DNA from: Flavobacteriia bacterium
Lineage (GTDB): Bacteria; Bacteroidota; Bacteroidia; Flavobacteriales_D; Crocinitomicaceae
NCBI GenBank assembly: GCA_947490145.1
Contig: CANLGD010000008.1
Location: 1 to 64,000 of the forward strand
Reading direction: 5' to 3'
Length of the DNA: 64,000 bases
Shown here: positions 1-64,000 of the stretch, one piece after another
Layout of the letters: each line of letters begins with the position of its first letter
How positions within the stretch are numbered: position 1 is the stretch's first letter
Position numbers and translations under genes: made by a program
Notes under the pieces: generated by a model
The model's database searches: none
What the model was told of the DNA's origin: nothing
The model's input: only the letters and a program-made list of their open reading frames with translations

Positions 1-225
1 CCTTTGGCTAAGTTCTAGTGCTTGAAAACGCATCTACCTTTCAACAAACGACTCTAAAAATTCAAAACTCTCCGCCAAGGCGGATCAAACACTTGAATTT
101 TTTTCGCTTACTTATTGTAAAAGGTTCCAGATTTACGTTTTCTATGCACAAAACTCTCGTAGAGCATAATAATCAACTGTATAGCTTAAATTTTTTAGTG
201 ATAAAAAGCGATTAATCAACTAAAA

Positions 226-762
226 TTATGACCAATATTTGTAAATTCTTTTTGGTAATTTTTTTCTCAACTTTTTAATTACGTCTTCTCTTGAGGAAAT
301 TCCCCCAAGTTTTAGTAAATCATAACCAACGTTTTGGCCATTTCTATAAAAATAAAATTCAAGTGAAATTGAAGAAATTTCATCTCTATATAAGGGAAAT
401 AAATGTCCAGTTGCTAATTCTGTTCTCATATCATTAAAAATCGTTGATCTTTTGAATTTTGTGTCGTAACCTCTAATAGAAACCAACACATACGTATCAA
501 ATCCCTTATTTTTTAAATCCAATTGAATGCTGTCCATTCCTAAATAACCAACATTTGTTCCTTGCTTTTGCGCATTTAAGCTCGCCATTGTTTTTATTCC
601 GCAATCGGCTAAAATTTCCGATAAATTTACTTCTAAAGTAAAACGATCTTCTGTTTTATCTAACTGACATACAACGATTAAATTTTTAATATCTAAGTTT
701 TCTACCTGAGAAAATAAATTAGAACTTACAAATAATAATGCGAGAAAAATAATTTTATTCAT
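226..762 (-). CDS. hypothetical secreted protein
   Basis: 178-aa ORF with N-terminal signal peptide (MNKIIFLALLFVSSNLFSQ). Confidence 0.7.
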   Translation of the reverse strand: MNKIIFLALLFVSSNLFSQVENLDIKNLIVVCQLDKTEDRFTLEVNLSEILADCGIKTMASLNAQKQGTNVGYLGMDSIQLDLKNKGFDTYVLVSIRGYDTKFKRSTIFNDMRTELATGHLFPLYRDEISSISLEFYFYRNGQNVGYDLLKLGGISSREDVIKKLRKKLPKRIYKYWS

Positions 763-782
763 AATAAAATAAGTTGTTTAAT

Positions 783-1733
783 TTAAAAAACTTCCTTTGC
801 AATTCTTTTTACTTGCGTGGAAGTTGACATCGTGTAATAATGAATACAAGGAACATTTTTTGCTTTCAATTCTTTTGATTGCTGGATTCCCCACTCAACT
901 CCTACTTGCTCGATTGCTGCATTATCTTTGCATTTGATAATTTCCTTTGATAAAGCTTCAGGAAAATCAACGTGAAAAAATTTAGGTAAAAAAGATGCGT
1001 GTTGTAAAGTTTTTATTGGTTTTAACCCTGGAATAATTGGAACGTTGATTCCTGTATTTTTGCAAGCGTCAACAAAATCGAAGTATTTTTGATTGTCAAA
1101 AAACATTTGTGTAACAATATACGAAGCACCAGCATCTACTTTTTGTTTCAAATGAATTAAATCCATTGACAAATTCATTGCTTCAAAATGTTTTTCAGGA
1201 TATCCAGCTGTTCCAATGCAGAAATCTGTTGGCTCCAACTGATAATCTTCCGTCATGTAATTTCCTTGGTTCATTTGCACAACTTGATTTATCAAATCTT
1301 TTGCAAAAGCATGACCTTCTGGGTGTGGTTTGAAATTCGATTCTGTTTTAATAGAATCTCCTCGTAAAGCTAAGACATTATCAATTCCTAAAAACTGCAA
1401 ATCAATCAAAGCATTTTCTGTTTCTTCTTGACTAAAACCTCCACAAATTAAATGTGGAACGGCGTCAACTTGATATTTATTCATGATTGCAGCACAAATT
1501 CCAACTGTTCCTGGGCGCTTGCGAATGGCAATTTTTTCAAGTAACCCTTTTTCTCTTTCTTTGTAAATGTATTCTTCTCTATGATACGTAACGTTTATAA
1601 ATTTCGGTTTAAATTCCATTAATGGATCAATTCCATCATAAATTGATTGAATGCTTTTACCTTTTAAAGGTGGCAAAATTTCAAATGAGAAAAGAGTAGA
1701 TTTTGAGGAATTTAAATGATCAATTACTTTCAT
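783..1733 (-). CDS. metF: methylenetetrahydrofolate reductase [NAD(P)H]
   Basis: 316-aa ORF; FSFEILPPLKGKS start, NVLALRGD and GASYIVTQMFFDN motifs typical of MetF. Confidence 0.95.
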   Translation of the reverse strand: MKVIDHLNSSKSTLFSFEILPPLKGKSIQSIYDGIDPLMEFKPKFINVTYHREEYIYKEREKGLLEKIAIRKRPGTVGICAAIMNKYQVDAVPHLICGGFSQEETENALIDLQFLGIDNVLALRGDSIKTESNFKPHPEGHAFAKDLINQVVQMNQGNYMTEDYQLEPTDFCIGTAGYPEKHFEAMNLSMDLIHLKQKVDAGASYIVTQMFFDNQKYFDFVDACKNTGINVPIIPGLKPIKTLQHASFLPKFFHVDFPEALSKEIIKCKDNAAIEQVGVEWGIQQSKELKAKNVPCIHYYTMSTSTQVKRIAKEVF

Positions 1734-2134
1734 TGTTACGTTAAAAAAGCTAAAAGAAGTTTGTACAAAAATTAATTAAGAGACAAAGATAAGAAAAAGC
1801 TAGAAGTATTGCTGTTAATTTTTGATAATTGATGGAGGTTTGGATTTTTAAAGAATCAAAAACACCATTTTCTTGATGTTGGGAAAAAGGTGTTAAAACA
1901 GTATTATTATCAGCTAATAAGTATAAGCTCTTGAACATTTTTTAATTTAAAGAAATTAACAACTTTTTTTGGTGTTTTGGTTTTTCGGAAAAAGCATTTG
2001 TTTGTTCTTGTAAAAAATGTTTAAAACTTATTGTTTTTTGTCTTAAGCCAAGCGATAAAATAACTCGCTATCTTACGGAATAAAAAAATTGATTTCGCAT
2101 CTCAATCTATGTAGATAATTAAATAAATCATTTC

Positions 2135-2242
2135 TTAACGAATAAAATCTTCATTCTGTCTAATTGATATATTATTGTGCAGCCTAGCAATAGCACCTCC
2201 TATTATTGGTATAATTATTACTAATTTATCAATCGTTCCCAT
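2135..2242 (-). CDS. possible small hydrophobic peptide (35 aa)
   Basis: ATG-to-TAA reading MGTIDKLVIIIPIIGGAIARLHNNISIRQNEDFIR with one hydrophobic segment; not in the ORF track; no clear RBS. Confidence 0.2.
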   Translation of the reverse strand: MGTIDKLVIIIPIIGGAIARLHNNISIRQNEDFIR

Positions 2243-2263
2243 TATTTTTTAATTTCTATTAAA

Positions 2264-2295
2264 AAACCCTTTTTTAATTTCACAAAAAAGGGTTT
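2264..2295 (-). terminator. Rho-independent terminator downstream of nrdA
   Basis: AAACCCTTTTTT...AAAAAAGGGTTT arms with a T tract on the minus strand. Confidence 0.7.
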
Positions 2296-2418
2296 ACTAT
2301 TCTCTTATATTTTGGGTCAGACAACTCAATCCTCCTTGCACTAACGCTTAGTCTTCAAAAGCTAAGCTTTTTCTTCTCAAGGGAGGAAGAATTGCTAACC
2401 ATTACTTCTATCCAAGTC

Positions 2419-4809
2419 CTACCCTGAACACATTTCACACGCATCAGGATTTTCCAATGAACAAGCGATTGCGGCCTGCTCCTCTTCAATTGAGCGGATA
2501 TTTTCGTCATTCACATCTGTTGATGTACCAATTGTTGTTTGGTTCATTGTTTTGTCAACTGTGAATTTAATTGCGTCTGTTGCTGCTTTTGTTCTCAAGT
2601 AATACATTCCAGTCTTTAAACCTTTTTTCCATCCGTAGAAGTGCATAGAAGTCAATTTTCCGAAGTTTGCATTCTCCATGAAAATGTTCAAAGATTGTGA
2701 TTGACAAATGTATGCTCCACGATCTGCTGCCAATTCAACAATTGATTTTTGAGAAATTTCCCAGGCAGTTTTGTATAACTCTTTCAAATGTGTTGGAATC
2801 TCAGGAATATTTTGAACTGAACCGTTAGAAACCATCAATTTTTGACGCATTTCTTTGTTCCACAATCCTTCTTTTACCAAATCTTTCAATAAATGTTTGT
2901 TTACGATGATGAATTCACCAGAAAGTACACGTCTTGTATAAATATTTGATGTGTAAGGCTCAAAACATTCGTTGTTACCCAAAATTTGTGCTGTAGAAGC
3001 AGTTGGCATTGGAGCAACTAACAAAGAGTTTCTTACACCAAATTCTTTCACTTCTTCTTTCAATACTTCCCATTCCCAACGAGAAGATGGAGTTACTCCC
3101 CACATATCGTATTGGAAAATTCCTTTTGAAACTGGTGATCCAGCAAAAGTTTCGTAAGCTCCTTCAGTTTTTGCTAAATCTTTAGAAGCCGTCATTGCAG
3201 CATAATAGATTGTTTCAAAAATCTCACGGTTTAATTTACGTGCTTCTTCTGATTCAAATGGATAACGCATCATGATGAAAGCATCAGCCAAACCTTGAAC
3301 ACCCAATCCAATTGGACGGTGACGCATGTTTGATTTACGTGCTTCTTCAACTGGATAATAATTTCCGTCGATGATGCGATTTAAGTTAACTGTCGCTTGA
3401 TATGTTACTTCAAATAATTTATCGTGGTCAAATTTTCCGTCTTCCGTTACATATTTTGGTAAAGCCAAAGAAGCTAAATTACATACTGCAATTTCATCTG
3501 GAGCTGTGTATTCAATAATTTCAGTACATAAGTTTGAAGACTTGATTGTACCTAAATTTTGTTGATTAGATTTTCCATTTGCAGCATCTTTGTACAACAT
3601 ATATGGCGTACCAGTTTCAATTTGTGATTCCAAAATTTTGAACCATAAATCTTGCGCTTTAATTGTTTTTCTTCCTTTTCCTTCAGCTTCGTATTTTGTG
3701 TATAAAGCTTCAAATGCTGCTCCGTGATTATCAGAAAGTCCTGGACATTCGTGTGGACACATTAAAGTCCAATCTCCATTTTCTTCTACACGTTTCATGA
3801 ATAAATCTGGAATCCATAAAGCATAAAATAAATCTCTTGCTCTTGATTCTTCTTTTCCGTGATTTTTCTTTAAATCCAAGAAATCAAAAACATCTGCATG
3901 CCAAGGCTCAATATACATTGCAAAAGAACCTTTACGTTTTCCTCCACCTTGATCTACGTAACGTGCTGTGTCATTGAAAACACGCAACATTGGTACAATT
4001 CCGTTAGAAGTTCCGTTTGTTCCTTTGATGTAAGAACCTTTTGCACGAATATCGTGTAAAGCTAAACCAATTCCACCTGCAGATTGAGAAATCTTAGCGC
4101 AAGATGACAAAGTATCGTAAATTCCTTCGATGCTATCTTCTTTCATTGTTAACAAGAAACAAGAAGACATTTGAGGTTTTGGAGTACCAGAATTAAATAA
4201 TGTTGGAGTTGCATGTGTAAACCAACCTTCAGACATTAAATTGTACGTTTTAATTGCTGAATTAATATCATTTTTATGAATTCCTAAAGAAACACGCATC
4301 AACATGTGCTGTGGACGTTCAGCAATGTTTCCATTTAATTTCATTAAATAAGAACGTGATAATGTTTTGAAACCAAAATAATCATAACGGAAATCACGAT
4401 CATAAATAATACTTGAATCTAAAGAATCTCTATTTGCTTGAACCACTTTGTAAACATCTTCTGCTAACAGAGAAGCATTTTGACCAGTAATTGGATCTGT
4501 GTAGTTGAACAAATCATCCATCACTTCTGAGAACGACTTTTTTGTGTCTTTATGCAAATTAGAAACCGCAATACGAGAGGCTAATAAAGCATAGTCTGGA
4601 TGATCGATTGTTTTTGATGCAGCAGTTTCAGCAGCCAAATTGTCTAAATCACTAGTGGTTACGCCATCATAAATTCCTTCAATTACCTTCATTGCTACAG
4701 CTTCTGGTGAAACTAAAGAATCCAACCCGTAACACATTTTGATAATTCTAGCTGTGATTTTATCAAATTTTACAGCCTCTTTTCGTCCATCTCTTTTAAC
4801 TACGTACAT
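2419..4809 (-). CDS. nrdA: ribonucleoside-diphosphate reductase, alpha subunit (class I)
   Basis: 796 aa; N-terminal ATP-cone ([18 protein letters not shown]), [22 protein letters not shown]-terminal CEMCSG. Confidence 0.97.
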
Positions 4810-4912
4810 CTTAATTATTTGGTTTTATTGGTTCTAAAATATGTTTTTCTTTTGTCACGACCGATTAAAATCTTTCGCTACAAATATTTCACTCCTCCGG
4901 AGTTAATTACAG

Positions 4913-5887
4913 TTAAAAATCTTCGTCAATCGTAAAGCTCTGATTGTTGTTTCCTTCTAAAACTCCTGCTTTTTGGTACTCACCAACGCGTTTTTCAAAG
5001 AAATTTGTTTTACCTTGAATTGAAATCATGTCCATAAAATCAAATGGATTTGCTGCATTGTAAATCTTGTTGTTTCCAAATTCATTCAACAAACGGTCTG
5101 CAACAAATTCAATGTATTGTGACATCAAATCGCTATTCATTCCGATTAATTTTACGGGAAGAGCGTCACACACAAATTCTTTTTCAATCTCCACAGCATC
5201 TCTAATTATTTTCTCAACTTGATCTTTAGATAATTTCTCAACTACGTGATTATTATATAATAAACAGGCGAAATCACAGTGTAAACCTTCGTCACGAGAA
5301 ATCAATTCGTTTGAAAATGCAAGTCCTGGCATCAAGCCACGTTTTTTCAACCAGAAAATAGAGCAGAAAGAACCTGAAAAGAAAATTCCTTCCACTGCTG
5401 CAAACGCAACTAATCTTTCAGCGAAAGTCCCATTGTCTATCCATCTTAATGCCCACTCAGCTTTTTTCTTCACACAATCAAGCGTGTCGATTGCATTGAA
5501 TAAATGTGTTTTTTCAGCAGAATCTTTAATGTAAGCATCGATCAACAGAGAGTAAGTCTCTGAATGAATGTTTTCCATCGCTATTTGAAAACCATAGAAA
5601 AATTTGGCTTCTGTATATTGAACCTCAGAAAGAAAGTTTTCAGCTAAATTCTCATTAACAATTCCATCAGAAGCAGCAAAAAACGCTAAAATATGCTTAA
5701 TAAAATGACGTTCATTATCATTCAATTTGTTTTCCCAGTCAAATAAGTCGGCTCCCAAATCAATTTCTTCAGCAGTCCAAATACTTGCTTGTGCTCTCTT
5801 GTAGAAACTCCAAATATCATCGTGTTGAATTGGGAATAACACAAATCGACTGTTATTTGATACTAAAATTGGTTCAATGTTTGCCAT
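4913..5887 (-). CDS. nrdB: ribonucleoside-diphosphate reductase, beta subunit
   Basis: 324 aa; diiron ligand motifs ([42 protein letters not shown]). Confidence 0.97.
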
Positions 5888-6105
5888 TTTTATTTTTGTT
5901 TTTATTGTTTTTCCGTTTTTTCGGAATAATTTATAGTCACTATACTTTACTTAAGATTTTAAACATCTATCAGTTAATTACTTAGCTAATTTTATATATC
6001 CTCTTTTCCTAGTTAGCAGGTATGTTTTTGAAAAGAATATTTCTTTTTTTACGAGGAGTACAAAATTTGTTATTTTTCTTTCAATTTGCAAGTAAAGAAA
6101 TTCAC

Positions 6106-6206
6106 AATATTTACACTTTATCAACATTAAAATCTTGAACTCCTTTGCTTTCAACAAGTAGCGGTTTTATCAACACCAATAAAAAGATATACACAGTGTA
6201 AATATT
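6106..6206. promoter_or_regulatory. candidate nrdB upstream control region: 12-bp inverted repeat plus DnaA-box-like nonamers
   Basis: AATATTTACACT (6106-6117) and its exact reverse complement AGTGTAAATATT (6195-6206); TTATCAACA at 6118-6126 and 6167-6175; ATATACACA at 6187-6195. Confidence 0.4.
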
Positions 6207-6374
6207 AATTTCTATCGATTGAATGTTATTGTTTATCATAACTTATCCAATCGTTTGATATTAAAGCTTTTTGTCTAAGTTTTGTCTAAAAGTACCACAA
6301 AAAAATTGTTTATAATGATTAATTTTTTCATACTTTTGAACAATTAATTGTTAGTTTTAAATATAACTCACTAG

Positions 6375-7103
6375 ATGCAAAAGGTTACACGTTTTTTACT
6401 TAAAAACTTCGTTGAATGGACAGAAAATATTCTCCATTTAATTTATCCAAATGTTTGTTTGGTTTGTGAAAATGAAATCTCAAAATTTGAAAAAGATGTA
6501 TGCGGAATTTGTGTTGAAAATTTAAAATATACTGCTTTTGAAAAATACGAAGATGCAAGTTCTTTGGATAAATTATTTTGGGGAAGAATTCAAATTGAAA
6601 AAACATTTGCGATGCTTTATTTTGAAAAAGGAAATCAAACACAAACCATTTTACATCAAATAAAATACAAAGGAAAGCAAGAATTAGGAGAAAAAATGGG
6701 AGAATTAATGGGGCAAAAACTTCTTGTAAACCCAAGTAACATATGTGGAATTGACGCTCTAATTCCTGTTCCGCTTCACTTGAAAAAAATGCACACAAGA
6801 GGTTACAATCAAAGTGAAGTTATTTCCAATGGTCTCAGTAAAATCTTAAATATTCCAACAAAATTAGACTTTTTAACAAGAATTGTTCATTCTGAAAGTC
6901 AAACGAAAAAAGGAAGATTCATGCGTTGGGACAACATTGAAGAAGCGTTTTTTGTAAATGAAAATCAAGATAATTTTAAACACATAGCAATAATTGATGA
7001 CGTAATTACGACTGGTTCGACATTGGAATCTTGCATGAAAATGATTAAAGAGAAATATCCAGAGATGAAGATAAGTGTGTTTTCGCTGGCGGTAACTAAA
7101 TAG
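6375..7103 (+). CDS. ComF family protein / phosphoribosyltransferase
   Basis: 242 aa; Cys-rich N-terminus (YPNVCLVCENE...CGIC), PVPLHLKKMHTRGYNQSE and PRPP motif IAIIDDVITTGST. Confidence 0.9.
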   Translation: MQKVTRFLLKNFVEWTENILHLIYPNVCLVCENEISKFEKDVCGICVENLKYTAFEKYEDASSLDKLFWGRIQIEKTFAMLYFEKGNQTQTILHQIKYKGKQELGEKMGELMGQKLLVNPSNICGIDALIPVPLHLKKMHTRGYNQSEVISNGLSKILNIPTKLDFLTRIVHSESQTKKGRFMRWDNIEEAFFVNENQDNFKHIAIIDDVITTGSTLESCMKMIKEKYPEMKISVFSLAVTK

Positions 7104-7123
7104 AGATTAGACGAGAGACTTCA

Positions 7124-7327
7124 AGATTCAGAAGTCAGGACTTTGATTGATGTAAATAAGGACTAAAAGATTACATGATTCAAAAGTCAAGACTTTGATT
7201 GATTTATATACAGACAAAATACCGCAGGATTGTCATCACTACAGCTGCGCGGTCATAAGTCAAAACGTGGTCTTATTTTAATTAAAATTATCATCTTTAC
7301 AAAAATTAAGTCTTGACTTCGGACTCT
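7124..7327. repeat. intergenic repeat, AGAnTCAGAAGTCAAGACTT family (two direct copies plus one inverted copy)
   Basis: AGATTCAGAAGTCAGGACTTTGATTGAT (7124-7151), TGATTCAAAAGTCAAGACTTTGATTGAT (7176-7203), inverted AAGTCTTGACTTCGGACTCT (7308-7327); related copies at 31778-31856. Confidence 0.75.
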
Positions 7328-7350
7328 TTAAGTCTTGTATCCATAAGAAT

Positions 7351-8397
7351 ATGAAAGAAAAAACACTAATTATAGGAGCAGGAATTGCTGGCTTGAGCAT
7401 CTCGATTCGTCTAGAGGAGCAAAATATACCCTATTTAATCATTGATAAAGGGGAAAATTACAGTTCCAAAATTGCAGCAGGAATCATAAATCCAGTTGTT
7501 TTTAGACGAATGGCTTTATCCTGGCGAATTACCGAATTATTGCCTGAAGTACTTGATTTTTATCAAAAACTAGAACTTGAATTTGAAGATTCATTTTTAC
7601 ACAAAATTCCAATCAGAAGAGGTTTTGCTCACGAACAAGAAAAAAATTTGTGGCTCAAGAAAGAAACCGAAGCAGATTATTTTGATTTAATTAAACCTTT
7701 AGATGAGGCAGATTTATCATATTCAAAACTTAATAATTTATGTGGCACGGGAGAAGTAAAAACTGCTTTTTGGATACCCACACTTAAATTATTAGAGAAA
7801 ATTCAAAGCAAACTTATCAGGGAAGAAAAATTGATTGAAGAAGATTTTTCATTTGATAAACTTGATGTAGAAAATCTCACTTACAAAGGAGAAAAATTCG
7901 AAAAAATTATTTTTTGTGAAGGTTTTCATGGAATTTATAATCCTTATTTTTCTTATTTACCTCTTCAAGCAACAAAAGGAGAATTGTTAACAGTAAAAAG
8001 TTCCGAAATTCCAGAAAATGAATCATTGAATAGAAAATGTTTTGTATTACCAATTGGTAATCAATTATTTAAAGTCGGCTCAACCTACAAATGGGATTCT
8101 CCCAATACAGATTTAAGTGAAGAAGCACAAATTGAATTGTGTTCACATTTAGAAAATTTAGTTTCATCGAATTACGAAATTGTGAATCACGAAGCAGGAG
8201 TAAGACCAACTGTTTTAGATCGCCGTCCTCTATTAGGTGAACATCCTAAACACAAAAACATATTCATATACAACGGCTTGGGAGCAAAAGGATATTTAAT
8301 TACACCACTATTGTCAAAAGAATTTGTGGAATATTTATGCGGAAAAAGGGAACTGGATAGGGAGGTTGATATTAAAAGGTACGAAGAAAGAATTTAA
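7351..8397 (+). CDS. FAD-dependent oxidoreductase (DAO family)
   Basis: 348 aa; N-terminal Rossmann GAGIAGLSISIRLEEQNIP and C-terminal GVRPTVLDRRPLLG...YNGLGAKGYLITP. Confidence 0.85.
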   Translation: MKEKTLIIGAGIAGLSISIRLEEQNIPYLIIDKGENYSSKIAAGIINPVVFRRMALSWRITELLPEVLDFYQKLELEFEDSFLHKIPIRRGFAHEQEKNLWLKKETEADYFDLIKPLDEADLSYSKLNNLCGTGEVKTAFWIPTLKLLEKIQSKLIREEKLIEEDFSFDKLDVENLTYKGEKFEKIIFCEGFHGIYNPYFSYLPLQATKGELLTVKSSEIPENESLNRKCFVLPIGNQLFKVGSTYKWDSPNTDLSEEAQIELCSHLENLVSSNYEIVNHEAGVRPTVLDRRPLLGEHPKHKNIFIYNGLGAKGYLITPLLSKEFVEYLCGKRELDREVDIKRYEERI

Positions 8398-8502
8398 AGT
8401 TTTAAAACCAGAATTATTAAAAGTCTAAATGAAAACCTAAATTTGACTTATCTCCTTTATTTGAGTCTAAAAATCAATTAAACAAAACTTTTTTCATATT
8501 AT

Positions 8503-9168
8503 ATGAAATCAGATTTGTTTCAGAATGAAATGATTTCTTTAAAATCAATAATTAAACCCTATTTTTGTGAAAATTTTCACAAAAGAATTATGCCTTTCGA
8601 AAAAGAATTAAAAACAAGAAGTAATTCTTGTTGTGAACTTTGCTCATCAACTAGTGAATTAACAAGTTATGCAGTTACACCATTTCAAAACGGTGGAAGA
8701 ATTGATGACTATATATTCGTTTGTTCAACTTGCAAATCTCAAATTGAAGATGCAGACAAAATCGTAGCAAACCATTGGCACTGTTTAAATGATAGCATTT
8801 GGAGTGAAACTCCTGCTGTTCAAATAGTTGCATGGAGAATGTTAAATAGAATCAAAAATGAATCTTGGCCTCAAGACTTACTGGAAATGTTGTATTTAGA
8901 CGAAGAAACCTTAGCTTGGGCAAAATCAACTGGTGATAGAGAAGATTTAGAAGATGTCGAATATCACAAAGACAGTAATGGTGTTCATTTAGAGTCTGGA
9001 GATACAATTACATTAATAAAAGATTTACACGTTAAAGGAGGAGGTTTTAAGGCAAAACGAGGAACAGCTGTAAGAAATATTCGACTTGTTCACGATAATC
9101 CAAATCAGATTGAAGGAAAAGTTGATAGACAGACAATTGTTATTTTAACACAATATACTAAAAAATAA
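8503..9168 (+). CDS. PhnA-like zinc-ribbon protein (start may be internal, Met at 8590)
   Basis: CELCSS...CSTC zinc ribbon and C-terminal DSNGVHLESGDTITLIKDLHVKGGGFKAKRGTAVRNIRL typical of PhnA. Confidence 0.8.
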   Translation: MKSDLFQNEMISLKSIIKPYFCENFHKRIMPFEKELKTRSNSCCELCSSTSELTSYAVTPFQNGGRIDDYIFVCSTCKSQIEDADKIVANHWHCLNDSIWSETPAVQIVAWRMLNRIKNESWPQDLLEMLYLDEETLAWAKSTGDREDLEDVEYHKDSNGVHLESGDTITLIKDLHVKGGGFKAKRGTAVRNIRLVHDNPNQIEGKVDRQTIVILTQYTKK

Positions 9169-9340
9169 AACAAGGTATTTCTAATTTTATTGAATATTAA
9201 TAATTTTTAAATCATTTTGTTAAATATTTCACTTGATTTAAGGCTAAAAAACTCAAGTTTGAGATAAATATATGCTAAAGCATAAAACATATGATTAGAA
9301 AAGCTAAAAACGAAAATTTTTAGGGTTTTTTACACTAAAA

Positions 9341-9360
9341 TAAACTAAATATTTAGTTTA
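9341..9360. repeat. 20-bp perfect palindrome between convergent genes
   Basis: TAAACTAAAT|ATTTAGTTTA; second half is the exact reverse complement of the first. Confidence 0.8.
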
Positions 9361-9375
9361 AACTGGTTAATAAGT

Positions 9376-10254
9376 TTATTTTTTAGATAAAACATAAATT
9401 TGAGATGAATAACCAAAATCTTTTGCTTTTCGATTTGATTTTAAGCCAGTGACAAATGCTTTAACATTTGAACCTCTTTTATATTTTTCTGAAAGCATTG
9501 AAACATAATAGGAATCAAATTTCATTGGTTTCACTATTTCCAATGTCATTCCAAATTGATTGGCTAAGTTTTCGATATCCTTTTTCCTAAAATGATACAA
9601 GTGTCTTGGAGCATCATAAGCCGCCCAACCTTCTTTGTAAACTTGCGCATCATACGATTCTAAATTCGGAACAGCAATAATAAATTTACCACTTGGTTTT
9701 AAAATTTTAGTTATCAATTCAAAATCTCTTTTCAAATGATACACATGTTCCAACACATGCCACATCGTTATAAAATCTTTGGAATGTTCTTGAATTTTAG
9801 AAAGGTTATCTAACGGCAATAAATTAATATCAAAATTAACTTTTGCAAACCTTACTGCATCTTCATCTGGTTCAAGACCAATTACAGAAAATCCCTTTTC
9901 TTTACAAGCATTTAAAAAATGTCCCGTACCTGATCCAATGTCTAACACTTCTTTTCCATTTGAGAGTTCCTTTAAAAGATTCACTTTTTTGGAAAGGGTA
10001 TAATTTCTTACAATATTATATAGACGATTTATAAGTCCTTTTCTAGAAGAGGAATGAGAAACATACACATCACCTTTGTAATATCTTCCAATTATATTTT
10101 CATTAGGAATTGGATTAGTAAAATGAAATCCACAATTATCACAGCTTACAATGGTGAACTTTTCTTTAGTGATCATGTTATCTGTAATATTCATAAACTT
10201 ATTAAAGTTTGTTGAATCACATATCGGGCAGGTATTTAATGTGTTTTGTTCCAC
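9376..10254 (-). CDS. class I SAM-dependent methyltransferase
   Basis: 292 aa; zinc-binding N-terminus (CPICDS...CDNCGF), VLDIGSGTGHFL motif; GTG start at 10254 inside a parS-like palindrome. Confidence 0.88.
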   Translation of the reverse strand: MEQNTLNTCPICDSTNFNKFMNITDNMITKEKFTIVSCDNCGFHFTNPIPNENIIGRYYKGDVYVSHSSSRKGLINRLYNIVRNYTLSKKVNLLKELSNGKEVLDIGSGTGHFLNACKEKGFSVIGLEPDEDAVRFAKVNFDINLLPLDNLSKIQEHSKDFITMWHVLEHVYHLKRDFELITKILKPSGKFIIAVPNLESYDAQVYKEGWAAYDAPRHLYHFRKKDIENLANQFGMTLEIVKPMKFDSYYVSMLSEKYKRGSNVKAFVTGLKSNRKAKDFGYSSQIYVLSKK

Positions 10255-10262
10255 GTGAAACT
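10247..10262. other. candidate parS (ParB-binding) site, variant
   Basis: TGTTCCACGTGAAACT; 15/16 match to consensus TGTTNCACGTGAAACA. Confidence 0.75.
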
Positions 10263-12159
10263 ATCTTCCTAAATAAATTAATAAAACAGAAATATCACTA
10301 GGAGATATTCCACTAATTCTTGATGCTTGACCTAAAGTTACAGGTTGTATATCTGATAACTTTTGTCTTGCTTCTATACTCATACTAGACAATTGGTGAA
10401 AATCAATATCAACAGGAATTTTTAATTCATCCATACGACTAATTTTCATTGCCATATCTTGTTCTCTTAAAATATATCCTTCATATTTAATCTGAATTTC
10501 TGACTGCTCAGGAATATCAGGATGAATTAAAGAATAAGTTGAAACTAACTCACTAATTGTTGAACTCATCTTCTGAAGGTGCTCCATCTTCACTAAAGGA
10601 CGAGTTAAAATTGAAGTAAATTTGACTTGTTGATTAATTTCACTTGAATGTAACTCAGTTAAAATAGGATTAGCCTCGCCAGGAGTTACACCAATAGATT
10701 TTAAGTCAGAAATAAAATCAGAAACACCTTTTTGTTTATTTAATGCTTTTCCTAATTCCAACTCAGATTGCATACCAATAGCATGAGCCAACGGAGTCAA
10801 ACGCAAATCTGCATTATCTTGCCGAAGTAATATTCTAAATTCAGCACGACTAGTAAACATGCGATAGGGTTCTTCAGTACCTTTAGTAATCAAATCATCA
10901 ATTAAAACACCAATGTAAGCATCACTACGAGAAAGTATCAAAGCGTCGTTATCATTGTTTTTCAAATGTGCGTTTATCCCAGCCATCAAACCTTGGCACG
11001 CAGCCTCCTCATAGCCAGTTGTTCCATTAATTTGACCAGCAAAATATAAATTATTTAAAAGTTTTGTTTCTAAAGTGTGTTTCAACTGAGTAGGAGGGAA
11101 GTAATCATATTCAATCGCATAACCAGGACGAAACATTTTAGCTTTTTCAAAACCTTGAATTGATTGCAAAGCCTTAATTTGCACATCCTCTGGAAGAGAG
11201 GTGCTAAAACCATTAACATAAATCTCTACAGTATTCCAACCTTCAGGTTCTACAAAAATTTGATGTCTCTCCTTATCAGCAAAACGATTAATCTTATCCT
11301 CAATACTAGGACAATATCGCGGACCCGTACTTTTAATCGAACCATTGAACATGGGAGAACGATCAAAACCAGTTCTTAATAAATCATGCGTTTCTAAATT
11401 AGTATATGTAACATGACAAGGACGTTGAATAGCTAAAGCTTTAGTATCTGTATAAGAAAACTTACCAGGCAACATATCACCATCTTGTACCTCCATTTTA
11501 GAATAATCTAAAGAACGACCATCAATTCTAGGTGGAGTACCAGTTTTCATTCTACCAGCAACAAAACCATAATTAATTAAATCTTCTGTAATCCCATGAG
11601 AAGCTCTTTCCGCGGCACGTCCACCACCAAATTGCTTTTCCCCTAGGTGAATCAGGCCATTTAAAAAAGTACCATTTGTCAAAATAACAGACTTAGCATA
11701 CACATCAATTCCCAAACTTGTTTTAACTCCAATAACTGAATGCTTTTCAACTATCAATCCTACAGACATATCTTGCCAAAAATCAATATTCATATTACGT
11801 TCTAACAGTAAACGCCATTCTTCAGCAAATTTCATTCTGTCATTTTGAGTTCGAGGAGACCACATAGCAGGACCTTTTGAAAGATTTAACATTCTGAATT
11901 GAATAGCACTCAAATCCGAAACGATACCCGATCCACCACCAAGTGCATCAATTTCACGAACAATTTGACCTTTGGCAACTCCACCCATCGCAGGATTACA
12001 ACTCATTTGAGCGATGGTATTCATATTCATTGTTATCAATAGCACAGAGCTACCCATTTTTGCGGCAGCATTTGCAGCTTCGCAACCCGCATGACCAGCA
12101 CCAACAACAATTACATCATAAGAATTTAACATAAAAAGCAACTTTGAAACGTTCCTCAC
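10261..12159 (-). CDS. mnmG: tRNA uridine-5-carboxymethylaminomethyl(34) synthesis enzyme MnmG (GidA); start probably at MLNSYDVIV (12132)
   Basis: [80 protein letters not shown]. Confidence 0.98.
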
Positions 12160-12181
12160 AGAACAATAAAATAAGAATTAA

Positions 12182-12197
12182 TGTTTCACGTGAAACA
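12182..12197. other. parS (ParB-binding) site, perfect palindrome
   Basis: TGTTTCACGTGAAACA; exact match to the bacterial parS consensus. Confidence 0.9.
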
Positions 12198-12199
12198 AA

Positions 12200-12628
12200 T
12201 TACAAAATTAAATCAGACTTAAACAGATTCAAATAAAAATCTTCTTTAGCACTCATAACTGTTTTGTATTTTACATTTTTATCCTTATATCCACAAAGAT
12301 GTAATACTCCATGAAATAAAATACGCCTTAATTCATCTGCAAAGTTAACATTATTATTACTAGCATTTTCTATTACTCTGTCAACACTAATAAATAAATC
12401 TCCACTTATATATACCTCATCACAATAATCAAAGGTAATAATGTCAGTATAAAAATCATGTTTTAAATATTGTTGATTAATAGATAATAAATATTCGTCC
12501 GAACAAAAGACAAAAGAAATATCTTTAGCCACTAGTCCTTCATTACTAATTAAATCTTTGATGCACTTTTTTACAATTGACTTTTTAAACTTTAAAATAG
12601 GTGTATCAATATAGGAAAAACCAATCAT
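12200..12628 (-). CDS. ybeY: endoribonuclease YbeY (rRNA maturation)
   Basis: 142 aa; zinc-binding region HGVLHLCGYKD; DFYTDIITFDY. Confidence 0.93.
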   Translation of the reverse strand: MIGFSYIDTPILKFKKSIVKKCIKDLISNEGLVAKDISFVFCSDEYLLSINQQYLKHDFYTDIITFDYCDEVYISGDLFISVDRVIENASNNNVNFADELRRILFHGVLHLCGYKDKNVKYKTVMSAKEDFYLNLFKSDLIL

Positions 12629-13047
12629 AATTTAAAGGTAATATGAATAACATTTCCTGGCTCATCAATAACCATTTCGTCACATAAATTTTTTATCAAA
12701 AATATACCACGACCATTTTCCTTCTCTATGTTCTCTGGAGACGTTGGATCAGGAAGGCTATGAAAATCAAAACCAACGCCTTGATCGATAATTGTAAAAA
12801 CTAAGGAACCAACAGTCTCACTAATTAAAACTTCTACGTTTAAGATAGTATTACAATGATTACCGTGGATAATTGCATTACTAACTGCCTCAGTACAAGA
12901 CATTAAAATATTTCCATATATATCATCTGACACATCTTTTAGACAACAAACTTTATCAATAAATGACTCAACCTTATCTAAGTTTTTCAGATCAGATGAA
13001 ATAATCACACGATCTATTACGATACAATCTACAAACATAAACAACAT
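12625..13047 (-). CDS. ATP-binding protein, anti-sigma regulatory factor / RsbW-like serine kinase
   Basis: 140 aa GHKL fold: CTEAVSNAIIHGNH, IDQGVGFDFHSLPDP, ENGRGIFLIKNLCDEM; 4-nt overlap with ybeY. Confidence 0.88.
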   Translation of the reverse strand: MLFMFVDCIVIDRVIISSDLKNLDKVESFIDKVCCLKDVSDDIYGNILMSCTEAVSNAIIHGNHCNTILNVEVLISETVGSLVFTIIDQGVGFDFHSLPDPTSPENIEKENGRGIFLIKNLCDEMVIDEPGNVIHITFKL

Positions 13048-13080
13048 TTAAGGATTTACTCCTTTTTAAACCATAATTCA

Positions 13081-16000
13081 CTAGTTAAAAACATTGAAAT
13101 AATCATTGGCTTTATCTTTATAATACTGTCTAAACACAGGATCAATAGACCTTAACAATTCGATCTGTTTTAACTTTTGGTTATTATACTCATCAATTCG
13201 CTTTTGGTTACTTAAAAACACGTCTTTTCCCACTTTTGATTCTCTTTTTTCTTCATAACCACGCTCCATAAGAGCTTTTTCGCTCTCTAATAATCGTGAC
13301 ATGATATCTTTTTGACGTTTCACCATCTCATTAGAAAAGTTCTTGTTAATCAAATCTTTCTCCTGTTTTTCAAGCTCATTAATCAACGGGTTAAATTGAT
13401 TACCCATGCCTTTTCCCTCCTTATTCAAATCATTTCGCATTTGCTCCAAGCGTTGACGAATAGCAGTTTGTTGCGCTGCCATTTTTGCAATTTCTTTATT
13501 ACCAAGACCCAACATATTTTGACCGCCTTGTCCCTGACCTTGCCCACCAGGTTTCGTGCCACCGGGCTTATCACCAGGTTTAGAACCTTTTTGCATCATC
13601 TCTAATTGTTTCTTCAGCAGTTCCCTCATGTCACCATCTTCACCGTCTCCAGGTTTGGCGCCTTTTCCACCGGGTTTATCACATGATCCTGATCCTGGTT
13701 TCTGAGCGGCTGCTTGTTGTTGCATTTGCTGCAAGGATTCATTTAACATCAATGCTAAATTATTGAAACCAGTCATTACAAATTGCAAATTATTACCCAA
13801 TTCACCCCTACGATGTTCATCAATATTCTCTAAACCGTACTTAAAATTAAGGTTAATATCATTCAATTCCTTGTTAATATAGGAGGCAATTTTAGGTTGT
13901 CGAATAGCTATAGCGTTCAACGAATCCTCAACAATTTTGGTGTCATCAATAATTCTTCGTTGTGACTTACCAAGCTTTGTATAAAATGGATCTTTGACTT
14001 TCACTTTAGCAAAGTTATTCATAATATCTTCTTGGTTAAAACTTAATGTCATTAAGCTCTCAAGAATACTGCGCAATAAGTCCATGTCTTCTTCTTCTTG
14101 CTGTTTGTTAGATTCTTGTTGCATTTGCTCTATTTCCTGAGCCAATTGTTCAATCTTTTTAGCAGATTTTTCTTGATTTTCAGAAGCTTTTTTCTCTTTG
14201 TTCTTAGATAAGTTTTCTTTGGCTTCTTTTAAATCATCAGAAATTTCTTTTTTCATTTCTTCCTGATCACCAAGATTAATTGGTTTCTTTAGTTCATCAT
14301 TTAGCTTCTTTAACTCATTTAAATCTTCCTTAATTTCTTCAAATTTCTTATTGATTTCATCCTGTTTTTTTCCCCCATCCTCTTTAGATAACTTTTTTTT
14401 ATCAATATCTTCCTTCAGTTTTTCCTGCTCTTTAGATAAGTCTTTAAGCTCTTTCACAGCGTCGTCAATCTTCTCATTAACTTGCATCTTCTTAAGCATT
14501 TCAAGACTTCTATCCAGTTGCTTATTGATATCATCAGACTTCATATCAAGCTTTTCTAAGTTTTGTTCCAGCTTATTTTTATCTTGATTTTTCATCATTT
14601 CCTCGAGCTTATTTAATAAATCTTTCAGCTCGTCATCCATAACTTCTTCCAATAGTTGCTGAAGCATTTCTTGCTTATCCAAAAGCTCTTGATCCATTTC
14701 TGAAAGTTGATTTTTCTCCAACAAACTTTCTTGCATTTTCATTTCAAGTTGCTCCAATTCATTTTGCAAACTTTGACGTTCTTCTTTTAATTGATTCACC
14801 TGATTCATCTGATTCCAATCGGTAGATTTGGAGTTTAAAACCTCTTTCTTAAGAGTTTGAATGTCTTTCTTAAATTCAGCAGACTTCTTAATTAAATCTT
14901 TTAGTTGATCTTTAGCATTTGTTTGATCTTCATCTCTTTTTTCATTTAATTCAGTTAACGAAGGAAGTTCATAAATAAATGATTTCGAACGCGAGGATTT
15001 TGCACCGTGCACACCATCATTATCCTTTACGACAAAATAATATTCTATCTTATCATCAACAGAAAGCTTTTCACGACGAAAATCAACTGCGTGACGAAAG
15101 GGTTGAGAACTTCCTGACGGATTTATTATAGATACTCTTTGAGTTGATTTAGTGCCACTTTTTGAAATGATTTCGTAAACAAAATAAAGCGAAGTTAAAC
15201 CATAATCATCTGAAATTTGACCTTCAAAAAAACGCAAAGCATCAGAAATAGAATCTATACTTTCATTCACATCAATGACTGGATATTGATCGTGAACAAT
15301 TTCAATGTTGTAATTCAACGAATCTTTAATGTCCTTTTTTGAATTAAAGAGAATAACAGACATTGGTGTTGAATTAAAAAACTTTTTTGAGAATTTAAAT
15401 CCAATTTTTGAAGAAGTGTATGAAGTATCTTTCCAAGAAAGTTTTGTTTTATTCGTGTTTTTTGTAGCAATACTCCAAGTAACATTTGTACCTTCAGGTA
15501 TAACCAAATCCCCTGCATTCGATACAATTTCATCTTTTTTTCCTAAATAATCGGGATAATCTAAACTCGCCTGAAACTTACCAATTGCAGTTTTAGGAAT
15601 CACAGATACATTATAATATTTAGATTGAAAACCATTTGCCTCAAAATAAAAGTTAGTATTTTCTTTTAATCTCTTTAAAACAAAAAATGAAGAAATTTTA
15701 GATGTTCTATTCATCAAATATTTTCCCGAAGAAGAAACCAAATAAACTTTATCGGGAAGAGAATTTCCTTGCAACTTCAATTCTATTGGGAAATCTTGCC
15801 CTTCTTCAATTTCGAAACTTGTATTTTTAAGAATAAAATTAAATGGAGCTTCTGGTTTAAATTCCTTAGAATAATTAACAACACGTTTTGTTCCCTGCGA
15901 TATTAAGGTAGGATAAAAAACAGCTATAAAAGAAAAAAGAAAAACAACAGGTAAAACATATCTTAGGTACACATAATTCTTTTTTAAATCAATTCCTGAA

Positions 16001-16434
16001 ACAAAGGAAAAAGCTGAAAGAGATTTTGACCGCTGATTAACACTTGCTCTAATTAATTCAAAATTTGCATCATTATTTGTAATTGTATCATTTAACTGTA
16101 AAGTATTTAAAAGTCTATCCGAGATATTTGGAAAAAATTTACCTATTATATTAGCAGCTTGAAAGCGATTTATTCTTCTACCAAATGAATATATTTTAGA
16201 AAGCGGCAGAATAATATATTTGGAAAGAACAAATAAATTCAAACAAATAAATGAAAAGAAAAAGATGGCTCTAACAACTGAAGAAAAACGCCCAAAATAT
16301 TCCAGACAAATGATAAAAAGAAAACTCAATAAGGTAATTCCTACAAAAAAAATAACACCCTTAAACATTTGATTTTTATAATACTTTCTTATAAAAGCAT
16401 CTATCTGAATCAATAAATTATCAAAAGAATTCAT
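13081..16434 (-). CDS. DUF4175-family membrane protein with long charged coiled-coil region
   Basis: 1117 aa; two N-terminal TM segments, long Lys/Glu/Gln coiled coil, Gly/Pro-rich linker; matches Bacteroidota DUF4175 proteins by recollection. Confidence 0.75.
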   Translation of the reverse strand: MNSFDNLLIQIDAFIRKYYKNQMFKGVIFFVGITLLSFLFIICLEYFGRFSSVVRAIFFFSFICLNLFVLSKYIILPLSKIYSFGRRINRFQAANIIGKFFPNISDRLLNTLQLNDTITNNDANFELIRASVNQRSKSLSAFSFVSGIDLKKNYVYLRYVLPVVFLFSFIAVFYPTLISQGTKRVVNYSKEFKPEAPFNFILKNTSFEIEEGQDFPIELKLQGNSLPDKVYLVSSSGKYLMNRTSKISSFFVLKRLKENTNFYFEANGFQSKYYNVSVIPKTAIGKFQASLDYPDYLGKKDEIVSNAGDLVIPEGTNVTWSIATKNTNKTKLSWKDTSYTSSKIGFKFSKKFFNSTPMSVILFNSKKDIKDSLNYNIEIVHDQYPVIDVNESIDSISDALRFFEGQISDDYGLTSLYFVYEIISKSGTKSTQRVSIINPSGSSQPFRHAVDFRREKLSVDDKIEYYFVVKDNDGVHGAKSSRSKSFIYELPSLTELNEKRDEDQTNAKDQLKDLIKKSAEFKKDIQTLKKEVLNSKSTDWNQMNQVNQLKEERQSLQNELEQLEMKMQESLLEKNQLSEMDQELLDKQEMLQQLLEEVMDDELKDLLNKLEEMMKNQDKNKLEQNLEKLDMKSDDINKQLDRSLEMLKKMQVNEKIDDAVKELKDLSKEQEKLKEDIDKKKLSKEDGGKKQDEINKKFEEIKEDLNELKKLNDELKKPINLGDQEEMKKEISDDLKEAKENLSKNKEKKASENQEKSAKKIEQLAQEIEQMQQESNKQQEEEDMDLLRSILESLMTLSFNQEDIMNNFAKVKVKDPFYTKLGKSQRRIIDDTKIVEDSLNAIAIRQPKIASYINKELNDINLNFKYGLENIDEHRRGELGNNLQFVMTGFNNLALMLNESLQQMQQQAAAQKPGSGSCDKPGGKGAKPGDGEDGDMRELLKKQLEMMQKGSKPGDKPGGTKPGGQGQGQGGQNMLGLGNKEIAKMAAQQTAIRQRLEQMRNDLNKEGKGMGNQFNPLINELEKQEKDLINKNFSNEMVKRQKDIMSRLLESEKALMERGYEEKRESKVGKDVFLSNQKRIDEYNNQKLKQIELLRSIDPVFRQYYKDKANDYFNVFN

Positions 16435-16570
16435 GTAACAAGTTTTATACCTGACTAAAGTACAACTATAAGGTCAAAAGGTTTGTATAAAACAAATTAA
16501 AAAAAGTTAAAAAAAGCACAAATAAAAAAACATACAAAAAAACCAACTTTCAAAAAGCGAAATAAATACG

Positions 16571-16578
16571 TAAATTTG
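16571..16578 (+). promoter_or_regulatory. Bacteroidota -7 promoter element for gltX
   Basis: TAAATTTG (TAnnTTTG consensus) about 20 nt upstream of the gltX ATG. Confidence 0.5.
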
Positions 16579-16598
16579 CAAGAAAAAACAAGAATATT

Positions 16599-18122
16599 AT
16601 GTCAGAAAAATCAATGGTTCGAGTAAGATTTGCACCATCACCAACAGGTCCATTACACATGGGCGGAGTTAGAACTGCATTGTACAATTATCTATTTGCT
16701 AAAAAAAATAAGGGTACATTTATTATTAGAATTGAAGATACAGATCAAAATAGATTTGTTGAAGGAGCACAAGAATATATCATGGACGCTATGAAATGGT
16801 GTGGAATAATGCCAACAGAAGGTCCAGGAATTGGGGGTGAGTACGGTCCTTATATACAATCTGAAAGACAACATTTATATAAACCTTACGCACTCCGACT
16901 AATAAAAGATGAGAAGGCGTATTACGCCTTTGATACACCTGATGAACTAGAGATTGTAAGAGAACAAGCAAAAACAATGGGAATGCCAAATTGGCAATAC
17001 AATGGAATTACACGTACTAATTTAAAAAATTCATTGACATTACCGCACGATGAAGTTGAAAAAAGATTGGCAAATGGTGACGCTTATGTTATTAGAATGA
17101 AAATGCCACGCAACACTGATGTTCGCTTTGAAGATAAAATTAGAGGATGGGTTACTGTAAATACAAACAACTTAGATGATAAAGTTCTATTTAAAAGTGA
17201 TGGAATGCCAACTTATCATTTAGCTAACATTGTTGATGACCATTTAATGAAAATTACACACGTAATTAGAGGAGAAGAATGGCTACCTTCTGCTCCTTTA
17301 CATGTATTGTTATATCAAGCATTTGGCTGGGAAGCACCAGAATTTGCGCACTTACCATTATTACTGCGCCCAGATGGACCAGGTAAATTATCAAAAAGAG
17401 ATGGAGACAGATTAGGATTTCCTGTTTTTCCAACCAATTGGATTACAGCAGAAGGAGAATTGTATTCTGGATATAGAGAGAAAGGATATTTTCCAGAAGC
17501 ATTTATAAATATGTTGTCATTGCTTGGCTGGAATCCTGGAACACCCCAAGAAATATTCTCTCTAGATGACTTAGTTCAGGAATTTAGTTTAGAAAGAGTA
17601 AGTAAATCTGGTGCGAAATTTGATGCTGAAAAAACAAAATGGTTTCAAGCACAATATTTAAGATCTAAATCAAATGAAGAACTAGCGGAACTATTATCGC
17701 AAAAATTAATTAAAAAATACGATAAAATTATTTTAATTAAGGTTTGTGAGTTAATGAAAGAAAGAGCTACATTTATCGATGATATCTATACTGAAGGAAA
17801 ATACCTCTTAGATAAACCTGAAACTTACGATGAAAACACAGTTGCAAAAAAATGGAAAGAAGATTCAGCAGAACTAATGAATGAATGGAAAACAATTTTA
17901 TTAGCAATAAATGAATTTACAGCTGAAAATATTGAAATAAAGTTTAAGGAATTTCTTACAGAAAAAGGTTTAGGAATAGGGGCAGTTTTACCATTGTTTA
18001 GATTGCTACTGACTGGCCAAGGAATAGGACCAAGCATGTTTGAAATTGCAAGTTTTATCGGAAAAGAAGAATCTAGAAATAGAATAGAAGAGGGGATTAC
18101 TAAATTACAGATTAAACATTAG
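16599..18122 (+). CDS. gltX: glutamate--tRNA ligase
   Basis: 507 aa; VRFAPSPTGPLHMGGVRTALYNYLFA (HIGH region) and KLSKRDGD (KMSKS-like). Confidence 0.98.
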   Translation: MSEKSMVRVRFAPSPTGPLHMGGVRTALYNYLFAKKNKGTFIIRIEDTDQNRFVEGAQEYIMDAMKWCGIMPTEGPGIGGEYGPYIQSERQHLYKPYALRLIKDEKAYYAFDTPDELEIVREQAKTMGMPNWQYNGITRTNLKNSLTLPHDEVEKRLANGDAYVIRMKMPRNTDVRFEDKIRGWVTVNTNNLDDKVLFKSDGMPTYHLANIVDDHLMKITHVIRGEEWLPSAPLHVLLYQAFGWEAPEFAHLPLLLRPDGPGKLSKRDGDRLGFPVFPTNWITAEGELYSGYREKGYFPEAFINMLSLLGWNPGTPQEIFSLDDLVQEFSLERVSKSGAKFDAEKTKWFQAQYLRSKSNEELAELLSQKLIKKYDKIILIKVCELMKERATFIDDIYTEGKYLLDKPETYDENTVAKKWKEDSAELMNEWKTILLAINEFTAENIEIKFKEFLTEKGLGIGAVLPLFRLLLTGQGIGPSMFEIASFIGKEESRNRIEEGITKLQIKH

Positions 18123-18123
18123 C

Positions 18124-18169
18124 AGATTGCTTCGCTTTAGAAATTATTTTATTGAAAGCGAAGCAATCT
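18124..18169 (+). terminator. hairpin downstream of gltX, possible terminator
   Basis: AGATTGCTTCGCTTT (18124-18138) / AAAGCGAAGCAATCT (18155-18169), perfect 15-bp arms; weak T tail. Confidence 0.55.
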
Positions 18170-18209
18170 TGATAATCTTAAATATTGACAATTTTCAACC
18201 ATAGTAAAA

Positions 18210-18563
18210 ATGATTAATATAATTAAAGTCAATAGAATAAAAGTATACGCATATCACGGCTGCTTGCCTGAGGAAGGAATTATTGGAGGGAATTATGAAG
18301 TAAATGTCGTTTTACACACAAATTTTATTGAAGCTGCCAAAACAGATGATTTAACTAAAACAATTGATTACGTTTTAGTAAATAAAATTGTGGAAGAAGA
18401 AATGGCAATTCGTTCAAAATTAATTGAGCAAGTTGGATTACGAATTTTGAATCGTTTTAAAATTGAACTAAATAACTTGGATAAAAGTCACATTGAAATA
18501 GTAAAAATTTCACCACCAATCAATGGAGATGTAGAAAGTGTTAGTGTAATTCTAGAAAAATAA
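18210..18563 (+). CDS. folB: dihydroneopterin aldolase
   Basis: 117 aa; VNRIKVYAYHGCLPEEGIIGGNYEVNV and KISPPINGDVESVSVILEK. Confidence 0.93.
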   Translation: MINIIKVNRIKVYAYHGCLPEEGIIGGNYEVNVVLHTNFIEAAKTDDLTKTIDYVLVNKIVEEEMAIRSKLIEQVGLRILNRFKIELNNLDKSHIEIVKISPPINGDVESVSVILEK

Positions 18564-18661
18564 AACATCAAATTCTTTACTTTTCGTTATTTACAAAATT
18601 TACTATTGATCATTTACAAATATAAACTAACTAAATTTTAAAAATATCTCAATTAAAAACT

Positions 18662-18697
18662 TTTGTAACCCACTTTATAAAAAATTTATTATCTTTG
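18662..18697 (+). promoter_or_regulatory. Bacteroidota-type promoter for tRNA-Cys
   Basis: TTTG and TATCTTTG (18690-18697) about 33 nt upstream of the tRNA. Confidence 0.5.
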
Positions 18698-18730
18698 CAC
18701 TTGCTATTCTGAAAAGAATAAACCAAAAGT

Positions 18731-18801
18731 GGTTTCGTGGCCGAGCGGCTAGGCACCAGTCTGCAAAACTGTGTACAGCGGTTCGAATCCGCTCGAAACC
18801 T
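18731..18801 (+). tRNA. tRNA-Cys(GCA)
   Basis: GGTTTCG/CGAAACC acceptor stem, anticodon loop CTGCAAA flanked by CAGT/ACTG, GGTTCGAATCC T arm, discriminator U. Confidence 0.97.
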
Positions 18802-18806
18802 CAAAG

Positions 18807-18840
18807 AAAGCTCAACTTGTAAAGGTTGGGCTTTTTTCTT
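18807..18840 (+). terminator. Rho-independent terminator of tRNA-Cys
   Basis: AAAGCTCAACTT...AGGTTGGGCTTTTTT. Confidence 0.85.
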
Positions 18841-18903
18841 TTTATAATTAAGCTTGCTAAAATTTGTAACAAGGAAAAACCAAACTGTTTTAAAAAAACA
18901 CAT

Positions 18904-18999
18904 GCTTTCTTTGCAATCAATAAAGAAATTTATGGATCATGAAAAAAATTATACGCTCGTAAAGTCAAAAAGCTCAACTTGAAAAAGTTGGACTTTTTT
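18904..18999 (+). pseudogene. decayed second copy of the tRNA-Cys unit (3' remnant and duplicated terminator)
   Basis: GCTCGTAAAGTCAAAAAGCTCAACTTGAAAAAGTTGGACTTTTTT resembles the 3' end plus terminator of 18731-18840 (GCTCGAAACCTCAAAGAAAGCTCAACTTGTAAAGGTTGGGCTTTTTT); a promoter-like TTCTTTGCA lies upstream. Confidence 0.4.
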
Positions 19000-19207
19000 A
19001 AAAACATTCTTCAATTCTAAAGTAGCAACATCTAAAAAGTTACTTGAACTAACAAATAAATCATTACAAAAACAAGCCTTAAAATTTAGAAAATATCTTT
19101 ATCACCTGGAAAGGCAAGCTTGCTCAAATTAATTATATCTTATTTTATGTTATAAAATATGAGTTTACAATATAAAAACTTAAACTAAACATCAGATTTG
19201 TCTATCT

Positions 19208-19987
19208 TTAAACTACTCTAATTCTATTATTCAAATCATCCCTGTAAGAACCCCCAATTGGAATTACTTTTTTATCATTTTCTAAAACTAAATTTGGAAA
19301 ATCAATTGCAACTATTTTATCCAAACGCACAATAAAAGATCTATGAACACGAATGAACTCAGCATTACCCATTTTATTGTCAATATCTTTCATTGTTGAA
19401 TGAATTGTATAGCGAGTATCTAAAGTGTTTATTACCACATAATCTTTTAGAGCCTCTATGAAATAAATATCTTTCGTATTTAATTTCACCAATTTACTAT
19501 TTGATTTAACGAAAATAAAACCATCTACTGCCTCTTTATTATCAACTAAAGAAAATAAATAATCTCTCTCTTTCTCTAACTCACGTGACTTCTTATGTTT
19601 ATACAAAGCCATTTCAATTGAAGTATGTAAATCAATTTCTTTAAAAGGTTTTATTATGTAACCATAAGGTTCTGTAACTTTTGCTTTCGCCAAGGTAGAC
19701 TCATCAGCATAAGCTGTTAAGAAAATAACAGGAATATTTAGCTCTTTTTTCACTATTAAAGAAACTTCAATTCCGTTTATGTCACCTTTCAACATGATAT
19801 CCATTAAAACTATATCAGGACTTTCCTGACGAATAACTTCAAGAGCTTTTTCACCTGTTGCAGCAGCCCCAACTACGTTGTATCCCAATTTTTTTAAACT
19901 GTGCTGAATATCTTTCGATACAATCGATTCATCTTCAACAACAACGACATTAATACTATACATGTATTCACAATTTTTGCTTTTCAA
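19208..19987 (-). CDS. LytTR-family response regulator; probable start MYSINVVVVEDES at 19963
   Basis: REC domain (VVVVEDESIVSKDIQ, DIVLMDIMLKGDINGIE, FLTAYAD, YIIKPF) plus C-terminal LytTR DNA-binding domain. Confidence 0.92.
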   Translation of the reverse strand: MKSKNCEYMYSINVVVVEDESIVSKDIQHSLKKLGYNVVGAAATGEKALEVIRQESPDIVLMDIMLKGDINGIEVSLIVKKELNIPVIFLTAYADESTLAKAKVTEPYGYIIKPFKEIDLHTSIEMALYKHKKSRELEKERDYLFSLVDNKEAVDGFIFVKSNSKLVKLNTKDIYFIEALKDYVVINTLDTRYTIHSTMKDIDNKMGNAEFIRVHRSFIVRLDKIVAIDFPNLVLENDKKVIPIGGSYRDDLNNRIRVV

Positions 19988-20183
19988 AGGTAATGAAATA
20001 ATTAATACCTTTTGTATTTTGTATTTTTATTTCTCCATCCAATTGTACAAGTAAAGTATTAACTAACTGTAATTCAATTGTCTCTGAATTATTTATATCT
20101 TAATCTTTTGGTAGTCCTATATCACTATCACCAACAACAATTGTATTTTTGTTGTTTTTGTCTTTCAATTCCAAATAAATTAT
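19968..20183 (-). pseudogene. decayed histidine kinase C-terminal HATPase fragment
   Basis: Minus-frame read-through IIYLELKDKNNKNTIVVGDSDIGLPKD*DINNSETIELQLVNTLLVQLDGEIKIQNTKGINYFITFEKQKL*; internal TAA at 20100-20102; degenerate G1 and G2 boxes. Confidence 0.85.
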
Positions 20184-20338
20184 GCTTTTATTTTCTTTTC
20201 AAAAATGGAATTACCTTTTTAATATAAAAATGGATGGAAATACAACAGTTACTGAAAGTAATGCATAAAAATAGGATTATAAAGCAATAAACAATTTGAA
20301 TAAAAATGCAAATAACAGACAAAGTAAAAAAGCACAAA

Positions 20339-20917
20339 TTATCAACAAAAATGTTAACCTTTTAGAATCATCTCCTTTTCATAAAAATCAAAAAAATGAT
20401 ACTTAACTTTTTAATCTAATTTATTCATTAACAGTACTATTAACTCTCAAATTATAGTCGATTTATTATGGTACGATTTTAATTTTAAATTAGCAAATTA
20501 TTTTTAATTCTGTTTTTAAATAATAAAAAGAAAAGAATTTTTTATAAATTAAAGATTTTATTCTTTTTATTAAAGGTGTTGATAAGTTCATAAATTTATT
20601 TATTTTATTTGAATAATTAACTTATCACATAAATGTATCTATTTATTAACAGTAAAAAGAGTTATAAAAGTCTGATAATTATATTAATTTAATATTTAAT
20701 TAACAATTGTTTAAAACAAGACCTGTTCATAAATAAAAAAACTTTCGTTAACATTTGGTAGATTTTTTTATGTTGATAAATAGTAAGATCTTTCAAATTT
20801 TTTTCTTTTTATATTAAATAATTTTTTCACATGAATATAATAAGTTGATAAAACAAGTCTAAGTTATTACTCTTTTTAAAAGTTTATACACAGAAGAACA
20901 TTAATAACTGTGAATAA
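20339..20917. other. candidate replication origin: AT-rich DnaA-box-like cluster
   Basis: TTATCAACA-type nonamers at 20339-20347, 20577-20585 (rc), 20771-20779 (rc); TTATACACA at 20884-20892; TGTGAATAA (rc TTATTCACA) at 20909-20917; very AT-rich, no ORF; parS sites about 8-10 kb away. Confidence 0.35.
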
Positions 20918-21039
20918 GTTTATTTTAAGAAATATTGATTTTCAGTATATTAACAAAAATTAAAAAAATCAATTGTCGATAATTACCATCGTTTGTTAAT
21001 AAACTTTATCTTTGATGAAATTTGTAAAAGATCAAAAAA

Positions 21040-21474
21040 ATGAAAAATATTATTCCAATTGGATGCGATCACGCAGGGTTTGAATTAAAGACAAAAATAA
21101 TCAATTATCTGGAGAAAAAAGGATATGAAATTAACGATAAGGGATGTTATTCATCAGAAAGTATTGATTATCCAGATTTTGCTCATCCTGTGTCTGAATA
21201 TGTTGAAAACCATAAAAACACGCTAGGGGTTTTGTTGTGTGGAAGTGGAAATGGAATAAATATGACGGCAAATAAACACCAAGGAATTAGAGCTGCTTTG
21301 TGTTGGACTGTAGAAATTGCAAAATTAGCACGTAAACACAACAATGCAAATATATTAACGCTTCCGGCGAGATTTATAAGTGAAGAATTAGCATTGGAAA
21401 TAGTTGATGTTTTTTTTAATACAAATTTTGAAGGCGGAAGACATCAATTAAGAGTTGAAAAAATTGCTTTATAA
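21040..21474 (+). CDS. rpiB: ribose 5-phosphate isomerase B
   Basis: 144 aa; IGCDHAGFELK, VLLCGSGNGINMTANKHQGIRAALCW. Confidence 0.95.
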   Translation: MKNIIPIGCDHAGFELKTKIINYLEKKGYEINDKGCYSSESIDYPDFAHPVSEYVENHKNTLGVLLCGSGNGINMTANKHQGIRAALCWTVEIAKLARKHNNANILTLPARFISEELALEIVDVFFNTNFEGGRHQLRVEKIAL

Positions 21475-21497
21475 ATTTTAAAACCAAATTATTAAAA

Positions 21498-22886
21498 ATG
21501 TTTTTTAAAGTTGGATTTGTAATTGGATTATTTTGTACAAGTAATTTTATTTTTACTCAAGGTGAAATAAACGTAGCTAAAAAGTACGCCTCAAAAATTG
21601 ATTCTATAAAAATAAGGGAATATGTTTCTATTTTAGCTTCAGATTCATTAGAAGGAAGAGATACAAGCACCGAAGGACAAAAAAAAGCTGCAGCTTATAT
21701 TCAAAAAAAATTCAGAGAATTTGGCTTAGATTCTTTGTCAACAGGATATTTGCAACAATTTTTATTGTATAAAAAAAATAAATCAGCAATTTTATATTTT
21801 AATAAATTAAAATTAAATTTTCCGGAAGATTTCGGATTTTATGGATTTTATGATTCAGATTTCATAGCAGAAAATGATGTCGATAATTCCTTAATAAAAG
21901 TTGTTGCCTGGGATAAATTTAAAAAAGATAAATTTTATCTAAACAATCAAGTCAACTCATTAATCATCACAATTAATTCGTACTTGGAAGTTGATTTTAA
22001 TTTAATAAAATCCAGAAAAATAAAAAACGTATTCTTTATTTGTAAATTTTACAACGAAAGTTACTTTACAAAATATACAGATGGCGAATTAACTTTTTCA
22101 ACCAAAGCTGATTCAAAAAATCCGCAACGTTTATTTTTCATTAATAGAAAAAAATTAAAAGAAAAAAAAGTATTAAACTCTATTCAGGTAAAAATTAATC
22201 CTTTGGATGAAGTTTTATCAGAAAACTTAATTGCTTATGTTGAAGGTTCAGATTCTTTGTTAAAAAAGGAGTTTTTAGTAATATCAGCACATTACGATCA
22301 TTTAGGAATAAAAAACGGTGAAATTTATAATGGAGCTGATGATAATGGTTCTGGAACTTCAGCTTTAATAGAATTGGCAAGAATTTTTCAAGAAGCAAAA
22401 ATGAATAATGAAAATCCAAAAAGATCTATTTTATTTATTTGTTTTACAGGAGAAGAACATGGATTATTTGGTTCAGAATATTACAGCCAACATCCTTTAA
22501 TTTCATTGAAAAACACAGTTGCTGATTTCAACATTGACATGATTGGAAGAAAAGATTCGGAAAAAGAAAAATCACAATTCTCAGTTTATATTATTGGTTC
22601 AGATAAAATAAATTACCAATTTCACAAAAAACATGAAGAAATCGCAAAAATTAATTCAAATTTACGTTTAGATTATAAATACAATGATTTTAACGACAAA
22701 GAAAAATTATATTACCGCTCAGATCATTATAATTTTGCGAAAAATGGTATTCCAAGTATCTTTTATTTCGGAGGTTTTCACGCAGATTATCATCAGCCAA
22801 CAGACGATATTGAGAAATTAAATTTTACAAAAATCAAAGCAATTTCTGAGTTGGTGTTTTTTACGGCTTGGGGTTTTGCTTTATAG
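21498..22886 (+). CDS. M28-family metallopeptidase, secreted
   Basis: SAHYDHLG, NGADDNGSGTSALIELAR, FTGEEHGLFGSEYY zinc-peptidase motifs; signal peptide. Confidence 0.93.
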   Translation: MFFKVGFVIGLFCTSNFIFTQGEINVAKKYASKIDSIKIREYVSILASDSLEGRDTSTEGQKKAAAYIQKKFREFGLDSLSTGYLQQFLLYKKNKSAILYFNKLKLNFPEDFGFYGFYDSDFIAENDVDNSLIKVVAWDKFKKDKFYLNNQVNSLIITINSYLEVDFNLIKSRKIKNVFFICKFYNESYFTKYTDGELTFSTKADSKNPQRLFFINRKKLKEKKVLNSIQVKINPLDEVLSENLIAYVEGSDSLLKKEFLVISAHYDHLGIKNGEIYNGADDNGSGTSALIELARIFQEAKMNNENPKRSILFICFTGEEHGLFGSEYYSQHPLISLKNTVADFNIDMIGRKDSEKEKSQFSVYIIGSDKINYQFHKKHEEIAKINSNLRLDYKYNDFNDKEKLYYRSDHYNFAKNGIPSIFYFGGFHADYHQPTDDIEKLNFTKIKAISELVFFTAWGFAL

Positions 22887-22935
22887 GATTTAGAAGAAAA
22901 ATTAAAGACAAAAGAAACTAGTAAATATCCCAAAT

Positions 22936-24159
22936 CTACTTTAACAACTCTTTTAGGAAATCTTCTGTTTCCTTAATAAAATCGGTATAAACTTTTCCGG
23001 TTCCTGGACCATTAAAACCTGTGTGAATTTTGGTAACTTGACCATTTTTATCAAGAAAAATTGTAGTAGGGTAGGAAGTGATTTGATTTAACATAGAAAA
23101 CTGTTCTGAAGCTAATGCTTTGTTTGCTTGACCGCCAATTAAAAAGGTAAAATCTAAATTTAAACGCGTTTTTAATAATTTTACTTTTTGAACTTGCTCT
23201 TCAAAAATAGATGGTGTTTCGTAGGCTACAGAAATGATTTCCAAACCAGCTTGGTGATATTTGGTATACATTTCTTTTAGAAATTTAGTTTCATCCAAGC
23301 AATTTGGACACCAAGTTCCCATGATTTGAACAATTGTAATTTTATTTTTAAACTGTTCATTTGGAAAAAGAAATTCTTTACCTTCTAAATCTTTTAATTT
23401 GAACGCAAAAGTATCTTTTTTCACCAAAAAAGTTAAAGAGTCAGGATTTCTAAGTTTAAAAATTTCGTCACGATTCGCAGTCCAATTTTTTTGATAATGC
23501 TTACCAGAGAAAAATTCTCCTTGAATTTCACCATTAATTAATTTACCTGAAAAATAAAATGCGTGTGAACCATCAAAAGCAGCGAGTTCCATAAAATCGT
23601 CACATACAAATCCTTCGAGAAAACGATAATCTCCCGATTCTGTTAAGAATGTTCCTGTAATTTTTTGAGAATAATCTTCGGTCCTAAAAACACCCACTGC
23701 AAATTCTTCATATTCTGTTTTAGGACTAAAAGTTGTTTTCCATTTTCCGCTTAGATTCAAAAGTTTTTGTTGAGAGCAAATATTTTTTTTTAAATTTAAA
23801 TTTGCACCAAAAGGAATTCTATAATTATCACCTTTATTTAGGTTTGTCCAAGCGCCCGAAATTTCAGTTTTGTTTATTACAACGAAACGTATGAAAGAAT
23901 GAAAATGTGGAAAATCAATTTGAAGAGAATCATTAATTATTTTGATTGAACTCAATTCAATTTTTTCTTCAGCATTGTGAATTGTAAAAACTGGTTGCTG
24001 TTTAGAACCAGAAATTTCTAAGTGAAAAGGAAGTTTTGTTGAATTATTTAACTGCAAATAAGCTGACCAAGCTCCTTTTTTTAGATATTTGTAGCTCTGT
24101 GAGTAAGAATAAGTTGAGATTAAAACAACTATTATATTGAAATACAGTAATTTAATCAA
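22936..24159 (-). CDS. TlpA-like thioredoxin-fold disulfide reductase
   Basis: GTWCPNCLDETKFLKEM CxxC motif, YPTTIFLDKNGQV, signal peptide. Confidence 0.9.
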   Translation of the reverse strand: MIKLLYFNIIVVLISTYSYSQSYKYLKKGAWSAYLQLNNSTKLPFHLEISGSKQQPVFTIHNAEEKIELSSIKIINDSLQIDFPHFHSFIRFVVINKTEISGAWTNLNKGDNYRIPFGANLNLKKNICSQQKLLNLSGKWKTTFSPKTEYEEFAVGVFRTEDYSQKITGTFLTESGDYRFLEGFVCDDFMELAAFDGSHAFYFSGKLINGEIQGEFFSGKHYQKNWTANRDEIFKLRNPDSLTFLVKKDTFAFKLKDLEGKEFLFPNEQFKNKITIVQIMGTWCPNCLDETKFLKEMYTKYHQAGLEIISVAYETPSIFEEQVQKVKLLKTRLNLDFTFLIGGQANKALASEQFSMLNQITSYPTTIFLDKNGQVTKIHTGFNGPGTGKVYTDFIKETEDFLKELLK

Positions 24160-24253
24160 TTTATTGGTTTTGGTATACAGTGCTAAATTAATTATTTTTA
24201 AGTGTGATGCAACTTTTTATTATAAATAACAGTCTATTTATAGAGTTTAAGTT

Positions 24254-24790
24254 ATGGATGAACTAACATTAATAAACGAATGTATAAAGGGAAATCCAAC
24301 GGCTCAAAAAAAGTTGTTTGAAAAGTTTGCGCCTAAAATGATGTTTGTATGTTTGCGTTATTGCAAAGATTCATACGACGCGGAAGACGTGCTTCAAGAA
24401 GGATTTATAAAAGTATTTGGTTCTTTATCAAAATACAAGCATGAAGGATCTTTTGAAGGGTGGGTGCGTCGTGTTTTTGTAAATACAAGTTTGGATTTTT
24501 TGAGAAAAGAAAAACAATTAAGTTTAACTTCATCTTATGAAGATGTTGATTACAAAATTCACGATGATTATTCTACCTCTGGAGCTTTGGAAGCAGAAGA
24601 TTTGATGAAAATAATTATGAAATTACCTAAAGGGTATCAAGTAGTTTTTAATTTGTTTGCTATCGAAGGATACACACACAAAGAAATAGCTGATTTACTA
24701 GGAATTTCAGAAGATACATCAAAATCACAATATTTTAGAGCAAGAGCTTCGTTGAAGAATTATTTGGAGAAAGAAGAAAAAAAAGTATAA
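24254..24790 (+). CDS. RNA polymerase sigma-70 factor, ECF-type
   Basis: 178 aa; YDAEDVLQEGFIKVF (region 2), YTHKEIADLLGISEDTSKSQYFRARASLK (region 4). Confidence 0.93.
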   Translation: MDELTLINECIKGNPTAQKKLFEKFAPKMMFVCLRYCKDSYDAEDVLQEGFIKVFGSLSKYKHEGSFEGWVRRVFVNTSLDFLRKEKQLSLTSSYEDVDYKIHDDYSTSGALEAEDLMKIIMKLPKGYQVVFNLFAIEGYTHKEIADLLGISEDTSKSQYFRARASLKNYLEKEEKKV

Positions 24791-24837
24791 ATTATGAGTG
24801 TTGAGGTATGAATTAGCTCCGCTTAAATATTAAAAAT

Positions 24838-25686
24838 TTGGAAGAAAAAGATTACATAAAGGACTTGTTTTCGGAGAAATTGGGAAATCATTCAGCTAAG
24901 GTAAATCCTGAGTTATGGGCTTCTATTTCTTCTAAAATCGCAATAAATGCTGTTGTGAGTTCTGGTGCTTCTTTAGCTTCAAAATTATTCATTGTATTTG
25001 GAACTGCAGCAAGTGTTGCAGTTGCAACAATTTTCTTAAAAAATGAAAATCAGGAAAATCAAAAGAAAGTTACAAAATCTGAAGAACAAATAAATCCAAA
25101 TCAACAAGATAAAAAAGAAGTGGTTAAGGATATTATAACTCATTTAGAGAAATCAAAATTTGTCGTTTCTGCAGAGCACGCTTCAACAGTTCAAAAAACA
25201 AGGAATCTTGATTGTGAATTGCCTCACGATTTTGAAAATAATGAAATAATGTTAGTTTTACCAGAAAAAAACATCATTTCTGAAAATAAATTTATCGTTA
25301 AAGATAATGTTGAAAAATTAGCACTTATTGAAAAAACTGCACTTGTTGAAAATAAATCTAATCAGTCTGAAAATACAGAAAAAATAGGTGATGCAAGAAA
25401 ATCTGATTTATTTATTGGATATTTACCAAATGTATTTACACCAAATAATGATAAAGAAAACGACCTTTTTGCGATAGAATTAAAAGGAATCATAGACTTT
25501 GCTATTACCATTTTAAACAAAGAAAACAAAGTTGTATTTACATCAAATGATCTAAATTTTAATTGGGATGGAAAAGATTTCTCTGAAAACTTAGTTCCAA
25601 CGGGTTCTTACATTTATTTCTTCACAGGAGTTGATTCTAATAAAAAAGTGGTTTCAAAATCAAACGTGTTGAAAGTTCAATATTAA
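24838..25686 (+). CDS. anti-sigma-position membrane protein with T9SS type B (gliding motility-associated) C-terminal domain
   Basis: 282 aa, TTG start; TM segment ASKLFIVFGTAASVAVATIFL; C-terminus YLPNVFTPNNDKENDLF...NWDGKDFSENLVPTGSYIYFF. Confidence 0.75.
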   Translation: MEEKDYIKDLFSEKLGNHSAKVNPELWASISSKIAINAVVSSGASLASKLFIVFGTAASVAVATIFLKNENQENQKKVTKSEEQINPNQQDKKEVVKDIITHLEKSKFVVSAEHASTVQKTRNLDCELPHDFENNEIMLVLPEKNIISENKFIVKDNVEKLALIEKTALVENKSNQSENTEKIGDARKSDLFIGYLPNVFTPNNDKENDLFAIELKGIIDFAITILNKENKVVFTSNDLNFNWDGKDFSENLVPTGSYIYFFTGVDSNKKVVSKSNVLKVQY

Positions 25687-25687
25687 T

Positions 25688-26356
25688 TTAGATTTTCCAA
25701 TTAATTCCACCTAAATTTTTACTTACCAAGAAATTATTCGTTTTAGAAAAATGTTTGCTTCCAAAAAATGCTCCTCTTGCCAGCGGAGAAGGATGAGCAG
25801 CTTTGAGAATTAAATGTTTATTAGAATTGATTAGATTTTCTTTTCCGTGAGCAAAATTTCCCCAAAGTAAAAAGACGACATCTTGTTTTTCATTCGAAAT
25901 TGTACGAATTACTTGATCTGTAAAAATTTCCCAACCTTTTTTTTGATGTGAGCCAGCAGTTTTTGCTCTAACTGTTAAAGTTGCATTTAATAATAATACT
26001 CCTTGTTTTGCCCAAGTCTCTAAATTTCCTGAAATAGGGATTTCTACTCCTAAATCAGCATTTAATTCCTTAAAAACATTTTTCAAGGAAGGTGGAATTT
26101 TTACTCCATTAGCAACCGAAAAAGACAAACCATTGGCTTGACCTTTTCCGTGATAAGGATCTTGTCCAATTAAAACAACTTTCACCTTATCAAACGGTGT
26201 TTTATTAAAAGCTTCAAAAACTTCATTTTCAGTAGGATATACTTCAAAGTCGTTTTTTTCAGTTTCTATGAACGATTGTAATTGAAGAAAGTATTCTTTT
26301 GAAAATTCACTCGAAAGAATATTTTTCCAAGATTCATGAATTTTAATTTGATGCAT
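25688..26356 (-). CDS. ung: uracil-DNA glycosylase
   Basis: VVLIGQDPYHGKGQANGLSFSV, LLLNATLTV, HPSPLARGAFFGSKHFS. Confidence 0.97.
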   Translation of the reverse strand: MHQIKIHESWKNILSSEFSKEYFLQLQSFIETEKNDFEVYPTENEVFEAFNKTPFDKVKVVLIGQDPYHGKGQANGLSFSVANGVKIPPSLKNVFKELNADLGVEIPISGNLETWAKQGVLLLNATLTVRAKTAGSHQKKGWEIFTDQVIRTISNEKQDVVFLLWGNFAHGKENLINSNKHLILKAAHPSPLARGAFFGSKHFSKTNNFLVSKNLGGINWKI

Positions 26357-26409
26357 TTTAATAATTTTAAAATCCTTTTAGGATAAAAATGTTGAAAGGG
26401 TCGAAATTT

Positions 26410-28557
26410 TTAAACTAACTCTAAATTTATCTGTCTTTTTCTCAAATCGATTGCCATCACTTGAATTTCAACTTGATCTCCAAAATTAAATTCTTTTTTA
26501 GTTTTTGATCCTATAATTCGGTATTTATCTTGTTCAAATGCAAAATGATCTCCAGGAATATTAGCTAGCGGAATCATTCCTTCGCAGCCATTTTCATTGA
26601 TTTTTACAAACATTCCAAATTCTGCTAATCCAGAAACTGTCCCTTGAAAAACCATTCCTAATTTATCCTGCATGAACAATACTTGGAAATATTTACTAGA
26701 TTCACGTTCAGCTTCGGTAGCTTTTCGCTCCATGCGAGAAATGTGCTTACAGATTTCGTTTAATTGATTTCCGTAACGGTGATTTTTACCTTGCAATTCT
26801 TCGAAAACAATTCGGTGAACCAATAAATCGGCATAACGACGAATTGGTGAAGTAAAATGGGTGTAATATTCAAAGGCTAAACCGTAATGTCCAATATTTG
26901 TTGTTTCATAACTTGCTTTTGCCATAGAACGTATTGCCATCGATTGAATCAAGGAATATTCATTTTTGTAGCGAATATCGTCTAACAATGTGTTTATTGC
27001 TTTGGCGATTTCATCCGTGTGACTGAATTTTAAATCATAACCAAATTTATCGATAAACATTTTAAAAACTTCTATTTTTCCTGCGTCAGGTTTGTCGTGA
27101 CATCTAAAAACAAATGGAATTGGATCTTTTTTTACTCTCTGCCCAGTATTATTAGTTGGCTTAGCAATAAACATCGCTACTTTTTTGTTTGCTAAAAGCA
27201 TAAATTCTTCAATCAATTTATTAGCATCTTTTGAAATTTTTGTAACAACACCAATTGGATTTCCTTCATCGTTTAGTTGAAATCGCATTTCTTCCGACTC
27301 AATGTTTAAAGCACCGTTATTTAAGCGTTTTTTTCGCAAAATTTTAGCTATTTTATCGAAAAGTAAGATTTCATCTTTAAAATCTCCATCAGAACCTTCA
27401 ATTATTTCTTGCGCCTGTTCGTAACTAAACCTTCTATTTGAATGGATTGCGGTTTTACCAAACCAATCAGAATAAATTTTTCCTGTTTCATCCATTTCAA
27501 AAACCGCAGAAAAAGTATATTTATCTTCATTAGGCCTTAAAGAACATGCTAAATTTGATAATTGTTCTGGTAACATTGGTATAACTCTATCAACTAGGTA
27601 AACTGAGTTTCCACGTTTTGCAGCTTCTAAATCCATAGCACTTCCTGGTTGAACGTAATGACTTACGTCCGCAATGTGAACTCCAATTTCCCAATTTCCG
27701 TTTTCTAGTTTTTGGATAGAAAGTGCATCATCAAAATCTTTTGCATCAGCAGGATCAATAGTAAATGTTGTCACACTTCTAAAATCTCTTCTTGTTTTAA
27801 CCTCTTCCTCATCCAATTCCATAGGAATATTTTCTGCTGCAGCAATTACTTCTTGAGGAAATTTAATTTCAATTCCTTGATTACATAAAATACTCAGCAT
27901 TTCAGTATCATTAGGACTTTTAGAAGTTAAAACTTCAACTACTTCTCCATAAGGATTTTCGGCAGATTTTGGCCAAACAGTGATTTTAACTAAAACACGG
28001 TCTTTGTTTCGTGCGCCATTTAATTTTTCAATTGGAATGTAAATATCGATACCAGTTCGTTGATTATCAGGAATAAAGAAAGCAAATTTCTCTTTTACAT
28101 CTAATGTTCCGACAAATTGTGTTCTTTCACGCGTTAAAATTTCAATTACTTTTCCTTCCCTTCTAGAAGAACCAGCTTTTGTGATTGCAACACGAACTGT
28201 ATCGCCATTCATTGCTTGATTTGTGTTTCCCGCAGAAATATAAATATCTCCTTTTTCGTCTTTTGCTAATAAAAAAGCAGAACCACGCTGTGTTATTTGG
28301 ATTTCTCCTTCAATAAATGCAGTACTATTATTTAATTTAAAAGAACTTGAAGAGGTTTCACTAAGAAATCCTTCACGAGCTAACTCTTTTAAAATTGAAA
28401 ATGTTTGTTTGCGTAATTCGTTGTCTTTTAGAGAAATTTCAGCACAAACCTCTTTGTGGCTAAGTATTTTATCGGAATTTTTTTGAAATAATTTTTGGAT
28501 AATATGTGTTAGGCTTTTTGTAAATTTACTAGGTTTTTTTGATTTGTTTTTTGACAT
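26410..28557 (-). CDS. rnr: ribonuclease R
   Basis: 715 aa; TIDPADAKDFDDALS, VHIADVSHYV, SPIRRYADLLVHR, C-terminal S1 domain. Confidence 0.95.
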   Translation of the reverse strand: MSKNKSKKPSKFTKSLTHIIQKLFQKNSDKILSHKEVCAEISLKDNELRKQTFSILKELAREGFLSETSSSSFKLNNSTAFIEGEIQITQRGSAFLLAKDEKGDIYISAGNTNQAMNGDTVRVAITKAGSSRREGKVIEILTRERTQFVGTLDVKEKFAFFIPDNQRTGIDIYIPIEKLNGARNKDRVLVKITVWPKSAENPYGEVVEVLTSKSPNDTEMLSILCNQGIEIKFPQEVIAAAENIPMELDEEEVKTRRDFRSVTTFTIDPADAKDFDDALSIQKLENGNWEIGVHIADVSHYVQPGSAMDLEAAKRGNSVYLVDRVIPMLPEQLSNLACSLRPNEDKYTFSAVFEMDETGKIYSDWFGKTAIHSNRRFSYEQAQEIIEGSDGDFKDEILLFDKIAKILRKKRLNNGALNIESEEMRFQLNDEGNPIGVVTKISKDANKLIEEFMLLANKKVAMFIAKPTNNTGQRVKKDPIPFVFRCHDKPDAGKIEVFKMFIDKFGYDLKFSHTDEIAKAINTLLDDIRYKNEYSLIQSMAIRSMAKASYETTNIGHYGLAFEYYTHFTSPIRRYADLLVHRIVFEELQGKNHRYGNQLNEICKHISRMERKATEAERESSKYFQVLFMQDKLGMVFQGTVSGLAEFGMFVKINENGCEGMIPLANIPGDHFAFEQDKYRIIGSKTKKEFNFGDQVEIQVMAIDLRKRQINLELV

Positions 28558-28707
28558 TTTTGTGTATTAAATTAACGAAAAAACACGTTTTTTGTCAAAA
28601 AAGCGTAGTTTCTTCCTTGCTAAATTAAGAATTTAAGTTCAATAAGGGATTAGTTTAATGTAAACTTAACTTTTTAGTAAGATTATTAACAGTAGAAAAG
28701 GATCAAA

Positions 28708-29073
28708 TTATTTCACATAATCTTGTTTCACAACTAAAATATATTGGTCATTTTCAATTTTTCTGTAACCAAATTCGTAGCAGAAGAAATATTCTCCTCC
28801 TTTTTGAGTTTTGTAAATATTGGTGTAATAATGAAAATTAAATCCTTCTTCAGCAAGTGTTAAACCATCAACAGAATTTTTCCCACGTGGATTTAATTTT
28901 TCGAGAATACGTCGGTTTTTGCGTAGAATTCCATTTATACGTCGAACGTATTTATTTGAATCTTCGTTTAAACGATTATTAAAAGCATTGCGGCATAAAT
29001 CAGAGCAAAATTTTTGATCTTTCCTTCCCAACAATTTTTGGGAACATTCAGCGCAAAGCCTTGGTTCTGTCAT
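28708..29073 (-). CDS. small zinc-ribbon protein, hypothetical
   Basis: 121 aa; CAECSQKLLGRKDQKFCSDLCRNAFNN. Confidence 0.75.
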   Translation of the reverse strand: MTEPRLCAECSQKLLGRKDQKFCSDLCRNAFNNRLNEDSNKYVRRINGILRKNRRILEKLNPRGKNSVDGLTLAEEGFNFHYYTNIYKTQKGGEYFFCYEFGYRKIENDQYILVVKQDYVK

Positions 29074-29267
29074 TTATTGAATTTCTTATCTAGCTGTAAC
29101 TATTCCAATTATTGAATAATAATTTTGTGAAAATGAAAGTGTGCTTAGTGGGATTGTAAGGCTTAGCAGTAAGCTTTTAGTATTCATAGTACAAAAATTC
29201 ATACACAAATTTAATAAAATTTATTAAAATGATTGGTGTAGAGTTTAATTTTTTGTGTCGGATAAAT

Positions 29268-29303
29268 AAAAAACCTCGCAAATTATCAATTTACGAGGTT
29301 TTT
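29268..29303 (-). terminator. Rho-independent terminator of tRNA-Ser
   Basis: Minus strand AAAAACCTCGTAAATTGATAATTTGCGAGGTTTTTT. Confidence 0.8.
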
Positions 29304-29306
29304 CAG

Positions 29307-29395
29307 CGGAGAAAGAGAGATTCGAACTCTCGGTAACACTTTCGCACTACACACGCTTTCCAGGCGTGCTCCTTAAGCCACTCGGACATTTCTCC
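29307..29395 (-). tRNA. tRNA-Ser(GGA)
   Basis: GGAGAAA/TTTCTCC acceptor stem, anticodon loop CTGGAAA flanked by CACGC/GCGTG, long variable arm, GTTCGAATC T loop, discriminator G. Confidence 0.96.
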
Positions 29396-29435
29396 TAACG
29401 CTTTTTTAGAAAGCCTACAAAAGTACAATAAAAAG

Positions 29436-30470
29436 TCAATTTAGAGACATTTCTCCACAAATACTTTCTTTTAGTTTTGCCGTGATTTCGATTTTTGAGG
29501 TATACTTTCCTAATAAATACATTAACTTTGTCAAAGCTGCTTCGGTCGTTAAATCATTTCCGCCAACAACACCTATTTTATCAAAAAAGGAACTTGTTTC
29601 ATATTTTCCTTGGTCAACTTTTCCCGTGTTACATTGCGTGATGTTTAAAATAATTCCACCAGAATTTAAGTAATCTTTTACGTATGTCTTGAAAAAATCA
29701 TCTGAAGGAACATTTCCGGCGCCAAAGCTTTCAATCACAATTGCTTTTACTTTTTCAATGTTAAATAAACTTTGGTAAATTTTTGCTGAAAAACCAGGAA
29801 AAATTTTCAACAAAGCAACTCGATTATCAAAATTTGTAAATAATTCTAAATTTCCAATTTGAAGATATTTTTCTTTTAACTGATAATTTATCAAAACTCC
29901 TGCAACCGCTAATTCGGAATAATTTGGAGAGGCAAAAGCTTCGAAAGCGCTGGAAGAAATTTTGGAAGTTCTATTTCCTCGGTAAAGGGAATATTCAAAA
30001 TAAATTCCAATTTCTTGAATGATTGAAGTACCATCTGAATTTTTTGCTGCTGCAATTTCTATTGAGGTAATTAAATTTTCTTTTCCATCGGTTCTAATTG
30101 TTCCAATTGGCAATTGAGATCCGGTGAAAATTACTGGTTTTTGTAAACCTTGTAACATAAAACTCAAAGCTGAAGCTGAATAAGCCATTGTGTCTGAACC
30201 ATGTAAAACTACAAAACCATCGTAATTTGCATAATTATTAAAAATAATTTGTGCAATCATTGCCCAATGTTTTGGATTCATTTCGGAAGAATCGACCGGT
30301 TTTTCAAAAGATTCGCTCGATAAATCTATATTTAAACGACTCAATTCTGGAATTTGATTACTCAAATGTTTGAAATCAAATGCTTTTAAAACACCTGTTT
30401 CCGAATCTTGAATCATACCAATAGTTCCTCCAGTATAAATGATCAATACTTTTGGTTTCACTTCTTTCAA
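29436..30470 (-). CDS. ansA: type I L-asparaginase
   Basis: YTGGTIGMI, DGFVVLHGSDTMAYSASALSF, GSQLPIGTIRTDGKENL. Confidence 0.93.
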   Translation of the reverse strand: MKEVKPKVLIIYTGGTIGMIQDSETGVLKAFDFKHLSNQIPELSRLNIDLSSESFEKPVDSSEMNPKHWAMIAQIIFNNYANYDGFVVLHGSDTMAYSASALSFMLQGLQKPVIFTGSQLPIGTIRTDGKENLITSIEIAAAKNSDGTSIIQEIGIYFEYSLYRGNRTSKISSSAFEAFASPNYSELAVAGVLINYQLKEKYLQIGNLELFTNFDNRVALLKIFPGFSAKIYQSLFNIEKVKAIVIESFGAGNVPSDDFFKTYVKDYLNSGGIILNITQCNTGKVDQGKYETSSFFDKIGVVGGNDLTTEAALTKLMYLLGKYTSKIEITAKLKESICGEMSLN

Positions 30471-31249
30471 TTTTTAAAATTATTTAGGTTAAATAAATTT
30501 ACAGCGTTTTGTGAGGTTATTTCACCAATCTGTTGGGAAGATATTTCAAAAATATCTGAAAGTTTTTCGGCAATAATCGGAATGTAAGCACTTTCATTTC
30601 TTTTTCCTCGATGAGGTGAAGGCGCCAAATAAGGCGAATCAGTTTCTAAAATAATTTCATGTAAATTTAAATCCTCTACAACTTTATCTAATCCTGATTT
30701 TTTGAAGGTCAAAACACCACCAATTCCAAAAATAAAATTTCCGTATGAGCGAATTTTATCAATTTCTTTTTTTGTTCCTGTAAAACAATGAAACACACCA
30801 GATAAATTTTCGTCATTCTGTTTGTCTAATACCTCAAAGATTTCATCAAAAGAATCCCTAGCGTGAATTACAATTGGAATTTTTAATTCCTTTGCCCATT
30901 CAATTTGTTGCGCAAAAGCTTCTTTTTGTTGAGAAAGTAAAGTTTTATCCCAATACAAATCAATTCCAATTTCACCAACAGCAATAAATTTACGGGAGAA
31001 AAGTTCCGTTTTAATTTTAGCTATAAGTTCTGTATAATTTTCTGTCACAGAACATGGATGTAAACCCATCATTGCAAAACAATTTTTCGGAAATTCTTTT
31101 TCTAAGGCGTACATTCCTTCAATAGATTCTATATCAATATTTGGAAGTAATAATTTTTCAACACCAGAATTTATGGCGTTAAGAATTATTTCACTTCGAT
31201 CTTCATCAAATTGATTTGAATATAAATGAGTGTGGGAATCTATATACAT
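30467..31249 (-). CDS. TatD-family metal-dependent hydrolase
   Basis: MYIDSHTHLY, VGEIGIDLYWD, VIHARDSFDE, HCFTGTKKE, ETDSPYLAP; 4-nt overlap with ansA. Confidence 0.94.
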   Translation of the reverse strand: MYIDSHTHLYSNQFDEDRSEIILNAINSGVEKLLLPNIDIESIEGMYALEKEFPKNCFAMMGLHPCSVTENYTELIAKIKTELFSRKFIAVGEIGIDLYWDKTLLSQQKEAFAQQIEWAKELKIPIVIHARDSFDEIFEVLDKQNDENLSGVFHCFTGTKKEIDKIRSYGNFIFGIGGVLTFKKSGLDKVVEDLNLHEIILETDSPYLAPSPHRGKRNESAYIPIIAEKLSDIFEISSQQIGEITSQNAVNLFNLNNFKN

Positions 31250-31332
31250 TGATTTTTTGATTAATCAACTATTGCATTATGAGATTTAAATTTGTTAAAA
31301 AATCTAATATTCCAATAATCTAATAATTCATT

Positions 31333-31746
31333 TTAACAGAATTCGTTGTACGCTTCTTGTAAATTTTCTGCAATCATTGCTGCTGTTCCACCTTCAATGT
31401 GATGTCTTTCTAAAAAGTGAACTAATTCACCATCTTTAAACAAAGCAACTGATGGAGAAGATGGAGGATAAGGTAAGAAATATTTTCTTGCTTGAGCCAC
31501 CGCTTCACCGTCAACACCAGCAAAAACCGTTGTTAATTGTGCTGGTTTTTTATCACTTTGAATTGAAAGTTTAACTCCTGGTCGAAGATTTCCTGCTGCG
31601 CAACCACAAACAGAATTTACTACTACAAGTAAAGTTCCTTTTGAGTTTGCGATAACATTATCAACTTCTTGAGCTGAGATTAATTGTTCAAATCCTACGC
31701 TTGTAAGATCTGCTTTCATTGGTGCTACTAAATGTTCTGGATACAT
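31333..31746 (-). CDS. BrxA/BrxB family bacilliredoxin
   Basis: VVNSVCGCAAGNLRPG, AEN..EAYNEFC C-terminus. Confidence 0.92.
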   Translation of the reverse strand: MYPEHLVAPMKADLTSVGFEQLISAQEVDNVIANSKGTLLVVVNSVCGCAAGNLRPGVKLSIQSDKKPAQLTTVFAGVDGEAVAQARKYFLPYPPSSPSVALFKDGELVHFLERHHIEGGTAAMIAENLQEAYNEFC

Positions 31747-31777
31747 GTTTTTTTTATTTTTAGATATTGGGATTAAA

Positions 31778-31856
31778 AGATTCAGAAGTCAAGACTTTTA
31801 TTTTCTCTTTATAAAACTTTGGTTTTCAAGAAAATCAAGTCTTGACTTCTGAGTCT
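31778..31856. repeat. inverted-repeat element of the AGAnTCAGAAGTCAAGACTT family
   Basis: AGATTCAGAAGTCAAGACTT (31778-31797) and inverted AAGTCTTGACTTCTGAGTCT (31837-31856), 19/20 complementary. Confidence 0.75.
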
Positions 31857-31871
31857 AATTATTTTTTGTCT

Positions 31872-32390
31872 CTATTGCGGTAATGGTCCAACGTATTTTA
31901 AAAGCATATTTAAACCTGAAAAACACTTTGTTTTGTATGCATAATTAAATTCTTTATTTTCTTGAATATTAAGTAAAAAATCCACGTGTTCGTATTCTTT
32001 TTTTGCATCTTTATCTCCAATATATTCTAAAAATTTATTGTTTGTTTGTTTGTTTTTTTCAACGTATTTTTCAAACGATAAAACCTTGTCTTCGTGAATT
32101 ACAAAATAAGAACCTTTTTTAAGTTTGATTGAATAATTTCCTTTTTCGTCTGTTGTAAATGTTAAAACCGTTTCTTTTTTTGAGTCATTATTCATGGCAG
32201 ATTTCACGTAAAAAGTTGCATTTGAATACGCTTCTTTTGTGCCTTTAGACATTTCTTCCGTAGGCTTTGCACCACCACAATATGGTTTGTGAATTTCTAT
32301 AATTCCTTTTACAACAACTTTTTGTTTTTTACCTTTAAAAATAGCGCAAGAAGAAAGAAAAGTTAAACTAAGAATGACTAAAATTCGCAT
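31872..32390 (-). CDS. hypothetical lipoprotein
   Basis: Lipobox MRILVILSLTFLSSCAIF; 172 aa. Confidence 0.75.
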   Translation of the reverse strand: MRILVILSLTFLSSCAIFKGKKQKVVVKGIIEIHKPYCGGAKPTEEMSKGTKEAYSNATFYVKSAMNNDSKKETVLTFTTDEKGNYSIKLKKGSYFVIHEDKVLSFEKYVEKNKQTNNKFLEYIGDKDAKKEYEHVDFLLNIQENKEFNYAYKTKCFSGLNMLLKYVGPLPQ

Positions 32391-32581
32391 TTTTTTAATT
32401 TTATTTACTGTGGTGTAAAGTTACGAATAAACTAGAAACAGTTTTTAATTTAGTAATAAAAAATGCTAGAATTTGAAAAAAATATTAAACCGATGGTTTT
32501 TTAAGTAAACAGATAATAAAAAATCAAGTAAAGGTGTAAATTGAAAGTCCTATTTTCAATTTGCACGATTTTAATATGTTT

Positions 32582-34330
32582 TTAAGATAAAGTATTCATA
32601 TTGAGCTCTTTTAATTGCTCTTTACTCAATAAAGAAGGTGCATCAATCATTACATCTCTTCCTCTATTGTTTTTTGGGAATGCGATGTAATCGCGAATAG
32701 AATCAGATCCACCCATGGTTGCAACTAAACGATCTAAACCAAAAGCTAAACCTCCGTGTGGTGGCGCGCCATATTCAAAAGCATTCATTAAAAAGCCAAA
32801 TTGATCTTGCGCTTCGTCTTTTGTAAAACCAAGTAAATCAAACATTTGAGCTTGCAAATCTCTGTCATGAATTCTGATTGAACCTCCGCCTAATTCTACA
32901 CCATTCATTGCTAAATCGTAAGCATTTGCTCTTACTTTTCCTGGTTCAGTATAAATTAAATGAAAATCTTCTGGTTTTGGAGAGGTAAATGGATGATGCA
33001 TTGCGTGGTAACGGTTATTTTCCTCGTCCCATTCTAATAAAGGAAAATCTAAAACCCATAATGGCTTGAAAACATTTGGATTACGTAATCCTAATTCATT
33101 TCCTAAGTGCAAACGTAATTCACCCATTTGCTTGCGGGTTTTTTCCAAATCACCACTTAATAAGAACAATAAATCACCTGCTTTTGCATTTGCTTTTTCC
33201 GCCCAAAGTGCTAATTCTTTCGTGGAATAAAATTTATCTACCGAGGATTTGAATGTTCCGTCAGAATTACATTTTAAGTAAATCATTCCTTTGGCACCAA
33301 TTTGCGGACGTTTAACCCATTCAATTAATTCGTCTAATTGTTTACGTGTATATTCAGAACAATCTTGAGCATTTATTGCCAGAACAACCTCTGAGTCGTC
33401 AAAAACTTTAAAACCTTTGTTTTGAGTAAGTTCTGTGAAATCAACAAATTCCATTCCGAAACGGATATCTGGTTTATCTGAACCATATTTTTCCATTGCT
33501 TTTGCATAAGTCATGCGCGGAAAAGCTCCATCAAAGTTTACTCCCCTCACTGCTTGAAACAAATGTTTTATTAAGCCTTCAAAAGTTTGTAAAATATCTT
33601 CCTGTTCCACGAAAGCCATTTCGCAGTCAATTTGTGTAAATTCTGGTTGGCGATCTGCTCTTAAATCTTCATCACGGAAACATTTTACGATTTGATAATA
33701 TCGGTCAAAACCAGAAACCATTAACAATTGTTTGAAGGTTTGAGGAGATTGTGGTAAAGCGTAAAATTCACCTTGATTCATTCGGCTTGGAACAACAAAA
33801 TCTCTTGCTCCTTCTGGAGTTGATTTAATTAAATAAGGTGTTTCTACATCTAAAAAATCTAAAAAATCTAAGTATTTTCTTGTTTCTAAAGCAACTTTAT
33901 TTCTTAACTTAAGTTTTTCTTGTACAGGATTTCGTCTTAAATCTAGGTAACGGTATTGAGCACGAATTTCTTCACCACCATCTGTTTCATCTTCTATTAT
34001 AAAAGGTGGAGTTTTAGCTGCATTTAAAACAGTTAATTTTTCAATTTTAATTTCGATTTCACCCGTTGGAATATTTTTATTTTTACTTGAACGTTCAACA
34101 ACAATTCCTTCAACTTGAATAACAAATTCACGGCCAAGTTTGCGAGCTTGCATGCATAAATCTGTGTTTTCATCTAAATTGAAAACAAGTTGCGTGATTC
34201 CATAACGGTCTCTTAAATCCACAAAAGTCATTCCACCCAAGTCACGTGAACGTTGCATCCAACCTGAAAGTGTAACTTTTTGATTTATATTCTCAATTCT
34301 TAATTCACCGTTTGTGTGAGATCTATACAT
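32582..34330 (-). CDS. aspS: aspartate--tRNA ligase
   Basis: 582 aa; [55 protein letters not shown]. Confidence 0.98.
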
Positions 34331-34457
34331 ATTAAAAAATATTTGAAATGCAAAGTTAAGAAATTAATGTGAGAATTTTGTAGGCTGAGATTTGCAATTT
34401 GAAATGTTCTTTTATTCCATAAATTTGAAATTATTTCCTATTTTCCACAAATACTTT

Positions 34458-34465
34458 TATCTTTG
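34458..34465 (+). promoter_or_regulatory. Bacteroidota -7 element upstream of ppa
   Basis: TATCTTTG; overlaps the annotated ORF start, so the real start is probably the internal Met at 34484. Confidence 0.5.
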
Positions 34466-35176
34466 TGTCCCTTAAAATTTAAAATGAAAGCAGAAGTAAA
34501 AAAAATTATAGAACTAATGAGCAAAAATTTTGTTGCTCATCCTTGGCATGGAGTTGAAATTGGAGAAAAAGCTCCAGCAATTGTAAATGCTTATATTGAA
34601 ATCGTTCCTTCAGATTCAATTAAATATGAAATTGACAAAGAAAGTGGACTAATTATGGTTGATAGACCACAAAAATTGTCGAATCACATGCCGTGTATGT
34701 ATGGTTTTTTACCAAAAACTTTGTGTGATCAATCAGTTGCAGAATTTGCAAATTCAAAAACAAATCGCACGGATATTACTGGTGATATGGATCCTTTGGA
34801 TATTTGTGTATTAAGCGAAAGAGAATTTAGTCACGTAAATATTTTGTGTGAAGCAAAAGTTATTGGCGGATTTAGAATGATCGATGGAGGAGAAGCTGAC
34901 GATAAAATCATTGCAGTTTTAAAAGGAGATCAGGCTTATGGTTTGATAGAAGACATATCTGAAATGCCTAAATTGGTTATTGATAGAGTTCGCCATTTTT
35001 TCTTGACTTACAAAGATTTAGACGGTGGTGCAAAAAATGTTGAGGTAACACATGTTTACGGTAAAGAAGAAGCTTTTGAAGTAATAAAAAGAGCCACAAT
35101 GGATTACACGAATAAGTATGGTAATATGAGTGAGAATTTAGCGGAGGCTTTATTGTCTGCTGTATCAGCAAAATAA
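34463..35176 (+). CDS. ppa: inorganic pyrophosphatase (probable start MKAEVKK at 34484)
   Basis: YIEIVPSDSIKYEIDKESGLIMVDRP, GDMDPLDICVLSE, DDKIIAVLKGD. Confidence 0.92.
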   Translation: MCPLKFKMKAEVKKIIELMSKNFVAHPWHGVEIGEKAPAIVNAYIEIVPSDSIKYEIDKESGLIMVDRPQKLSNHMPCMYGFLPKTLCDQSVAEFANSKTNRTDITGDMDPLDICVLSEREFSHVNILCEAKVIGGFRMIDGGEADDKIIAVLKGDQAYGLIEDISEMPKLVIDRVRHFFLTYKDLDGGAKNVEVTHVYGKEEAFEVIKRATMDYTNKYGNMSENLAEALLSAVSAK

Positions 35177-35291
35177 TAATTTTGGGTTTAAATATCCCAT
35201 TTTATCTTCGATGCTTGCTTTGCAGGTGCCGTTTGCTTTCAGTTAAATAAAATAGAGTTATTAGTAAAAAAGAAGAAAATTCGATAGAGAT

Positions 35292-36506
35292 TTAACAATT
35301 GTTAAAAATTTTATCAACCACTCCTTTATTTTTTTCAATAAACGCGCTTGATTTTAACGACAACATTTTTTTTTCATTCGTAATATTTAAAAGTACCTTT
35401 TCTAGTTCTTCTTCTGTGGAAACAGAAAAACCAATTTCTTCATTGATAAATAATTGCGCTTCAGGAAATCGTGCGTATTTTGGTCCAAAAATTACGGGTA
35501 AACCAAATACTGCTGGTTCAAGAATGTTGTGTAAACTTCCGGTAAATCCTCCTCCAACATAGGCGAAACTTCCATAAGAATAAGCGTTTGAAAGTTTTCC
35601 TATAGAATCAATAATTAATATTTTTTGACTGTTATATTTTTCTTCAAATTGAGAGTAACGAATTGTTTTTAATTGAAAAAGTGTTTCAATTTCCGATAAA
35701 TGTTTTTCTCCGATTTCATGCGGTGCAATAATTACTTTTTGCTTTTGGATTGTATTTTCAATCGATTTTTTTAAGAAATTTTCATCAATCGACCAGGAAC
35801 TTCCTACGATAAAAGCTTTATCTTTTTCAAGAAATTGTGTTAAGATTAAATCTTCTTGCACGTGCATTTTATTTTCTAACACTCTGTCAAAACGCATATC
35901 TCCAACTAAACTTACTTCATCAAAGGAAATTGATTTAAGTAAATCTACAGATTCTTGATTCTGAACAAAAATACGTTCAAAACAAGAAATTGCTTTTCTA
36001 AAAATTGAACCATACCACTTGAAAAACCGTTGGTTTTGTCTAAAAATGGCACAAATTGAATAAATTTGAACATTTCTATTTTTCGCTTCAAAAATCAAAT
36101 TACACCAAAACTCATATTTTACAATAAAAATTTTTGAAACCTTGAAATGATTTAAAAATAAGGTTGCGTTTTTTTTGGTGTCGAATGGCAGATAGCAAGC
36201 AAAATCTACCGGGTGATTTCTTTTATTATAATTTTCAAAACCAGAAGGACTAAAAAAAGTTACCAATAAAAAAATGGATGGATTTTCATTTTTTAAGCGA
36301 TTCATTAAAGGCAAACCTTGATCAAATTCTCCTAAAGAGGCACAGTGAAACCAAATTATTTCTCTATTTTCTTCTACTTTTGGAAGTTTTGAAAGCCAAT
36401 TTTTTCTCCCTAAAATTCCCTTTTTTGCTTTTGCATTAAAAAACTGAGCTAAAAAAATTCCGAAAATTAAAAAGCGAATTGATATTGAATAAATAAAACG
36501 CATCAA
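35292..36506 (-). CDS. waaA: 3-deoxy-D-manno-octulosonic acid transferase
   Basis: IWFHCASLGEFDQGLPL, FFSPSGFENY, YAYVGGGFTGSLHNILEPAVFGLPVIFGP-type motif. Confidence 0.93.
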   Translation of the reverse strand: MMRFIYSISIRFLIFGIFLAQFFNAKAKKGILGRKNWLSKLPKVEENREIIWFHCASLGEFDQGLPLMNRLKNENPSIFLLVTFFSPSGFENYNKRNHPVDFACYLPFDTKKNATLFLNHFKVSKIFIVKYEFWCNLIFEAKNRNVQIYSICAIFRQNQRFFKWYGSIFRKAISCFERIFVQNQESVDLLKSISFDEVSLVGDMRFDRVLENKMHVQEDLILTQFLEKDKAFIVGSSWSIDENFLKKSIENTIQKQKVIIAPHEIGEKHLSEIETLFQLKTIRYSQFEEKYNSQKILIIDSIGKLSNAYSYGSFAYVGGGFTGSLHNILEPAVFGLPVIFGPKYARFPEAQLFINEEIGFSVSTEEELEKVLLNITNEKKMLSLKSSAFIEKNKGVVDKIFNNC

Positions 36507-37258
36507 TTAATGTAATAATCTTTTGGTTTTCTTTTGTAAATTGGAATGAACCAACCAGTGCGAAATCCAATTTGAATGTCCTTTCTAATTTCTTGTGAAA
36601 CAGGTATTTCTGGCTGATCAAAAAAGATGGTTCTCTGATTTTTAGTAAATCCTTGTTGTATATAAAATCCTCCGTAAAAATTGATTAAACCAGAATTAGA
36701 TAAAAAAGCATAACCAATAAATTGGTGTAGATTTAATCCATTTGTCAAACGATCATATCCTTTTCTGTAATCTAATTCAATTAGCGGAACAACATGTTCT
36801 TGTGTTTCAACGCGCATTTTATGAGCCAAAAACCCTACACCACCATGAATAAAAATACCTGAATTTTTATTGTAATTTGAAACTGGAATTATTTTTCCAA
36901 AGGTTAAATTAGCATTAAATCCACGTGCTAAAAGTACAACTTGAGCAACATTTCCATTAACGTCAGTAATGTTTCCATAACTATCTACAAGGTCGTCAAA
37001 AATACCAGTTGCATTGATTTTTGTGCCAAAAATAAAATTTGCATCAATTCCCCAAAAGTAATTTTTACTTGTTTTATAACCAGAAGTAAAGCCTAAATGA
37101 CTCAAATATCCAAAGCGGTCAGTCAAATCTCCATGCGTCCAATTTCCTCCATAATGTATACCAACCCATGGAGTACTAATGATGCTATCTTTCACATTTC
37201 GTTGAGAAAAACTCATGAAGGCAAAAAGGAAAAAAATGAGAGTGAAACTTAATTTCAT
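36503..37258 (-). CDS. hypothetical outer-membrane beta-barrel-like protein
   Basis: Signal peptide, aromatic/glycine-rich beta pattern; 4-nt overlap with waaA. Confidence 0.65.
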   Translation of the reverse strand: MKLSFTLIFFLFAFMSFSQRNVKDSIISTPWVGIHYGGNWTHGDLTDRFGYLSHLGFTSGYKTSKNYFWGIDANFIFGTKINATGIFDDLVDSYGNITDVNGNVAQVVLLARGFNANLTFGKIIPVSNYNKNSGIFIHGGVGFLAHKMRVETQEHVVPLIELDYRKGYDRLTNGLNLHQFIGYAFLSNSGLINFYGGFYIQQGFTKNQRTIFFDQPEIPVSQEIRKDIQIGFRTGWFIPIYKRKPKDYYIN

Positions 37259-37374
37259 TTTTCAAAGATACTTAATTTCTTTTTAATTCGATTTACGTGT
37301 GAATAAATTAAAGTAACAGATAAAATGTAATTTTTTTATCAGAGTAAAATGTTTACAATAATTCTTTTTTAAAA

Positions 37375-38085
37375 TCAGCGCCCACCAAAAATTGAACTTC
37401 CAACTCTTACCATTGTACTGCCTTCTTCAATAGCAAGTTGGTAATCTCCACTCATACCCATGGAAATTTCTTTAAATTCAGCATTAAATTTAAAGTGATT
37501 GCTTTTGAGAATTTCGAAATAGTTTTTTAATGTTCTAAATTCTGTTTTTATTTGGTCTTTATTATCTGTAAAAGATGCCATTCCCATGACACCAACAATG
37601 TTAATATTTTTGAGATTTAGAAAAATTTCATCTTTTAAAATAGTGGTAGCCTCTTCCAACGAAAGTCCAAATTTAGTCTCTTCTTCGGCAATGTAAAACT
37701 GTAACAAACAATCAATTATACGATTATTTTTTACTGCTTCCTTGTTGATTTCAATTAGTAATTTCATACTATCAACAGCGTGAATTAAACTGACAAAAGG
37801 TGCTATAAATTTTACTTTATTTGTTTGCAAATGTCCGATTAAGTGCCATTTAATGTCTTTTGCTAAAGACTCTTGTTTTTCGCAAACTTCTTGTACTTTG
37901 TTTTCTCCAAAGATTCGTTGACCAGCTTGATAAGCTTCTAAAATTGCTTCGTTTGGTTTGGTTTTAGAAACAGCAACTAAAGTAACTTCTTTTGGAAGGG
38001 TATTTTTTATTTCTATCAGTTTTTCAGCAATCATTCGTGAATTGGATAAATTGTTAAACCACTTCTTAATTTTGGTTCGACCCAA
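37375..38085 (-). CDS. YggS-family pyridoxal phosphate-containing protein (probable start MIAEKLIEIK at 38034)
   Basis: VTLVAVSKTKPNEAI, FGENKVQE, WHLIGHLQTNK, SMGMSGDYQLAIEEGSTMVRVGSSIFG. Confidence 0.94.
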   Translation of the reverse strand: MGRTKIKKWFNNLSNSRMIAEKLIEIKNTLPKEVTLVAVSKTKPNEAILEAYQAGQRIFGENKVQEVCEKQESLAKDIKWHLIGHLQTNKVKFIAPFVSLIHAVDSMKLLIEINKEAVKNNRIIDCLLQFYIAEEETKFGLSLEEATTILKDEIFLNLKNINIVGVMGMASFTDNKDQIKTEFRTLKNYFEILKSNHFKFNAEFKEISMGMSGDYQLAIEEGSTMVRVGSSIFGGR

Positions 38086-39263
38086 GTGGATTTTGGTGGC
38101 ATAATTAATTGATTATCAGCAACTTTTACAACTTGCTTCATGTTTAATGGAAATAAAACAAATCCTAATTCAGCCTTTCCGTTCGCAATCGGTTCAGAAA
38201 TGGCAGATAAACCTAAATTTCCGCTGATGAACTCAATATTTGTGTCTGTTTTTAAATCTGTTATTTCCAATAAAGGAGCCAGAATATATTGGGTCAAAAT
38301 TTCTGGATCCAAACAAGCTACAGGATTATTTTCATTGATTATTTCGTTTCTGCACTTCAACAAATACCATTGGTTTTTTAAATTCATGCAAATTTCATGT
38401 TCTTTTTTAGGTTTTTCCGCAGAATATAATTTTTCGACAAAAAACCATTTTTCTAAATCATTTAAAAATTTTATGGAATCAATATTTTTTAGAGACTTTA
38501 CTAAACGATTAAATTCAAGAATATTTAGACTATTTTCATCTATAAAAAAAGCCAAGAAATAATCGTGATTGTTACTATTAATGTTTTTATTTTTGTACAA
38601 ATCTGCCAGTTTAGCTGAGGAAGCTGAGCGATGATGACCGTCAGCAATGTAAGTTGTTTCAATTTTTGCAAAAGCTATTAAAATTCTTGTTTCATCTTTT
38701 TGATTCAGAATCCACAATTCATGTTTGATACAATCTGTGGTTGAAAATTCATATTCTGGTAGGTCTTTTTTTATTTCAGCATAAATTTTTTCTAATTCAG
38801 AATTATGTGGATAAGACAATAAAACTGGTTCAGCATTAAAGCCAACTAAATCTAGATAATTGGTAAACATTTCTTCGCGGCTTGTGATTGTTGCTTCGTG
38901 TTTTTTGATAGAATCATTTTGATATTCTTCCACACTTGCACCAGCAATTATTCCCGTAAAAATGTTTTCTCCTTTTGTTTGTTGATACAAATAAATACTT
39001 TCTTCTTTATCTTGAATCAGAATTCCAGCTTTTTTAAATTCTTCAAACTTTGATTTTACATTCAAAAATCGCTCTTTTGAATTTGGTTTTGTCTTTACAA
39101 TTTCATTGTATTCTGGATTTATTATCCGAATAAAAGTGTAAGGATTTTCCTCTAATTTAGCCTTGAGAATTGTCTTTTTATAGGTATAAACTGGACGAGT
39201 TGCAACAAGATGAGCTTTATCTCTCGTTGGTCGAATTGCTCTGAAAGGTTTTATTTTTGCCAT
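38031..39263 (-). CDS. DUF1015 family protein
   Basis: IKPFRAIRPTRDKAHLVATRPV, YIADGHHRSASSAKL. Confidence 0.88.
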   Translation of the reverse strand: MAKIKPFRAIRPTRDKAHLVATRPVYTYKKTILKAKLEENPYTFIRIINPEYNEIVKTKPNSKERFLNVKSKFEEFKKAGILIQDKEESIYLYQQTKGENIFTGIIAGASVEEYQNDSIKKHEATITSREEMFTNYLDLVGFNAEPVLLSYPHNSELEKIYAEIKKDLPEYEFSTTDCIKHELWILNQKDETRILIAFAKIETTYIADGHHRSASSAKLADLYKNKNINSNNHDYFLAFFIDENSLNILEFNRLVKSLKNIDSIKFLNDLEKWFFVEKLYSAEKPKKEHEICMNLKNQWYLLKCRNEIINENNPVACLDPEILTQYILAPLLEITDLKTDTNIEFISGNLGLSAISEPIANGKAELGFVLFPLNMKQVVKVADNQLIMPPKSTWVEPKLRSGLTIYPIHE

Positions 39264-39307
39264 GTTTTGTTCTTGTCACGAAAGTAGTAATTTTATTTAT
39301 ATAAATA

Positions 39308-39335
39308 AAAAGCCCAAGTAATTAAACTTGGGTTT
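39308..39335 (-). terminator. Rho-independent terminator downstream of the small lipoprotein gene
   Basis: Minus strand AAACCCAAGTTTAATTACTTGGGCTTTTTATT. Confidence 0.7.
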
Positions 39336-39356
39336 ATGTGCGTATCATTTAGTTTT

Positions 39357-39693
39357 TTAATTACATTTAGTTGCTTTTTTGTTCCATTCAAGTTGATAAT
39401 CAATTTTTTCTTTATCGGTTGCTCCCTCTTCTAAATTATATTTTTTTACATTTTTCGTCAAAAAGAGATAATTCTGCTTCTAACTCTTTTTTTGCTTCAG
39501 GATCCTTTTCTATTGTAATTTCTCTATCTATATTAAATCTATTGTTTTTGCAATCACAAAATGAAAGATTATCTAAGTCAATTTCTTTATCCTCGGTATT
39601 TACTTCATTGTTTTTTGGGCCACAAGAAATAAGAATACATATAATTCCTGTGAATTTGATTAATTCTCCAAGTCGGAGAGCTGGTTTTTTCAT
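39357..39693 (-). pseudogene. small lipoprotein gene interrupted by a homopolymer frameshift (track ORF 39436-39693 is the N-terminal part)
   Basis: Lipobox ...CILISCGPKNNE; ORF ends CKKI* at a 7-A run; with 6 A it continues CKKYNLEEGATDKEKIDYQLEWNKKATKCN* to 39357, about 20 nt before the terminator. Confidence 0.6.
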
Positions 39694-39733
39694 GAATTGT
39701 AAATTTTGGTTGAGGTAGAGTTAAAAAAAGTTT

Positions 39734-39768
39734 AAAAAAAATCCCCAATTTTTAAAATTAGGGATTTT
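39734..39768 (-). terminator. Rho-independent terminator of the atp operon
   Basis: Minus strand AAAATCCCTAATTTTAAAAATTGGGGATTTTTTTT. Confidence 0.8.
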
Positions 39769-39815
39769 GGTTTTTTTTTAAGTTAGCATGTCACTCAAAA
39801 TTCATTACTCTCTTT

Positions 39816-40685
39816 TTATCCATTCAAAGCCTCAGCTCCACCAACGATTTCTAAGATTTCGTTTGTGATTGCCGCTTGTCTTGCTTTATTATAACTTAAA
39901 GTTAAATTTTTCTTCATTTCAGAGGCATTATCTGTTGCTTTGTGCATTGCAGTCATACGAGCGCCATGTTCAGAAGCATAAGAATCTAATAATGATTTAA
40001 AAAATTGAATTTTTAATGATTTTGGAATTAATTCATCAACAATTTCTTCTTTTGAAGGTTCAAAAATATAATCGCTTGATGATCCATCTTCAACAACTGT
40101 TGGAATAATTGGTAAGAATTGTTCTGTTTTTACATCTTGTGATGCTGCATTAATAAATGAATTATAAATTACAACAACTTTGTCAAAATCTTTGGCTAAA
40201 AATTTATCCATGATGCTTCGTGCTATTATGGAAGAATTATCAAAAGATAAATCAGCATAAATATCTTCAACACCAAATTCTGAATTTAAGATTCTTGAGT
40301 CACTTCTTCTGTATGCGTCAGTCACTTTTTTCCCTAAACATAAAACTTTTACACTGCAAGAAGCATATTCATTTTCAATTAATAAATTAACTTTCTTGAT
40401 TACGTTGTTGTTAAATCCACCACAAAGACCTCTGTTAGAAGAAATTCCAACAATTAAAACATTTTTTACTTCACGTGTATCAGAAAAAGCATTTTCAGAT
40501 AAATCTAAACTAGAACTTAAATTTCCTAAAATTTCTTTCAGTTTTGTAGCATACGGACGCATTTGCGTTACAGCATCTTGCGCTCGTTTCAATTTCGCTG
40601 CAGAAACCATTTTCATTGCTGAAGTGATTTGCATCGTTGAACCAACTGAAACAATTCTATTACGTATTTCTTTTAAATTTGCCAT
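39816..40685 (-). CDS. atpG: ATP synthase F1 subunit gamma
   Basis: MANLKEIRNRIVSVGSTMQITSAMKMVSAAKLKRAQ; C-terminal NKARQAAITNEILEIVGGAEAL. Confidence 0.98.
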   Translation of the reverse strand: MANLKEIRNRIVSVGSTMQITSAMKMVSAAKLKRAQDAVTQMRPYATKLKEILGNLSSSLDLSENAFSDTREVKNVLIVGISSNRGLCGGFNNNVIKKVNLLIENEYASCSVKVLCLGKKVTDAYRRSDSRILNSEFGVEDIYADLSFDNSSIIARSIMDKFLAKDFDKVVVIYNSFINAASQDVKTEQFLPIIPTVVEDGSSSDYIFEPSKEEIVDELIPKSLKIQFFKSLLDSYASEHGARMTAMHKATDNASEMKKNLTLSYNKARQAAITNEILEIVGGAEALNG

Positions 40686-40714
40686 GTTTATTTAGCTTTT
40701 AGCTTTTAGAAAAT

Positions 40715-40749
40715 AGCTTTTAGTTGTTTGAAAAATACAACTAAAAGCT
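40715..40749. repeat. intercistronic inverted repeat between atpA and atpG
   Basis: AGCTTTTAGTTGT / ACAACTAAAAGCT perfect 13-bp arms with adjacent TTTAGCTTTTAGC repeats. Confidence 0.7.
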
Positions 40750-40765
40750 AAGTGCTAATGTCTAA

Positions 40766-42340
40766 TCAATATTTATCAGCGATTTCTTTAGCAACTTTTG
40801 TTAAAACGTCTGTTGCTTCGTCTGTGTATTTTCCAGCTTTTAAAGCTAGTAGTACGTCAGAATGTTTTGCTTCTAAGTAATTCAAATATTCGGTTTCAAA
40901 AGCTTTTACTTTGTTTACAGGAACTCGTTGGATTAATCCTTTTGTACCTACAAAGATGATAGCAATTTGTTTTTCAACTGGATATGGATCTCCTTCTCTT
41001 TGTTTTAAGATTTCAACGTTTCTTGCCCCTTTGTCCAAAACAGATTTTGTTGCAGCATCTAAATCAGAACCAAATTTAGCAAATGCTTCTAACTCACGGT
41101 ATTGCGCTTGATCTAATTTCAAAGTACCAGCAACTTTTTTCATTGATTTAATTTGAGCATTTCCTCCCACACGAGATACAGAAATACCTACGTTAATTGC
41201 TGGACGAATACCTGCGTTAAATAAATCTGACTCTAAGAATATTTGTCCATCAGTAATCGAAATTACGTTTGTTGGAATATATGCAGAAACGTCACCTGCT
41301 TGTGTTTCAATAATTGGTAATGCTGTTAATGAACCACCACCTTTTACGATTCCTCTTAAAGATTCTGGTAAGTCATTCATTTGAGCAGCAATTTTATCAT
41401 CATTGATAATTTTTGCAGCACGTTCTAGTAAACGGGAGTGTAAGTAGAAAACGTCACCTGGGTAAGCCTCACGACCTGGAGGACGACGTAATAAAAGAGA
41501 AACCTCACGGTAAGCAACAGCTTGTTTTGATAAATCATCAAATACAATTAATGCCGGTCTACCAGAGTCACGGAAATATTCACCAATTGCTGCACCAGTC
41601 ATTGGAGCGTAAAATTGCATTGGAGCTGGATCTGAAGCGTTTGATGCAACAATAACTGTATAAGCCATTGCTCCAGCGTCTTCCAATTTCTTAACGATTC
41701 CAGCAACAGTTGAACCTTTTTGTCCAATTGCAACATAGATACAGAAAACTGGTTCACCTCTATCGTAAAATTCTTTTTGATTGATGATTGCATCAATTGC
41801 AACAGTTGTTTTTCCTGTCTGACGATCACCAATGATTAACTCACGTTGTCCACGTCCGATTGGAATCATCGCATCAACCGACTTGATTCCTGTTTGAAGA
41901 GGTTCAGTAACTGGTTGACGGAAAATAACTCCTGGAGCTTTACGTTCGATTGGCATTTCGTATAATTGACCAGCAATTTCGCCTTTACCATCGATTGGAT
42001 TTCCAAGTGTATCAACAACTCTTCCAACACAACCTTCACCAACTTTTACAGAAGCAATTCTTCCAAGTCTTTTAACAGTATCACCTTCTTTTACACCTGA
42101 AGAACGTCCTAAAAGTACCGCTCCAACATTGTCTTCTTCTAAGTTTAATGCAATTCCTTGCAATCCACCAGCGAATTCAATAAGTTCACCGTACTGAACA
42201 CCGTTTAATCCATAAATACGTGCGATACCATCTCCAATTTGAAGAACTGTACCTATTTCTTGTAATTCAGCTTCAGTTTTGAATCCTGATAACTGTTCTC
42301 TAATGATTGCAGAAACTTCTGCTGGTTTCACGTCTGCCAT
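40766..42340 (-). CDS. atpA: ATP synthase F1 subunit alpha
   Basis: 524 aa; [18 protein letters not shown] (Walker A), [48 protein letters not shown]. Confidence 0.99.
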
Positions 42341-42367
42341 ATTTCTAATTTATTGTAGCAAAAACAC

Positions 42368-42901
42368 TTAACGTGTCAAACTTGTTTGTAAATTTCTTAA
42401 TTTAGTGGAAACTGATGCATCAATTTGTGTGTCGCCCATTCTAACAATGAATCCGCCAATTAATGAAGTATCAATTTTTTCGTCTATTTCTAATTTTCCA
42501 GTAATAGATTTTTCCAATTTCGCTATGATTGCGCCTTTTGTTGCATCATCTAATTTTTGCGCTGAAACCAAAGTTACAGGAACAATTCCTAAATGTGTTT
42601 TAACCTGAGAGATAAATGAATCAGCGATTTGTACCAAAGCATTTTCTCTTTTGTTTTTTGCAATTAAAGTAACAAATGAAGAACTTAATGCATCAAATTG
42701 AGAAAAAATCTCGTTGATTACATTAATTTTTTTGTCTGTATTAATAATTGGGCTATCTAAAAACAATTGAAACTCTTTTGTTTCAGCGTTAGCCGTATTT
42801 ATTGCTTGCATATCAGCTAAAACTTGATCAATCTTATTGTTTTCTATTGCCAATTCCAATAAAGCTTTTGCGTATCTCGATGCTGATTTAGTAACTTTCA
42901 T
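42368..42901 (-). CDS. atpH: ATP synthase F1 subunit delta
   Basis: ASRYAKALLELAIENNK; IGGFIVRMGDTQIDASVSTKLRNLQTSL. Confidence 0.96.
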   Translation of the reverse strand: MKVTKSASRYAKALLELAIENNKIDQVLADMQAINTANAETKEFQLFLDSPIINTDKKINVINEIFSQFDALSSSFVTLIAKNKRENALVQIADSFISQVKTHLGIVPVTLVSAQKLDDATKGAIIAKLEKSITGKLEIDEKIDTSLIGGFIVRMGDTQIDASVSTKLRNLQTSLTR

Positions 42902-42908
42902 AAGAATC

Positions 42909-43403
42909 TTAGTTCAAGTTAATGTCTGCAACTAATTTCGTAGCCAAAGCTTTTTGTTTGTCATCTGAAGAAAGTTCAGTTCTAACAACTTTTTCAGCGA
43001 TTTCAATTGATAAAGCTGCGATAGAAGATTTCAATTCAGAAAATGCTGCAGCTTTTTCAACCTCAATTGCTTGATGAGCCGAAGCAATGATTTTTGAAGC
43101 TTCGTTTTTCGCATTAACTTTTGAATCTTCAACCATTTTGCTAGCTGTTTCGTGAGCATCTTTAACGATTTTATCTCTTTCAGCACGCGCTTCTTTCAAT
43201 AAATTTTCGTTTTGAGATTGCAACAAAATCATTTCAGCTTTTGTTTTTTCAGCTAAAGCTAATGAATCAGAAATTTTAGTTTCTCTTTCATTTACAGAGC
43301 TTAAAATTGGTTTCCAAATAAACTTTGTCAAGATAAACATTAACAAAAGAAAAACGATAGAAGTCCAGATTAAAAGACCAAAATCAGGCAATATTAAATC
43401 CAT
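42909..43403 (-). CDS. atpF: ATP synthase F0 subunit B
   Basis: PDFGLLIWTSIVFLLLMFILTKFIWKPIL plus helical stalk. Confidence 0.97.
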   Translation of the reverse strand: MDLILPDFGLLIWTSIVFLLLMFILTKFIWKPILSSVNERETKISDSLALAEKTKAEMILLQSQNENLLKEARAERDKIVKDAHETASKMVEDSKVNAKNEASKIIASAHQAIEVEKAAAFSELKSSIAALSIEIAEKVVRTELSSDDKQKALATKLVADINLN

Positions 43404-43444
43404 TTTATTTAGTATTAATTTGTTTTTAATTTAAAAATAAAATA

Positions 43445-43469
43445 GTGCCACAACCAACCGTTGTGGCAC
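43445..43469 (-). promoter_or_regulatory. intercistronic hairpin between atpE and atpF
   Basis: GTGCCACAAC-CAACC-GTTGTGGCAC; perfect 10-bp arms, 5-nt loop, no T tail. Confidence 0.7.
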
Positions 43470-43478
43470 ATATTTAAT

Positions 43479-43691
43479 TTACTTTGCTCCTCCTAGTAAT
43501 CCTACAACTACTCCGAATAAAGCAACACCTTCGATTAACGCTGCTGCGATAATCATCGTTGTTGTAATTTTTCCTGAAGCTTCTGGATTTCTTGCGATTG
43601 CGTCCATTGCTGAACCACCGATTCTTCCAATTCCTAGACCCGCACCTAAAACTGCGATTCCTGCTCCGATTGCTGCTATACTTCCGTACAT
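43479..43691 (-). CDS. atpE: ATP synthase F0 subunit C
   Basis: 70-aa two-TM proteolipid with GAGLGIGRIGGSAMDAIARNPEA loop and ALIEGVALFGVV. Confidence 0.98.
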   Translation of the reverse strand: MYGSIAAIGAGIAVLGAGLGIGRIGGSAMDAIARNPEASGKITTTMIIAAALIEGVALFGVVVGLLGGAK

Positions 43692-43718
43692 ATTATATGT
43701 GTATTAAAAAGTTACTAA

Positions 43719-44846
43719 TTAATGGTGTGCTTCTTCAACTGCTGCTCCGATAAACAATGCTGATAACATTGCAAATAAGAATGCTTGTAAGAAAGCAACT
43801 AATAATTCCAACACCGAAATAAATAATGCCATTGGAACAGATAAAGCTCCCCAAGCGACATTTTGGTTTATAAAGATAATTGAAATTAATGCTAAAACGA
43901 TGATGTGACCAGCAGTCATATTCGCAAACAAACGAATCATCAAGGCGAAAGGTTTTGTGAAAATTCCAACGATTTCAATTGGAATCATAATTGGTAATAA
44001 AGCGATTGGAACTCCTGGTGTTGCAAAAATATGTTTCCAGTAATTTCCATTCGCAGAAGCTAATGTTACAATTAAGGTACAAATTGCTAAAAACATGGTA
44101 ACAGTTAAGTTTCCAGTTAAATTTGCTCCTCCTGGAAGGAAAGGAATCATTCCTAATAAATTATTAAAGAAAATAAAGAAAAATATTGTCAATAAATAAG
44201 GAACGTATTTTTTGTATTTATGTTCTCCAATATTTGCTTTTGCAACATCGTCACGAACCATAACTACAAGCGGTTCTAAAAATTTGGCTAATCCTTTTGG
44301 AGCAACAGCACCATTTTTTTTGTAGAATCTTGCAACTGATCCCATTATGATAATAATGAAAAAAGCGCCGAAAAATAAAGAAACAACATTTTTAGTTATA
44401 GAAACATCAAAAGGTTTTAATGCTCCGTGAACGTGACCATCTTCAAAACTTAATGTTCCGTTTTCTAATTTATAGATTTTTTCGTGAAACATTGCGTAAC
44501 CTGCTGCTGCACCTGTTCCAGCTAAATATTCAACTTCTTGATGTGTTTTGTGATCAGTAGAAGTTTTGATTTCACCGTGGTAAAAATTAGAAGATGAAAA
44601 AGTTTTTAAACCTCCATCAATTAAAATTATTGGCAAGTAGATTGAAGTTCCTCCATGTTCTGGTCCAAATAAATGCCATTCGTGTGCATCTTTAATGTGG
44701 TGCATAATCATTTCACCAACATTAAATTCTTCTTTTTCTTTGTGAGATGTGGAATTTTTTGCCTCAGAATTAGCGAATGATACATTCAAATAAAAAATAG
44801 TTAAAAGCGCTAAGAATATAGATTTTACAGTACTTTTCATAATCAT
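43719..44846 (-). CDS. atpB: ATP synthase F0 subunit A
   Basis: IVGIFTKPFALMIRLFANMTAGHIIVLALI; signal peptide and His-rich N-terminal region. Confidence 0.97.
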   Translation of the reverse strand: MIMKSTVKSIFLALLTIFYLNVSFANSEAKNSTSHKEKEEFNVGEMIMHHIKDAHEWHLFGPEHGGTSIYLPIILIDGGLKTFSSSNFYHGEIKTSTDHKTHQEVEYLAGTGAAAGYAMFHEKIYKLENGTLSFEDGHVHGALKPFDVSITKNVVSLFFGAFFIIIIMGSVARFYKKNGAVAPKGLAKFLEPLVVMVRDDVAKANIGEHKYKKYVPYLLTIFFFIFFNNLLGMIPFLPGGANLTGNLTVTMFLAICTLIVTLASANGNYWKHIFATPGVPIALLPIMIPIEIVGIFTKPFALMIRLFANMTAGHIIVLALISIIFINQNVAWGALSVPMALFISVLELLVAFLQAFLFAMLSALFIGAAVEEAHH

Positions 44847-45064
44847 TTTGCAATTTTTTTGTTAAAAAACCCTTTAAATTCGGTGCAAAATTACTGAATG
44901 TTTCCGTAATAACAAGTGAAAAAGTGAAATATTTAGGAATTTTCGATGGATGCTTGCTTTTTGGTGGATTAAAAATTTGAACATAAGTAAAATAATGCCG
45001 AAGTTATCGTTTGGTTTAATATACCATTTACAGAAAGTAAGGACATTTGAGGGTTTAATTAAAC

Positions 45065-47611
45065 TCAATAATCCCATTTATCAGAAAAAGCATTGTAGAA
45101 ATTAAATCCAACTTTAAAATTGATATTTGCTTTTTCAAAAGTGTTATCTGCTGTGACGGCATAAATTCCGATTTTGAAAACTTCTTTTCTTATTCTAAAT
45201 TTACGTTCTAAACCAACATAAAATTCTACTTGTGCAAAATTTGCATCAGGAATAATTAACATCGCTCCTCCAATTGTTTCTTCCAATTTTAATTTATTAA
45301 TTCCCCAGATTTTATTTAAGAAAAAACCATTGAAATGGTGAATGAAATTGAATTGAAAGTAAGAATTATTGGTATTTAATGCTGTGTCTAATAATTGCAA
45401 AGAATTAAGTGGATTTGAGAAAAAACCTTGATCCGAAGTTCTAAAAAACTTGTGTTCAATTACGCGTAAATCTTTCTTTTGTAAAAACATTCCTGAAACA
45501 AATTTTAATTCAGTATTTCCGAAAGTATTTAATTTGATAACATCATCAACTCGAAATTCTACATAATCGAAATTAGATTGTGTACCAAAAAGATCTGGAT
45601 AACCTTTTTTATAGTGTAAGTTTAAAACCGGCCAAGGTGTTCCTAACAATATTTTTTTATTTTTTCGCATTATGTATTTCTGTCTGAAATGATATTCAAA
45701 ATCAATTGTTGTCATAAAAATTTTGTATCCTTCAAAAGGTAAAGGTTTTGCAAAGAATCCAAAATTCTCAAAACTTGCCCAAGATGGATATTGTAAACTA
45801 TCAATTGATTGGCGATTTGAATAAGATGTTCCGACTTTTAAATACAAACCATTGATAATTTCAGAACGATGACTCAATTCAAATTTTTGGTTTCTAACGC
45901 GATTTCCTGGAGAAAAAGTCCCTGTAATGTTCTGATAATTATTGATAAAATCATATACATCACCAACTTCAAAAGCAATTTTTGCAAATCTTTTTGGATT
46001 ATAGGTGTAACTTCCGCCAAAGGCTCCTTTTAAATCTTTGTTTAAAAAACCATAATCAATTTGTGGGTTTACACTAAAAGCTTTTCCGTTTTTAAATTCT
46101 TTAGTATAGGAAACATTTAAGCGATGACGATATCCACCAACTCCAAAAGGTACAATTTGTTCAAAAATTCCTCCAACATGAAATTCATATTTTTTGAATG
46201 AATTTACATGACCATAACCGTTAAAAATTAAGTCAAGTAATTTAACTTTATTTCTTAAGCTATCGTTTTTGCGCATGTATTCATCACTTTCATGATAAGT
46301 GATAATACTGTCTTGTTCGTGAATGAATTTTTTTTCTAAATCTTTTAAAGTAAATGGTCTTTTTGAATTCCAGTAGGCAGTGTCTTTGTCAAAAGCATCA
46401 TCCGTATAAACACTTGCTTCGAGCCAAAAATTCTTTTTAGAATCATCAACATTAAAAGTATAATCACTGTGAATCACACGAATTAAGCCGTTAATTTTTG
46501 TTTGTTCTTCCTTGATATTGTAAACAAATTCTCTTCTTTTTGGAATTAATCTTCCATTAATTTTTTCGTAATCACAAACCATTCTTATTTCTTTGAAATA
46601 AGTCAAGGCATGAGGATTTATTCCCAATTCGTATGAAACAATTTCCCAAGAAGAATCGCGGATAAAAAGTGTGCCTTCAAATAAAGCTTCGTAATCAAAT
46701 TTTGGTTTTACTTCTATTTCGTACAAAAATCTTCCTGCTTCGTCATTGAATGAATTTTTCAAGTAAAAATTGTAATAAACAAAAGCATTATAAGCCATTG
46801 GAGAAACAATGGGATTTGAAGTTAACTTTGGTAGATCCAGTAAATTTTCAAAGATATTTACATTTGCATCTTTAATACTTGTGACGAAAAGATATGGGTT
46901 TGATGCTTCTTTAGCATCTGGAGCAATCTGACCTTCATTTCCTGTACCCAAAGTTATTCCGACTTGTGTTGTTTCACCTCTAAAACTTTTCATTGGATCG
47001 GTGAAATCATTGTAGGCATAGAATTCATCTTTGTAACGATTGTTTTTATCAATAGAAGTTTTTGCTCGCCATTCAATTAAATTTAATTTTTCTTTTCCGA
47101 TAATTGAATCTTTAAAAATGGTATCTTTTTTCTCTTTTTCTAAAGAAGAAAAGCAATAGGTATCGCAGGAATATTCTGTAATTAAATCATTAAAATAAGA
47201 ACGTTTATTAATTACTTCTTTCATGATTTCTTTTCCACGTTCTTTTTTTGTGATGGAAAGTACAACTACTTCATTCAATTCTTGCACAACCGGGAGTAAA
47301 GTGATATCAAAAGTGTTAAAATCTTGATCAATTGTAATGGAATCCAATTTTGGAACAAAGCCAGGAGCAGAAACAAGCATTTGATAAGTACCCATTTTTA
47401 GTTCCAAGACGAAAACTCCAAGCGCATTGGCAACAGTTCCGTAACTTGTATTATTTACACGAATTTTAGCAAAAGGAATTTCAGCCCCAATGTTATCAGT
47501 AATTTTTCCCTTTAAGGATTGAGAAAAAACGATTGAATTTAAAAGTAGAAAAAGCGAAAATAAAGTTTTTTTCAAGGTGATTTTTTTTCGATAAGACTGA
47601 TAAAAGTACAA
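45065..47611 (-). CDS. DUF5686 / carboxypeptidase-like regulatory domain outer-membrane protein
   Basis: Signal peptide, N-terminal CarboxypepD_reg-like LKGKITDNIGAEIPFAKIRVNNTSYGTVANALGVF, long beta-barrel-like C-terminus. Confidence 0.85.
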   Translation of the reverse strand: MYFYQSYRKKITLKKTLFSLFLLLNSIVFSQSLKGKITDNIGAEIPFAKIRVNNTSYGTVANALGVFVLELKMGTYQMLVSAPGFVPKLDSITIDQDFNTFDITLLPVVQELNEVVVLSITKKERGKEIMKEVINKRSYFNDLITEYSCDTYCFSSLEKEKKDTIFKDSIIGKEKLNLIEWRAKTSIDKNNRYKDEFYAYNDFTDPMKSFRGETTQVGITLGTGNEGQIAPDAKEASNPYLFVTSIKDANVNIFENLLDLPKLTSNPIVSPMAYNAFVYYNFYLKNSFNDEAGRFLYEIEVKPKFDYEALFEGTLFIRDSSWEIVSYELGINPHALTYFKEIRMVCDYEKINGRLIPKRREFVYNIKEEQTKINGLIRVIHSDYTFNVDDSKKNFWLEASVYTDDAFDKDTAYWNSKRPFTLKDLEKKFIHEQDSIITYHESDEYMRKNDSLRNKVKLLDLIFNGYGHVNSFKKYEFHVGGIFEQIVPFGVGGYRHRLNVSYTKEFKNGKAFSVNPQIDYGFLNKDLKGAFGGSYTYNPKRFAKIAFEVGDVYDFINNYQNITGTFSPGNRVRNQKFELSHRSEIINGLYLKVGTSYSNRQSIDSLQYPSWASFENFGFFAKPLPFEGYKIFMTTIDFEYHFRQKYIMRKNKKILLGTPWPVLNLHYKKGYPDLFGTQSNFDYVEFRVDDVIKLNTFGNTELKFVSGMFLQKKDLRVIEHKFFRTSDQGFFSNPLNSLQLLDTALNTNNSYFQFNFIHHFNGFFLNKIWGINKLKLEETIGGAMLIIPDANFAQVEFYVGLERKFRIRKEVFKIGIYAVTADNTFEKANINFKVGFNFYNAFSDKWDY

Positions 47612-47913
47612 AAAGTTATTTTACAAAATAATATAAACTTAATATTTCATTTAATATTGAAAAAAAAATGAAATAACATACCGAATTGAAAGAGAATATA
47701 ATTTTCATAAAGATTAGGGTTACGTTACTCAAAAGCTAAAACGGTAAAATATTTGTGAAACGATTGAAATGCAGAAAAGATTAGTTTTTCTGTTAATTTA
47801 TTAAAAGATTGTTCAAAAAATAAAATTATTTAAACTTGATCCAAAAATTATATTTAGTTTTGAATACATAAACTAAAAAAGGCAATTTATAAAATAATCA
47901 TATAATATACAAA

Positions 47914-49359
47914 ATGAAAAAGCAAACCATTTTTTTCGCACTTATCTTATTGTTTTTAGTAGCTTCTTGTTCAAGTGACTCAAAAAATAGAACTTCAGCA
48001 GAATATCTTTCGGCTTACATGAAAGACAATTCAAACGTTGTTGTTTTTGGTAAAATTGATGTGAAACAAATATTGGAAAAAGCAGATTATAAAAATGTGC
48101 CCAAAGTTTCTGTTTTATTTGTAAGTGAAATGAAAGCTTATGAAAGTGCTCTGGATTTAGGTCAAAGTGTCCATTTTGCCATGGAAGGACCTTTTGATAA
48201 GGAAGGAAATCCAGCAAATGTTGTTGCTTTTATGAAAGTGAAAAATGCCGATTCATTGGCAAGTAAAATAACGTCTTTAGGCTTGATGATGCAGGAAGAA
48301 AGCGGCATGAAATACACACAAGACAATGATGTGAGCATTGGAATAAAAGAAAATGTTGCGGTTTTTATTACTAGAAATGGAAATTACGAAGGAAAAACTG
48401 CTTTGAAAGAAGCTTTTGAAAAAACTGAAAATGATCTATCTGAAGGTAAAGTTCAGGAAATTTTAAGTGCAAAAGGCGACATGATTTTTGGTGTTAGCAT
48501 GCAAAATTTATATACAGGCTCAAATACATCTTTATCAAATTTACCAAAAGACAAAAAGAAACAATTGGAGGCAATGGTAAACGATTCATATATTCAATCT
48601 ACAGTTTCATTTGAAAAAGGTCAAGCGGTTTTTGAATCTAAAAACTTATTTTCTAAAGAATTGATGGATCGTATGTTTTTTGAGGAAGATCCGAAAGCAA
48701 CAATTTTATCAAAACTTGGAAAAGGTAATGCACGAATTGGTTTAGCATTTAATATGAATATGCAAAAAATGGAATCGTTTTTAGATGATTTCGCACCAGA
48801 TTTTAAAAGAGAATTGACAAATTCTACTTTCCAAATGCAAATGGCAATGTCAACTTTAGGTGATAAACCGTTGACAAATTTATTGAATGGAAAAATTGGA
48901 ATGTTGATGCTTGGCGACATGATGAAAGATGGAAGTTTGGTTCCAGAAGCGAATATCCACATTGGACTTGGAAATAAAGGACAAGAAGTAAGTGAAATGT
49001 TAAAAGCTTTTTTCCCTAATAATTCTGATATTTATGGAATGAAAGTTCAATTAAACCAAAAAGAAATCACTATTTCTTCAGGAAAAACAACAGCCTCAAG
49101 TTTGAATATTCCAGCATTTGCAGTTCAATTTGGTAAAAAAGGTTTTACAGCTTTTGTTAATTTTGAAGGAATGGATCTAAAATCAATGGATTTACAAGAA
49201 GGAGCAAAAGCGTTTTATGCCTTGAAAAATATTACGATTGAAGCGGATAATTTGGGAACAAAAATGATTGTGAAAGGAAATAATTCAAATCAAAACATTT
49301 TGAAACAAATTGTTGATGTTTATGTGAAAGATTTAGAAAAAACGATTGGAGCAATCTAA
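47914..49359 (+). CDS. DUF4836-like lipoprotein
   Basis: Lipobox LLFLVASCSSDS; 481 aa; family by recollection. Confidence 0.65.
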   Translation: MKKQTIFFALILLFLVASCSSDSKNRTSAEYLSAYMKDNSNVVVFGKIDVKQILEKADYKNVPKVSVLFVSEMKAYESALDLGQSVHFAMEGPFDKEGNPANVVAFMKVKNADSLASKITSLGLMMQEESGMKYTQDNDVSIGIKENVAVFITRNGNYEGKTALKEAFEKTENDLSEGKVQEILSAKGDMIFGVSMQNLYTGSNTSLSNLPKDKKKQLEAMVNDSYIQSTVSFEKGQAVFESKNLFSKELMDRMFFEEDPKATILSKLGKGNARIGLAFNMNMQKMESFLDDFAPDFKRELTNSTFQMQMAMSTLGDKPLTNLLNGKIGMLMLGDMMKDGSLVPEANIHIGLGNKGQEVSEMLKAFFPNNSDIYGMKVQLNQKEITISSGKTTASSLNIPAFAVQFGKKGFTAFVNFEGMDLKSMDLQEGAKAFYALKNITIEADNLGTKMIVKGNNSNQNILKQIVDVYVKDLEKTIGAI

Positions 49360-49368
49360 GCCCCGTCC

Positions 49369-50274
49369 ATGTTTCGATTTTCATTACATAAGTTAATTTT
49401 AATTGGTTTTATAAGCTTCTTTGTATTTTCTTGTGGATTAAAATATGTTCCAATTCAAACTCCGATTGACAGAGATAAGGAAAGAAAACAAGTAATAATT
49501 GAATCACTTGCTGCAGATTTTACAGCTCAAAATCTAAAATATAAGTCTTATGGTTTTGGAGATTCCAAGGTTCTAAAACCGACTTCTTTTTTTACCTTAG
49601 ATTCACTTTTTGAGAAAAAATACAAGCTTGAACAGCAAAACATAATTGACAAAAAACTAGAGGAAAGAATTCAAATGCAGAAAAATATTTGTTATTCAGA
49701 CACTGGTTCTATTTATTATGTTGAAAACCATGTTTTTGGAATTGAGAAAGATTCTGTTTTTGAAGCGTTTAATGCTGAAATCTATGTCAATCAGCAAAAC
49801 AAAATTAACACGCTAAAGATTCTTGAATCGGCAAATGTCAGTAAAAAATTAATAAATTTTTATGCTGAATATAAATTTCGAAAATCATTTATAAGTCCTG
49901 GATATGATGCCGATGAATCTGAAAAAGCGTTTTACGATTTCTATGATTTTCAATTGCAAACTTTAGTTGGGAAAGAGCAAGAAGAATTTTTGAATTTTAT
50001 GCTTTCAATGATGAAGGTGGCCAATAAAATTGGAAGTTTAGATAAAAGTGATTTAATTAAAGAATATGTTAGATTGTATGTTCAAGGAAATTCTAAAAAT
50101 CTTTTGAATGAGAAATTTGAAAAAATAGAAGAAGTTTCAGACGATAAAAACAATTTGTCTTATTATTATATTTTGTACGAATACTCAAGTCGAAACTCAA
50201 AAAATGGTTTGCTATTAAATAAAGTTGAGGTTTTTTTAGATCCTTATTTGAAGTTGATTGAGGTGAAAAAGTGA
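49369..50274 (+). CDS. hypothetical lipoprotein
   Basis: Lipobox FISFFVFSCGLKY; 301 aa, adjacent to the previous gene. Confidence 0.75.
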   Translation: MFRFSLHKLILIGFISFFVFSCGLKYVPIQTPIDRDKERKQVIIESLAADFTAQNLKYKSYGFGDSKVLKPTSFFTLDSLFEKKYKLEQQNIIDKKLEERIQMQKNICYSDTGSIYYVENHVFGIEKDSVFEAFNAEIYVNQQNKINTLKILESANVSKKLINFYAEYKFRKSFISPGYDADESEKAFYDFYDFQLQTLVGKEQEEFLNFMLSMMKVANKIGSLDKSDLIKEYVRLYVQGNSKNLLNEKFEKIEEVSDDKNNLSYYYILYEYSSRNSKNGLLLNKVEVFLDPYLKLIEVKK

Positions 50275-50307
50275 GATTATAAGTTTTGGCAAACGCAAGA
50301 ACTTCAA

Positions 50308-50344
50308 GTCCCCTCCAATGGAGGGTTGTCCGCAGGACGGGGTT
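50308..50344. repeat. GC-rich compound palindromic repeat
   Basis: CCCTCC-AAT-GGAGGG (50311-50325) followed by GTCC-GCA-GGAC (50328-50338), bounded by CCCC...GGGG in an AT-rich background. Confidence 0.8.
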
Positions 50345-50374
50345 GCAAATTATGTTGTGCAAAGCGCAACAAAT

Positions 50375-50588
50375 TTAAACCCTACCAAACTCTTTAATAA
50401 GATACTTTTCTATATCCTGCAACCCACGAGCTAAATTGAGTTTCACATCTGAATCTTGAATATGATAAACCTTTAATCCTTGCGCTATTGAGAACTCCTC
50501 TCTAATTCTGTCTAATTTTATTTTATCGTCATGACTACTACCATTTATTTCAACGACTAAACCAAGAGTTTTGACATAAAAATCAACT
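50375..50588 (-). pseudogene. N-terminally truncated DUF559 endonuclease-like fragment
   Basis: Minus frame VDFYVKTLGLVVEINGSSHDDKIKLDRIREEFSIAQGLKVYHIQDSDVKLNLARGLQDIEKYLIKEFGRV*; no start codon region; missing from the ORF track. Confidence 0.8.
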
Positions 50589-50892
50589 ATTTAATTTCAA
50601 AATATACATTTTCTGTTAAAATCAATTTTGTGAAATAAGCGTTTATGAACTTGCATCCAAATTTCTTCACCCAAGTTCGTGATTTGTTGAGGTTTGAAAT
50701 CTTATTTTTCTCTAAACTTTTTAATTGACTCACCGCTCCATGTAAATGAATTACCAATGATTGATTTGCTTTGGTTATAGCAAAATGGAAATATAATTTC
50801 GTTTTCTCGCTAAAAATTGAATCGACATCTTGTGAGAAGGCAGCATTTGAATAGATCAAAAAACAGAGTAAAAATAATGTGATCTTTTTCAT
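50587..50892 (-). CDS. small secreted hypothetical protein
   Basis: 101 aa with signal peptide MKKITLFLLCFLIYSNAAFSQ. Confidence 0.6.
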   Translation of the reverse strand: MKKITLFLLCFLIYSNAAFSQDVDSIFSEKTKLYFHFAITKANQSLVIHLHGAVSQLKSLEKNKISNLNKSRTWVKKFGCKFINAYFTKLILTENVYFEIK

Positions 50893-51166
50893 TTTTCAAA
50901 AATTTAAAACTCAAAAAAGAGTATCATTTAGATGTTTTTACAAATTTAATCAAATTTTTCTAATATTTTTTATTTTATTTAAATAGTTGTAAATTAAATA
51001 TATATCCAATTGTAATTAGTTATATTCGAGTAACAAACAAATACAAACAGTTAATAACCGAATCTAATTTTGAACTACCTACAATTTTGCAGTGTCGAAA
51101 GAAACAAACATACAAATTCTCAGACACAAATTAACTTTTTATTTACACAATTAAAAAACAAAGATT

Positions 51167-51526
51167 ATGAGCACATTAAGAAACAAAGTAAGTTTAATCG
51201 GAAGACTTGGTGCAAAACCAGAAACGAAAACATTAACAGGAGGTTATGTGGTTACACGTTTTTCACTTGCTACAAACGAGCGTAAAAAAGATAAATCTGG
51301 TGCTTGGCTAGACAACACACAATGGCACTCACTTGTGGCTTGGGGGAAAACCGCAGAATTGTTGGCGAAAATAACAGAAAAAGGTATTGAGATTGCAGTT
51401 GATGGTAAATTGATAAACAATAATTACCAAACAAAAGAAGGCGAAAAACGCTATTCAACTGAAATTGAAGTTTCTGAATTTGTCATTTTTAATGGTACAA
51501 CAAACACAGCAATTTCATCTAAATAA
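51167..51526 (+). CDS. ssb: single-stranded DNA-binding protein, paralog 1
   Basis: 119 aa; LRNKVSLIGRLGAKPETK, TQWHSLVAWGKTAELL, IAVDGKLINNNYQTKEGEKRYSTEIEV. Confidence 0.92.
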   Translation: MSTLRNKVSLIGRLGAKPETKTLTGGYVVTRFSLATNERKKDKSGAWLDNTQWHSLVAWGKTAELLAKITEKGIEIAVDGKLINNNYQTKEGEKRYSTEIEVSEFVIFNGTTNTAISSK

Positions 51527-51552
51527 ATTATTAATAAATTAAAATCAAAGTC

Positions 51553-51867
51553 ATGAATCACGTAAATTTAATAGGTAAAATAAGTTCTGAACCAAAGGTT
51601 ATTTGTTTAGGAAACGGTAAAAAGTTAGCACAATTTTCAATGTCAACCCAGGAGACCTATCTGGATGAAGCAGGAAATACCTTAAAAAAAGATCAATCAC
51701 ACCGCATAACAGCTTGGGGAAATTGGGTTGCAATTTTGGAAGAATTAGGACAAAAAGGAATTCAATTGGCGATTGAAGGAAAATTGGTTTCAAGATTCTA
51801 TAAAAACCAGGCGGGAGATCGAAAATTTATCACTGAAGTTGAAATTAACGACTTAGTAATACTTTAA
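51553..51867 (+). CDS. single-stranded DNA-binding protein, paralog 2
   Basis: 104 aa; MNHVNLIGKISSEPKV, HRITAWGNWVAILEELGQKGIQLAIEGKLVSRFYKNQAGDRKFITEVEI. Confidence 0.88.
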   Translation: MNHVNLIGKISSEPKVICLGNGKKLAQFSMSTQETYLDEAGNTLKKDQSHRITAWGNWVAILEELGQKGIQLAIEGKLVSRFYKNQAGDRKFITEVEINDLVIL

Positions 51868-51887
51868 TAATTATAATAAAAAAAATC

Positions 51888-52190
51888 ATGAGAAATCAAG
51901 TCACATTAATCGGAAATATGGGTGAAAACCCAAGTGTTACAAACTTTGACAATGGATCAAAAGTTGCTCGCTTCAACATGGCGACAGAAAATTTTGTAAA
52001 TGGAAAAAGAACTGCCGAATGGCACAAAGTTTTTGCCTGGGGCAATGTTGCGCAATTTATTGAAAATTTCGGATCCAAAGGAAAAAAAATTGTCATCACT
52101 GGTAAACTTGTAAATCGAACCTTTATCGGAAAACTAGGAAAACTGCAAAAAATTACTGAAGTGGAAGTCCAACATGTAATTGGCTTGTAA
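51888..52190 (+). CDS. single-stranded DNA-binding protein, paralog 3
   Basis: 100 aa; MRNQVTLIGNMGENPSV, EWHKVFAWGNVAQFIENFGSKGKKIVITGKLVNRTF. Confidence 0.88.
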   Translation: MRNQVTLIGNMGENPSVTNFDNGSKVARFNMATENFVNGKRTAEWHKVFAWGNVAQFIENFGSKGKKIVITGKLVNRTFIGKLGKLQKITEVEVQHVIGL

Positions 52191-52250
52191 TCACTCTCTT
52201 TTTCCAAACAAACCACTTTTGACTAAACCTAAAATCATAAGTGTATAGAA

Positions 52251-52283
52251 AATTTCCTCAAGAATAATTTTCTTGGGGAAATT
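52251..52283 (+). terminator. hairpin downstream of the ssb cluster (possible terminator)
   Basis: AATTTCCTCAAGAA-TAATT-TTCTTGGGGAAATT; no T tail. Confidence 0.5.
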
Positions 52284-52450
52284 AATCAAAAGTCCAAAAT
52301 TACAGATATTTCAGTAGAAATAAACTTTACAGAAAATAAATTGTTTGAAAAAAAAGCTTAAAAAACTTGCAAATTAAAAAATTGTATTTACTTTTGATTA
52401 AAAATTAATCACATTTAAGCTTAAGTTTTAAACAAATTAATTAAAAACAA

Positions 52451-52918
52451 ATGAAACATTTAAAATTAAACGATCAAGCGCCAAGTTTTTCAGCAAATGA
52501 TGAAAACGGAAATTCCATTGATTCCAAGCAATTTGAAGGAAAAAAGTGGGTCATCTATTTTTATCCCAAAGATTTAACGCCTGGTTGCACCGTTCAGGCT
52601 TGTAATATTAGAGATAATTACGAAAAATTAAAAGAATGGGGAATTTCAATTATTGGTGTAAGTATGGATGATGAAAAACTTCATAAAAGATTTATTGAAA
52701 AGTATGATTTACCATTTCCATTAATTTGCGACACAGAAAAAAATGTAATTGAAACTTTTGGCGTTTGGGGAACTAAAAAATTTATGGGCAAGGTTTACGA
52801 TGGAATTCATAGAACTACCTTTATCATGAATGAAAAAAACGAGATAATTGGAATTATAGAAAAACCAAAAACCAAAGCACATGCAGAAGAAATAATCGAA
52901 ATTTATAAAAATCAATAA
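52451..52918 (+). CDS. bcp: thioredoxin-dependent thiol peroxidase (peroxiredoxin Q/BCP)
   Basis: YFYPKDLTPGCTVQACNIRDNY; 155 aa. Confidence 0.95.
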   Translation: MKHLKLNDQAPSFSANDENGNSIDSKQFEGKKWVIYFYPKDLTPGCTVQACNIRDNYEKLKEWGISIIGVSMDDEKLHKRFIEKYDLPFPLICDTEKNVIETFGVWGTKKFMGKVYDGIHRTTFIMNEKNEIIGIIEKPKTKAHAEEIIEIYKNQ

Positions 52919-52925
52919 AAAAAAA

Positions 52926-52952
52926 GAAGTACGTAAAATATTTACGTACTTC
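52926..52952. promoter_or_regulatory. 27-bp perfect palindrome upstream of the recA promoter -7 element (candidate operator)
   Basis: GAAGTACGTAAA-ATA-TTTACGTACTTC; TACCTTTG (-7-like) at 52959-52966. Confidence 0.55.
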
Positions 52953-52958
52953 CAGTTA

Positions 52959-52966
52959 TACCTTTG
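52959..52966 (+). promoter_or_regulatory. Bacteroidota -7 element of the recA promoter
   Basis: TACCTTTG matches TAnnTTTG, 100 nt upstream of the recA ATG. Confidence 0.5.
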
Positions 52967-53065
52967 TAACATAAAATTAATGAAAACAAAAGTTTCACAG
53001 TTTATTAGATTTTTAAACGAGGATTAAAATAAATATAAAACTAAAATTAACAAATAAAAAACGAT

Positions 53066-54109
53066 ATGGCAGCTAAAGAAGTAAATGTAGACAAATTAAA
53101 AGCTCTTCAATTAACAATGGAGAAATTAGACAAAACTTACGGTAAAGGAACTGTAATGAAATTAGGAGATTCTCCAATTCAGGAAATTGAAGTAATTCCT
53201 TCGGGATCATTAACTTTAGACATCGCTCTGGGTGTAAATGGTTATCCAAAAGGAAGAATCATAGAAATATATGGACCAGAATCATCAGGAAAAACAACTC
53301 TGGCTTTACATGCAATTGCTGAAGTACAAAAACAAGGTGGAATTGCTGCTTTTATTGATGCGGAACATGCTTTTGATCAATTTTATGCACAAAAGTTAGG
53401 AATAAACATCGATGATTTGTTAATTTCTCAACCAGATAATGGTGAACAAGCATTGGAAATTGCTGATAACTTAATTCGTTCTGGTGCGGTCGATTTATTG
53501 ATCATAGATTCTGTTGCAGCTTTAACACCCAAAGCAGAAATCGAAGGAGAAATGGGTGATTCTCAAATGGGATTGCAAGCACGTTTGATGTCAAAAGCAT
53601 TAAGAAAATTAACTGGTTCAATTTCAAAAGCGAATTGCTGTTGTATTTTTATCAATCAATTACGTGATAAAATCGGTGTAATGTTTGGAAATCCAGAAAC
53701 AACAACTGGTGGAAATGCTTTGAAATTTTATGCATCTGTTAGGGTTGATATTAGAAGAGCAGCACAAATTAAAGACGGTGAGGAGGTTTTAGGTAACCAC
53801 ATTAAAGTAAAAGTTGTAAAAAACAAAGTTGCTCCGCCATTTAGAAAAGCTGAATTTGACATCATGTACGGTGAAGGAATTTCCAAAGTGGGTGAAATAG
53901 TTGATTTAGGTGTTGAATTAAACATCGTGAAAAAAAGTGGCTCTTGGTTTTCTTATGGCGAAACAAAATTAGGCCAAGGAAGAGACGCTGTGAAAAATTT
54001 AATTAGTGATAATCCAGAATTAATGCTAGAATTAGAAACAAAGATTAAAAACGCTCTTGTGAAAGTTGATCCAAAAATGATTTTGGAAGAAGTAATTGAA
54101 CAAGACTAA
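53066..54109 (+). CDS. recA: recombinase RecA
   Basis: [80 protein letters not shown]. Confidence 0.99.
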
Positions 54110-54126
54110 CTGCATATCGTTTGAAG

Positions 54127-54161
54127 AAAAGCTGGGTAAAAAACGTTTTATCCAGCTTTTT
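54127..54161 (+). terminator. Rho-independent terminator of recA (possibly bidirectional)
   Basis: AAAAGCTGGGTAAAAAACGTTTTATCCAGCTTTTT. Confidence 0.85.
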
Positions 54162-54177
54162 GATTTTAGGAGGATAA

Positions 54178-55866
54178 TCAAAAATATGCTACATATCCAA
54201 AATGGATTTTACCGTCTCTAAATTGAATTTGATTTCCTAATTGACTTCCCAATGCATAAGAAATGGCAAAATTTCCAATATTTGTTCCAAAAGTGAATCC
54301 TGCACCAAATCCAAAAGGAGTATCTGTAACAAATTTTGATGCTTTATTTTCGTACCAAGCTTGATCAAAAAAGGCAAATAAATAGGAGTTTTGATCCAAT
54401 AAAAAACGGTATTCTAAACTAGAAACACTTCTTGAAGTGGCATAAATTTCTTCTTCGTTAAATCCTCTTAAGGAAATTTGCCCACCAAAACGATATACTT
54501 CATTTTGATAATAGGAAGGAGCAAAATAGCTTTCTGAAAAATTAGCTAAACGCAAAATATGTCTTTTTGATAATGGAATAAACCATTGTGCATTCAATTC
54601 AAATTTATAAGTTGTTTCATCAATTACTTTTAAATTATCATTTGTTTTTCTGTTTCCAATCGTTCCTTCAATAAGCATGGAAATTCCTTTTCTGGGATTT
54701 GGTAAATAATCTAAATTTTGTTTTGATAGTGATAATCCGTAAAAATTTGTTTCTACAGATTTTAAATTAACAAAGTTTGAATTGGAATTTCCTCCATTTA
54801 AAATTGATGAAGTGTTTTTTCGGTAAAAAGCCTTCAAAAAATTTCCTTGTTTGAGTGCGTACTGAATTCCTAAGGTACTTTTAATCTCGATAAAAGTTGA
54901 ATCTCGTTTGTACAACTGAAATTGTCCATCAATTCCAAAGGATGTCTGAAATAGATTTGGAAAATTACCTTGGATTTTTAACGATTGGGTTTGAGCTTGG
55001 ATATTTCTCCAATTGAGGTCAAATAATTCCGCTTTTTTAAGCACATTCACTAGTTTTAAACGCAATTCTCCAGTCAAATAAAGTTTATTTTTTACAGGAT
55101 CAGGTTGAAGTCCGACAACTCCATTAATTAAACTTACGGGTTTTGCTTTTAAATAGAGAAATATTTCAACACCATCCACTGTGAACAAGATTTCTGCAGG
55201 TTTAATTTCATTAATAAAACTTATTTGTTTAATTTTTGAACTAATTTCATTTATTTTTTCCTGATTAAAATAGTCTCCCTCTTTAATTTGAATATATGAT
55301 GAAATTAATTTTTGCGAAACTAAGGGGTTTCCAACCAGGTTTATTTTTTTAATTTTAAATTCTTTTTGTTTTAGAACCACCAATTGCGCGTTTAAATCTT
55401 CGTCTTTAATTTCAATATCTCTCAAAAAAACTTTTGAAAATGGATATCCATTATTTTCATACGTTTTTTGTATTTCATGTAAAATAAAACTTATTTCTTT
55501 TGGGGTAAAAGCAAGATTTAATATTATTTTTTCATTAATATTCCCTCTTCTTTTTATAAAATTTAAATCGTCTTTTGAAATATTTAAGTGCGCTTTTTTA
55601 AATTTTGCGCCCAGGTAAAAACTAACTGTTAAATTATTCTTCTTGTAGAAAAATGTGTCAACTGATGCAAGTAAATATCCTTTTTTCACAGCTAAATATT
55701 TTAATTCTTTGAGGTAAATACTTGCTTGAACACTGTCTTTAAAAGAGATATTTGGATTTTTTTTAATTTTTTTATATGTGTCATTTGTAAAATTTAATTT
55801 GTACTCTTTCTGAGAAACAGAAAAAAAAGAATTCAAACAAAAAAAGAAAATTAGAAGACGATTCAT
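54178..55866 (-). CDS. BamA/TamA-family outer membrane protein
   Basis: POTRA-like repeats and C-terminal barrel (GISMLIEGTIGNRK, YRFGGQISLRGFNEEEIYATSRSVSSLEYRFLLDQNSYLFAFFD). Confidence 0.85.
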   Translation of the reverse strand: MNRLLIFFFCLNSFFSVSQKEYKLNFTNDTYKKIKKNPNISFKDSVQASIYLKELKYLAVKKGYLLASVDTFFYKKNNLTVSFYLGAKFKKAHLNISKDDLNFIKRRGNINEKIILNLAFTPKEISFILHEIQKTYENNGYPFSKVFLRDIEIKDEDLNAQLVVLKQKEFKIKKINLVGNPLVSQKLISSYIQIKEGDYFNQEKINEISSKIKQISFINEIKPAEILFTVDGVEIFLYLKAKPVSLINGVVGLQPDPVKNKLYLTGELRLKLVNVLKKAELFDLNWRNIQAQTQSLKIQGNFPNLFQTSFGIDGQFQLYKRDSTFIEIKSTLGIQYALKQGNFLKAFYRKNTSSILNGGNSNSNFVNLKSVETNFYGLSLSKQNLDYLPNPRKGISMLIEGTIGNRKTNDNLKVIDETTYKFELNAQWFIPLSKRHILRLANFSESYFAPSYYQNEVYRFGGQISLRGFNEEEIYATSRSVSSLEYRFLLDQNSYLFAFFDQAWYENKASKFVTDTPFGFGAGFTFGTNIGNFAISYALGSQLGNQIQFRDGKIHFGYVAYF

Positions 55867-55987
55867 TGAGTAAAAACTGATTGCAATTTAGCTTAAATAT
55901 TTCTTTCAAGAACGAATTGTTTTAAAAAATATTTTTTTTATAGTAACTTTTTTAGTAATTTTGGGTTCTATATAAAAAATAAGTCTT

Positions 55988-56125
55988 ATGAAAAAAATAT
56001 TCGCCTTGATATTAATGAATGCATTATTTATTTTATTATTAGCATCTTGTGGTTCTTCTAAAGGTAATTGTGATGCTTATGGTAGCGCAAATACAACAGC
56101 AAGTGCGGATTTAGCTTCTAAATAA
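55988..56125 (+). CDS. 45-aa lipoprotein, missing from the ORF track
   Basis: MKKIFALILMNALFILLLASCGSSKGNCDAYGSANTTASADLASK with lipobox LLASC; followed by a terminator. Confidence 0.75.
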   Translation: MKKIFALILMNALFILLLASCGSSKGNCDAYGSANTTASADLASK

Positions 56126-56146
56126 ATTTTACTTAATTAACATTTC

Positions 56147-56172
56147 AAGGTCATTTTAAATGGCCTTTTTTT
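56147..56172 (+). terminator. Rho-independent terminator of the 45-aa lipoprotein gene
   Basis: AAGGTCATTTTAAATGGCCTTTTTTT. Confidence 0.8.
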
Positions 56173-56183
56173 GTTGATTTTTT

Positions 56184-57050
56184 TTGAGAGCAATTAATTG
56201 TAAAATGTTACTTTTTACACACTCCTTATACGTTAAAAAAACTATGAATTTTCACACAATCTTTGGTAAACTATTTCTTGGAATCATCCTAATAACTTTT
56301 TTATTTAATATTTCTTCTTGTTCTGAACATAAGAAGAAAGAAAAAATTATTACAACTAAATTAAGTCAAGAAGATGCCATGAATGCTGAAATGAAGTCAA
56401 TTGATACTGAAATTGAGACATCTGGAAAAGTTGTAACATCTTTAAGATACGTGCTTGAGAATGGCGAATTTGTTGTTGTGTATGCTCATTTGTCTTCAAA
56501 CGATGAGATTCTAAAAATTGAAGAAGAATTTAATGATGGAGAAAAAGGAAACACCGGAATAAATGCTTTTTATTTGAAGGATGGGAATATTTTTTTAACA
56601 CGCGAATACATGGAGGACAGAACGATAAAATCTGCACCAAAATTTATTGAAAGAATTTCTTATTACGATAAAAAAGAAAAAGTAGAAAAAACGATTGAAA
56701 AAAGGGTGGATTTCGAAGAAGATATTGATAATGCCTCCTTTTCACCAACTGAGTTACATGCTTTAAGTATTGAAAGAGCTAAAAAAGTTTTAGACCAAAA
56801 AGATGAATTTGAAATTACTTTTCAAGGAATTTTTGATATAAATGCCACTAATTTTTTGAGCGTGGGTTCGCGCAAAAAAAATGGATATACAAGCACGATT
56901 CGCTGTGAATACGATGATGATTTTATTAGATTATTGTTGAGTAATCAAAAAAAGTATTTAAATAAAAAAATACAAGTTTCCTTTCAAAATATTAAAGATG
57001 CAACTGGAATGGTTTATCAATCTTATATTCAAGGAAAATTTGAGGATTAA
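56184..57050 (+). CDS. hypothetical lipoprotein (probable start MNFHTIFGK at 56244)
   Basis: Lipobox FLFNISSCSEH. Confidence 0.7.
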   Translation: MRAINCKMLLFTHSLYVKKTMNFHTIFGKLFLGIILITFLFNISSCSEHKKKEKIITTKLSQEDAMNAEMKSIDTEIETSGKVVTSLRYVLENGEFVVVYAHLSSNDEILKIEEEFNDGEKGNTGINAFYLKDGNIFLTREYMEDRTIKSAPKFIERISYYDKKEKVEKTIEKRVDFEEDIDNASFSPTELHALSIERAKKVLDQKDEFEITFQGIFDINATNFLSVGSRKKNGYTSTIRCEYDDDFIRLLLSNQKKYLNKKIQVSFQNIKDATGMVYQSYIQGKFED

Positions 57051-57053
57051 TTT

Positions 57054-58298
57054 TCATCCAATCAATTGACTATACAATGCCTGATTATCATTCAGGTATT
57101 CGAAAGAAAAATGCAATTCCTGCAGATTATCACATATTTTCTTGAAATCCTCTTTGTTTTTAAGTTCAATTCCGACAACCGCTGGTCCGCTTTCTCTATT
57201 GTTTTTCTTTGAAAACTGGAAATAAGTAATGTCATCTTCAGGACCGACAACGAATGTTACAAAATCTCTTAATGCTCCTGGTCTTTGTGGGAATTGAATC
57301 AAAAAATAATGTTTTAATCCCTCATAAAACAAAGATCTTTCTTTAATTTCTTCCGTTCTTGTGATATCATTGTTACTTCCACTTACAATACAAACAACAG
57401 TCTTTCCTTTTATTTCGCTCTTATAAAAATCCAAAGCAGCAATTGTTAGAGCTCCAGCAGGCTCAACAACCATCGCCTCTTCGTTGTATAAATTTAAAAT
57501 TGTTGTACAGACTTTTCCCTCAGGAACAGAAATTACATCTTGTAAATTATTTTTACATATTTCAAATGTTAAATCTCCAACTCGCTTTACAGCCGCTCCA
57601 TCAACAAATTTATCGATGTGTTCAAGTGTTGTATTTATTCCATTTTTAATTGAGCTTTTCATCGAACTTGCGCCTTCAGGTTCAACTCCAATTATTTTAG
57701 TACTTGGACTTAATTGCTTAAAAACAGAGCAAAGTCCAGCAGCTAAACCACCACCACCTATTGGTACAAATAAATAATCAATTTGGTTTTTTATGTCGTA
57801 TAATATTTCTAAACCTACTGTTCCCTGACCAGCAATTACTTTTTCATCATCAAATGGATGAATAAATTCATATTTGTTGTCAATCGAAAATTGTTTTGCT
57901 TCTTTATAGGCATCATCAAAAGTATCACCGATTAAAATAATTTCTACAGAATCCTTCCCAAATAATTCTACTTGCTTAATTTTTTGTCTAGGGGTAGTTG
58001 AGGGCATAAAAATCACACCTTTTATTCCTAAATTTTTACAAGATAAAGCAACACCTTGTGCATGATTTCCAGCACTTGCGCATACAACACCTAGCGCTTT
58101 TTGATTTTCATTTAGACTTGAAATTTTGGTATAAGCTCCTCTTATTTTATAGGAACGAACAACTTGTAAATCTTCTCTTTTCAAGAAAATTGTTGCATTA
58201 TATTTATCGGAAAAATTAAAATTTTGTGAACAAGGTGTTTTCACAATTACTTTTTCTAAATTTAGTGCAGCTGATTTTATTGTTTCAAGAGAAATCAT
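57054..58298 (-). CDS. ilvA: threonine ammonia-lyase (biosynthetic)
   Basis: LKREDLQVVRSYKIRGAY PLP lysine motif, VPIGGGGLAAGL, SGSNNDITR, C-terminal regulatory domain. Confidence 0.95.
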   Translation of the reverse strand: MISLETIKSAALNLEKVIVKTPCSQNFNFSDKYNATIFLKREDLQVVRSYKIRGAYTKISSLNENQKALGVVCASAGNHAQGVALSCKNLGIKGVIFMPSTTPRQKIKQVELFGKDSVEIILIGDTFDDAYKEAKQFSIDNKYEFIHPFDDEKVIAGQGTVGLEILYDIKNQIDYLFVPIGGGGLAAGLCSVFKQLSPSTKIIGVEPEGASSMKSSIKNGINTTLEHIDKFVDGAAVKRVGDLTFEICKNNLQDVISVPEGKVCTTILNLYNEEAMVVEPAGALTIAALDFYKSEIKGKTVVCIVSGSNNDITRTEEIKERSLFYEGLKHYFLIQFPQRPGALRDFVTFVVGPEDDITYFQFSKKNNRESGPAVVGIELKNKEDFKKICDNLQELHFSFEYLNDNQALYSQLIG

Positions 58299-58312
58299 TA
58301 ATTGTGCTTTTT

Positions 58313-59788
58313 TTAGGAATTTATTGTTTTCATATCAGTCATTGCTTTTCTCAACACCAAGCCAATTTTTTCGATTTCATGAGATCGAATGGAGTGATTT
58401 ATAGCAATAATTGTTTTATTATCAACAACATTAGCCAAGGATTTATTGAAATTGTTACCAATCAAGGAAACATCAATGTTTTTCATAAAGTTAGCTAAAA
58501 GTGGTTTGCACGCGTGATCAAATAAATAGCACCCATATTCTGCCGTGTCTGAAATTACTTTATTCATTTCATACAATTTTTTTCTAGCTAGTGTATTTGC
58601 AATCAATGGAAGTTCATGTAAAGATTCATAATAAGCAGATTCTTCTTTAATCCCTGTGTCCACCATGATTTCATAAGCCAATTCAACACCTGCTTTCACA
58701 AATGCAACCATCAATAAACCATTGTCAAAAAATTCTTGTTCACCTATTTTTGCTGTAGAATCCGTTTTTTCAAAATTGGTTTTCGCTGTTTGGTCTCTCC
58801 AAGTTAGCAATTTTTCATCATTATTTTTCCAATCTTCCATCATTGTTTTTGAAAAATCCCCACTCATGATATCATCTTGATGTTTTTCAAATAATGGTTT
58901 TAGAATTTCTTTTAATTCATTTGAAATGTTATTTGCTTTGATTTTTGCTGGATTTGAAAGCCTATCCATCATAGCTGTAATTCCGCCATGTTTTAGAGCT
59001 TCGGTTATAACTTCCCAACCATATTGAACCAAAGTTGCCGCATAATTTTGTTGAATTCCAAGTTCAATCATTTTATCAAAGCAAAGAATCGACGCAGTCT
59101 GCAGAACACCGCATAAAATTGTTTGTTCGCCCATTAAATCTGACTTTACTTCAGCAACAAATGATGATTTCAAAACTCCAGCCTTGTGTCCACCAGTGCC
59201 AACGGTGTAAGCCTTCGCTAATTCCCATCCTTTACCTTCAGGATCATTTTCCGGGTGAACGGCAATTAAAGTTGGAACACCAAAACCACGTTTATATTCT
59301 TCTCTTACTTCGGTTCCAGGACATTTTGGCGCAACCATTATCACAGTTAAATCTTTTCTTATTTCCATACCTTGTTCCACTACGTTGAATCCATGGGAAT
59401 AAGATAAAGTTGCACCTTTTTTCATTAAAGGCATGATTTCATTCACTACTTGTGCGTGTTGCTTGTCTGGGGTTAAATTGATTACTAAATCTGCGCTTGG
59501 AATTAAATCTGAATAAGTTCCGACAAAAAATCCATTTTCAGTTGCATTTTTCCAAGAAGTTCTTTTAGTTTCTATCGCTTCTTTTCTCAAAGTATATGAA
59601 ATATCTAAACCTGAATCTCTTAAATTTAATCCTTGATTTAATCCTTGTGCACCGCAACCAATTATAACAATTTTTTTCCCAAGTAATGGATTTACACCAT
59701 CCAAAAACTGGTTTCTATGCATGAATTCGCATGTTCCTAATTGTTTTAACTGTTCTCTTAAAGATAGTTTATTGAAGTAATTTTCCAT
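58313..59788 (-). CDS. ilvC: ketol-acid reductoisomerase (long, class II form, 491 aa)
   Basis: [54 protein letters not shown]. Confidence 0.96.
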
Positions 59789-59798
59789 TTTAAATCAT

Positions 59799-60329
59799 TT
59801 ATAATATTCCTGCTTTTAGATCTGATATATGATCCACTAAGGTTTTCATTGGTTTTGTAATTGCTACTCTTCCAGAACGGACAAATTCTAACAATCCGTA
59901 TGGTTTCAATTCGTTGAAAAGTAGTTTAAGTTCTTCAGGTCTTCCAGTTTTTTCAAGCACAACAAATTCTTTTTCCATTGTCAAAACTCTGATATGATGA
60001 GCTCGAATAGTTCTTTCAACTCCACCTTCTTGTATAAAATATTCAGTCGGGATTTTAAATAAGGCTATTTCTTGATAAACAACTTCATCATCTGTGTGAT
60101 AAAATGCCTTTAAAACTTCCACTTGTTTTTCAATCTGAGCAACAACTTTTTGAACTAATTCATGACTAATATTGACTACAATTGTGTAGCGATGAACTCC
60201 ATCCATTTCTGATTGAGAAGCCGTAATACTTTCAATATTAATGTGTCTTCGTGTGAAAATAATTGTAATTCTGTTCAACATTCCTACTGTGTTTTCAGTA
60301 AAAATGGATATGTTATATGTTTGATTCAT
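59799..60329 (-). CDS. ilvN: acetolactate synthase small subunit
   Basis: N-terminal ACT domain: ISIFTENTVGMLNRITIIFTRRHINIESITASQSE. Confidence 0.95.
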   Translation of the reverse strand: MNQTYNISIFTENTVGMLNRITIIFTRRHINIESITASQSEMDGVHRYTIVVNISHELVQKVVAQIEKQVEVLKAFYHTDDEVVYQEIALFKIPTEYFIQEGGVERTIRAHHIRVLTMEKEFVVLEKTGRPEELKLLFNELKPYGLLEFVRSGRVAITKPMKTLVDHISDLKAGIL

Positions 60330-60335
60330 ATTGAT

Positions 60336-62027
60336 TTAGTTTAATCTTATTTCTGAAACGGATGCACCTGTTTCCACCATTGGAAAAACATTTTCTTCTT
60401 TTTCTACAATAACTTCTAATAAGAATGCTTTTGGATGTTTTAACATTGTTTCGATAGCAGCACGTAACTCATTACGCTGATTTATTTTTAAGGCTGAAAT
60501 TTCGTAACCTTCAGCAATTTTTGTAAAATTTGGATTTACAATTTCTGTGAATGAATATCGTTTGTCAAAATATAATTGCTGCCATTGTCTAACCATTCCT
60601 AAAAAATTATTATTCAAAATCATGATTTTTATATCGATTTTGAACTGAAGAATTGTTCCAAGTTCTTGAATAGTCATCTGAAAACCTCCGTCTCCAATAA
60701 TTGCCACTACTGTTTGGCTTGGATCACCTAGTTTTGCACCAATTGCTGCCGGTAAGGCAAAACCCATTGTTCCTAATCCTCCAGAAGTTATATTTGCTTT
60801 GGTTCTTTGGAATTCATAGTAACGTGAAGTTATCATTTGGTGTTGACCAACATCTGAAACAATTGTTGCTTTTCCTTGCGTTTTATCAGAAAGCATTCTA
60901 ACAACTTCCGCCATTCTTAAATGATCGTCAGAAGGTTCAATTGCATCTTTAATTATTTTATCATATTCTTCGTTTTCTAAAATTTTAAATTCATTTCTCC
61001 AAAGACGGTGTTCTTTTTTAAGAACCAAACTTGTCAATTCTCGCAGTCCTTCTTTTGCATCAGCATGAATACAGATTTCCGCTTTTATAATTTTATTAAA
61101 TTCAGAAGAATCAATATCCAAGTGAATTACTTTTGCTTGTCTGGCATAACGAGAAACATCACCTGTAACGCGGTCATCAAAGCGCATTCCAACAGCTATT
61201 AAAACATCACATTCATTTGTAAGCACATTTGGGGCATAATTTCCGTGCATTCCTAAATACCCCACATATTGTGGATGGTTTGTTGGAAATGCTCCAAGTC
61301 CTAAAAGAGTTGATGCCACTGGAATTCCAGATTTTTCTGAGAAATCTAAAAATTCTTTTTCAGCAGAAGATAAAATAACTCCTTGTCCAACAAGAATATA
61401 TGGTTTTTTAGCAGTATTTATTAATTGCGCAGCTTTTTCAATGGCAAAATGATTCAGTGTAGGTTTTGGAAAATAACTTCTTATTTCCTTACATTTTTTA
61501 TATAAGAATTCAGTCATTCCGAATTGAGCATCTTTAGTAATATCTACTAAAACAGGTCCAGGTCTGCCACTTTTTGCAATGTAAAATGCCTTTGCAATAG
61601 CAGAAGCAATTTCATCAGCATTTGTTACTTGAATATTCCATTTTGTGACTGGCATAGAAATTCCTATCACATCTGTTTCTTGGAAAGCATCAGTTCCTAA
61701 TAGATGAGAAGCAACTTGGCCTGTGATGCAGACAACTGGTGTGGAATCGATCATTGCATCAGCTAACCCAGTAATTAAATTTGTTGCTCCTGGACCCGAA
61801 GTTGCGAAAACAACTCCAGCTTTTTTTGACGTTCTAGCAAAACCTTGAGCTGCATGAATCGCTCCTTGTTCGTGGCGAACTAAAATGTGATTTATTGAAT
61901 CTTTGAAATCATACAATGCATCATAAATAGGCATAATTGCTCCTCCAGGATAACCAAATATTGTTGTCACTCCCTCAGCAATTAGGCTTTGCATGACGGC
62001 TTCTGCACCTCTTATATTTTTACTCAT
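60336..62027 (-). CDS. ilvB: acetolactate synthase large subunit
   Basis: TIFGYPGGAIMPIYDAL, RHEQGAIHAAQGFARTS, GDGGFQMTIQELGTI TPP motif. Confidence 0.97.
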   Translation of the reverse strand: MSKNIRGAEAVMQSLIAEGVTTIFGYPGGAIMPIYDALYDFKDSINHILVRHEQGAIHAAQGFARTSKKAGVVFATSGPGATNLITGLADAMIDSTPVVCITGQVASHLLGTDAFQETDVIGISMPVTKWNIQVTNADEIASAIAKAFYIAKSGRPGPVLVDITKDAQFGMTEFLYKKCKEIRSYFPKPTLNHFAIEKAAQLINTAKKPYILVGQGVILSSAEKEFLDFSEKSGIPVASTLLGLGAFPTNHPQYVGYLGMHGNYAPNVLTNECDVLIAVGMRFDDRVTGDVSRYARQAKVIHLDIDSSEFNKIIKAEICIHADAKEGLRELTSLVLKKEHRLWRNEFKILENEEYDKIIKDAIEPSDDHLRMAEVVRMLSDKTQGKATIVSDVGQHQMITSRYYEFQRTKANITSGGLGTMGFALPAAIGAKLGDPSQTVVAIIGDGGFQMTIQELGTILQFKIDIKIMILNNNFLGMVRQWQQLYFDKRYSFTEIVNPNFTKIAEGYEISALKINQRNELRAAIETMLKHPKAFLLEVIVEKEENVFPMVETGASVSEIRLN

Positions 62028-62036
62028 TTTTTAATT

Positions 62037-63710
62037 TTATTTATCTGTTACACATCCTTTTGAAGCGGAGGAAACACATTTTGCATATTTATATAAAATA
62101 CCTTTTTTTACTTTCAATTCAGGTTTTTGCCACCTACTTTTCCTTAAAAGTAATTCTTCATCAGAAATTATCAATTCCAATGTATTATTTTTTGCATCAA
62201 TTGAAATAATATCTCCATCAACGACGAGAGCAATTGTTCCACCATCATAAGCTTCAGGAGAAATATGCCCTACAACAAATCCATGTGAACCGCCAGAAAA
62301 TCTTCCATCAGTTATTAAAGCAACCTTGTCACCAAGACCAGCGCCCATTATTGCAGAAGTTGGTTTCAACATTTCTGGCATTCCAGGTCCACCTTTTGGT
62401 CCACAACTTCTAATCACAACAACATTTCCAGCTTTAATTTTCCCTGATTGGACTCCTGTAATTACTTCAAATTCATCTTCAAAAACTACAGCTGGTCCTT
62501 CAAAGTATTCGCCTTCATTTCCGCTAATTTTTGCAACAGAACCTTCAGTTGCTAAATTGCCAAATAACATTTGTAAATGTCCCGTTTTTTTAATCGGATT
62601 TTCAAGTGGCTTTATGACAACTTGACCTACTTTTAATTCAGAAATTTCTTTCAAATTTTCAGCCATTGTTTTTCCTGTAACAGTTAAACAATTTCCATTA
62701 ATTAGTCCTTTTTCTAATAAATACTTTAAAACCGCTGGAATTCCACCGACATTATGTAGATCTTCCATCAAATATTTTCCGCTTGGCTTTAAGTCAGCTA
62801 ATACTGGGATTCTATCTGTAACATTTTGAAAATCTTTTAATGTAATTTCGATACCAACTGAATCTGCCATTGCAATCAAATGTAAAACCGCATTTGTTGA
62901 ACCGCCTAAAATAGAAACAATTACCATTGCATTTTCAAAAGCTTCTCTCGTCATAATATCACGAGGCTTAATGTCTTTTTCCAATAACAATTTTATAGCT
63001 TTTCCAGCTTCAAAACATTCGTTTAATTTTTCATTACTCAAGGCTGGATTTGAAGAACTATAAGGCAAACTCATTCCAAGTGCTTCGATTGCTGAAGACA
63101 TAGTATTTGCTGTATACATTCCACCGCAAGCTCCAGCTCCAGGACAAGCATTTTTGATTATTCCTTTAAAATCTTCTTGAGAAATAGTATTGTTTATTTT
63201 TTTGCCTAAAGCCTCAAAAGCTGAAACAATGTTTAGAGATTCATCTTTCCATTTTCCAGAATGAATTGTTCCACCGTAAACCATTATTGCTGGCCGATTT
63301 AATCTTCCCATTCCAATAATTGAACCAGGCATATTTTTATCGCAACCAACAACAGCAAGTAAGGCATCATACCACTGTGCACCCATTACAGTTTCAATGG
63401 AATCAGCTATTACATCTCTCGAAACCAAGGAATAACGCATTCCAGTTGTGCCATTGGATATTCCGTCAGAAACTCCAATTGTGTTGAAAATTAAGCCAAC
63501 TAAATCTTCATTTTGAACGGATGATTTAATATTTCTAGCAAGCTCATTTAAGTGCATATTACAAGTATTTCCTTCGTAACCAGTGCTAACAATTCCAACT
63601 TGCGCTTTCTTTAAATCTTCTTCTGTTAAACCAATTCCATAAAGCATGGCTTGCGCAGCTGGTTGTGTTTCGTCTTGGGTTATTGTCCTACTATATTTAT
63701 TTAAACTCAT
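62037..63710 (-). CDS. ilvD: dihydroxy-acid dehydratase
   Basis: [66 protein letters not shown]. Confidence 0.98.
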
Positions 63711-63850
63711 TATTTTAGCTTTAATAATTTTCTTTTTCTTTCCAAAGATTTGGCTTCCTTAAGTAATTTATCAATTAATTGTTGCTCACTGAGTGTTTCA
63801 TTTTTTGGCATGATAAAGTTAGTTTTCTCAGCATTTTTATTTAATTTCAT
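63710..63850 (-). CDS. 46-aa small ORF overlapping the ilvD start
   Basis: [46 protein letters not shown]; stop TAA overlaps the ilvD ATG by one base (TAATG). Confidence 0.5.
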
Positions 63851-63859
63851 GACATCTAT

Positions 63860-64000
63860 TTAGATATGTAAATTCTCGTATTCATTTTTAGAAACTCTCA
63901 ATTTATAACGACGTTGAATCATTCGAGCGTTTGTATCTTCCCAATTCATTGGGAATTTATAATCATTAAATTGTTCAATTCCAACAACTTCTGCTGCTGT
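63860..64000 (-). CDS. C-terminal part of an unidentified protein, truncated by the window edge
   Basis: Open minus frame ...TAAEVVGIEQFNDYKFPMNWEDTNARMIQRRYKLRVSKNEYENLHI*. Confidence 0.5.
   Translation of the reverse strand, partial: TAAEVVGIEQFNDYKFPMNWEDTNARMIQRRYKLRVSKNEYENLHI

Follow-up and report, generated by a model that had tools for sequence, protein, structure and literature searches.

A Probable parS Pair Flanks mnmG in an Origin-Proximal Region of a Crocinitomicaceae Draft Genome

Introduction

A 16 bp palindrome located in front of mnmG in a Flavobacteriia bacterium raises the question of whether it acts as a chromosomal centromere and which replication origin it would serve. 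The window, i.e., the whole analyzed stretch of DNA (64,000 nucleotides), belongs to a 3.08 Mb draft genome consisting of 127 contigs. A preliminary description of the window, made from its sequence, attributed the palindrome to parS. It overlooked a second site at the mnmG stop codon, a candidate oriC inside the window and a link between parS and mnmG that extends across the phylum.

Palindromic Sites Flanking mnmG

A motif scan of the 64 kb window showed that the 16-mer TGTTTCACGTGAAACA occurs there exactly once (site 1, position 12182–12197) and matches the chromosomal parS consensus TGTTNCACGTGAAACA exactly, as had been claimed in the preliminary description. Its placement in the gap between mnmG and ybeY also agrees with the gene coordinates: the stop codon of ybeY (12200–12628, minus strand) is 2 bp away and the conserved ATG of mnmG is about 50 bp downstream. 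The gene mnmG, or gidA (10261–12159, minus strand; conserved start near 12131), encodes a tRNA uridine-34 modification enzyme (TIGR00136, 816.6 bits), whose nearest relatives among named genomes were found in Crocinitomicaceae and related Flavobacteriales. At 31% G+C, the number of exact matches to the 16-mer calculated for chance is about 2e-5 for the window and about 1e-3 for the whole genome.

A second copy, TGTTCCACGTGAAACT, with two mismatches, was found across the stop codon of mnmG (site 2, position 10247–10262). The two sites are 1.9 kb apart and bracket mnmG. Since 0.72 matches with up to three mismatches are expected in the window by chance, the assignment of site 2 rests on its conservation in relatives. 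Note that site 2 also contains the putative GTG start (10252–10254) of the next gene, which is methyltransferase-like (9376–10254, minus strand). A palindrome near a stop codon might serve as a terminator or RNA hairpin behind mnmG, but folding of the strand gave no greater stability than that of shuffled sequences (z = −0.77), and changes at position 5 of the palindrome are often unmatched at position 12. The hairpin reading of the downstream copy is unsupported by this folding, and we regard it as extremely improbable.

In the whole draft genome, exactly two copies of the 14 bp core GTTYCACGTGRAAC were found, both flanking mnmG, and the reversed control pattern gave no matches. Thus, the sites are not spread around the chromosome, a distribution that the preliminary description had named as evidence against parS. 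Within two mismatches of the 16 bp consensus, one further place was found, namely TGTTTCACCTGAAACG on contig C51, which does not contain the CACGTG core; as a control, the consensus read backwards gave two matches in this genome at the same threshold.

ParA and ParB

According to the preliminary description, parA and parB are not present in the window. None was found among the window proteins checked, and the two genes were located on contig C38, where parA is adjacent to a parB that the contig edge cuts off after 138 residues. The genome therefore has a ParB homologue, the absence of which had also been named as an argument against the parS reading. This ParB ends at the contig edge before its DNA-binding domain, and the specificity residues were read instead in the full-length ParB of a genome of the same genus (G001), which matches the solved structures of Caulobacter ParB and of B. 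subtilis Spo0J and Noc. The parS-type residues are present in it: Arg166 and Gly194 are aligned to R173 and G201, which are reported to be invariant across ParB orthologues (Jalal et al., PMC7383237), whereas Noc has Gln and Arg there. A Noc-binding site (NBS; Noc-type Q173 and R201) was considered and rejected because the site has the parS sequence and because Arg and Gly occupy those positions in the G001 ParB.

The parB gene was found in all relatives tested (21/21). It was also found in genomes without an exact core site, so these few cases cannot be put down to a missing ParB. Several core-less genomes of the order are incomplete, with mnmG also missing from the assembly.

Conservation in the Order and in Bacteroidota

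At least one copy of GTTYCACGTGRAAC was found in 114 of the 119 genomes of the order (own genome included), mostly one to three copies in each, and almost none was found with the reversed control. Sites were listed for 31 genomes of the order, and 71 of these 75 sites were within 500 bp of mnmG, the others being no more than 900 bp away. All 80 related mnmG loci contained a site just upstream of the gene, often two about 30–50 bp apart, and an equivalent of site 2 within about 15 bp of the mnmG 3′ end was present in 30 of them (counted by hand from the list). The core is constant across the 80 loci, and the spacing and copy number vary. The variation in sequence is concentrated at position 5 (T/C), its mirror position 12 (A/G) and the two outermost bases, a pattern that a site composed of two protein-bound halves would be expected to show. 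The classical parS consensus tolerates any base at position 5, which the variation at this position fits.

These data bear on two other explanations. The downstream copy extends across the stop codon of mnmG, as would be the case if these were former parS sites that are kept merely through gene-end overlap and are out of use in segregation. However, the upstream copies are non-coding and their core is kept while the spacing varies, and the own genome contains no other core sites as a replacement, which makes this explanation very improbable. The palindrome might also be an operator for a dedicated mnmG regulator, without the involvement of ParB. Such an operator would fit the position immediately upstream of mnmG in 80/80 family loci and in most of the sampled phylum genomes, as well as the wider gene order around mnmG, which is more variable than the site. 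Nevertheless, the palindrome is the ParB consensus, parB is present in the own genome and in the 21 relatives, copies are also found at the 3′ end of mnmG and the region is close to the origin. In addition, the variable upstream position and copy number fit a fixed operator poorly. The operator is thus improbable, though slightly less so than disused sites.

In the phylum sample, the core was present in 45 of the 46 genomes. The exception, G151, has two copies with one mismatch, 34 and 70 bp upstream of mnmG. Among the 34 phylum genomes whose sites were listed, 33 have one no farther than 500 bp from mnmG; the count covers the listed genomes only, with G131 and G152 outside the list. The sites of G155, G131 and G152 are located away from mnmG. 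The less familiar part of these results is that, in the phylum sampled, parS stays at mnmG, often at both ends, while parAB does not. In other phyla, gidA, gidB and parAB form a group close to the origin, and an inherited position is therefore a simple explanation of parS at mnmG. A statement of the link between parS and mnmG in Bacteroidota was not found in the literature searched, the scope of which did not extend to the work on parS distribution by Livny et al. (2007).

Position of the Replication Origin

In order to place the origin, GC skew was analyzed in six complete or near-complete relatives from the order, with 20 kb sampled approximately every 200 kb. In five of the six relatives, the best skew origin and mnmG were separated by 0.4–4.1% of the chromosome, with permutation p values of <0.02 in four of these and 0.03 in G008. 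The skew fit of G109 was non-significant (permutation p 0.32) and that of G070 had a low amplitude. The dnaA gene was rejected as an origin marker: in the six complete relatives it lies 11–41% of the chromosome from mnmG, and its skew score was worse than that of mnmG in 6/6. Local GC skew within the 64 kb window showed no clear switch and was uninformative.

A candidate oriC was found in the window at 20250–21039. This AT-rich intergenic region contains 12 DnaA-box-like 9-mers, compared with a mean of 1.5 and a maximum of 6 in shuffled sequences (at most one mismatch to TTATNCACA, a 9-mer that may differ from the DnaA preference of this group), and it is overlapped by the 1 kb windows with the lowest G+C content in the whole 64 kb (19–21%). 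It thus combines a DnaA-box cluster with an AT-rich region, as oriC does. It is flanked by rpiB (21040–21474, plus strand), which is a conserved neighbour, and on the other side by a gene for a LytTR-type response regulator (19208–19987, minus strand). Upstream of rpiB, 33 regions contained a mean of 5.2 boxes per 600 bp versus 1.1 in AT-rich control windows of the same loci, and in most related loci no other window was as rich in DnaA boxes as this region.

Around mnmG of G060 and G008, the best DnaA-box cluster and the minimum of the local skew are no more than about 2 kb apart, beside rpiB. The skew minimum of G073 is located just upstream of rpiB, where DnaA boxes are not enriched, and that of G089 about 13 kb from rpiB. 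A skew switch at or near the equivalent place was thus observed in G060, G008 and G073, but not in G089. The replication origin is probably the cluster of DnaA boxes in the AT-rich stretch before rpiB (20.25–21.04 kb). The suggestion that the window is origin-proximal gains support from the skew in complete relatives and from this candidate, which is about 8 kb from the site.

Two other features were observed in this part of the window. A tRNA-Cys gene (18731–18802) lies between folB and the candidate oriC. The gene at 13081–16434 encodes a protein of 1117 aa with a long coiled-coil-like region, for which only a weak SMC match and no Pfam family at an E value of 1e-4 were found; it is kept near mnmG in G060, G008 and G089.

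Proposed Function

The number, conservation and position of the sites, the presence of parAB, the residues of the G001 ParB and the skew-based origin proximity in relatives were available for the assignment. The sequence (an exact consensus), the position (two genomic sites, both at mnmG, close to the origin), the partner genes and the conservation allow us to assume that sites 1 and 2 are very probably an ordinary chromosomal parS pair, through which ParABS would segregate a likely origin about 8–10 kb away. From this we infer that ParB, produced from a parAB operon elsewhere on the chromosome, would bind the two half-sites as a dimer and would load, in a CTP-dependent manner, as a sliding clamp over mnmG and the adjacent genes. 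ParA would then move the newly replicated origin, putatively the DnaA-box cluster upstream of rpiB, by means of the ParB complex.

A dual role, in which the pair is a centromere and ParB loaded at the promoter and end of mnmG also sets mnmG expression, is unlikely. If true, it would tie tRNA modification to origin segregation and would explain why the sites stay with mnmG across the phylum. As a parS pair, the sites also have a practical use: mnmG with flanking parS may serve as a sequence-only marker of the origin region where dnaA fails as a marker. The question raised is why parS keeps to mnmG phylum-wide while parAB sits elsewhere.

Comparison with Known Systems

The gene order oriC-gidA-gidB-parAB is found in other phyla. 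As in that arrangement, mnmG (gidA) and parS are close to the origin in the lineage studied here; however, parAB is located apart from mnmG, and parS is at mnmG. The chromosomal parS sites of the ParABS systems of B. subtilis, Caulobacter and Pseudomonas resemble those described here in the 16 bp consensus, the few copies near the origin and the presence of ParA and ParB in the genome. Unlike in those systems, the two sites here bracket mnmG, and parAB of complete relatives from the order is located neither beside mnmG nor, judging from the skew samples, close to the origin. In gut bacteria, including Bacteroidota, Hi-C analysis indicated that parS clusters mark ori and that dnaA need not be located there (PMC10197239). 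The present case is similar in that parS and GC skew mark ori and dnaA is not always found there. The consulted parts of that study do not mention mnmG, whereas the link of the site to mnmG extends through the phylum sample analyzed here.
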